38,061 nucleotides of DNA from Pseudomonadota bacterium. Lineage in GTDB: Bacteria > Bdellovibrionota > Bacteriovoracia > Bacteriovoracales > Bacteriovoracaceae. The notes under the pieces are model-generated. The model ran no database searches, was not told where the DNA came from, and saw only the letters and a program-made list of their open reading frames with translations. The translations under genes and the position numbers were made by a program. Numbering within the stretch: the stretch's first letter is position 1; the number at the start of each line of letters is the position of its first letter. Location: contig JAIXOY010000119.1 in the NCBI GenBank assembly GCA_027486525.1, positions 1 to 38,061 on the forward strand, written 5' to 3'. Positions 1 to 38,061 of the stretch are shown one piece after another.

Positions 1-8
1 GATGGATT

Positions 9-860
9 TCATTTCGAGTCGCCATGATGTGTGCGGTCACAAGCTTCGGTGAGAAGCCATTTGTACACACGGTGCTTAACCGAAGGAAAAGATTTTTCTG
101 GGTGAAATTGCAAACCGAGAAGGGGCCGATCTGTGAGTTCCATCGCTTCGATGATGCGCCCACTCCACGACGTCGCGGTGACTTTCACATCCGGATGGCG
201 CTCGGGATAGGAGGCGAGATATTCGAGGCGAGGATTCTGGTGATGGAACTTAAAACCAAGGCCCGTGCCAGACGGGAAAATCGCCCCCATGATGCCGCTT
301 GCGTCGGTGACGCGGAAACGATCGAAGCGATTGTAGCGGTTTCTAATTCCTAGCTCCGCTTTCACGTCTTGCAAGAGAGGAATCCCTTTGGCGACGGCCA
401 TCATCTGCATGCCACGACAGATAGAAAGAGCAGGTAGAGTGGCAAATTGCGGTGACGAGAAATAACTTTGGTAAACTCCGTACTCGTACGGATCGCGGCT
501 CTCACCTTCGGAAGAAGGTTTGAAATAGCTGCGGAACTGCTCGACGGTGGCCAGCACTTCGGCCGGCAAACTGTCCTTGGCATAGTAGCTCGGGTTAATG
601 TCCGCACCACCTGGCACGATGAAGCCATCGACTTGTTGAAGAGCTTCTTCGCTGCTGGAAGCATCACGCATGTCTTGGAATTTAATTTTGTAACCCAGCA
701 AGCGTGCCGAGTTTTTCATTCGAAAGGTCGTAAACCCATCGAGCTTATAAGTGTGACCGATGATCAGTGTGCGATCATCTTTCGGGCGACAGCTTGCGGT
801 GGCAAGCGCCGACATCGGTACTGACAACAAACAGGCTAAAACCCATCCATAGGTTTTCAT
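9..860 (-). CDS. Exported class I glutamine amidotransferase-like hydrolase (peptidase C26 type)
   Basis: A 283-aa protein with a hydrophobic N-terminal signal peptide (residues 1 to about 22), followed by a class I glutamine-amidotransferase fold. The nucleophile elbow is SICRGMQMM with Cys148, and the His-Glu pair lies in QFHPEKS (His253, Glu255); PGGADINP near residue 83 is the usual oxyanion-loop region. The family includes gamma-glutamyl-GABA hydrolase (PuuD) and gamma-glutamyl hydrolases, which cut gamma-glutamyl amide bonds. PuuD works in the cytosol, so the signal peptide suggests a periplasmic or secreted role here; the substrate is unknown. I chose the ATG at 860 because AGGAAGGAG sits just upstream; an ATG 27 bases earlier would contain that ribosome site within the coding region. 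It stands alone at the window edge. Confidence 0.82.
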   Translation of the reverse strand: MKTYGWVLACLLSVPMSALATASCRPKDDRTLIIGHTYKLDGFTTFRMKNSARLLGYKIKFQDMRDASSSEEALQQVDGFIVPGGADINPSYYAKDSLPAEVLATVEQFRSYFKPSSEGESRDPYEYGVYQSYFSSPQFATLPALSICRGMQMMAVAKGIPLLQDVKAELGIRNRYNRFDRFRVTDASGIMGAIFPSGTGLGFKFHHQNPRLEYLASYPERHPDVKVTATSWSGRIIEAMELTDRPLLGLQFHPEKSFPSVKHRVYKWLLTEACDRTHHGDSK

Positions 861-1100
861 TCGTAAATTCTCCTTCCTGGAGTTCATACTAAAATCATAA
901 ACCGCTCCGAACTTTCCACCAGCACTATTACTAACGCTGTGAGAAAATGTCTGAAGTACAAATTCATAAACCTATGATATCGCTAAGTAATAGGTGCAAA
1001 AAGGCCCTCATTCATGGCCACAAACCGAGGAGCAAAAAAGTGTCCTCACTACTCCGAGCGTTTAGCTCAAGATTGAGCCCATTTTAACCGATACGCTCTT

Positions 1101-2246
1101 GTGAACAAGAGACAAGAATTTCTCGCTCTCTACCAAGGCCTTCTTTCAGGTCTTAATCTCGTTCAGCAAAAAACCTGGCAAAGAATCGAGTTAGAAAAAT
1201 ATTTTCCTGATCTCCGTGAGCACTGGGAACCCTTGCTCGCTGCTCGCCACTCTCCCCTTTCTATTAGCGCTGAGAAATACCGCGCGCTGGCGCAGCTCGA
1301 GACTATGCTTTTCAGCTGGGATGACCCCGTGGAGGCGAGCTTGCTGAAGCGTCGACTCGCCAAGATCGACGGCTACTTCCAAGAGGTCGAGAAAACTTTC
1401 TGCGATGAGCAGTCGCTACAATTTTTTTTACAAGACCTCCCCTTGCTTGAAGCCGCAGCCCAAGGAGCAAACCTTCTCGTCGAAGTCGCTGCCCCACGCT
1501 TAAGCTCGAGCGAAGCCGCAGTGATCTTGGATCAAGAACTAAAAAAGCTGTTTCCTTCTCAGCCAACGCAAACCCTGCTCTCTCACGGGACGCTGGCGCG
1601 TGCGTCGACGACGAAGACCGGCATTCGCCTGCGTGAAGACGCCACGTTCACACGTGAAGAATTAGAAACGCTCACCGTTCACGAAGCGTGGGTGCACCTT
1701 GGCTCAAATCTCGCTGGAGCCGTCCAGACAGAATTGCCCTGGCTCGCTTCATGGCATCCGGGTGTGACGGGTTTTCAAGAAGGCCTTGCACTCATCGCAG
1801 AAATAGTCACCGGTCACTGGCATGGTCATCGAGAAGCACAGGTGCTGCTGCGACATCAGGCCGCCTTACTCGCACTCAAAGGTGAGAACGCACGGCAGGT
1901 GTGGAGCTTCTTGCGCGATCATTCGCTCAACGATGTGGCCGCGCTTGAGATGACCCTGCGCGTGTTCCGCGGCTGTGATCTCGCTGGTGGCATGGCCTTT
2001 GGAAAAGAGTTTCAGTATGTGCTCGGACTGCATCAGTGGCTGGTTCGGCGGCCGCACGTCAACGCCGCTGACATGCGATTAGCGTTGGCCGGAAAAATGG
2101 ATTTCCTCGAGTGGGAAATTCTTCGCAGCACACATTTGAAAGAAAAGATTCACCTCCCTCATCCGCCGGAGGCCCTTCTCGACTGGGCCCGAAGCTCTCG
2201 CCTCAGTGACCTGACCCAGCGGCTCCACTTCAAGAAAGTTGCCTAG
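1101..2246 (+). CDS. DUF1704 / QEGLA-motif putative zinc carboxypeptidase
   Basis: A 381-aa soluble protein of the DUF1704 family, often annotated 'flavohemoglobin expression-modulating QEGLA motif protein'. The active-site signature is HEAWVH (His194, Glu195, His199), an HExxxH zinc site, with Glu227 in FQEGLA as the likely third ligand. Eukaryotic relatives (the MATCAP/KIAA0895 tyrosine carboxypeptidases) use the same HExxxH arrangement, so a C-terminal peptidase activity is the best functional guess; the bacterial substrate is not known. The start is GTG at 1101 without a good ribosome site. The first downstream Met is at residue 69, which would lose conserved length. It converges on a truncated hemoglobin gene, sharing the four bases CTAG so that the stop codons interlock. 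Confidence 0.85.
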   Translation: MNKRQEFLALYQGLLSGLNLVQQKTWQRIELEKYFPDLREHWEPLLAARHSPLSISAEKYRALAQLETMLFSWDDPVEASLLKRRLAKIDGYFQEVEKTFCDEQSLQFFLQDLPLLEAAAQGANLLVEVAAPRLSSSEAAVILDQELKKLFPSQPTQTLLSHGTLARASTTKTGIRLREDATFTREELETLTVHEAWVHLGSNLAGAVQTELPWLASWHPGVTGFQEGLALIAEIVTGHWHGHREAQVLLRHQAALLALKGENARQVWSFLRDHSLNDVAALEMTLRVFRGCDLAGGMAFGKEFQYVLGLHQWLVRRPHVNAADMRLALAGKMDFLEWEILRSTHLKEKIHLPHPPEALLDWARSSRLSDLTQRLHFKKVA

Positions 2247-2641
2247 TCACGATTTTGAATTTTTAGCGCCAACTCGACGAATCCCTTCTCGAGGCCCTGG
2301 ACGAGCTCCGGCGCAAGCGAACAATCTGCCATGGCCTTGCGCATGCAATACAGCCACTGATTTCGCTCGACTTCACCGATCGCAAAATTCATGTGCCGCA
2401 TGCGCATGCGTGGATGGCCATGCTTCAGCATGAACAAGGGTGGCCCACCGAGCCAACCGCTCAGAAAATCTTGCAATTTTTCTGAGGCTTCTTTCAATGA
2501 TGGCCCATGGACGGCCCGCACCGCTTGGGCCTGGGGATCGGTCTCCATGATCAAATAAAAGCGCTCGACCAGACGTGCGATGCCAGCGGCTTCGCCGACG
2601 AGTTGATAGGGCGTGAGAGGATTAGTCGGATTTGAGGACAT
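2243..2641 (-). CDS. Group II truncated hemoglobin
   Basis: A 132-aa 2-on-2 globin of group II (GlbO/YjbI type), which binds O2 or NO through heme in the cytosol. Visible landmarks are Phe28-Tyr29 at B9/B10, the WLGGPPLF segment around residue 63, the proximal heme ligand His83 in RMRHMNF, and Trp96 at G8. The length is normal for the family. The start is ATG at 2641, preceded by AAGGTGG; an upstream GTG in frame is itself part of that ribosome site and is unlikely to be used. The neighbour, transcribed towards it, is a QEGLA protein, a family whose usual name refers to flavohemoglobin expression; whether the two are functionally linked is inference. Confidence 0.9.
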   Translation of the reverse strand: MSSNPTNPLTPYQLVGEAAGIARLVERFYLIMETDPQAQAVRAVHGPSLKEASEKLQDFLSGWLGGPPLFMLKHGHPRMRMRHMNFAIGEVERNQWLYCMRKAMADCSLAPELVQGLEKGFVELALKIQNRD

Positions 2642-2711
2642 ACTTTTTTTGACCACCTTGAGCCAACTGCCGATGAGACATAAAATACCATAAACCTTTT
2701 AAGGAGCTCGC

Positions 2712-2879
2712 ATGAAAATTCTTACGCTATTAGTGATGGTCGCTTTTTTCTCCGTCGGCTGTGCCTCGAAGACGGCCAGCAAATGTGGTTGTGGAGAAAG
2801 CTGCGCGAAAGATCAAAAATCTGCGCACAGCTGTGGCAACGAAGGGTGCACTGAATCCTGTGCAAAGAAGAAGTCATAA
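2712..2879 (+). CDS. Small Cys-rich lipoprotein (55 aa)
   Basis: A 55-aa open frame with a strong ribosome site (AAGGAG, 2700-2705). It begins MKILTLLVMVAFFSVGC, a lipoprotein signal ending in the lipobox SVGC with the lipidated Cys at residue 17. The mature part is about 39 residues and carries seven further cysteines in short motifs such as KCGCGESC and CGNEGC, with many Lys and Ser residues. The Cys spacing could bind metal or form disulfides; I do not recognise a family. Its TAA overlaps the ATG of the next gene by one base (TAATG), so the two are probably one transcription unit and translationally coupled. The partner is also exported and Cys-rich. Confidence 0.75.
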   Translation: MKILTLLVMVAFFSVGCASKTASKCGCGESCAKDQKSAHSCGNEGCTESCAKKKS

Positions 2880-3664
2880 TGAAACATTTTCTACTCGGTC
2901 TTCTCGTCACAGTTAACGCTTACGCGCTGAAGCCCCAAATGCCGCAGGCGGCGTGCAGCAAGGACCTCTCGGCCTACTGCGGAAATGTTCCCTTAGACAA
3001 AGATCGCCTCACTCTATGCTTGCTTAAAAATGAGTCGCGCCTCACTGACAAGTGCGCACAGGACGTGGCGAAGAAAAAAATTCGCTTCATGAAGGATGAG
3101 CCCTGCGCACAAGATCTTTTGACGAAGTGCTACGACGAACACACGCAACAAGCTGGTCTGTCCGTACGCTGTCTGTTTAAGAACAAGGGCAAGCTCCAGC
3201 CGCAGTGTGAAAAAACCATCGCAGCGAAGATGAATCGCATGCGCCAGAAGAATCCATGCTTTGATGATACCGAGAAGCTCTGCCCGAACATCGTGAACCA
3301 TGGCGAGATCGACAAGTGCCTTGCACCGAAGCAAGCTCAGCTCTCAAAAGCGTGCCAAGACTTCATGAAGAAAGACGCCGCGTATGCACAGAAAAATCCC
3401 TGCCACAACGACATCAAGCTTTTGTGCCAGTCAGGGCTTAAGCCCCAGGGCATCGCGAAGTGCCTTGATGCGAACAAGGACAAGTTGTCGTCCGCGTGCA
3501 AGCAGTCTTTCTTATCTAAGAAAGCCAAATTCGATGAACTCAAAGAAGCCTGCGATGCGGATAGAGAAAAGTTCTGCAAGAAGTTCAACGGCAAGATCAT
3601 TGACTGCCTCAAGCAGCACAAAGAGAAGCTGAACATGTCCTGCTCGCTCCTACTTCCCAAATAA
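2879..3664 (+). CDS. Exported Cys-rich repeat protein (Golgi apparatus protein 1-type repeats)
   Basis: A 261-aa protein with a signal peptide (MKHFLLGLLVTVNAYA) followed by five tandem repeats of roughly 45-55 residues. Each repeat has four cysteines in the pattern C-x6/7-C-x11/15-C-x10-C, for example CAQDLLTKC and CHNDIKLLC; about 20 cysteines in all. This matches the Cys-rich FGFR/GLG1 repeat (PF00839 type), which in animals forms disulfide-bonded extracellular modules. In bacteria the role is unknown; binding of an extracellular ligand or envelope structure is possible. The protein is also Lys-rich. It is co-transcribed with the upstream small Cys-rich lipoprotein and ends at a strong intrinsic terminator. 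Confidence 0.82.
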   Translation: MKHFLLGLLVTVNAYALKPQMPQAACSKDLSAYCGNVPLDKDRLTLCLLKNESRLTDKCAQDVAKKKIRFMKDEPCAQDLLTKCYDEHTQQAGLSVRCLFKNKGKLQPQCEKTIAAKMNRMRQKNPCFDDTEKLCPNIVNHGEIDKCLAPKQAQLSKACQDFMKKDAAYAQKNPCHNDIKLLCQSGLKPQGIAKCLDANKDKLSSACKQSFLSKKAKFDELKEACDADREKFCKKFNGKIIDCLKQHKEKLNMSCSLLLPK

Positions 3665-3693
3665 AAAAAGGGCCCGACGGGGCCCTTTTTTTT
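3663..3693. terminator. Bidirectional intrinsic terminator
   Basis: GGGCCC (3670-3675), loop GACG, then GGGCCC (3680-3685), flanked by seven A on the left and eight T on the right. The A/T runs make it work in both directions, so it can stop both the Cys-rich operon and the convergent threonine dehydratase transcript whose stop codon lies at its edge. Confidence 0.92.
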
Positions 3694-4921
3694 AGTCGAT
3701 GATGTGGCACTGAGGAAAATCGACCTTCAAGCGGGCGAGCAGTTTCTTTAGCTCTACTGGTCCTTTCGTCTCCAGGGTAAACAACACGTTGGCGCCGGTG
3801 ATGCCCGTTCCCACGGAATCACGATCGTGGATGACCTGCAAAATATTCGCGCCGTTTTCTTTGATGATGCCCGTCAACAGATGGAGTGTTCCCGGACGAT
3901 CGGCAATCGGCACGGAGATCCGCACCTTCCGGTGACTCTCCAGGAGACCGCGATCGATGATGCGTTCGAGGAGATTCACGTCGATGTTCCCGCCGCAGAT
4001 CACCAGCACCACTTTTTTACCCTTGAAGCGTTTCGGATCCTGGCGATGGAGTTCGTTTAAGGCGGCGAGCGGCAGCGCCCCCGCCCCCTCAGCGATCACA
4101 CGTGTTTTCTCCATCAACTGCAGAACCGCCAAGGCAATTTTGTGATCGTCCACCGTGAGTGATTCGTCGACCACGTCTTGGAGAATTTCAAACATGTCCG
4201 GGTTGGCGACTTTTACCCGGATCCCATCGGCAAAAGTTTCGGCCTTATCATTGGCGACGATCTTGCCCTTGTTCAAGGAATCCACCATGGCACTGCAACC
4301 GGCGGCTTGCCCCGCGATGAGCTTCACTTTGGGGTGCAGGGCCTTGAGGACTGTTCCGAGGCCTGACACAAGGCCGCCACCACCAATAGAGCTAAACACA
4401 AAATCCATCTTGGGCATTTGCTCGAGGATCTCGAAGGCCACCGTACTTTGTCCGGCGATGACGTCGATGTCTTTAAAGGGATGCACGAACACCATGGGCT
4501 TCTTCTTCATCAGCGTTTCCGCGTAGGCAAAACACTCTTCGATGCTCGCCCCGTGCAGAATCACTTTCGCGCCCAGGGATTCAGTGTTTTTAATTTTTGT
4601 CAGGGGAGAACCTTCCGGCATGATGATGGTGGCTTCCACACCGAACTTGCGGGCCGCCCAGGCGACACCTTGAGCGTGGTTGCCTGCGCTCACCGCGAGC
4701 ACGCCACGTTTTTTTTCCGCCGCCGTCAGCTTAGAGATTTTATAGGTCGCTCCCCGCATCTTGAAGGAACCGATGGGAAGCATGTTCTCCAGTTTGAGCC
4801 ACACTTCACAGCCATACTGCGCCGAGAGCCATTCGTTTTTGATCAGCGGAGTGGGATCGATGACTTTCTGGAGAACACTGTAGGCCGCACGACAATCTTT
4901 CAGAGTTGGTTTCATATCCAT
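3692..4921 (-). CDS. ilvA: Threonine ammonia-lyase with ACT domain
   Basis: A 409-aa PLP enzyme that deaminates threonine (and serine) to 2-oxobutyrate and ammonia in the cytosol, feeding isoleucine synthesis or threonine catabolism. The PLP lysine is Lys54 in SFKMRGA, and the phosphate-binding glycine loop is SSIGGGGLVSG near residue 180. The last ~80 residues form one ACT-like domain (from about VRISVPIADRPGTLHLL). The total length of about 400 residues with a single ACT domain fits the TIGR01127-type enzyme rather than the 510-residue E. coli IlvA with two. The start is taken at the ATG at 4921; the ATG at 4915 is also possible, and no clear ribosome site decides. It follows the MntP-like gene by 8 bp and is probably co-transcribed. 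Confidence 0.88.
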   Translation of the reverse strand: MDMKPTLKDCRAAYSVLQKVIDPTPLIKNEWLSAQYGCEVWLKLENMLPIGSFKMRGATYKISKLTAAEKKRGVLAVSAGNHAQGVAWAARKFGVEATIIMPEGSPLTKIKNTESLGAKVILHGASIEECFAYAETLMKKKPMVFVHPFKDIDVIAGQSTVAFEILEQMPKMDFVFSSIGGGGLVSGLGTVLKALHPKVKLIAGQAAGCSAMVDSLNKGKIVANDKAETFADGIRVKVANPDMFEILQDVVDESLTVDDHKIALAVLQLMEKTRVIAEGAGALPLAALNELHRQDPKRFKGKKVVLVICGGNIDVNLLERIIDRGLLESHRKVRISVPIADRPGTLHLLTGIIKENGANILQVIHDRDSVGTGITGANVLFTLETKGPVELKKLLARLKVDFPQCHIID

Positions 4922-4929
4922 TGATGGTA

Positions 4930-5463
4930 TCAAACGAAGGTTTTCACGCCGAGGAAAAATAAGATCGCTCCGCCGCTCAGTTCTAAGTACTTCTCAGGAA
5001 AATGAGTCATGTATCTTGAAGCCATGGCTCCGCCCCATGTCATAATGAACGCCACAAGACCGATCAATGCGATCGTGAACTCTGGGTGTTCGAGACGCAC
5101 CAGGCCTACTCCAGCGGCCAGTGCATCGAGGCTGGTGGCGAGGGCCAGCAGCAAGTGAGCATGATGAGTTTCTGGAACACGGGGAACATCGGTTTCATGC
5201 CAGGCATCCCACATGAGCTTCGCTCCCAGGGCGATGAACACCACTCCCGCGCCTTGCTGGGCCCAATGACGCAAGACTTCTATCCTCGAGGCGAGCAGCC
5301 AACCACCGATCGCCATGAGGGACTGAAAGCCACCGAACCAAAAGGCCAAACGAAGACCTGGACGATGCGACTTGTCTGGGTGTGCAAGCCCGATAGCGAA
5401 GGCCACCGCAGCAGCGTCCACACCCAAAGCGAAGCTCAACAAAAATGCGTCTAGCGAAAGCAT
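4930..5463 (-). CDS. mntP: MntP-like manganese efflux pump
   Basis: A 177-aa inner-membrane protein with about six hydrophobic segments in two homologous halves. Each half has an acidic membrane motif: LGVDAAAVAFAIG in the first helix and TSLDALAAGVGL in the fourth. These aspartates are characteristic of the MntP (DUF204) family, which exports Mn(II). The length is slightly below the usual 185-190. A ribosome site AAAAGG precedes the ATG. It lies upstream of threonine dehydratase on the same strand; no yybP-ykoY riboswitch is evident in the 64-bp gap to the divergent ctaA, so any Mn control must come another way. Confidence 0.85.
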   Translation of the reverse strand: MLSLDAFLLSFALGVDAAAVAFAIGLAHPDKSHRPGLRLAFWFGGFQSLMAIGGWLLASRIEVLRHWAQQGAGVVFIALGAKLMWDAWHETDVPRVPETHHAHLLLALATSLDALAAGVGLVRLEHPEFTIALIGLVAFIMTWGGAMASRYMTHFPEKYLELSGGAILFFLGVKTFV

Positions 5464-5527
5464 GCTGACCTTTTGAAATCGTTTAGCTATTCTGCCTGAA
5501 GAATTTTTTTAATCCACGGAATTTGCC

Positions 5528-6472
5528 ATGGCACCCTTTCGCCACTTTGTTGTTTTAACTATTTTGATGACCTACGTCGTGATCTTCGCCGGCTCTGTCG
5601 TGCGCGGAACGGGTTCGGGACTCGGCTGCCCTGACTGGCCCCAATGTTTTGGGCAGTGGATTCCACCCGTCGACATTACTGAACTGCCGGCCGACTACAA
5701 AGACATCTACAAAATTAACGGCAAAGTGATAGCTGACTTCGACGCGTTTAAAACATGGACCGAATACTTAAACCGTCTTCTGGGCGCATTCCTAGGCGTC
5801 ATGATTCTGTGGATGTTCTTCAAGTCGTTCAAGCATCGTGACAGAGAGCCGGATCTTCCCTGGTACTGCGCGGGCCTGGTGTTGCTGGTGGCCATTCAGG
5901 GGGGCATCGGCGCCCTCGTGGTCTTCTCGCATCTCAAGCCCTTCATCATCACTCTGCACATGGTCCTCGCACTCCTGCTGCTCTTCTGTTTGCAGGCCTT
6001 GCGCAAGTACTGTGCCGATCTAGAAAACTTCGGCATTAACTTTCACGCCGATACCCGCAACCTTCCACTGACGAAATTACTCATCGGCCTCGGGGCCATA
6101 CAAATTATTCTCGGGACACAAGTGCGCGAGACCGTCGATCACCTGATGCGAGACACCGGAGCGGCCACGGCCGACACGGTGGTCGATCAGCTCGGCTGGA
6201 TTTTCTATGTTCACCGTTCTTTCTCCCTCGTCTTTGTCGCAGTCATGATCTGGGCGCTGGTTCGCCTCTACCGTCATGATGTGACGGGATCTGGCTTCAA
6301 ACGGGGCACAATGCTTTTGGTGTTGTTGCTCGTGAACGTTGGGACGGGAATTGGTCTGAACTACTTCGGCTTTCCTACCATCCTGCAGCCCCCCCACTTG
6401 TTCGTAGGGGTGCTGAGCATGGGAATCCTGTTTCAACAGTACCTCAATCAGAAGGGAACGCTGATCTCCTAA
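5528..6472 (+). CDS. ctaA: Heme A synthase (COX15/CtaA family)
   Basis: A 314-aa, eight-helix membrane protein that oxidises the C8 methyl of heme O to make heme A for aa3-type oxidases. The N-terminal signature VVRGTGSGLGCPDWPQC (Cys34 and Cys40, the loop disulfide pair) is diagnostic. Heme-ligand histidines appear in TLHMVLAL, YVHRSFSL and PPHLFVGVL. The fourth usual His, in the E-x-x-H-R motif of helix 2, is Asn82 here (TEYLNRLLG); as I recall, Bacteroidetes-type homologues have the same replacement. The catalytic Glu79 is kept. No ctaB or cox gene is in the window. It converges on a cupredoxin gene with interlocked CTAA stop codons. Confidence 0.92.
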   Translation: MAPFRHFVVLTILMTYVVIFAGSVVRGTGSGLGCPDWPQCFGQWIPPVDITELPADYKDIYKINGKVIADFDAFKTWTEYLNRLLGAFLGVMILWMFFKSFKHRDREPDLPWYCAGLVLLVAIQGGIGALVVFSHLKPFIITLHMVLALLLLFCLQALRKYCADLENFGINFHADTRNLPLTKLLIGLGAIQIILGTQVRETVDHLMRDTGAATADTVVDQLGWIFYVHRSFSLVFVAVMIWALVRLYRHDVTGSGFKRGTMLLVLLLVNVGTGIGLNYFGFPTILQPPHLFVGVLSMGILFQQYLNQKGTLIS

Positions 6473-6810
6473 GGGACGATCAAAAGCTGGCCCCCGACGT
6501 GAGCTGGGTGCATGTGGCACTTCATCTCATACAGGCCCTCTTTCTCGGCCTTGAAAGTCACAACTTTCTTAACGCCCTTCTTCACGACTTCCATGACTTT
6601 GAAGTTTGGGATCATGAAGCCGTGGTCGCCAGACGGTACGTTGTTAATCAAGGTAATCTCAACCGTTTCACCTTTCTTCGCGATGATCGTGCCCGGCAGC
6701 CATTGTTTCACGCCGTCAGTCTCGTAGTTCACCAAAGTGATGGAACGCTTGGCCTGGGCGAAAACACCTGCTGAGGCCACCAACATCAAACTCATCAGTA
6801 TCATCTTCAT
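6469..6810 (-). CDS. Periplasmic cupredoxin-domain protein
   Basis: A 113-aa exported protein with a signal peptide (residues 1-19, ending VFAQA) and one cupredoxin fold. Candidate copper ligands are the His in GDHGFMI and a C-terminal cluster KCHMHPAHVGG, which offers Cys, three His and Met. The cluster resembles cupredoxins of the CuA/nitrosocyanin-like group more than plain plastocyanin. It probably carries electrons or copper in the periplasm. It faces ctaA tail to tail, so a link to oxidase assembly or copper supply is plausible but unproven. The ribosome site AAGGGGGG is strong, and a perfect 7-bp inverted repeat lies upstream. Confidence 0.85.
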   Translation of the reverse strand: MKMILMSLMLVASAGVFAQAKRSITLVNYETDGVKQWLPGTIIAKKGETVEITLINNVPSGDHGFMIPNFKVMEVVKKGVKKVVTFKAEKEGLYEMKCHMHPAHVGGQLLIVP

Positions 6811-6834
6811 TTAGACCCCCCTTAAAGTGTCGAT

Positions 6835-6851
6835 GGCATCATTGTGATGCC
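6835..6851. promoter_or_regulatory. Perfect inverted repeat upstream of the cupredoxin gene
   Basis: GGCATCA-TTG-TGATGCC, 24 bp before the cupredoxin start. On the minus strand TTGGCA at its edge could be a -35 element, so the repeat may be an operator overlapping the promoter, or a leader hairpin. No regulator is identified. Confidence 0.35.
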
Positions 6852-6939
6852 AAAGTTGCCCGGAAGCAATGAATGAAACTTGCTCTTTACAGGCTTTTAG
6901 TTTACAAATTTTCTATACTTATCTCATCCGGGAGGACAC

Positions 6940-7059
6940 ATGGGTCAGGGTCGCAAGCAAAGCACGAAGAAAATGAACCAGCGCAAAGCTCAAGCTAAGA
7001 AAAAAAGCAAGATTCAGAAGAAAATTGCTGCGGGCAAAGCAGCTAAGAAAAAAGCTTAA
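6940..7059 (+). CDS. Very basic 39-aa protein
   Basis: A 39-residue open frame starting MGQGRKQSTKKMNQRKAQAK, with a near-ideal ribosome site (GGGAGGA, four bases from the ATG). About half the residues are Lys or Arg and the rest mostly Ala, Gln and Ser, with no hydrophobic core. This resembles a family of tiny conserved basic proteins that I remember from Proteobacteria, and it could bind RNA, ribosomes or DNA; no function is known to me. The gene stands alone between the cupredoxin promoter and the end of the Lon-domain gene, 7 bp from the latter's stop codon. It is real in my view because of the ribosome site and extreme composition. Confidence 0.72.
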   Translation: MGQGRKQSTKKMNQRKAQAKKKSKIQKKIAAGKAAKKKA

Positions 7060-7066
7060 TTCGCCA

Positions 7067-7681
7067 CTACTTCCACTTCATCGGTGGCAGGAAAGGCCCA
7101 AGGGACACTTCTTTTGGGCCTAGCGTTTTAAAAATCATGGAAGCTTTTGTGTCCCAAGATCTCGCCTCCACCACCCTCATCTTCTGATCGATGTCATCCA
7201 CGAGAAACAGATTTCCATAGCTCAAGAGGCTCTCGGGGTCTGCGATCATTCCTTTGAACGTCTCGAGCTGGCCTTCGCCAGGGATCTTCTGTTCGCCCCA
7301 ACTCAATAGACCTTCGTGAATACACTCACGAGCAAAGCGACTTCGCTCACTCAGCTTGTGGTCTTCCGACTCCTCCTCGAACTCACACACGAGGTAAGGT
7401 TGATCTTGGACCAGCTCTCCCAAGCGGCAACGGACATCACCCGAGATGGCGATTTCCATCCGGCCGTCATCGTAGCGATGGAGCAACTGAGGAATCCCAC
7501 CGTAACAGGCCCTCCCCTGGTAGCGACCGTCAAAGACGGGAAGGACTGCGATAGGTATCTGCTGCTCCAAGGCGTCGTTCACCATCTGCCGATAACGCGG
7601 CTCAAAAATATGGAATGGCAGAGCAACCTTCCGTAAGGTCAACGATGTCTTAAGGGGAAAAAGAAAAACTTTTGATTCCAT
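7067..7681 (-). CDS. Lon N-terminal (LON substrate-binding) domain protein
   Basis: A 204-aa soluble protein matching the stand-alone LON N-terminal domain family (peptidase S16, lon domain protein), seen in the opening VFLFPLKTSLT and PFHIFEPRYRQMV. It lacks the ATPase and protease domains of Lon, so it is not a protease. The domain binds unfolded or specific protein segments in Lon; the job of free versions is not established. The 24 bp between its start and the divergent histidine kinase start is too small for two separate promoters. Confidence 0.85.
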   Translation of the reverse strand: MESKVFLFPLKTSLTLRKVALPFHIFEPRYRQMVNDALEQQIPIAVLPVFDGRYQGRACYGGIPQLLHRYDDGRMEIAISGDVRCRLGELVQDQPYLVCEFEEESEDHKLSERSRFARECIHEGLLSWGEQKIPGEGQLETFKGMIADPESLLSYGNLFLVDDIDQKMRVVEARSWDTKASMIFKTLGPKEVSLGPFLPPMKWK

Positions 7682-7705
7682 AAACTGTTCTTTAATCTAT
7701 TCCTT

Positions 7706-9370
7706 GTGCAAGAGCTAGCCCACATCCTTCGACAACGCATCCTCCATGAAATTCAGGGACGAGGCTGGTCATTCACTGTACCGCAGATTCCCTGTGCGCT
7801 GATCTTTGTTCTGTTTATTCCTGGGATGTATCAAGAAAATCTGGCTTTCCTCTTGGGTACGATCTCTGTCGCACTTGGGTCTATTGTGTTCAGCATTCCG
7901 TATCTTAAGATGGCTTCAAGCAAGCGAGACCCGGAGAACTTCTATCTCGTGGGGACTGCTTTTGTCAGTTTAGGATGGTCCATCGTACTTGCGGCATTTT
8001 TTCATCAGCATGGCATGATGGCCCCGGTGTCGTTGCTGACGGTGGTGGTTGTTTGCGGAGTCAATGCGGGAGCTTTCATTCTACTGACGCCCCACAAGAC
8101 ATTATTCTACACATACTTCCTCCCGATGACCTTTATTCCGAGCATCAGCGCCCTGTGGGTCATCCACAACCTCGAAGACTTCGCGCTGCTGGTGTTGATG
8201 GCGATCTACAATCTTTTTCTCATGTTCTCGGCGCCCCCGATTCGTCAGCGCTTCCAAAGTTCTATCTTGAATGAACTCAAGCTGGCGCAAGAGAAAGACA
8301 AGATCGAGGCGTTGATGGACGCCTTTCCGGGAATCGTCTCTGTGCTAGACGAGAATCATCACTACCAAATGATGAATCGTTTTGGTCACGACATGCTCGG
8401 GCGAACGGACGTCGTTGGGCAACCATTAGGTTTCATCACTCCGGAAGATGAGTTCGTGCGTGTCGTGCGAGATTTTATCACTCGCCGCGAACTCCCGCGC
8501 CTCACCCAAGAGATGCGGGTCAACACGGGGAACGGTGTGCATTGGTTTTTAGTTTCCATGAACCGCCTCCACCATCCCTCCGGTTGGGTGGTGGTCGTGT
8601 CCGTGCTGATCGATGAGTTGGTGGATGCACGCAACATCGCCGAAGAGCAAAAAACGAAAGCGGGCCATACCTCTCGGATGGCGAGCCTGGGTGAGATGGC
8701 CCAAGGGATTGCTCACGAGATTAATAATCCTCTCGCGGTCATCATGTTCTCCGCCGACGAAATTCTTCAGCGCTCCAAACGGAACGAGCTGGAACGCGAC
8801 TTCATTGAAAATTTCTCGGGTAAAATTCTTGCGATGTCGAAGAGGATCGCAAAAATCGTCAAGGGCCTGCGCTACTTCTCGCGAGACGCAGAACAAGACC
8901 CGTTCCGAGTGGTGCCGGTGTCGGTCATCTTAGAGCAGACCATCGATTTCCGGATGGAAAAATGCAAGAGCAACGGGATTAGGCTGGAGATTCTTCCGTA
9001 CGATGAGGCCCTCCTCGTGAATTGTCGTGAAGTGCAGATCATGCAAGCGCTTGTGAATCTTCTCAATAACTCTTTCGACGCAGTCGTGGGTCTTCCTGAT
9101 CCGTGGATTCGCCTTGAGGTCCGAGACGCAGGAGACAAGGTCCAAGTCATCATCAGTGATTCGGGTGAGGAGATTTCGCTAGCGAACCGGGACAAGATGT
9201 TTGAACCGTTCTTTACGACGAAAGAAGTGGGGCAAGGCACGGGCCTGGGGCTTTCGATTGCACTCGGACTTTTGCAGGGCAATCACGGTGACCTGAAGTA
9301 TCTCGGTGGTCATCCCACACGCTTCGAGATCAGCTTACCTAAAGCTCACTCAGGGTCCTCACGCGATTGA
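7706..9370 (+). CDS. Membrane sensor histidine kinase with PAS domain
   Basis: A 554-aa protein. Residues about 27-175 hold roughly six membrane helices, probably the sensor. A PAS-like domain follows (about 200-305), then HisKA with the phospho-acceptor His337 in GIAHEINNP, and a HATPase domain: N-box NLLNNSFDAV (about 451-460), G1 box SDSGEE (485-489), F-box MFEPFFTTKE and G2 box GTGLGLS (511-517). The G1 box is degenerate: the usual DNGPG second Gly is Glu. The order HisKA-HATPase with HEINNP is typical of NtrB/ZraS-like kinases. No response regulator is adjacent. The start is GTG at 7706 and has no good ribosome site, so the true start is uncertain by a few codons. The last 32 bases overlap the convergent CNBD gene. 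Confidence 0.88.
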   Translation: MQELAHILRQRILHEIQGRGWSFTVPQIPCALIFVLFIPGMYQENLAFLLGTISVALGSIVFSIPYLKMASSKRDPENFYLVGTAFVSLGWSIVLAAFFHQHGMMAPVSLLTVVVVCGVNAGAFILLTPHKTLFYTYFLPMTFIPSISALWVIHNLEDFALLVLMAIYNLFLMFSAPPIRQRFQSSILNELKLAQEKDKIEALMDAFPGIVSVLDENHHYQMMNRFGHDMLGRTDVVGQPLGFITPEDEFVRVVRDFITRRELPRLTQEMRVNTGNGVHWFLVSMNRLHHPSGWVVVVSVLIDELVDARNIAEEQKTKAGHTSRMASLGEMAQGIAHEINNPLAVIMFSADEILQRSKRNELERDFIENFSGKILAMSKRIAKIVKGLRYFSRDAEQDPFRVVPVSVILEQTIDFRMEKCKSNGIRLEILPYDEALLVNCREVQIMQALVNLLNNSFDAVVGLPDPWIRLEVRDAGDKVQVIISDSGEEISLANRDKMFEPFFTTKEVGQGTGLGLSIALGLLQGNHGDLKYLGGHPTRFEISLPKAHSGSSRD

Positions 9371-9665
9371 CCAAAGTGATCAGGATCTTTTTCATCCACT
9401 TCGGCTGCTCCGCCAACATTTTTTGATAGTCTTTGTATTCGAGAACGTGGAGCTGACAATCGGTCGACGCGCGCACGGTAGCCGAGCGAGGTTTTTGGTC
9501 AAGGAAAGAAAGTTCGCCGACGAGGCCTCCCTCTTTGATCTTGTTGAGAACAACTTCGCGGCTTTGCACAGAGCGCACGACCTCGAGCTCTCCTTGGAGC
9601 AGCCAGTAGATCTCGTTTGATTTGTCGCCTTCTTTGATCAGGATATCGCCCTTCTTAAGCAGCAT
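9339..9665 (-). CDS. Single-domain cyclic nucleotide-binding protein
   Basis: A 108-aa protein that is little more than one cNMP-binding (CAP_ED) domain. The phosphate-binding cassette GELSFLDQKPRSATV keeps the Glu and the Arg that contact the ribose and phosphate of cAMP or cGMP, so binding is likely. There is no DNA-binding or enzyme domain, so it should act through a partner. The ribosome site GGGGAAG precedes the ATG. It is divergent from a five-gene run that includes a class III cyclase, making a local cyclic-nucleotide link plausible. Its 3' end overlaps the histidine kinase gene by 32 bp on the opposite strand. Confidence 0.86.
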   Translation of the reverse strand: MLLKKGDILIKEGDKSNEIYWLLQGELEVVRSVQSREVVLNKIKEGGLVGELSFLDQKPRSATVRASTDCQLHVLEYKDYQKMLAEQPKWMKKILITLVNRVRTLSEL

Positions 9666-9708
9666 CGTCTTCCCCTTTGTTCCATTGTCACCCGCAAGGC
9701 CAATCGTC

Positions 9709-9736
9709 TCAAGTCCTTAATTCTTCAATCCGATAA
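9709..9736 (+). promoter_or_regulatory. Possible flagellar-sigma (FliA-type) promoter
   Basis: TCAAGTCC, 12 bases, TCCGATAA. The -10 part matches the FliA consensus GCCGATAA at seven of eight positions; the -35 part matches TAAAGTTT at five of eight and the spacing is one base longer than ideal. It lies 38 bp before the start of the receiver-like gene. A weak sigma-70 reading (GATAAT as -10) is also possible. Confidence 0.35.
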
Positions 9737-9774
9737 TTGTAAGGCTAAGAAATAAATAGAATCTGGGAGGATTC

Positions 9775-10713
9775 ATGTCGATGCACACACGCGCCTTTGG
9801 CGAGATGCACATACTTATCTATGGGCAAGATCCACTTGTTCCCATGAAACTCGAGCAAACTTTCGCGCAAGCACGACCGGCCGATGAAATCCGCTTCGAC
9901 TCGTTTGAAGATTATGATCAGGCCTATGATTTCGCCAAAGAAAACAAAAGCGTGGGCCTCGTTTTTCTTTTAGAAAATTGCGGCGAGATGGATCTAAATT
10001 CTGTTTATAAACAATTTAGCAAACTCGGTGAGCAGCAAGACACGTGCTTTGGTGTGCTGATCCACGATGGTCAGGAAAGTTTCAAAGGCCTGCGTGCCAT
10101 GAAAGACAACGATCATCTCATCGCCTACTACGACGTGAATGATCTACTTGATGCGGACAAGGCTCCGTTTCTCTTGAAAGAAATCTGGGAGAAGTATCAA
10201 GAAGCGTTTGAGAAACAAGTCATCCCAAGCGCCCTTGCGCAGACATACCGTTCGATGGCGCTGTTGCACGTGAACGAAGAAGAACTCAGTTTCCGTCAGC
10301 GCCTCTGCACCCTTCTCACAGGCGAAATGAACGTCAGCTGGAAAGAGGGCTTCTTGCTGAAGTGGCATCCGGTGCTGGAGGTACTTCAGAAAGACGAAGG
10401 CAACGTCCTCCATGCGAACAAAACACTCACGGACTACTATGCCGCCATCAAACCGACCGCGGGCATGAAAGATATCACGGCCGTGGCCAACGGTGAGATG
10501 GGTGTGGCTCAGAAAGTTGCAACGGCGACGAGCATTCTCGGTGATGTCGCTCAGGCCCAGGGCCTTGAGACGTTCTTGCAAGAGACGCTGGCGAATGTGT
10601 CACCACGCTCGAAGGCTTTGCTTCGGACGATGAAGAGACATCAGGATCGCATCGTGGAGTTTTCCCAGACATCGACCAAGCAACAGGCGCCGCGCTTGTT
10701 GAAGGTGGTTTAG
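9775..10713 (+). CDS. Uncharacterised protein, possible degenerate receiver domain
   Basis: A 312-aa soluble protein of no family I can name. The first ~130 residues alternate strands and helices in a receiver-like order: MHILIYGQD, then VGLVFLLEN at the place of strand 3 where a receiver would carry the phospho-Asp, then FGVLIHDG and LIAYYDVND. The phospho-site would be Glu rather than Asp, so if this is a receiver it is a pseudo-receiver. The C-terminal half is helical. The ribosome site GGGAGG lies 4 bases before the ATG at 9775 and 10 before the ATG at 9781, so either may be used. It is the first gene of a run with a PilZ-like protein and a cyclase, which argues for signalling. Confidence 0.72.
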   Translation: MSMHTRAFGEMHILIYGQDPLVPMKLEQTFAQARPADEIRFDSFEDYDQAYDFAKENKSVGLVFLLENCGEMDLNSVYKQFSKLGEQQDTCFGVLIHDGQESFKGLRAMKDNDHLIAYYDVNDLLDADKAPFLLKEIWEKYQEAFEKQVIPSALAQTYRSMALLHVNEEELSFRQRLCTLLTGEMNVSWKEGFLLKWHPVLEVLQKDEGNVLHANKTLTDYYAAIKPTAGMKDITAVANGEMGVAQKVATATSILGDVAQAQGLETFLQETLANVSPRSKALLRTMKRHQDRIVEFSQTSTKQQAPRLLKVV

Positions 10714-12249
10714 ATGGGATTGCGTATTGTTCAGTATGACCCCAACGACTATAAGCTCGGTGAGGCCCTTGCTCTCGCAAGCGGAGAAAGTGTTGAAGAC
10801 GCTGAAAAAATTTCTCAAATCCTATCCCTATATTTTCAATGGAAAGAGTCTGCCCTTTGCTGGGCGTATACGACTAAAGACAAAAGCGCTCGTTCGCAGG
10901 CGCTGCTAAGCTACGACGAAGAAGAGCGCGTGGCGACTCAACTTTTTGTAGAAGTAGACAAAAGTGCGCTTTCACCTGGTGCCGAATGGGTCTTCTTGAG
11001 ATTGGAAATTTTTGAGAATTGTTTTGAGTTTGAAGCGAAACTGCTTGATCAATTTGAAGAAAACGGTAACGACATATATATCATATTACCACCCGAAAAA
11101 GTTTCTATTATAAAAAACAGAAGATATCCACGAGTCACTGCCTTACCCGACTCAAAGATAGAATGGCGAGACAATAACGGTACAAACGAATACCGAGTTG
11201 AACATCTCTCCTTAGGCTCACTAGTTATTGAAGCACATCTTCCAATCAACCAATCAGGTATTGTCGTAGCAAAAGGGATTTCATATCCAGCAGTAACGAC
11301 ACGAAACTTTGACGGCAAGACATCCTTAAAAATGCAAATGCCAAACAACATGCTAATCGGTGCTTGGTTTGACTACTATCGACTGCATGCATTTCAAGGT
11401 CTTAAGAAAAGATCTGAATGTAACTCAAACTTGTGTATTGAACTATATCACGAGAGTGGCTACTTCAGTAAATACAAACCAGCAGAACTCGAACTAATCC
11501 TAAGTGAAATCGAAAACTCGTGGCGGGACCTTGAGTGCCTAGACCATATTGCTACGGCTGACTATGTCGTTTGCAAAGATGACAAACTTTCAGGGATGGG
11601 CAGCTCATCTTATACATACACACACAAAGGTAAGGACTTTTGGACATTTCACAGTCTGTGCACGCTGAAAAATGAAAGTGATTTAGATCTATCGCGAAAT
11701 CTCTATGCATGGCGTGCAGTGTATAACTTTAGTCGGATTGAAAACATGGACACCTTGCTGTTCTTTGCTAGCTCAAGCCGGTGGATTGAGCGAATCTATG
11801 TAAACTTCCTACAACGAAAGTCCCAATCCAACGTTAGTCCTGTTCGTCTTTATACTATAAAATTGAAACCTATTGATCATGGGCTAAGTGTCACATCTAA
11901 TAAGTTCACTGAAACGACTGAGCGACTAATGTGCTCTGATGAAAACATTATTGCTGCGGCAATGCCAGACCTGCTACACATTCGAAAGAGATTGAATTGC
12001 ATTGATGTGTTGAGTTCTGATGCAGACGTCGTGAAAGCCCTCACTTATGGTGAGCAACTTGCATTTTCAGCCAAACAAGAAATCTCATTTCGTCTATCCG
12101 TCCCATACGATCATTCTTGGCAAACTGATATCCCCTTAGATCCCCACACAGACCGAATGGGTGTTTTGCGTAAAGAGGATTTGATTGATTTTATTGCAAG
12201 CTTAGATCACTCGATAGAAGTGACCAAGCGAAAGAAAAAGATTGCTTAA
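10714..12249 (+). CDS. PilZ-like protein with uncharacterised C-terminal domain
   Basis: A 511-aa soluble protein. Around residues 95-200 it looks like a YcgR-type N-domain followed by a PilZ domain: Arg136 and Arg140 in NRRYPRV give the RxxxR motif, and HLSLGS (164-169) stands where D/NxSxxG is expected, with His replacing Asp/Asn. Binding of cyclic di-GMP is therefore possible but uncertain. The second half (about 220-400, including WTFHSLC and RWIERIYVNF) may be a GNAT-like fold; I cannot confirm it. Its ATG follows the previous stop directly, with AAGGTGG as ribosome site. Base composition turns AT-rich inside this gene after about 10990, unlike the gene before it. Confidence 0.75.
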   Translation: MGLRIVQYDPNDYKLGEALALASGESVEDAEKISQILSLYFQWKESALCWAYTTKDKSARSQALLSYDEEERVATQLFVEVDKSALSPGAEWVFLRLEIFENCFEFEAKLLDQFEENGNDIYIILPPEKVSIIKNRRYPRVTALPDSKIEWRDNNGTNEYRVEHLSLGSLVIEAHLPINQSGIVVAKGISYPAVTTRNFDGKTSLKMQMPNNMLIGAWFDYYRLHAFQGLKKRSECNSNLCIELYHESGYFSKYKPAELELILSEIENSWRDLECLDHIATADYVVCKDDKLSGMGSSSYTYTHKGKDFWTFHSLCTLKNESDLDLSRNLYAWRAVYNFSRIENMDTLLFFASSSRWIERIYVNFLQRKSQSNVSPVRLYTIKLKPIDHGLSVTSNKFTETTERLMCSDENIIAAAMPDLLHIRKRLNCIDVLSSDADVVKALTYGEQLAFSAKQEISFRLSVPYDHSWQTDIPLDPHTDRMGVLRKEDLIDFIASLDHSIEVTKRKKKIA

Positions 12250-15200
12250 GCTTTCAGCCGAAAACAAGAATCACGCACATCTTGTGCTCACCATGCTGGT
12301 GGTTGGCTTTGTTATTATGCATCTTCCTGGGTTAGTAGAGTCGTTATCTTTAAGTAAGACTTATCCAACCGAGACAAAAGTGAATCTCTTCGAATTCAAT
12401 CTTACGGGCCTTCCTGAAGGCGATTACATCCTAACTGTTGGCAAGGCGCGAGCTATCTGCTCTATCTCGTTAGACGGAAAAGTTTTAAAAACATCTCACG
12501 CACCAGACGGTGTTATGCCGGAAATATCTATTGATCACCCGGTCCGAATTGAGAACGGAAACTCAAAGCTTGACATCGATTGCACTAAAGAGCTTAAAGG
12601 TTTCCCAACTCGCTTGATGCACTCTCCGGTACTTGTCTCTTACCAAGCAGGAAAGTTTCTGTCGCTAGCTCGGTATGGTGTTGATGTTTTACTTGGCTCT
12701 TTTGCAGCAGGCTTCTTACTGTTGATGGTAGCGTACTTGTCTGTAAGTTCTGGTCACTGGATCGCACCACTGCTGCTCCTTGCTTTTACTGCTGGATTTT
12801 ACTCCCTCAATCAATCGTATCTTTTGAGAACGTTGTTCTCAGGCGAATTTAATACTTGGCTTCACCCTACTTCGAAAAGTCTGTTCACATGGATGCTCTA
12901 TCGAGTCATGTCGGAGAAGAAAAGATATGACTCTCTCGATGCGGTCTTTTTAATACTACCAATCACGCTATTTACATATTTCTACAATTCCCAAGAAAGT
13001 ATAAAGCACGTTTATAAGTTTGCACACATGGCTTGGTTTGCTCTGTTTATATTTGTTTACCTGAATCTTTTTAAATCTCGTGGCTCAGCTCTTTCAAAAT
13101 CTCTAACACTCGTATGGGCTATCGCGCTGCTGGTTGATAGTTCGAGCGTATTTAGTGCTTTTGGACAGTTTTTCTCTCCCGTCTTTTTCGGAGTTCTTGT
13201 TTGTGGTCTTGCTTTTCAAGCAGGGACCATCTCACGAAAGAGATCAGAGCAGTTTGAATGTTCAAAAGAGCTCATCGCTATTGCCACCAAATCTGACCAA
13301 GCCCCTATCGACTCAATCAACACATTCGCAAATGCGCTTATGATTAAAACGGGGTTTACATCCTATAGCATCTATCTCGATGGCACGTTGATTGGAACCT
13401 CCGATCGCAGCAGTCAACGCTATGAACGCGTCGCAGCCGGCGGCAAGATTAATTCTCTCGCTCCGTCTAGTCTTGTCATCAATGACGGAGATGGAAAATT
13501 TATTGCAAAAGCAATATCTAGCTCGACTGTCTTAACAATGAAAGGTGAGAGCAAAGATGGATGGTTCTCAGTTGTGCCTATTGGAAACAGAGGTGCCATT
13601 TGCCTAGCAACGAGTAACAAAGATGCCACTCCAGATCTTGTTTTTTTCGATTCTATTCTAGATCTCTCGGCTCCGGCACTGAATGCTGCTGACTCGAAGC
13701 TTAGAGAGCTTTCACGCGGTTTAAATAGTTCTCTTGCCCGTTTGCGTGGAAGAATTGATAATGGCAGCTATGAACTAGTTTCTGGAGCGATCTTCATTGA
13801 TATTGCAGATTACTCAAAACATTGCGAATCATACGGTACCGCCTATGCCGAATTTATCTCTTCATCCTTTTTTCCAGCGATGATTAAGTATTTAGATGGA
13901 CTTGCAACGCCTGAATCAGTGCGTGGTGATGAAGTTTATTTCGTCATTGCCAGGGAGCTATCCACAACTGAACTTAGCATAGGTGCGCTAACATCAAAAG
14001 CGCTAGTAAAGCTATATAGTTTCTTGAATGAAGAAGGCCTTCGACTTGCACACGACAATGGATTTGATGCTGTCGAATATCGCTTAGGTGTAACAATGGG
14101 CGAAGGAAATCTTGTCATTGATGACGTTCAGGTTAGAACCTCTGGTGAGCATATCAACAGAGCTAAGCGCATGCAGGACTCCGCTAGCAAAGGGGAAATA
14201 CTCGCTGACATCGCCTTAGTGGAAAATAGTGAAGGTCAAATTTTCTCAATCACCAAAAAATCTATCATCGTGAAAAAAAATCAAATCGAGGCGGCACGTG
14301 TCGGCATCAAACGCGCAGCCTAGAGAATCGTACGGCTACCTCGCCGCGATTCTATCCGCCATATGCTTCGCTTTCATGGCAATTTTCGTTCAGCAAATCT
14401 CGCCTTCAATCCCCGCATCTCAAATCTCATGTTTTCGCGGCATGTTTACAGTTGCGGGTCTGTTCTATTTTGCTCGACCACACATCATGTCCCTACTAAA
14501 ATTCAAAGAAAGTCGTGCCGTTTGGTTTAGATCTATTGCAGGTGCAGTCGCAGTACTTTGCTATTTCTGGAATACAACCCAAGGCTCTGCTGCTGAGGCA
14601 AAAGCCCTCGCAAACATAAATCCGCTTTATGTTGCTATCTTTTCTTGGCTTATTTTTAAAGAGAAGTTGAACTTGCGCGAATTTGTTGGCTTAGCAACAC
14701 TGATCATTGGCGCACTACTTCTTGTATGGGATATCAGTCGTACAAAATCAGAGATGATATGGATCGTTGGTAATTTAGGTGCTATCTTTACAGGGATTGC
14801 TTATCTATCACTAAAGAGAGCCTCTGGAAAATTTCCTGCTCACGCTATTGTGTTCTGCTTCGGTCTCTGCGTGATGATCGTCTCAGCCCTAGGGCCAGGA
14901 TTATGGAGTATTCCACAAGGGCAAGACTGGCTTTGGCTGTGCCTTGTCGGTATAACAGGTCTGAGCGGTCAGATATTTCTAACCCAGTCACACCTCTATC
15001 TGAAGAATGCAATTGCATCCTCACTCACACTACTAACTAGTATCCTTTTAATTTTTTACGATACTATTTTGACTCAAAACTTAAGTAGCGGATATGACCT
15101 TTGGGGAAATATCTTAATCCTTATTGGTATGGGTGCTATGACATTTCTAAAAAACAAACCCATTAGTGTTCCGAGTGCCATACTCCAAAGCCCCCAAAAA
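10990..15200. other. AT-rich compositional block
   Basis: By eye the DNA from about 10990 to 15200 is clearly richer in A/T, with AT-ending codons (AAA, GAA, TTA, ATT), than either flank. The left edge falls inside the PilZ-like gene, not between genes, and the right edge is at the junction of the two EamA paralogues. No mobility gene, att repeat or tRNA borders it. This fits replacement by homologous recombination from an AT-richer relative, or relaxed selection on these genes. Confidence 0.65.
12242..14323 (+). CDS. Membrane class III adenylate/guanylate cyclase
   Basis: A 693-aa protein: one membrane helix (about 14-34), an extracytoplasmic beta-rich domain (to about 140), six or so further helices (about 145-335), a cytoplasmic linker, and a class III cyclase domain at the C-terminus (about 510-690). 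This layout resembles 7TMR-DISM receptors. In the cyclase the first metal Asp is in IFIDIADYS (about 519), the second is in RGDEVYF (about 563), and the transition-state Asn and Arg are in HINRAKRMQ (about 638-642). The substrate-specifying Lys before GD is replaced (ESVRGDE), so ATP versus GTP choice cannot be predicted. The TTG start at 12242 overlaps the previous stop by 8 bp; an ATG at 12293 is an alternative. Confidence 0.85.
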   Translation: MLKLSAENKNHAHLVLTMLVVGFVIMHLPGLVESLSLSKTYPTETKVNLFEFNLTGLPEGDYILTVGKARAICSISLDGKVLKTSHAPDGVMPEISIDHPVRIENGNSKLDIDCTKELKGFPTRLMHSPVLVSYQAGKFLSLARYGVDVLLGSFAAGFLLLMVAYLSVSSGHWIAPLLLLAFTAGFYSLNQSYLLRTLFSGEFNTWLHPTSKSLFTWMLYRVMSEKKRYDSLDAVFLILPITLFTYFYNSQESIKHVYKFAHMAWFALFIFVYLNLFKSRGSALSKSLTLVWAIALLVDSSSVFSAFGQFFSPVFFGVLVCGLAFQAGTISRKRSEQFECSKELIAIATKSDQAPIDSINTFANALMIKTGFTSYSIYLDGTLIGTSDRSSQRYERVAAGGKINSLAPSSLVINDGDGKFIAKAISSSTVLTMKGESKDGWFSVVPIGNRGAICLATSNKDATPDLVFFDSILDLSAPALNAADSKLRELSRGLNSSLARLRGRIDNGSYELVSGAIFIDIADYSKHCESYGTAYAEFISSSFFPAMIKYLDGLATPESVRGDEVYFVIARELSTTELSIGALTSKALVKLYSFLNEEGLRLAHDNGFDAVEYRLGVTMGEGNLVIDDVQVRTSGEHINRAKRMQDSASKGEILADIALVENSEGQIFSITKKSIIVKKNQIEAARVGIKRAA

Positions 15201-15209
15201 GGACTCTAA
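14298..15209 (+). CDS. EamA/DMT-family transporter, copy 1
   Basis: A 303-aa inner-membrane protein with ten predicted helices and two EamA repeats, of the drug/metabolite transporter superfamily. The substrate is unknown; relatives export amino acids or metabolites. The start is GTG at 14298, inside the end of the cyclase gene (26-bp overlap), with GAGGCGG just upstream. The first downstream Met lies within the first helix. It is clearly homologous along its whole length to the next gene: both share QISxFRG, WGNIL and KRASGKFP. This copy is AT-rich in codon use and the next is GC-rich. Confidence 0.88.
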   Translation: MSASNAQPRESYGYLAAILSAICFAFMAIFVQQISPSIPASQISCFRGMFTVAGLFYFARPHIMSLLKFKESRAVWFRSIAGAVAVLCYFWNTTQGSAAEAKALANINPLYVAIFSWLIFKEKLNLREFVGLATLIIGALLLVWDISRTKSEMIWIVGNLGAIFTGIAYLSLKRASGKFPAHAIVFCFGLCVMIVSALGPGLWSIPQGQDWLWLCLVGITGLSGQIFLTQSHLYLKNAIASSLTLLTSILLIFYDTILTQNLSSGYDLWGNILILIGMGAMTFLKNKPISVPSAILQSPQKGL

Positions 15210-16112
15210 GTGCAGCCTGAGAACGAAGCCACTGGCCTTCTCTACGGTGTTGCCTCCGCCATTCTCTTTTCAATCATGGCCATTGCAGCTCAACAGCTTC
15301 CCTCGACAATCTCGTCTTCTCAGATTTCAACGTTTCGCGGAATCTTTACGGTCATCGCTCTGTTTCCCTATGCACTTCCCCATCTTAAGAAGCTGCTCGA
15401 CTTCAAACTTGCCCGCTCCGTCTGGATTCGATCGATATCAGGCGGAATCGCCGTCATCTGCTACTTCTTCAATCTAGAATTCTCAAGCGCCGCCGATGCC
15501 AAGGCCATGGCCAACACAAATCCGTTCTACGTCGCCATCTTTGCCGCCGTTGTTTACCGCGAGCGCCTCACCAAGCTCGAGTTCGCAGGCCTCGTCATCC
15601 TCCTCTCAGGCGCCTGGATGCTCGCCCTGAACATGAACCAAGACGACAGCGGCCTCCAATGGATCGTCGGTACCATCGGCTCGCTCTTCACCGCCATTGC
15701 CTTTCTCTCGCTTAAGCGGGCCTCGGGCAAGTTCCCAACCAACGTCATTGTCTTCAGCTTCGGTGTGGCGGTCGCGATCGTCTCGGCCCTCACGCCCGGG
15801 AACTGGGCGATGCCTCACGGCATGGAGTGGGTTTGGCTGATACTGGTAGGCGCGACCGGTCTTGGTGGCCAAATCTTCCTGACCTACTCCTACATGAACC
15901 TGAAAAACACCGTCGCCTCGGCCCTGACTCTCCTGCAGAGCTTACTCTTGATCGGCTACGATCTCGCTTGGACTGGCCGCCTCGACAGCGGCTTCGGCCT
16001 GTGGGGAAATATTCTCATTATGATTGGAATGATCCTGATGATTCTCTGGAAGAAAAAACCCATTCCAGCACCTGCTGCTGTTCTGCAAGCTCCGCAAGAA
16101 CCGATTCGCTAA
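15210..16112 (+). CDS. EamA/DMT-family transporter, copy 2
   Basis: A 300-aa ten-helix transporter and tandem paralogue of the preceding gene, with more than half of the C-terminal residues identical by eye (for example KRASGKFP, GQIFLT, LWGNIL). The GTG start abuts the previous stop codon, with AAAAAGGA as ribosome site, so the two are co-translated and might form a heteromer or have split substrates. Codons are GC-rich like the rest of the window, in contrast to copy 1. A strong terminator follows 23 bp after the stop and closes the run that started at 9775. Confidence 0.88.
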   Translation: MQPENEATGLLYGVASAILFSIMAIAAQQLPSTISSSQISTFRGIFTVIALFPYALPHLKKLLDFKLARSVWIRSISGGIAVICYFFNLEFSSAADAKAMANTNPFYVAIFAAVVYRERLTKLEFAGLVILLSGAWMLALNMNQDDSGLQWIVGTIGSLFTAIAFLSLKRASGKFPTNVIVFSFGVAVAIVSALTPGNWAMPHGMEWVWLILVGATGLGGQIFLTYSYMNLKNTVASALTLLQSLLLIGYDLAWTGRLDSGFGLWGNILIMIGMILMILWKKKPIPAPAAVLQAPQEPIR

Positions 16113-16135
16113 CAATCTTGAATTAAAGAAAAGTG

Positions 16136-16169
16136 CAGGCGTTTCCACTGGTGGAAACGCCTGTAAGAT
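16136..16169 (+). terminator. Intrinsic terminator of the cyclase/EamA run
   Basis: A perfect 12-bp inverted repeat (CAGGCGTTTCCA, loop CTGG, complement 16152-16163) followed by TAAGATTTTTT. It also lies just beyond the convergent M48 gene's stop codon. Confidence 0.9.
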
Positions 16170-16178
16170 TTTTTCAAA

Positions 16179-17621
16179 TTATTCACGTGGCTTGCGGCCT
16201 TCCATCATCTTCCCGATGAACCCCTGCATGTAATTAGTGACAGCGTCTTCCTGCTGCTTCTGCAATCCGTTAATGAACGCCGTCGCGAGGGCCACCGTCT
16301 CAGTCTGGCTCGGCATGCGTTCGCCGGTCAAAGCCGCCAACGCGTCTTCGTAGCCCACCGAGGTTTGCACGTAGTCAGGACGCACGGGATAGAAGAGTGC
16401 GCTGAGGACGTGGTTGCGCTCAACGCGCGTGAGGTGATCCGGGTGACTCGAGAGAATCTTCTCAAGGGAGGTCGAACTACCGCCGCCCGCCTCTCTGTGA
16501 AACACTTCAAACATGTCACCAATCCCGCGGGGATGGTAGCCCGCTAGCAACGCATACTGTGAACCGATGCGATCGGCTTCCATTTCTTGCTCGCGGCCTT
16601 TGCTGAGCAACCGTAGCTGGGCTCCAATCAACGTCCCGACGCCGATCATCGGAAGAATGATCTGCTCCACTTTATCATCCGTCGTCTCGGCCCACACTTG
16701 CGTGATGAGCATAACCGTAACGGCGGCCGTGAGCGTCTTCAAAGTCCGAGTCATGCCGCGCGTACCGTGACGAGCTGTCACGTGGGCCCACTCATGGCCT
16801 AGCACGCCCATGAGTGCGGATTCCGACGGTGACTTCTCCATCAAACCGCGGAACACGAACACGTAACCACCGGGCAGCGCAAACGCGTTCAACACATCGG
16901 CATTGATCACGCGAACTTTCGGGCGCAGGTTCGGCATGTCGGAGTTGCGTGCGACCAGATCCATCTTCTCTTGCATGTAGATCGTCGTGGGATGATCGAT
17001 CGGGAGAATCTTATCGCCGTTGTCTTTGATGAACTGCACGGCGTATTCACGGCCCATGCGCTCATCGTCTGCCATGCTAAACCAGTTACTCCCATCATCG
17101 ATGCTGCGCTGACCGACACCAAACGGTGAATACACGGCACTGTCTTTGCCACCGCAATCGGCGAGGTTTCTTAGATTCGTGATATCGATCTCAAGAAGAT
17201 CACCCTGCCGCGATGAGCGAAACACGTTCGAGCAATCAATCCTGGCGTCGAATTTTTCCGTCTCGACGTTGAGCTCGTGCCCGCTGAAGCCGCCGCCCGG
17301 CTTAATCGTGCCGCGCAGGCGAAATGCTTCCGATTCTTGATCCCGCAAATTGGCCTTCGAGATCAGACGCAGATCCGTCTTCACGCCTTTGACGTCTTCG
17401 CCTTTCTTGAGCGTGATCATGTTCTCACCCGGCACGAGTGTGGCGAGGTCAATGGTGTGGAACGTTTTCGGAATAAACCCCTTCGTGAGTTCGAGTTTCC
17501 CCATGAGCTGGCCCTGAAGCTCCGGCGAGATCTTCACCCTCACGAGCTTCGTTTTAGCAGCTTCTGCTAATGTGGGAACAAAAAGGGCCAGGGCCAAGGT
17601 ACTAGCAACTAGACGACGCAT
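16179..17621 (-). CDS. Exported M48-family metalloprotease
   Basis: A 480-aa protein with a signal peptide (residues 1-21). The zinc site is HEWAH (276-280), with the third ligand Glu in EMEADRIG (about 348), the standard M48 arrangement of periplasmic BepA/LoiP-like proteases that degrade misfolded envelope proteins. The N-terminal ~190 residues precede the catalytic part and match nothing I recognise; they include an isolated Cys pair (130 and 156) that could form a disulfide. There are no TPR repeats at the C-terminus, unlike BepA. The ribosome site AAGGAG precedes the ATG. A nested hairpin lies in the presumed leader. Confidence 0.9.
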   Translation of the reverse strand: MRRLVASTLALALFVPTLAEAAKTKLVRVKISPELQGQLMGKLELTKGFIPKTFHTIDLATLVPGENMITLKKGEDVKGVKTDLRLISKANLRDQESEAFRLRGTIKPGGGFSGHELNVETEKFDARIDCSNVFRSSRQGDLLEIDITNLRNLADCGGKDSAVYSPFGVGQRSIDDGSNWFSMADDERMGREYAVQFIKDNGDKILPIDHPTTIYMQEKMDLVARNSDMPNLRPKVRVINADVLNAFALPGGYVFVFRGLMEKSPSESALMGVLGHEWAHVTARHGTRGMTRTLKTLTAAVTVMLITQVWAETTDDKVEQIILPMIGVGTLIGAQLRLLSKGREQEMEADRIGSQYALLAGYHPRGIGDMFEVFHREAGGGSSTSLEKILSSHPDHLTRVERNHVLSALFYPVRPDYVQTSVGYEDALAALTGERMPSQTETVALATAFINGLQKQQEDAVTNYMQGFIGKMMEGRKPRE

Positions 17622-17637
17622 GTCGACTCCTTAGACA

Positions 17638-17671
17638 GATCCGGCAAGGCCAAAGGCCTAAAATCCGGATC
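17638..17671. promoter_or_regulatory. Nested hairpin in the M48 gene leader
   Basis: GATCCGG (17638-17644) pairs with CCGGATC (17665-17671), enclosing AGGCC-AAA-GGCCT. On the plus strand ATTTTTC follows, so it may terminate plus-strand antisense transcription. On the minus strand it lies just before the AAGGAG of the M48 gene and could act as a stabilising or regulatory leader stem. Confidence 0.4.
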
Positions 17672-17717
17672 ATTTTTCGGTTTATACCGTTCTAAGGAGC
17701 AAGGTCCGTGCCAGTGG

Positions 17718-19901
17718 CTAGAGCTCTATTTCGACCTTTTCAAGCTTCTTTTGTTCCCAGGAAACCGGCCACTCCACACGAACTTGCTTACAATCCGCCC
17801 AGTCCTGCCAAGGATTGCGGCCCTCTTTTTGATCATAGCGAGAATTGAGTCCCGGCAGCCCAAGCCAAACTTGCGGCATCTGATCCATGACCACGATCAA
17901 GCGCTCTGAGGCGCCGGCGGTGTGCTCAAAAATTTTGCGATCGGGATTCCATTTCACCGTACCGGGATCGACTGAGTGCTTATCCCCGCGAGTAGGAATC
18001 TCCGGTGAGTAGACCCAATCCGTGCGCGCTGAAAGATGCGGGAACGCATTAAGGTGAACATCGCGCCACGTTTTCCCCGCGAGATCACGGGTGGCTTCAT
18101 TGAACGCCTCCCGCGTCGCCTTGACCCATTCAGGATCATTCTCGACGCCAAGGCGCCAAAAGCCAATCTCGGCCACCTGCAACTTCTCATAGCTCAGATC
18201 CAGCGTGCGACGATAGATCGGACACACTTTACAGTCTAAATCGGCCACCTGATTCCAGCGCGCGAGGTCTTCGAGCCACGTCTTTTGCGCTTCCGTGAGC
18301 GTCGCCCCCTCCAACGCCTTGATGATCAAGGGCGAGAGGAAACGAGCATCCACCGCCACGCTGTCACACTGGAGGCGGCGGAAAGACTCTACGTCCTGCT
18401 TTTGGGAGGTGAGGAGTTCTTCGATGCGGAAAGCACGAAAACCAGCCGAGTAACTCCGCCCACCGTAGAATACCGAATCACTGGGCCAGTGACGATTATT
18501 GGCCGTCGCGACCCAACCGCGCTTGGGTTGGAACACATGGGGCATCTCTTCAGGAGTTAAAAAACTTGGCTGCCGAACATCAACGAGTGCGCCGGTGGAA
18601 ATTCCGTGAGCATGTTTCTCGAGCGAACGGAAGGCCTTCCCCACGACACGATGGCCGATCTTGCCTTCGTTATCCGCGAACACAAAATTCCACGACGGCA
18701 CACCCACGCGAGAGAGCGCGCGCTCCATCTCGTCGGCGTTCTTCACCACCATCATATGCCGGAGTGAGGCGAGGTCATCACCCCGCAGGTGGAAACCTGA
18801 CCATTTCAAAAGCAGAGGTCGCTTGTCATCGGTTTCGAGCGGTAACACCGGATAGCCATCGACCGTGCGCTGGAACGACTTGAAGAAGATCGGTAACTTC
18901 AAGAAGCCCCACTTCACCCAAACGAGGGGCCGGAAGCTTTCGAGTTCGGCCTCGTCTTGTTTTTCCAAGGCCACCACGTCGGCCGTGTTCACATACGCAT
19001 TGGTCAGTCCCCACGACACACGACGATTGGTTCCACTCACGATCAAGGGCACACCCGGCAACGAAGCGCCGATCACATCCGTGGTTGGGCCCTCGAGATG
19101 AATCCAATACCAGAACATCGGCGTCTTCAGATCCAAGTGCGGATCATTGGCGAGCATCGCTTTGTTCAAGAGGCTGCGTGAGGGGGCCACCACCCAATTG
19201 TTCGACCCACTCTCAACGCCGAAGGGCGTTGGAAACGAGGCCCACACTGGCGACACTGATTTCACGTCGGTTGAAGTCGTGCGCGCCCGTTCACTCAACG
19301 GATACTCACCGGCTTTGAGAACGGTGGTGTCCCAGGGCACACCATCGGGATCAAACAGCTGCGGCGTTTTTTCCTTCCACTTTTCAACGGCGCGCGCTTC
19401 TTCGTACTCGACCCAAAAGGATTTGCGGGTTTGATCGAAGGACTGGAGCAAGAGAATCATCAACGAGTGCTGCGGCTTCCATTTTTCGGGCAGGGGATGA
19501 CCATTGAGAAACTCTTGGGTGGGATGCTGCTTGGCGACCCGGAAACCGTGATTCACTCCGGCGGCATACGAGGTCAGCATCTCCCGCTCCGCTGGCGCCA
19601 TGATCGCCCACAATTTATCGGCCCAAGCAGGCAGACCTAAAAGACGCATCATCATGTCGCCTTTCAAATGGGCGAAGCCGTGCACTTCTGCGTTCGTCCC
19701 CAAGGCCGTGCGACGAAAGTGATCCATCATCCAGGCCCGATCGCGGCCATGAAGATAGCCGAAACAGTAAGTGAAACCGCTCTCATCGCCGACGCGCACG
19801 TGCGAGATTCGCTGGGCATCTTCCCAGACCTCGCACCGAGAGGCCTGGGCACTGAGACTTAAAAGAGAACAGAAGACAGCGGTAAGCCATTGGCGATTCA
19901 T
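17718..19901 (-). CDS. Exported penicillin acylase-type N-terminal-nucleophile hydrolase (S45)
   Basis: A 727-aa precursor with a signal peptide, of the penicillin amidase family: penicillin acylases, quorum-signal acylases and aculeacin acylases. These are cut into alpha and beta chains, and the new N-terminal Ser of the beta chain attacks amide bonds. The cut site is visible at VESG/SNNWVV, giving Ser233 as nucleophile, and YLHGRDRAWMMD in the alpha chain is the typical conserved stretch. The alpha segment of about 210 residues is normal. The substrate could be acyl-homoserine lactones, N-acyl amino acids or beta-lactams; it cannot be told from sequence. The start is the ATG at 19901, five bases after AAGGA; the ATG at 19907 overlaps that site. 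Confidence 0.9.
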   Translation of the reverse strand: MNRQWLTAVFCSLLSLSAQASRCEVWEDAQRISHVRVGDESGFTYCFGYLHGRDRAWMMDHFRRTALGTNAEVHGFAHLKGDMMMRLLGLPAWADKLWAIMAPAEREMLTSYAAGVNHGFRVAKQHPTQEFLNGHPLPEKWKPQHSLMILLLQSFDQTRKSFWVEYEEARAVEKWKEKTPQLFDPDGVPWDTTVLKAGEYPLSERARTTSTDVKSVSPVWASFPTPFGVESGSNNWVVAPSRSLLNKAMLANDPHLDLKTPMFWYWIHLEGPTTDVIGASLPGVPLIVSGTNRRVSWGLTNAYVNTADVVALEKQDEAELESFRPLVWVKWGFLKLPIFFKSFQRTVDGYPVLPLETDDKRPLLLKWSGFHLRGDDLASLRHMMVVKNADEMERALSRVGVPSWNFVFADNEGKIGHRVVGKAFRSLEKHAHGISTGALVDVRQPSFLTPEEMPHVFQPKRGWVATANNRHWPSDSVFYGGRSYSAGFRAFRIEELLTSQKQDVESFRRLQCDSVAVDARFLSPLIIKALEGATLTEAQKTWLEDLARWNQVADLDCKVCPIYRRTLDLSYEKLQVAEIGFWRLGVENDPEWVKATREAFNEATRDLAGKTWRDVHLNAFPHLSARTDWVYSPEIPTRGDKHSVDPGTVKWNPDRKIFEHTAGASERLIVVMDQMPQVWLGLPGLNSRYDQKEGRNPWQDWADCKQVRVEWPVSWEQKKLEKVEIEL

Positions 19902-19985
19902 AAACATCCTTAATCAGAACATTTTAGGGGCCTAAATCCTCTTCGTCCATTCGACGATGACTGACGGTTATGCTACGGTGACGGG

Positions 19986-20636
19986 ATGAAAACATGGTTT
20001 ATTTGCATGGCCCTAAGCCTCTCGGCGTATGCCCAAAATTTTCCCTCTGATTGGTGGCGTCCCGTCCCTCGTGGAGACGCCTCGAGCTGGGAAATTCTCC
20101 CGCAAGACGCGCTCCCGGGGGAAGTGATCCTTTCTAAACGCACCGAGTTGGGCATTTTCAGCAATTTTGGAGCGACTCCCTTTATCCTCGATGGCCTTAC
20201 CTACGCCTCCGTTGAAGGTCTCTGGCAGGCCATGAAATACCCAGACCCGAGTCTCACGAATGATCCTCGCCATGCCATCACAGACTGGCCCCACACACGC
20301 GCCGAAGTCATGGCCATGACCGGCTTCGAAGCCAAGGCTGCCGGCACGGCCGCCGGGGACATCTACAAGAAATTCAAACTCAAAAACATCTCTTACGGCA
20401 CGCAGACTTTTGACTACAAAGATTTCGCCGCCGGCTCGGCATTGCATCTCGACATTATTTCTCGCGCCCTCAAAGCGAAGCTCGAGCAGAATCCTGGGCT
20501 GTGGGAACTGCTAGAAAAAACCCAGTGCCTCCGCCTGCGTCCCGATCACAAACCGGGCGAGAATGATCCGCCAGCTTACAAGTACTACGACCTCTTCATG
20601 CAATTCCGTCAGGAGCGCGTTCCTTGTTCATTCTAG
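19986..20636 (+). CDS. Exported NADAR-domain protein (YbiA-like)
   Basis: A 216-aa protein with a clear signal peptide (MKTWFICMALSLSAYA, cut before QN) followed by a NADAR/DUF1768 domain. Family signs are IFSNFGATPF (57-66), the Glu77/Lys84 segment SVEGLWQAMKY, the helix GFEAKAAG and a C-terminal LFMQFR. NADAR proteins cleave N-glycosidic bonds: E. coli YbiA acts on riboflavin-pathway intermediates, and others remove ADP-ribose from nucleic acid. All that I know of act in the cytosol, so export is unusual. The usual DxWGxG stretch near the C-terminus is replaced by a PDHKPGEND segment. It overlaps the next gene by 13 bp and is translated with it. Confidence 0.8.
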   Translation: MKTWFICMALSLSAYAQNFPSDWWRPVPRGDASSWEILPQDALPGEVILSKRTELGIFSNFGATPFILDGLTYASVEGLWQAMKYPDPSLTNDPRHAITDWPHTRAEVMAMTGFEAKAAGTAAGDIYKKFKLKNISYGTQTFDYKDFAAGSALHLDIISRALKAKLEQNPGLWELLEKTQCLRLRPDHKPGENDPPAYKYYDLFMQFRQERVPCSF

Positions 20637-22489
20637 CCTTCATTTTTTCACTGATGGTCCAAGCCTCGACCCCAGCGCAGCTGCGTCCGATCGCCGTCAA
20701 TGAACAGATCGTTCGCCGTGACCTGGCGCTCATCCTTAAAGATGCTCACCTCCCGACGGATCTCTTGGGCGTGGTGTGGAGCGAAGGAAAGAGCAACACG
20801 GTTCGTTTCAATTGCCAGAAAAAACCCTGGGCCCTGCAGGTCACAGCTGAGAGTGAAGAAAAGTCTGCGACGTTTTATCGCGGTCTTCGGGGATTAGGAT
20901 TTCTCTTCCCTCACCCACGCTGGCAAGTCTCTCCGACCCTCAACGACATCAAACGCCAGTGCGGCAAGACCTTCAACTGGAAGCCGACACTTAAGCATCG
21001 CGGGCTCCACCTCCACACGCTTCACCCTAATGAATGGGTCCGCGGCTTCCTCATGGATCGCACCGACGTTGCCAATGAGATCGTGCGCTGGAGTGCTCGC
21101 AATGGTCAGAACCTCATCGACGTGAGTCTTGTCCGTATTCCGCTTGAAAAGATTCAGAGTAATTTCAAAGCTCCGTTTCAGCTCGCGCGCGACCTGGGCG
21201 TGCATACCGGCGTCTCTCTCGGCGTAGCGCTGCAGCAGCAAAACAGCTACAAGCTCCTAACGCTTTGGCAGGCGATCACCGGATTTGGGTCGGATGAGGC
21301 CCTCGAGCGCGAGCTCGAGAAACTCATCGACGCCGTCGACACCAGCTTCATCGTCCTCGAAGCCGGCACCAGTGAGTTCACTTCCACGGATCCCGAAAGC
21401 ACCATCAAGTGGCTGAATCACGCCGACGCCATCGCCCGCAAACACAATCGAGCGATCTTCACCAAGGTGCATGTCTCCAGCAACCAACAAAACACAAAAT
21501 GGGGCAACTACAATTTCTTGCCCTCCTTTGCTGCCAAGTCCGTGGGTGTGCTTCCCCACACGGTGATGTTCTACGGCTTGCTTGATCCGAAAGCGCCGAT
21601 GTATGGCAACAAAGACTTCCACGGCATTCGTAAGTTCATGGAGAAAGAATCTCAACAGCGTCCGGCCTGGTATTACCCCGAAACGGGTTACTGGGTGGCG
21701 ATGGACGCCGATATCCCTCTGCTTCTCACCGATTATCTGCGGACCCGCGCCGAAGATTTAAAGTGGTTGCATGAGAACAAGATGGACGGTCAGCTGATTT
21801 TCTCCACGGGCCACGGCATGGGTGGTTGGCTCTACGATTGGACACAGGCCCTGTTGATCGATGAAGAACTGAAGTTCGATCCCTACATCGGCCTCACTCT
21901 TCTAGGTGAAGACCGCGGCGCTTGGGAAAAGATCTTTGCCCACCAAAAATATCATTTCAAAGACGCCGGCGTGATCCCCATGATCTCGGCCGCCAACCTC
22001 CAGGACGAACTCTCCAGCACCCATCGCATCCATGAGCGCCACACCATTAAAGAAGTGGCCGGTGACGAGAAACTGCGAGAAGCAGAGATCCGGCTCCTCA
22101 CTTCTGCCTCGGCCGCCTGGCCTGACACCACCGCTGTGAAAGAAGCTGAACTTGCCCGGCTGTTACTTGTCACACGCCTGCGCGTGGAACAGGCGCTGCA
22201 GCTCCGCCTGGCCATGCGCGAAGACGACAAGCGGGCCGAGTCCTTAGAGAACGCGAAACTTCTGCGGGAACAGGCCTCGCGCCTGCTCTCCGAATCGCGC
22301 AATGATCAACGCAACTACGCCGATCTTGGCGTGATGGATGTCTGGGCGAATCCGACGAGCTATCAGTTTGGCTACATCTACCCATCAGCAAGTTTGTACT
22401 GGTGGGCGCGGGAAGAGCGCATGGTTCGTGACGACAGCTACTGGCCTTTCACTGAAAATATATATGATATCTGGGACATCCTCTTCTAA
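20624..22489 (+). CDS. Large secreted protein, probable glycoside-hydrolase-like barrel
   Basis: A 621-aa protein. The start is TTG at 20624, 13 bp inside the NADAR gene, with AGGAG just upstream and a signal peptide (MFILAFIFSLMVQAS). Residues about 40-110 resemble the N-terminal alpha/beta domain that precedes the barrel in several glycosidases (YRGLRGLGFLFPHPRWQ). KHRGLHLHTLHPNEW (about 125-140) then looks like the first strand of a (beta/alpha)8 barrel, as in GH67/GH20/DUF4838-type proteins. The C-terminal ~150 residues are helical and rich in charged residues. I cannot name a family or catalytic acids with confidence. The translational coupling suggests it works with the exported NADAR protein. 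Confidence 0.72.
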   Translation: MFILAFIFSLMVQASTPAQLRPIAVNEQIVRRDLALILKDAHLPTDLLGVVWSEGKSNTVRFNCQKKPWALQVTAESEEKSATFYRGLRGLGFLFPHPRWQVSPTLNDIKRQCGKTFNWKPTLKHRGLHLHTLHPNEWVRGFLMDRTDVANEIVRWSARNGQNLIDVSLVRIPLEKIQSNFKAPFQLARDLGVHTGVSLGVALQQQNSYKLLTLWQAITGFGSDEALERELEKLIDAVDTSFIVLEAGTSEFTSTDPESTIKWLNHADAIARKHNRAIFTKVHVSSNQQNTKWGNYNFLPSFAAKSVGVLPHTVMFYGLLDPKAPMYGNKDFHGIRKFMEKESQQRPAWYYPETGYWVAMDADIPLLLTDYLRTRAEDLKWLHENKMDGQLIFSTGHGMGGWLYDWTQALLIDEELKFDPYIGLTLLGEDRGAWEKIFAHQKYHFKDAGVIPMISAANLQDELSSTHRIHERHTIKEVAGDEKLREAEIRLLTSASAAWPDTTAVKEAELARLLLVTRLRVEQALQLRLAMREDDKRAESLENAKLLREQASRLLSESRNDQRNYADLGVMDVWANPTSYQFGYIYPSASLYWWAREERMVRDDSYWPFTENIYDIWDILF

Positions 22490-23019
22490 CCGACGTTCAC
22501 CTTCCAACCAAGGTCTTCCGCCGTTGTCCATTGCTGAACCCACTCCGCGAGCTTCGGTGATTCCGATGACTCACCCATCGCCTGCGCGATGTCTCCGGGA
22601 TAAACACCACCGCCGCTCTTCTTCAAGAAGCGACCTTTCACCAGTGCGAGGGCCGCGACTTCTTTTCCGAGCATAAATTTTTGCTGGATATAAAAGAAGC
22701 GCTCGTCCCACCCAATCAGTTGGGTGCGAACGGTGAACGCACGAAACGGATCCAGTGAACGCCGGTAGCGAATGGTCTGCGACGCCACCACCGGATACCA
22801 GCCATTCTGTTTGACGACTTTCATCAGTCCCGAACGCAGCACTAAGTCGGTGCGCGCCAAGTCCATGATCGAAAGGTACACGCCGTTATTCATGTGCATG
22901 TTGGTATCGAGGTCACTCGGCCAGACTCTAAACCCGATCCCCGACTCTTCAAAGAACTTCGTCGTCGGCCGGAAGCGAAAGGTCACGAGGAGCCAAAAGA
23001 TTCGACCGAAAAGATTCAA
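22486..23019 (-). CDS. Hotdog-fold acyl-CoA thioesterase-like protein (THEM6 type)
   Basis: A 177-aa protein of the 4HBT/hotdog superfamily. The family signature is the acidic-loop stretch DLDTNMHMNNGVYLSIMD, where the Asp and following helix form the active site. The N-terminal segment FGRIFWLLVTF is hydrophobic and may anchor it to the membrane, as in THEM6 proteins. It probably hydrolyses acyl-CoA or an acyl-thioester. The start is TTG at 23019, with GAGG eight bases upstream. It is divergent from an HxlR regulator whose own operon holds a second hotdog thioesterase, and it converges with the barrel protein gene by interlocked CTAA stops. Confidence 0.85.
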   Translation of the reverse strand: MNLFGRIFWLLVTFRFRPTTKFFEESGIGFRVWPSDLDTNMHMNNGVYLSIMDLARTDLVLRSGLMKVVKQNGWYPVVASQTIRYRRSLDPFRAFTVRTQLIGWDERFFYIQQKFMLGKEVAALALVKGRFLKKSGGGVYPGDIAQAMGESSESPKLAEWVQQWTTAEDLGWKVNVG

Positions 23020-23054
23020 CTGAAACCTCGCTACTAAATCGGTTGCATTTCAAA

Positions 23055-23067
23055 ACCATTTAACGGT
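23055..23067. promoter_or_regulatory. Possible HxlR operator between divergent genes
   Basis: An imperfect palindrome ACCATTTAACGGT, together with the nearby GGTT-N9-AACC (23042-23058), in the 60 bp between the thioesterase and the HxlR gene. Position and symmetry suggest regulator binding; no consensus is available to compare. Confidence 0.3.
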
Positions 23068-23079
23068 AGGATGAATTTC

Positions 23080-23511
23080 ATGTCAAAGAAAAAAAGTATC
23101 TGCCCCCTGGCCTTCGCCCTCGACCAGGTGGGTGATCGCTGGACCTTTATGATTCTGCGAAATGCCTTCTTTGGCATGCGCCGCTTTAGCGATTTCGTCA
23201 GCGATCTAGGAATTGCTCGCAACATCCTTTCGCAGCGCCTGGAAGCCATGGTCGCCAACGGCCTCTTCACTATTGTGCCCTCTGAAACGGATGCACGGGT
23301 CACTGAGTATCGCCTCACGAAGAAGGCCAAGGAACTTTCGAGCGCGCTGGTGGCCATGCGCATGTGGGCGGAGAAGTGGCACCCGGACATTGATTTCAAG
23401 GGTGAGCTCATCGACATCGCAACTCATAAAAAAATTAAGCAACTACGCTTTCGGACGACAGACAACCAAGACGTAGCGCCAGAAAATGTGCGCGTGGAGT
23501 ATGCCCCATGA
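23080..23511 (+). CDS. HxlR-family winged-helix transcription regulator
   Basis: A 143-aa regulator with the HxlR hallmark near its start: a conserved Cys8 (SICPLAFALDQVGDRWT), then the recognition region RRFSDF...ILSQRLEAMVANGLF. Family members bind DNA as dimers and often respond to reactive electrophiles or oxidants through that Cys. I prefer the ATG at 23080, which has AGGA eight bases upstream; an in-frame ATG at 23071 overlaps that site but cannot be excluded. It is followed by a thioesterase gene (4-bp ATGA overlap) and preceded by a divergent one, so it probably controls both. Confidence 0.88.
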   Translation: MSKKKSICPLAFALDQVGDRWTFMILRNAFFGMRRFSDFVSDLGIARNILSQRLEAMVANGLFTIVPSETDARVTEYRLTKKAKELSSALVAMRMWAEKWHPDIDFKGELIDIATHKKIKQLRFRTTDNQDVAPENVRVEYAP

Positions 23512-23918
23512 CCCCCTTCTCTTACCCCCTGACCGTGCAACCCGCGGACATCGACGCTCTCAACCACGTGAACAACGAAGTCTATCTGAAGTGGTTGCTG
23601 GAGGCGGCCGGCGCCCATTCTGTTTCTCTGGGTTTCGGCATGGAGAAATTTCTCAGTGACGGTGCGTGCTTCGTGGTTCGTCGCCATGAGATCGAGTATC
23701 TCGCCTCGGCCTACCTCGGAGAAGAGCTGGTGGTGGAAACCTGGGTGAAAGACATGGAGGCCGTTCGCTCCAAGCGCGCGTATCGCATTCGTCGACTCAA
23801 AGATGACAAGATCTTGGTCACGGCGGAAACGCTGTGGGTCTACATCAACATGAAGACCGGACGGCCCACAGAGATTCCTGCATCCATGCAGGAAGCCTAT
23901 CTAAAATCTAATAGCTAG
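23508..23918 (+). CDS. 4HBT acyl-CoA thioesterase (YbgC/FadM-like)
   Basis: A 136-aa single-hotdog protein. The conserved N-terminal motif QPADIDALNHVNNEVYLKWL contains the catalytic Asp and the HVNN loop of the YbgC/FadM thioesterases, which release free acid from acyl-CoA. Length and fold order are typical. It overlaps the HxlR gene by ATGA and so shares its transcript. Its last 11 bases overlap the convergent transglutaminase-like gene. Confidence 0.88.
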   Translation: MTPFSYPLTVQPADIDALNHVNNEVYLKWLLEAAGAHSVSLGFGMEKFLSDGACFVVRRHEIEYLASAYLGEELVVETWVKDMEAVRSKRAYRIRRLKDDKILVTAETLWVYINMKTGRPTEIPASMQEAYLKSNS

Positions 23919-25200
23919 ATTGCTGGTACAAGTAGTCGACCAACGCTTTCAGCGGAACACCGCGGGCATTGCTGCGTTGAGCGGCCCGACGCCACGATGG
24001 TGTCCCCAGACGACTCACGTCATTGGCAACCTGATCACCCTCTGAGCTCGGGCGATCTTGGTACTCTGGACGCCACAAGAAGTCCGGGTGCTTACCGTCG
24101 CGCCATTCACCACCGAGCACGCGGAAATCAGCAGCAAGCTCAAGGTCGTAGGTGAAAGTTAAGACTTTGCGATCCGGTGTGTGAACTCCGGCCGGTTGGC
24201 CATCGCCGAATGTCACGATAGAGCGGACACCGACGACCCACACGGTCTCAGCGGAGCGGTAGTTGGCGTAACGAAGACGGCCCAAGCGTGAGCGCTCGCG
24301 GATCACATTTCTAAAACGGGTCGACTTGCGGTTGTAATCGGCCACATCAAAAAACTCGAACCGAAAATCCATCACCGGCTTGTTCCATACCTGCGTGCCA
24401 TTCTCCGCATCGATGATGAACGATTCACCGCGAGCTGCGATCATGTGCGAGAGCACCAAGTGCCAATCGGCGGGGTTCACGTCAAAACACTTCGGCGGCA
24501 GCACGCGGCCATCCGGATCAACTTCTGGCTCGCTCTCATTGCAGCGCCAGCCTGCGTAGACCGTGCGGTAACTCCCATTGGCCCAGTAAAGTGAGCCAAG
24601 GGCCTTGATGTCATCCACAGAAAAGAGAATCTGTCCTTGCGGGCCATTCACGTACACCGGACGAACCGGCTGGCTTAAGAACAAACTCGCCGGCGACCAA
24701 CCATGGCAGATGCCCTGCCAGGTCGCGACTGTTGCGGTGGTCACGTACTCACGACGACCTAGGTTCCACTGATGAGCCGTAAGCGAGCCGGCCTCATTGG
24801 GAGCGAAGCCAGTGACGAGATCGTACTTTTCCGCGGGAGAAAGAAGGTCGCGGTAGCTCCGATCCCACGGGAAGTTTTGTACGTAGCCCTCAGCTGCGCC
24901 CCAGTCTGTGCGTGGGAATGCGGGATCGGCCCAACGAGCAGCAAGACCGCCCTGGTATTTTGGCCAAAAATGACCTGACCACGCTTGCACGCGAGAAGCA
25001 CCGCTTGTGAGCCCTTGGGCCTCTAAATTGGCGAGGGAGGTTTCAAGTGTCGCTACACCCACAAACTGTTCCGCCATGCCTACGTCGCGGGCCATTTTAT
25101 CGGTGGTTGCGCCTCGAGAGATGATGTCGGCGCGCTGGTGAGAGACGAGGTTCCAGTCAGGTTGAGCAAAAGCAGTAGCCACGGCCAAGAGCACGAACAT
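23908..25200 (-). CDS. Secreted transglutaminase-like protein (TGase-elicitor family)
   Basis: A 430-aa protein with a signal peptide (MFVLLAVATAFA). It resembles the oomycete transglutaminase-elicitor family (PF16683 type): WSGHFWPKYQGGLAARW (74-90), the active-site Cys165 in GICHGWSPASLF, a His in ADWHLVL (about 247) and an Asp in FIIDAENGTQVWNKPV (about 264) that would complete a Cys-His-Asp triad. Such enzymes cross-link glutamine and lysine side chains between proteins. A secreted cross-linker could act on prey or host surfaces or on the cell's own envelope. The ribosome site TGGAG lies eight bases before the ATG. The family call rests on motif memory, not a search. Confidence 0.72.
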   Translation of the reverse strand: MFVLLAVATAFAQPDWNLVSHQRADIISRGATTDKMARDVGMAEQFVGVATLETSLANLEAQGLTSGASRVQAWSGHFWPKYQGGLAARWADPAFPRTDWGAAEGYVQNFPWDRSYRDLLSPAEKYDLVTGFAPNEAGSLTAHQWNLGRREYVTTATVATWQGICHGWSPASLFLSQPVRPVYVNGPQGQILFSVDDIKALGSLYWANGSYRTVYAGWRCNESEPEVDPDGRVLPPKCFDVNPADWHLVLSHMIAARGESFIIDAENGTQVWNKPVMDFRFEFFDVADYNRKSTRFRNVIRERSRLGRLRYANYRSAETVWVVGVRSIVTFGDGQPAGVHTPDRKVLTFTYDLELAADFRVLGGEWRDGKHPDFLWRPEYQDRPSSEGDQVANDVSRLGTPSWRRAAQRSNARGVPLKALVDYLYQQSSY

Positions 25201-25265
25201 GGAAAGACTCCAAAATAACTGGGGGTTACGATAAGATGGCCGGAAGATAATCTTTTCTCACTCGA

Positions 25266-25294
25266 TTGCGCAATGCATTTCTACAAGTGATAAT
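25266..25294 (+). promoter_or_regulatory. Promoter predicting a leaderless metzincin mRNA
   Basis: TTGCGC, 17 bases, GATAAT, then only CCCAAA before the ATG at 25301. Transcription would start at or within a base or two of the start codon; there is no ribosome site. Confidence 0.5.
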
Positions 25295-25300
25295 CCCAAA

Positions 25301-25990
25301 ATGATGATCCTCCTCTTCATCCTCAGTTTGGCCCATGCTCAAGAAGCCCCTAACTGGCAGGTAGTTGGTGAAAAAGTCATCGCCGCACCTGCTGACGAGG
25401 CCGGTATCCGTCAGCTACCGATAGACTTGATGATCGAGCAAGGCTCCAAATGGGGCCAACCTGCGGCGCTCAAAGCGCAACTTGAAAAGACCTCTAGAAT
25501 CCTCCGCCAGTGTGGTGTCGTCCTGGGTGAAGTCCGCATCCAGACAGTGGTGTGGACTCCGTGGGTTCTCGATCAGATCCTCAACGCTAGCCCTTACAAA
25601 GGTCCGAAGGACCTCATCCTCATGAGAGACATCCAAACCCCCGTTCTTCGCACGTTGGGTTTCTTGTACGGCCTCAAGAGTGTGCCAAGTACCGCCGCGG
25701 CCTATAACCGCACCAGCGTGGGCCGCCTCTCGAGTGCGACGGTCGATGCGCATCCGTTAGTTGAAACGTTTCACATCACCGAACACCACATGGACTACCG
25801 CACGGTGCCGGGTGCGAACGCTACGTACGACACCTTCGCTCACGAACTCGTTCACTTGATGGGTGACGTGGGCCACATCGATGTCTATGGAAACTTGATG
25901 TCAGGTCTCGATGGTCGCAACAGCAAGACGGGCTCTCTCACAGCGGAGCAGTGTGAGTTGGTCAAGCAGTATCCACTTATTGTGGATTGA
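25301..25990 (+). CDS. Secreted metzincin-like metalloprotease
   Basis: A 229-aa protein with a signal peptide (residues 1-14, ending AHAQ). The zinc site is HELVHLMGDVGH: His181, Glu182, His185, Gly188 and His192. This is the metzincin motif with one extra residue before the third His (HExxHxxGxxxH rather than HExxHxxGxxH). The methionine-turn follows at once in YGNLMSG (Met200), which supports a true metzincin fold. There is no obvious propeptide cysteine switch. Residues 60-110 resemble the upper half of small metzincins. The family is not one I can name. It is adjacent to other exported hydrolases and has no ribosome site. Confidence 0.78.
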   Translation: MMILLFILSLAHAQEAPNWQVVGEKVIAAPADEAGIRQLPIDLMIEQGSKWGQPAALKAQLEKTSRILRQCGVVLGEVRIQTVVWTPWVLDQILNASPYKGPKDLILMRDIQTPVLRTLGFLYGLKSVPSTAAAYNRTSVGRLSSATVDAHPLVETFHITEHHMDYRTVPGANATYDTFAHELVHLMGDVGHIDVYGNLMSGLDGRNSKTGSLTAEQCELVKQYPLIVD

Positions 25991-26008
25991 TGGTTCTTCA
26001 ATTATCAT
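25980..26008 (+). promoter_or_regulatory. Promoter predicting a leaderless antiporter mRNA
   Basis: TTGTGG, 17 bases, TATCAT, then seven bases to the GTG at 26016. No ribosome site is visible. The -35 lies inside the end of the metzincin gene. Confidence 0.45.
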
Positions 26009-26015
26009 TCGGTAA

Positions 26016-28259
26016 GTGACTCACCTTCCCGAACTCATCCAAGATTTAGGCTACATTCTGATGACCGCCGCGGTGGTCACGCTACTTTGCAAATCCCTGC
26101 GCCAGCCCGTGGTGCTGGGCTACTTGATCGCAGGCTTCTTGGTGGGGCCGCACTTTCCCTTCCTCCACACCGTCTCCGACATCGCCAGCATGACCGTCTG
26201 GGCCGAGATCGGGGTGATCTTCCTGCTCTTTTCCCTGGGCCTCGAGTTCAGTTTTAAGAAGCTCGCGAAAGTCGGCGGCGGCGCCTCGATCATCGCTCTC
26301 TTTGAAATTGTCTTCATGCTCGCGGCGGGCTACCTCACCGGCCGCGCCATCGGCTGGTCGCACATGGACAGCTTGTTCCTGGGTGGCATTCTCTCGATCT
26401 CTTCCACGACGATCATCGTGCGCGCCTTCGAGGAACTCGGCCTCAAGGGACGCAGTTTCGTCAGCATGGTCTTCGGTGTGCTGATCGTAGAAGACCTCGT
26501 GGCGATTCTTCTTCTCGTCCTACTTTCGACGATCGGGACGACCGCCAGCTTCTCAGGTCCGGCACTCTTCGCTTCTTCTGTGCGTCTGGTTTTTTTCCTC
26601 GCTCTGTGGTTCTTGGTGGGGATCTACCTCCTGCCCATGCTCATGGGGAAAATCAAAATGCTCCTCACGGATGAAACGGCTCTCATCATTTCCATCGGGC
26701 TTTGCCTCATGATGGTGATGATCGCGACGAAGGTCGGATTCTCACCGGCGCTCGGTGCCTTCGTCATGGGCTCGCTGCTGGCCGAAACCCGCGAAGGCCA
26801 TCGCATCGAAAAGTTGCTTCTGCCGGTGCGCGATCTCTTCGCCGCGGTCTTCTTCGTTTCAGTCGGGATGCTGATTGATCCAAGCATTCTGTGGGAGCAC
26901 TTCGGCGTCATCATGCTGCTGACATTCGTGACCATTTTCGGAAAGTTCTTCAGCTCGACGGTGGGCGCGCTGGTCTCGGGCCAAAGCTTGAAGACTTCTA
27001 TTCAGGCGGGACTTTCTCTCGCGCAGATTGGCGAATTCAGCTTCATCTTCGCGACACTGGGCATGTCCCTCGGCGTGATCAGCGACTTCCTGTACCCCAT
27101 CGCCGTAGCGGTTTCGGCGATCACCACCTTCTCCACGCCCTACCAGATCAAGTTCTCCGGTGTGATCTATGCCTGGATCGAGCGGCGCTTATCTCCCCAG
27201 TTGCTTGCCCGCGTGAATCGCTACCAGCGCACCGTCTCACAAACCTCGGGCCACACCATCGCGCGCCTCTTGTGGGAAGAGTACGGCATGAAGATCATTC
27301 TCAACTCGATTGTCATCATCGGCATCACGCTGACCACCACGCGCCTGGTGTATCCTTGGCTCTTCGAGCAGCTTCCGGTGCGGGGCCCGTGGCTCACCTT
27401 CATGGGCGGCGCCGTGACGTTGTTGCTCTCGGCGCCCTTCCTCTGGGCCGTGGTCGTGGGCGCCCCCGCCCATCTACAGAATTACGATGCCCAGACGGTC
27501 AACCAGCTGCGACGACTTCAGTTTGGACTTTTCCCTCTGCGCCTCATCGTCGGCATGCTCCTCATCAGTTTCGTCGTGGGGCACTTCGCTCCGCTGCAGA
27601 CCATCTCCGGAATCGTCTTCATCGTGTTGCTCACGATCGGTGTGTTCTTCAATAAGTTCGCCGAGCCCTTTTATCGCTCCATTGAGCTGCGCTTCATCAA
27701 GAACCTCAAAGACAAAGATCTCGAAGAGCTCGCGAACAAGAACACCGGACCTGAGCTGGCCCCCTGGCAAGCGACGCTCGCTCAGTTTGTTGTTTCTCCC
27801 TCCTCGACCCTCGTGGCCAAACCGCTTCATGAGTCGATGCTGAAAGAAAAGTTCGGTCTTACTTTGGCCATGATCCAGCGAGGCGAGAAACGCATCCTCG
27901 CTCCTGGTCGTGACGATCTTTTGTTGCCGTTTGATCGGCTCCACCTCATCGGCGAAGAAGACCAGCTCATCAGCGCGCAAATGGTCATCGAAACCACGGA
28001 GAATCGCCACGATCCTCTGTCACCGGAAGCCTTCGGGCTTGAGTCTCTTTTGCTGGGCTCCCATTCGCACTACATCAACAAGTCGATTCGGGAGTGTGGC
28101 GTCCGCGATGACGTCCAGGGACTCATCGTCGGTCTCGAACGAGATGGTCAACGGGTCTTGAGTCCGGACTCGGCCATGATTTTGCGGGAAGGTGATGTCA
28201 TGTGGATCGTGGGTGATCGTGGGAAAATTTCCACGCTCAAAAAAGCCCCGCGCCTCTAA
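26016..28259 (+). CDS. CPA2 monovalent cation:proton antiporter with two RCK_C domains
   Basis: A 747-aa membrane protein of the KefB/CPA2 family, exchanging Na+ or K+ for protons. Residues about 5-390 form the Na/H-exchanger domain of 12 or so helices (LFSLGLEFS and GALVSGQSLKTS are typical). A second small helix cluster follows (about 420-560). The C-terminus then has two TrkA_C/RCK_C ligand-binding modules (about 590-670 and 675-747), each ending with a phrase such as DRLHLIGEED or DVMWIVGDRG. The NAD-binding RCK_N domain of Kef proteins is absent. The start is GTG at 26016. It ends in a CTAA overlap with the convergent cueR. Confidence 0.9.
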   Translation: MTHLPELIQDLGYILMTAAVVTLLCKSLRQPVVLGYLIAGFLVGPHFPFLHTVSDIASMTVWAEIGVIFLLFSLGLEFSFKKLAKVGGGASIIALFEIVFMLAAGYLTGRAIGWSHMDSLFLGGILSISSTTIIVRAFEELGLKGRSFVSMVFGVLIVEDLVAILLLVLLSTIGTTASFSGPALFASSVRLVFFLALWFLVGIYLLPMLMGKIKMLLTDETALIISIGLCLMMVMIATKVGFSPALGAFVMGSLLAETREGHRIEKLLLPVRDLFAAVFFVSVGMLIDPSILWEHFGVIMLLTFVTIFGKFFSSTVGALVSGQSLKTSIQAGLSLAQIGEFSFIFATLGMSLGVISDFLYPIAVAVSAITTFSTPYQIKFSGVIYAWIERRLSPQLLARVNRYQRTVSQTSGHTIARLLWEEYGMKIILNSIVIIGITLTTTRLVYPWLFEQLPVRGPWLTFMGGAVTLLLSAPFLWAVVVGAPAHLQNYDAQTVNQLRRLQFGLFPLRLIVGMLLISFVVGHFAPLQTISGIVFIVLLTIGVFFNKFAEPFYRSIELRFIKNLKDKDLEELANKNTGPELAPWQATLAQFVVSPSSTLVAKPLHESMLKEKFGLTLAMIQRGEKRILAPGRDDLLLPFDRLHLIGEEDQLISAQMVIETTENRHDPLSPEAFGLESLLLGSHSHYINKSIRECGVRDDVQGLIVGLERDGQRVLSPDSAMILREGDVMWIVGDRGKISTLKKAPRL

Positions 28260-28645
28260 GGCGAATCAAGCTTATCTAGAATCGGACACTCGGGCCGTTC
28301 ATCGCCCTTACAGCAGTGGGCAAGATGCTTAAGTGTTTTACTCATGCCGCTTAACTGTTGGATCTTGGCTTCCAGTCGAACGACATGTTCCAGCGCGAGC
28401 TTCTTGACCTCGCCACTCTTGCGTCTCTTGTTGCGCCACAGACCTACCAAGGTTTTCACTTCGGGCATGGAAAATCCCAGTTCCCGCGCCTGTCGTACAA
28501 AGCGCAGCATGTGCACATCCGCTTCTCCGTACTGCCGATAGCCCGCCATGGAACGCGAGATTTTTGGAATGACACCGATCTCTTCGTAGTGACGAATCAT
28601 CTTGGCGCTGACCCCGCTTGCCTGCGCCACTTCACCGATGTTCAT
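28256..28645 (-). CDS. cueR: CueR-type MerR-family copper-responsive activator
   Basis: A 129-aa MerR regulator with an N-terminal helix-turn-helix (MNIGEVAQASGVSAKMIRHY), a long dimerisation helix and a metal loop CCKGDERPEC. The two metal cysteines are Cys112 and Cys120 with seven residues between, the same numbering and spacing as E. coli CueR, so it should sense Cu(I), Ag(I) or Au(I). It twists promoters with long spacers into active form. It is the second gene after copA (overlap ATGA), so it is autoregulated through the copA promoter, whose 19-bp spacer fits this mechanism. Confidence 0.93.
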   Translation of the reverse strand: MNIGEVAQASGVSAKMIRHYEEIGVIPKISRSMAGYRQYGEADVHMLRFVRQARELGFSMPEVKTLVGLWRNKRRKSGEVKKLALEHVVRLEAKIQQLSGMSKTLKHLAHCCKGDERPECPILDKLDSP

Positions 28646-30717
28646 GCCTTGCTCCTAAAGCGCAAAAGTAAAGCGTTGCTCACCACGCTCACACTACTGA
28701 GCGCCATGGCCGCTCCGGCCACCATGGGGCTTAACTCACCCATGGCCGCAAGAGGAATGCCGATGATGTTAAAAGCGAAGGCCCAGAAAAGATTTTGGCG
28801 AATTTTGCTATAAGTGCGCCGAGAGATGTCGAAAGCCTGAGGAATCAAGCGCAGATCTCCGCGCATCAAAGTGATTCCTGCCGCTTCCATCGCGACATCG
28901 GTTCCGCTTCCCATGGCAATGCCCACATCCGCCGCCGCGAGCGCAGGTGCATCGTTGATCCCATCGCCCACCATGGCGATGGTGATTTTAAGATTTTTCA
29001 GTCGCTGAATCTCACCCGCCTTCTCGCCAGGTAAAATCCCCGCTCTCACATCGTCGATGCCGAGTTTCCTCGCGACACTTTCGGCGGCTTGCTGCCCATC
29101 ACCAGAAAGCATGAGAGTGCGGATATGGAGTTTTTTAAGTTGTTCAATCGCTTCAATCGCCTCCGGGCGTATCTCATCACTGAAATGCAAAGTAGCCGTC
29201 AGCTTGTCATCGACCAAAAAGTAGCTGGCACCTTCAGGAAGCTTGCTGGGCATCATTCGTGCGCTACCGAGCTTGAGCTTTTGACCCGCGAACGTTCCCT
29301 CAATCCCAAGTCCAGGTATCACTTTGATGTCTTCAACTTTTGCGGCTACGTGACCAAGAGCAACGGCTTTCTTCACCACGGCCTTCGCCAGCGGATGAGT
29401 TGTGCCTTCTTGTAGACCGCGCAAGATTGACCACACCATATCCTCATCGCCCACGATCTGCGCTTCACTCACAACAGGATGTCCCATGGTCAGCGTTCCT
29501 GTTTTATCAAAGGCGACGACCTTTACATCGTGAGCGATCTCTAGGGCTTCGGCATTTTTAATCAAGATGCCTTGTTTCGCTGCGAGGCCGGTCCCCACCA
29601 TTAACGCCGTAGGGGTTGCGAGTCCCAGCGCACACGGGCACGCAATCACCAGCACACTGGCCGCATGGAGAAGGGCCATTTCCCAATCCCCATCTAACCA
29701 GCCCCAACCGAGCAGTGTCAGGACGGCCAAAACCAAGACGACAGGAACAAAGATCGCACTCACTTTGTCTGCGATGCGCTGAATGGGTGCTTTATCTCCC
29801 TGCGCCTCTTCCACCAAACGAATCACCCGCGAGAGCGTCGTCTCGGCTCCCACCGCCGTCGTTTTTAGAACGATCACGCCATCGGCATTGATCGATCCAC
29901 CCGTAACGCTTGCTCCAAGAGAGCGTGGGAGTAGCCGCGACTCACCTGTGATGAGTGACTCATCCACTTGAGTTGTCCCCTCTGTAATCACCCCATCGAC
30001 AGGAATCGTCTCCCCCGGGAGCACTCGCACGGCATCGCCCACACAAACATCATCTAAGGAAATCTCTTTCCAATCGTTTTCTCGTAACACGCGCGCGCGC
30101 GAAGGACGCAATCCCTCAAGAGTTCGAATCGTTGCCGTCGTTTTCTGCTTTGCTCGCTGCTCGAGATATTTACCTAACAACACCAAGGTGATGATGACCG
30201 CGGAGCTTTCAAAATAAAGTTCGGCGTGAGAACCATGTCGCCACCAGAGGTAGAGACTCAGTCCGTAGGCGGCGCTGGTTCCGATCGCCACCAGGAGATC
30301 CATGTTACCCGCAAGATTGATCGCTGCCTTGAATCCGGAGCGGTAGAAATGCGCTCCTAAATAAAACTGCACCGGAGTTGCCAACATAAACTGCCAAAAA
30401 GCAGGCAGCATGAACGAATGTCCCAGCAACATCGGCAATACCAGCGGTAAAGAGAAAGCGAAACCCAGGAGCACTGGCCAGAACTGAGGCTGCTCCGACT
30501 TCACCTTTGCGCTAGCGAGACTCGCTTGGTAACCGGCCTTGTCCGCCGCCTTCATAACCGCACCGTCGTCAGGCTTTTTGCCCCACTCGACTCGCGCTGT
30601 TTCTGTAGCTAAGTTCACATTGACGCTGTTGACGCCCGGAACGCCTTTTAACGCACGTTCTACGCGAGAGACGCAAGAGGCACAGGTCATTCCAGTTATT
30701 TTGTACGAAGTGTTCAT
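28642..30717 (-). CDS. copA: Cu(I)-exporting P1B-type ATPase
   Basis: A 691-aa P-type ATPase that pumps Cu(I) out of the cytosol. Visible parts are one N-terminal heavy-metal domain with MTCASC (Cys12, Cys15), eight helices, the actuator TGES (257-260), the membrane metal motif CPC (360-362), the phosphorylated Asp404 in DKTGTLT, the HP pair at 441-442 and the hinge GDGINDAP. Only one metal-binding domain is present, against two in E. coli. It is transcribed with cueR and is divergent from copZ. The promoter -10 lies six bases before the ATG and there is no ribosome site, so the mRNA seems leaderless. Confidence 0.95.
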   Translation of the reverse strand: MNTSYKITGMTCASCVSRVERALKGVPGVNSVNVNLATETARVEWGKKPDDGAVMKAADKAGYQASLASAKVKSEQPQFWPVLLGFAFSLPLVLPMLLGHSFMLPAFWQFMLATPVQFYLGAHFYRSGFKAAINLAGNMDLLVAIGTSAAYGLSLYLWWRHGSHAELYFESSAVIITLVLLGKYLEQRAKQKTTATIRTLEGLRPSRARVLRENDWKEISLDDVCVGDAVRVLPGETIPVDGVITEGTTQVDESLITGESRLLPRSLGASVTGGSINADGVIVLKTTAVGAETTLSRVIRLVEEAQGDKAPIQRIADKVSAIFVPVVLVLAVLTLLGWGWLDGDWEMALLHAASVLVIACPCALGLATPTALMVGTGLAAKQGILIKNAEALEIAHDVKVVAFDKTGTLTMGHPVVSEAQIVGDEDMVWSILRGLQEGTTHPLAKAVVKKAVALGHVAAKVEDIKVIPGLGIEGTFAGQKLKLGSARMMPSKLPEGASYFLVDDKLTATLHFSDEIRPEAIEAIEQLKKLHIRTLMLSGDGQQAAESVARKLGIDDVRAGILPGEKAGEIQRLKNLKITIAMVGDGINDAPALAAADVGIAMGSGTDVAMEAAGITLMRGDLRLIPQAFDISRRTYSKIRQNLFWAFAFNIIGIPLAAMGELSPMVAGAAMALSSVSVVSNALLLRFRSKA

Positions 30718-30746
30718 GGACAGAGTATAAACCTTCCCATCATAGT
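30717..30746 (+). promoter_or_regulatory. Possible copZ promoter overlapping the CueR box
   Basis: TGGACA (30717-30722), 18 bases, CATAGT (30741-30746), giving a start near 30752 and leaving AGGGGG as ribosome site for copZ. It overlaps the CueR dyad, so CueR could affect both directions. Confidence 0.4.
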
Positions 30747-30754
30747 AAGGTCCA
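30724..30754 (-). promoter_or_regulatory. CueR-controlled copA promoter and operator
   Basis: On the minus strand: TGGACC (-35, 30754-30749), 19-bp spacer, TATACT (-10, 30729-30724). The spacer region carries the dyad ACCTT...AAGGT (30731-30751), the CueR/MerR box. Layout and bases closely match my recollection of the E. coli copA promoter. The 19-bp spacer is what MerR-type activators need. Confidence 0.88.
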
Positions 30755-30764
30755 GGGGGTTCTT

Positions 30765-30974
30765 ATGTTTGTTTTAGGCGTAGAAGGAATGTCGTGTCAG
30801 AATTGTGTCAGACATGTGACGGCGGCTATTTTGGCGCAAGACGCTAAAGCGCGCGTGGAAGTGAAACTCAGCGAGAAACTCGTTCATATCGAATCTAAGG
30901 CCCCGCTAGAGAAAATTCGCCGGGCCATTGAGAATGATGGCTATCGCATCACCACAGTTGAGCAACGCCCCTAA
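30765..30974 (+). CDS. copZ: CopZ-like copper chaperone (heavy-metal-associated domain)
   Basis: A 69-aa protein that is a single HMA domain: GVEGMSCQNCVRHV carries the Cu(I)-binding Cys11 and Cys14, and the C-terminal GYRI is typical of the fold's last loop. Chaperones of this kind deliver Cu(I) to CopA or to the regulator. The ribosome site AGGGGG precedes the ATG. It is divergent from copA by 47 bp, sharing the CueR operator region, which supports co-regulation by copper. Confidence 0.92.
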   Translation: MFVLGVEGMSCQNCVRHVTAAILAQDAKARVEVKLSEKLVHIESKAPLEKIRRAIENDGYRITTVEQRP

Positions 30975-30981
30975 ACTTTTC

Positions 30982-31010
30982 TTGTCTTGGTCTGCCCAGG
31001 CCTTTACACT
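30982..31010 (+). promoter_or_regulatory. Promoter predicting a leaderless mRNA for the ABC operon
   Basis: TTGTCT, 17 bases, TACACT, then TTTTCC and the ATG at 31017. Four of six bases match in each box. There is no ribosome site. This decides the start at 31017 over the in-frame TTG at 30987, which would lie in the -35 box. Confidence 0.55.
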
Positions 31011-31016
31011 TTTTCC

Positions 31017-31997
31017 ATGATCTGGAAAATTCTCATGTTCAGCTTTCTTTTGGCTTCCTGCCAGAAGGCCCAGGACCCACAAAAAGAGTTGTGGATCTAC
31101 ACCTCCATGTACAAAGACACCATCGCTGATCTCACGATTGAGTTGGGAAAAGCTTTTCCTGGCGTCACCATCAACTGGTACCAGGCGGGCAGCGAAGAAA
31201 TCGCCGCCCGCGCCAACGGCGAGATCATGGCCGGTGGTATTCGCGCTGACTTGCTCATTTCCTCTGATCGTTTTTGGTACGAAGAACTTGCCCGCTCTAA
31301 CATGCTCGAGGCCTACCGTCCGCAGAATGCCGAGAAAGTTCCGGAGTACCTCAAGCACTCCGAAGGATTTTACACGGCCGTCTCCATGCCTGTTATGGTG
31401 CTCACCTATAATAAAGAGGCCGTTCCGAACCCTCCTAAGACCTACAAGGAAATGACCGAAGCCAAGTGGAAAGACAAATTCACCACAGGCTCGCCTCTTT
31501 CTTCCGGCACGAACTTCACCACCATGGTGATGATGAAAAAGCACTACGGCTGGGACTACATCAAAGGGCTTAAGAATAATCACGTGATCTCTCAGGGAGG
31601 AAACTCCGCGGTGATCCGTCGAGTCCAAACCCTCGAGCGCCCAGTGGGCTGGGTGCTGCTAGAAGACCTGCTGCGCCTGCAAGGAAAAGATGATCGCCTG
31701 GGGATTATCTATCCTGAGGACGGTGTGGTCACTCACGCCAACATCATGGCCATCGCGAAAAGACCGCTTGATCGTGCGCTCGCGAAGAAGGTCGCCGACT
31801 GGATGCTCTCAGATGCTGGTCAAAAAGCTATGCTCCGCTCTTTCATGTATGCCACCGTTGATGGCCAACCGGCGCCCAAGGGCGCACCGGAGCTGAACAC
31901 TCTTAAAGCTTTTCCTTGGAGTGCTGAATTCATCAACGAAGTCACAGAGCAAAGAATCGACATCAAAGATGAGTACACGGAAATCATGTTCCAATGA
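31017..31997 (+). CDS. Solute-binding lipoprotein of an iron(III)-type ABC importer
   Basis: A 326-aa lipoprotein (lipobox LLASC, Cys15) of the family-1 extracellular solute-binding proteins related to FutA/FbpA, which carry Fe3+ in the periplasm. Typical segments are LWIYTSMYKDT at the N-lobe and IYPEDGVVTHANIMAIAK in the hinge region. The family also includes polyamine and 2-aminoethylphosphonate binders, so iron is the likelier but not certain cargo. The next two genes encode its permease and ATPase with 4-bp ATGA overlaps. No Fur box is evident in the short upstream gap. The start is chosen from the lipobox and the promoter position. Confidence 0.85.
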   Translation: MIWKILMFSFLLASCQKAQDPQKELWIYTSMYKDTIADLTIELGKAFPGVTINWYQAGSEEIAARANGEIMAGGIRADLLISSDRFWYEELARSNMLEAYRPQNAEKVPEYLKHSEGFYTAVSMPVMVLTYNKEAVPNPPKTYKEMTEAKWKDKFTTGSPLSSGTNFTTMVMMKKHYGWDYIKGLKNNHVISQGGNSAVIRRVQTLERPVGWVLLEDLLRLQGKDDRLGIIYPEDGVVTHANIMAIAKRPLDRALAKKVADWMLSDAGQKAMLRSFMYATVDGQPAPKGAPELNTLKAFPWSAEFINEVTEQRIDIKDEYTEIMFQ

Positions 31998-33664
31998 AAA
32001 AGTTTTTCACCTCGCCTCTCTTCATTCTCGGCGTCGTACTCATCATCGTCTTGGTTTTGTGCCTCTATCCCTACAGCGTGCTCGTTCACAAGATCGCCTT
32101 CCCACCGCCGAACGGTGATTTCTCACTGAAGTACTTCCTGGATATCTTGTCGAAGAAGTCGACCTTCATCGCCGTGAAAAACACACTGATGATCTCGACC
32201 CTCTCGGCGCTTTGTTCAAGTTTGATTGCCGTGCCCCTGGCCTGGCTCTTGTCACGCTCTGATCTTCCCGGGCAGAGTCGCTGGCGCACACTCTTTCTTT
32301 TGCCCTATGCTCTCCCGCCCTACATCAGCGCCATCGCCTGGGTCGCCCTGGCGAATCCCACGAACGGTTATTTGAATGGGTTGTTCGGAGAGGGGGCGCT
32401 GAACATTTACTCCCACGGCGGTCTCGTGTGGGTGATGTCATCTTTCTTTTACACCTTCGTTCTTTTGTCGATGCTGACAGCGATGGATCGCACAGATCCG
32501 TCGCTCGAAGAAGCCGCACGCCTCTCGGGGGCCAGCCCTCTGCGGGTGTTTTTCCAAATCACCTTACCGATCGTAAGACCCGCGATGATGTCGGGGATTC
32601 TATTGGTGTTTCTCGCTTCAGCGGCCTCCTTCGGTATTCCCGCTTTGATCGGTGGTCCGGCGCGGATCTTTGTGGTGACCACGAAAATTTATACCTTCCA
32701 ACAGACCGGCTCCTTCTCAGGGCTCTATCTCGCCGGTGCTCTATCGGTGCTCTTGCTCGTTTTGGGTGTCATGGGATTACTGTTGAATCAATACTTCTCC
32801 GCCCAGGCCATGCGCACCATCGGTGGTAAATCGGCCCGCGTGAGTCGCGTGAACCTTGGCCGCGTGAAACCTTGGGCGATTCTCTTCGTTGCTTTCATGT
32901 TCCTGGTGCTCTTCATTCTTCCCGTGGGCAGTATTGCCCTCAGCGCGCTTTCCCCCTACCAAGGAAAAATTGCTTGGAGTGAGTTAGGCTTCCAGCACTT
33001 TCGGCGCATCTTCTTTGAGACTGAGGAAACACCGCGCGCCATCATGAACTCCTTCAAGCTCGCCATCGGTGCGGCCACCGCCACGACTATTCTTGGAATG
33101 CTGCTCGCGTACTTGCGGGTAAAAACCAAAATGAAGGGCCGCGGCGCTCTAGAGATCATCGCAGCTGTTCCCTACGCAACTCCTGGGACCGTCCTCGCCT
33201 TTGCGTTGATCCTCACGTTCTCACAATCAGTCTTAGGCTTCCCTATTTCGCTGTATAACACCCTCGCCTTGATCGGGTTGGCCTACACCGCTCACTACTT
33301 GAACTTCGCCATGCGCACCATGAGCGATGGCCTCGGGCAAGTCGATGACGTGCTGGCGGAAGCCGCACGGGTCGCTGGCGCCAGTTGGTTCACATCGTTG
33401 CGCACGATCTGGTTCCCGCTCATGAAACCGGCACTCGTGGCTTCTTGGTTCTTGGTCTTCATGCCGGCCATGACCGAACTCACCATGACAATTCTTCTCA
33501 CCGGCCCAGGTCTTGAAACTCTGGGCACGCTGATTTTCCAGATGCAGGATTACTCGGATGCCAGTGGCGGAGGCGCAGCGGTGCTGTCTCTTTGTACGAT
33601 CGCCGGTGTCATCGGTGTGAATGGTCTCGTGAAACTTCTTTCTCAAGGGAAATACGGCCTATGA
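31994..33664 (+). CDS. ABC importer permease, fused two-domain (FbpB-type)
   Basis: A 556-aa inner-membrane protein with about 12 helices and two BPD_transp_1 domains in one chain. Each domain has the EAA coupling loop that docks on the ATPase: EEAARLSGASPLRVF (about residue 170) and AEAARVAGASWFTSL (about 455). The fused form is typical of ferric-iron (FbpB/SfuB) and related importers. It starts by ATGA overlap with the binding protein and ends by ATGA overlap with the ATPase. Confidence 0.92.
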   Translation: MKKFFTSPLFILGVVLIIVLVLCLYPYSVLVHKIAFPPPNGDFSLKYFLDILSKKSTFIAVKNTLMISTLSALCSSLIAVPLAWLLSRSDLPGQSRWRTLFLLPYALPPYISAIAWVALANPTNGYLNGLFGEGALNIYSHGGLVWVMSSFFYTFVLLSMLTAMDRTDPSLEEAARLSGASPLRVFFQITLPIVRPAMMSGILLVFLASAASFGIPALIGGPARIFVVTTKIYTFQQTGSFSGLYLAGALSVLLLVLGVMGLLLNQYFSAQAMRTIGGKSARVSRVNLGRVKPWAILFVAFMFLVLFILPVGSIALSALSPYQGKIAWSELGFQHFRRIFFETEETPRAIMNSFKLAIGAATATTILGMLLAYLRVKTKMKGRGALEIIAAVPYATPGTVLAFALILTFSQSVLGFPISLYNTLALIGLAYTAHYLNFAMRTMSDGLGQVDDVLAEAARVAGASWFTSLRTIWFPLMKPALVASWFLVFMPAMTELTMTILLTGPGLETLGTLIFQMQDYSDASGGGAAVLSLCTIAGVIGVNGLVKLLSQGKYGL

Positions 33665-34386
33665 GTACCGTCAGTTTTGAACACATCGGCAAGAGCTACG
33701 GCGACGTGCGAGTCATCAAGGACTTTGATCTCAAAATCAAAGACGGCGATTTCGTTTCCTTCCTTGGCCCCTCAGGCTGCGGCAAGACGACGTGCTTGCG
33801 CATGGTTGCAGGGCTCGAGACCAACACCGAAGGGCGTTTGCTCATCGGCGACATGGTCGTTAACGATCCCGCGAAAAAAGTAAATGTCGCGCCGGAGAAA
33901 CGGCATGTCGGCATGGTCTTCCAAAGCTACGCCGTGTGGCCGCACATGAATGTGTTTGAAAACGTCGCCTATCCGTTACGTGTGGCGAAAGTCGCCACGA
34001 GCGAAGTCAACGATCGCGTCGCAGAAATTCTTAGGATCGTCGAATTGGGTGGACTGGAGAAACGCATGCCCAACATGCTCTCCGGCGGTCAACAGCAGCG
34101 TGTAGCGTTGGCGCGTGGCCTGGTAGCGCAACCCAAGGTTCTTCTGCTGGATGAACCCCTCTCAAACTTGGATGCAAAACTTCGCGAAAAAATGCGCGTG
34201 GATATTCGTCAGATTCAGCAGCAGTTTAAGATCACCTGTATTTATGTGACCCACGATCAAATCGAGGCTTTCACCATGTCAGATCGCATCGTGATCTTGA
34301 ACAAAGGTGATGTGGTTCAAAGCGGGACGCCGAGCGAGATCCGCTCTAAGCCGGCCAATGATTTTGTCGCAGACTTTATTCGCTAA
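33661..34386 (+). CDS. ABC importer ATPase, short form (FbpC-like)
   Basis: A 241-aa ATP-hydrolysing subunit. Walker A is GPSGCGKTT, the Q-loop is in MVFQSYAVW, the signature is LSGGQQQRVALARG, Walker B is VLLLDEP, and the switch His is in YVTHDQ. The closest pattern is the FbpC/PotA/MalK group, but the C-terminal TOBE domain of roughly 100 residues is missing; the protein ends just after the nucleotide-binding domain. The start is the ATG at 33661 (ATGA overlap); a longer upstream frame lies inside the permease. It ends with CTAA shared with the convergent hlyIII-type gene. Confidence 0.93.
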   Translation: MSTVSFEHIGKSYGDVRVIKDFDLKIKDGDFVSFLGPSGCGKTTCLRMVAGLETNTEGRLLIGDMVVNDPAKKVNVAPEKRHVGMVFQSYAVWPHMNVFENVAYPLRVAKVATSEVNDRVAEILRIVELGGLEKRMPNMLSGGQQQRVALARGLVAQPKVLLLDEPLSNLDAKLREKMRVDIRQIQQQFKITCIYVTHDQIEAFTMSDRIVILNKGDVVQSGTPSEIRSKPANDFVADFIR

Positions 34387-35018
34387 GGCTTGAAGTTCGC
34401 CGCGTAAACGATCGCCGTGAAATGAAAGATGCTTCCGAGGAGGACGAACATGTGCCAGATGGCATGGCTGTAAGGCACGTTCTTCATCATGTAGAAGATC
34501 GTGCCGGCGGTGTACGTCACACCACCAATCACTAACCACTTCATCGCTTCCGGGTTCATCGCCGCGCTAAGAGGTTCGGCCAAGAACACCACCATCCATC
34601 CCATGCCGATGTAGAGCAAGGTCGAGAGACCCTTAAAGCGGCCTGTGAAGAACAGTTTGAAGATGATGCCGGCCAAAGCAATGGTCCAAATAATCGCCAC
34701 GGCGATCAAAGCTGTGGGACCTTGCAGATTCAAGACGAGGAAGGGTGTGTAGGTCCCGGCGATCAAAAGATAGATGGCAGAATGATCGCAGATCTTAAAA
34801 AATCGCTTCGCCCGCTCGCCGGGAATCGCATGGTACAAAGTTGATGCGGTATAAAGCAGGACCATGGATAGACCGTAGATCAGGTAACTCACAAAATGTG
34901 TGACCGTGCCGAAGTAGGCCGACAACACCATCAAGGCGGTGAGGCCGCCGACGGCGAACAAAACTCCCAGACCGTGGGTGATGCTATTGGCGATTTCTTC
35001 AGCTTTGGAGTAGATCAT
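34383..35018 (-). CDS. Hemolysin III / PAQR-family membrane protein
   Basis: A 211-aa seven-helix protein of the HlyIII/YqfA (TrhA) branch of the PAQR family. Family residues for the zinc site are visible: the Ser-His pair in STLYHAIPG, the Asp-His-Ser of KICDHSAIYLL, and the HAIWH of the last helix. The N-terminal YSKAEEIANSITHG is diagnostic. PAQR proteins in animals (AdipoR2, PAQR-2) maintain membrane fluidity, and bacterial versions are thought to influence membrane homeostasis; pore formation is doubtful. I use the ATG at 35018 because a good promoter ends six bases before it; the longer TTG start would lie inside that promoter. It is divergent from a FabR-like regulator. Confidence 0.9.
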   Translation of the reverse strand: MIYSKAEEIANSITHGLGVLFAVGGLTALMVLSAYFGTVTHFVSYLIYGLSMVLLYTASTLYHAIPGERAKRFFKICDHSAIYLLIAGTYTPFLVLNLQGPTALIAVAIIWTIALAGIIFKLFFTGRFKGLSTLLYIGMGWMVVFLAEPLSAAMNPEAMKWLVIGGVTYTAGTIFYMMKNVPYSHAIWHMFVLLGSIFHFTAIVYAANFKP

Positions 35019-35024
35019 TTGCCC

Positions 35025-35052
35025 AGTATACACGTGTTTACTCAAATGTCCA
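35025..35052 (-). promoter_or_regulatory. hlyIII promoter with FabR-like operator
   Basis: On the minus strand TGGACA (35052-35047), 16 bases, TATACT (35030-35025), six bases, ATG. The 18-bp near-palindrome AGTATACACGTGTTTACT (35025-35042) covers the -10 and spacer. Its core ACACGTGT matches my recollection of operators of the FabR/DesT family. A repressor bound here would block the promoter. Confidence 0.6.
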
Positions 35053-35078
35053 GGATGTCTATATCGCGTCTAGGACTT

Positions 35079-35105
35079 CCTCAACACCTGTTTACTTGGT
35101 ATTAT
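35079..35105 (+). promoter_or_regulatory. FabR-like gene promoter and second operator copy
   Basis: ACACCTGTTTACT (35084-35096) repeats 12 of 13 bases of 35030-35042 in the same orientation. It ends just before the extended -10 TGGTATTAT (35097-35105), which is five bases from the ATG at 35111. This suggests autoregulation and another leaderless start. Confidence 0.55.
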
Positions 35106-35110
35106 GGCCC

Positions 35111-35728
35111 ATGGCCGAACGTATCGAACAAAAACACCTGACCCGCAGGAAGCTCGTGGAAGCCGCTTTGCGCCTGAGCGCGGAGCAAGGTTTCTCATCG
35201 GTGAGCCTCCGTGAGGTCGCCAAAGGCGCAGGAATCACACCGGCGGGCTTCTACCGTCACTTCCACGACATGGATGAATTAGGTCTCGTGCTGGTGGATG
35301 AAATTGGTCTCGGCCTGCGCCAACTCCTGCGGGAAGCTCGACGTACCATCACGGGAGAGGGCAGTGCCGTGAAAAAATCCGTGCACGCTTTCATTGATTA
35401 CATCACTGAGAACGCGCATCTCTTTCGCGTGCTCCAGGGCGAGCGCATGGGCTCCTCGCCGGCCTTTCGTAAGGCGCTGTTCGCGGAGATCGATCGCTTC
35501 GTCGAGGAGGTCACCGAAGACCTTGAACGCGGGGCCAAGCTCCTCAACCAGCCTCTACGAGACACGGCACTCGCGGCGGAAGCCATCGTCGCCGTGGCTT
35601 TTACTCTGGGTGCGGAAGCCTTAGACCTACCGAAGCACAAACGTGAGCAGCTGACAGATCGATTGATCAAAGAAGTGAAGATGATTCTTCGAGGGGCGCT
35701 GGCCCCACAACGCAAAAAGACAAAATGA
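35111..35728 (+). CDS. TetR-family regulator, FabR-like
   Basis: A 205-aa TetR-type repressor. The helix-turn-helix region SVSLREVAKGAGITPAGFYR and the following HFHDMDELGLVLVDEIG closely follow E. coli FabR, which represses unsaturated fatty-acid genes when it binds unsaturated acyl-ACP or acyl-CoA. The C-terminal domain also keeps FabR-like phrases such as LFRVLQGERMGSSPAFR. The start is the ATG at 35111; a TTG 15 bases earlier lies inside the -10 box. It is divergent from a PAQR/HlyIII gene, with a shared operator-like repeat between them. No fab gene is in the window. Confidence 0.87.
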   Translation: MAERIEQKHLTRRKLVEAALRLSAEQGFSSVSLREVAKGAGITPAGFYRHFHDMDELGLVLVDEIGLGLRQLLREARRTITGEGSAVKKSVHAFIDYITENAHLFRVLQGERMGSSPAFRKALFAEIDRFVEEVTEDLERGAKLLNQPLRDTALAAEAIVAVAFTLGAEALDLPKHKREQLTDRLIKEVKMILRGALAPQRKKTK

Positions 35729-35729
35729 C

Positions 35730-38061
<2,332 letters not shown>

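Follow-up and report, generated by a model that had tools for sequence, protein, structure and literature searches.

The locus analyzed here raises the question of what a protein of the NADAR fold may do outside the cytoplasm. NADARs hydrolyse ribosyl N-glycosidic bonds and have been studied as intracellular enzymes, in riboflavin metabolism, in DNA/RNA de-ADP-ribosylation and in toxin-antitoxin systems. The window, i.e. the whole stretch of 38,061 nucleotides that was analyzed, belongs to a draft genome of 3.49 Mb, in which it is contig C260, and encodes P0001, a 216-residue NADAR-fold protein with predicted export, assigned on profile, fold and family evidence (positions 19986-20636, forward strand, as are all features of P0001 and P0002 given below). 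On its 5' side lie a divergent penicillin amidase gene and then an M48 peptidase gene, and the downstream genes of the window include those of a thioesterase-family protein, an HxlR regulator, a second thioesterase-family protein and a TGase-elicitor protein. The NADAR of the Bacteriovoracaceae MAG D1_Bin_38 (Bdellovibrionota) is 79% identical to P0001.

Fold and catalytic residues of P0001

P0001 starts with a short Sec-type leader, MKTWFICMALSLSAYA (19986-20033), with a cleavage site judged by eye to precede Gln17 (AYA-Q). The mature protein then opens with an N-terminal extension (FPSDWW...SWEILPQDA...GEVILSKR; 20034-20141) that alignments indicate to be family-specific. Past the leader are found the motifs IFSNFGATPF and SVEGLWQAMK, the latter carrying Glu77 (20214-20216) and Lys84 (20235-20237). 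Both residues are invariant, Lys84 across 24 relatives, and they align with E72 and K79 of L001, a canonical NADAR, and correspond to E88 and K95 of the E. coli C7 NADAR and to E43 and K50 of PnNADAR (PMC11543638). Mutation of E88 and K95 impairs the activity of the C7 protein (PMC11543638). After the last strand, the alignment of relatives displays an invariant Asp187-His188 pair (20544-20549), at a position where Glu marks the YbiA subfamily, Asp the BC4488 subfamily and His the phage subfamily (PMC11125620). His188, invariant in the family, aligns with the His of the phage NADARs, while neither the last-strand Glu nor the WGD motif of YbiA was found in alignments of the P0001 family, which has Asp-His instead. 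Since the WGDGG motif of YbiA is missing, the substrate of this family may differ.

Taken alone, P0001 returns two Pfam hits, both below cut-off: PF08010 (Phage_30_3, the phage NADAR family; E 1.8e-6) and PF08719 (E 0.045), and a PF08719 search of the window's genome did not pick it up. Among 24 family members, PF08010 matches 23 and PF08719 matches 17, with a best E of 6.8e-6. Profile-profile alignment by hhalign links the family both to canonical NADARs (98.2% probability, E 2.9e-14) and to phage gp30.3 (99.1% probability, E 1.2e-18). The AF2 model of P0001 (pLDDT 93, 23-sequence alignment) retrieves E. coli YbiA (2b3w; E 7.7e-5, probability 1.00) and PnNADAR bound to ADP-ribose (8bau; probability 0.94) in a Foldseek search that gave no other credible match, and the TM values against known NADAR structures are only ~0.36-0.56. 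In a phylogenetic tree, the P0001 family and the phage proteins are split from canonical NADARs with 100/100 support, the long phage branch sitting inside or beside the P0001 family. The NADAR domain read from the letters of P0001 by the first-pass annotation is thus borne out by profile searches across the family, profile-profile alignment and AF2/Foldseek, and the assignment of P0001 as a divergent member of the NADAR fold is supported by sequence and model. By these sequence comparisons, its family is nearest to the phage gp30.3-type NADARs.

The export signal across the family

Homologues were collected by an alignment-query search of genomes, a search with the single P0001 sequence as query having returned no relatives, and the best 80 of 152 relatives were examined for an uncharged 10-residue stretch near a possible start with a mean Kyte-Doolittle value of at least 1.8. 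This hydrophobicity rule holds for 76 of these 80 named homologues and for none of 30 canonical NADARs of Planctomycetota taken as a control. Four homologues fail the rule, among them L116, which begins close to the end of its contig, and L066 and L049, which have starts that are hard to place. The same rule is passed by 342 of 868 neighbouring ORFs (39%) and therefore cannot tell signal peptides and membrane anchors apart. The contrast between family and control leaders is nevertheless strong at the sequence level, and the leader first noticed in P0001 is real by this measure: its conservation indicates that predicted export is a trait of the family. Many homologues carry a lipobox in place of a Sec-type leader, such as LTSGCS (L070), LAGCVR (L058) and VVGCSA (L099). 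The homologues, nearly all from draft metagenome bins, span Bdellovibrionota, Acidobacteriota, Verrucomicrobiota, Planctomycetota and Sumerlaeota, and a P0001-type NADAR is present in 20 of the 59 relatives' genomes.

A second lineage bears leaders as well. Among the canonical NADARs of Bdellovibrionota, 14 of 16 have one, mostly with a lipobox, and 12 of these form one group in the tree (94/81). L001 (contig C229:5568-5984), in the window's own genome, is such a leader-bearing YbiA-type protein, others being L118-L130. Some architectures are more elaborate: in L063 (331-1860, the same gene as L011), a leader-bearing NADAR is fused to a C-terminal domain of ~290 residues that has no Pfam match and contains a possibly cysteine-hydrolase-like motif (SIGHVAVEL...GGGCSAFG). 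In L096 (853-2076) and L118, one of them of the P0001-type family and the other a canonical NADAR, the leader is followed by a further N-terminal region of ~180-300 residues and then by the NADAR domain.

The main NADAR papers searched, the founding survey of 2012 (de Souza and Aravind) excepted, mention no exported NADAR, and the search returned no paper linking Bdellovibrio to YbiA. For ARPP, another protein related to ADP-ribose, an exported pair has been described (PMC9503650). P0001 belongs to a real, predicted exported group within a known enzyme fold, undescribed as far as the open literature was searched. Since two NADAR lineages have export signals, and one of them extends to several phyla, a substrate outside the cytoplasm is implied, one that seemingly has not been sought so far.

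Gene neighbours in related loci

In 12 Bdellovibrionota loci, a leader-bearing EEP nuclease (Exo_endo_phos_3, PF19580, E 5e-29) is encoded directly upstream of the NADAR, with a gap of -22 to 34 bp. Directly downstream of the NADAR, 9 loci encode a type I phosphodiesterase/nucleotide pyrophosphatase (NPP; PF01663, E 1.9e-84), mostly with a lipobox. A leader-bearing UDG-superfamily-domain protein (PF03167, E 8e-9) is encoded within three genes of the NADAR in 8 loci. In L087, the gene of an S1/P1 nuclease (PF02265, E 7.5e-53) overlaps that of the NADAR. The enzymes differ but share a theme, although repeats among close relatives partly reflect shared descent and the neighbour counts are therefore not independent events. 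The nuclease and NPP neighbours are confined to part of Bdellovibrionota and do not lie beside P0001 in the window, and the nucleotide theme was not seen among the few neighbours sampled in other phyla. Elsewhere in the window's genome, contig C206 carries the gene of the EEP nuclease (40% identity), and C225 that of a UDG-domain homologue (L142:64-2439).

The UDG-domain protein comprises 635-866 residues (L048:4697-6601, L052, L056, L060, L062, L069, L080 and L087), and its predicted extracytoplasmic site is unexpected for a UDG fold. Other neighbours are of another kind. In Pseudobdellovibrio-type loci (L082, L084, L086, L093, L104 and L106), a leader-bearing trypsin-like protease is encoded directly upstream of the NADAR. 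The TGase_elicitor (PF16683) protein of the window (23908-25200, reverse strand) is predicted to be exported, and its homologues lie near NADAR genes in L038, L039 and several other loci.

A putative N-glycosidase outside the cytoplasm

The reading we favour, to which we give a probability of about one half, is that P0001 acts as an extracytoplasmic N-glycosidase in nucleic-acid and nucleotide turnover, within the family that by sequence is nearest the phage gp30.3-type. What we infer here, namely the activity, substrate and final location of P0001 and its tie to predation, would run as follows. P0001, whether secreted, periplasmic or lipid-anchored, most likely keeps the N-glycosidase chemistry of NADARs (Glu77, Lys84 and the last-strand Asp187/His188), and would hydrolyse, outside the cytoplasm, the ribosyl N-glycosidic bonds of nucleotide-like compounds released from nucleic acids and cofactors of foreign origin or of prey. 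Candidate substrates are ADP-ribosylated bases, NAD or ADP-ribose derivatives, and phosphoribosyl N-glycosides, and the enzyme may act in concert with nucleases and nucleotide pyrophosphatases that are exported as well. A putative N-glycosidase outside the cytoplasm and beside nucleases and NPP suggests a stepwise breakdown for uptake, the targets of which could be nucleic acids, NAD-type cofactors and ADP-ribosyl adducts. That P0001 would act on nucleotide or ADP-ribosyl compounds beyond the cytosol, as already proposed from the window alone, fits the leader-bearing nuclease and NPP neighbours predicted in related loci, and these conserved neighbours turn a guess on the substrate into a testable one. 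In DNA and RNA, ADP-ribosylated guanosine is freed of its ADP-ribose by the phage T4 NADAR and by YbiA (PMC11125620, PMC11833690).

In a broader and more tentative form, the multi-phylum NADARs could act extracytoplasmically and, in predatory Bdellovibrionota, could belong to an exported set for nucleic-acid digestion that strips bases or ADP-ribose from prey-derived nucleotides, in a phylum with predicted exported NADARs of two separate lineages. Members of this set would be an EEP or S1/P1 nuclease, the UDG-domain protein, the NADAR and the nucleotide pyrophosphatase. B. bacteriovorus secretes nucleases into its prey (PMC7925074), and a predation proteome is reported to include an upregulated secreted nuclease (PMC12546842). 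Attack on another cell, one of the purposes that the first-pass annotation considered, may be a use of P0001. The P0001 family is present also in phyla that are not known to prey in this way, which speaks for a broader role in scavenging. The question bears on how bacterial predators dismantle the nucleic acids and cofactors of their prey.

An exported anti-toxin, by which P0001 would de-ADP-ribosylate nucleic acids or guanine-containing targets in the envelope or medium against toxins of competitors or prey, seems unlikely. NADARs do undo the ADP-ribosylation of guanine that DarT1 and the secreted ScARP carry out (PMC11543638, PMC11833690), many homologues look like lipoproteins, and the patchy distribution among the 59 relatives is usual in defence genes; however, no ART toxin or toxin-antitoxin partner was seen beside any neighbour scanned, PADLOC gave P0001 no match, and nucleic-acid targets are cytosolic, beyond the protection of an exported enzyme. 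A phage-defence reading was likewise rejected on the PADLOC result. Another improbable alternative is that the fold was co-opted outside the cell for the non-catalytic binding or sensing of nucleotide-like ligands or cell-wall sugars. The lost WGDGG motif and the family-specific N-terminal extension would suit such a change, but Glu77, Lys84, Asp187 and His188 do not vary among the aligned sequences, as expected of an enzyme.

The overlapping gene P0002

The first-pass annotation had placed a second leader-bearing gene 13 nt inside the first, behind an AGGAG site, and this arrangement holds: P0002 (621 residues; 20624-22489) reads from a TTG at 20624, the stop codon of the NADAR gene reaches to 20636, and the AGGAG ribosome-binding site (20611-20615) is inside the NADAR gene. 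The leader of P0002, MFILAFIFSLMVQA, is hydrophobic, and the prediction is of an exported, glycoside-hydrolase-like TIM-barrel protein. It returned no Pfam match and no credible PDB match by sequence or profile, and no CAZy family is assigned. Its model (mean pLDDT 80, 11 sequences) comprises an α/β domain, an (α/β)8 TIM barrel and a helical tail, and Foldseek gives GH20C as the best match (E 2.4e-10, probability 1.00), with GH115, GH67 and GH89. Glu251 (21374-21376), in the loop that follows barrel strand 4, and Glu353 (21680-21682), at the end of barrel strand 7, are invariant in the 11 sequences and appear to be placed as in retaining glycosidases, as candidate acid/base and candidate nucleophile, respectively, in a model that is weak at residues 315-320 and 355-362 and with no GH-family sequence match. 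The barrel-like partner with a signal peptide that had been noted thus stands as a hydrophobic leader and a predicted TIM barrel, but not its pairing with the NADAR as a general feature.

The TTG start and the overlap are kept in G003 and G004, the overlap being 13-19 nt across three genomes. P0001 retains 79% identity in G004 and 64% in G003, and P0002 83% and 61%, respectively, and at these identities both frames are under protein-level constraint. The two genes are adjacent only in G000, G003 and G004, all of one genus. In G001 and G002, of the same genus, the amidase and P0002 genes are adjacent (~69 nt apart, measured in G001), and no P0001-type NADAR was found in these drafts, which are 82-85% complete and in which the amidase-P0002 junction itself is seen. 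A P0002 homologue without such a NADAR is also present in G008 and G055, counter to the co-occurrence that was to be checked, and a P0002-type gene is found in 5 of the 20 NADAR-bearing relatives versus 9 of 59 overall. The coupling is therefore real within a single genus without being a defining trait, the functional pair that had been suggested is not supported, and a conserved two-gene system is rejected.

These data also make it improbable, a little more so than the alternatives above, that NADAR and barrel serve one glycan or nucleotide-sugar pathway, along the lines of the first-pass annotation. Such a pathway would account for the conserved TTG start and overlap, for the predicted export of both proteins and for the GH20, GH67, GH89 and GH115 resemblance of the barrel, but the pair is missing outside the genus, the amidase-barrel junction does without the NADAR, and few NADAR-bearing relatives have the barrel gene. 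By its model, P0002 is a separate predicted exported GH-like barrel, with the same N-terminal α/β domain and (α/β)8 barrel as GH20, GH67, GH89 and GH115, from which it differs in sharing 9-12% identity.

Comparison with known systems

The YbiA subfamily (E. coli YbiA, PnNADAR) has the fold and the catalytic Glu and Lys in common with the P0001 family, but differs by its last-strand Glu, its YWGD motif and its lack of a leader, and is split from it in the tree (100/100). A control of riboflavin-pathway overflow, as proposed for YbiA, with P0001 acting before export or in the cytosol, is very improbable: a weak TIGR02464 match (E 0.0028, 17.9 bits versus a cut-off of 73.7) is set against a leader kept across phyla, pathway intermediates that are cytosolic and a sequence closer to the phage type than to YbiA. 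The canonical NADAR lipoproteins of Bdellovibrionota (L001 and relatives) have leaders too, in the same phylum and even the same genome as P0001, but form a separate, YbiA-type lineage. The DarT1-NADAR antitoxins (BC4488 subfamily) share the fold and the Glu/Lys pair, and their last-strand Asp is the BC4488 marker (PMC11125620); unlike them, P0001 is predicted to be exported, and no DarT or other ART gene was found among the window neighbours or the sampled neighbours of relatives.

The best profile match of the P0001 family is with the phage gp30.3-type NADARs (T4 gp30.3, PF08010). The phage proteins have no leader and, like YbiA, no counterpart of the ~36-residue N-terminal extension (WW...SWEILPQ...SKR), and the P0001 family has, unlike them, an Asp just before the last-strand His. 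Both groups have in common the SNF...DG...S.EG(F/L).Q pattern, the AK..G motif and the last-strand His itself.
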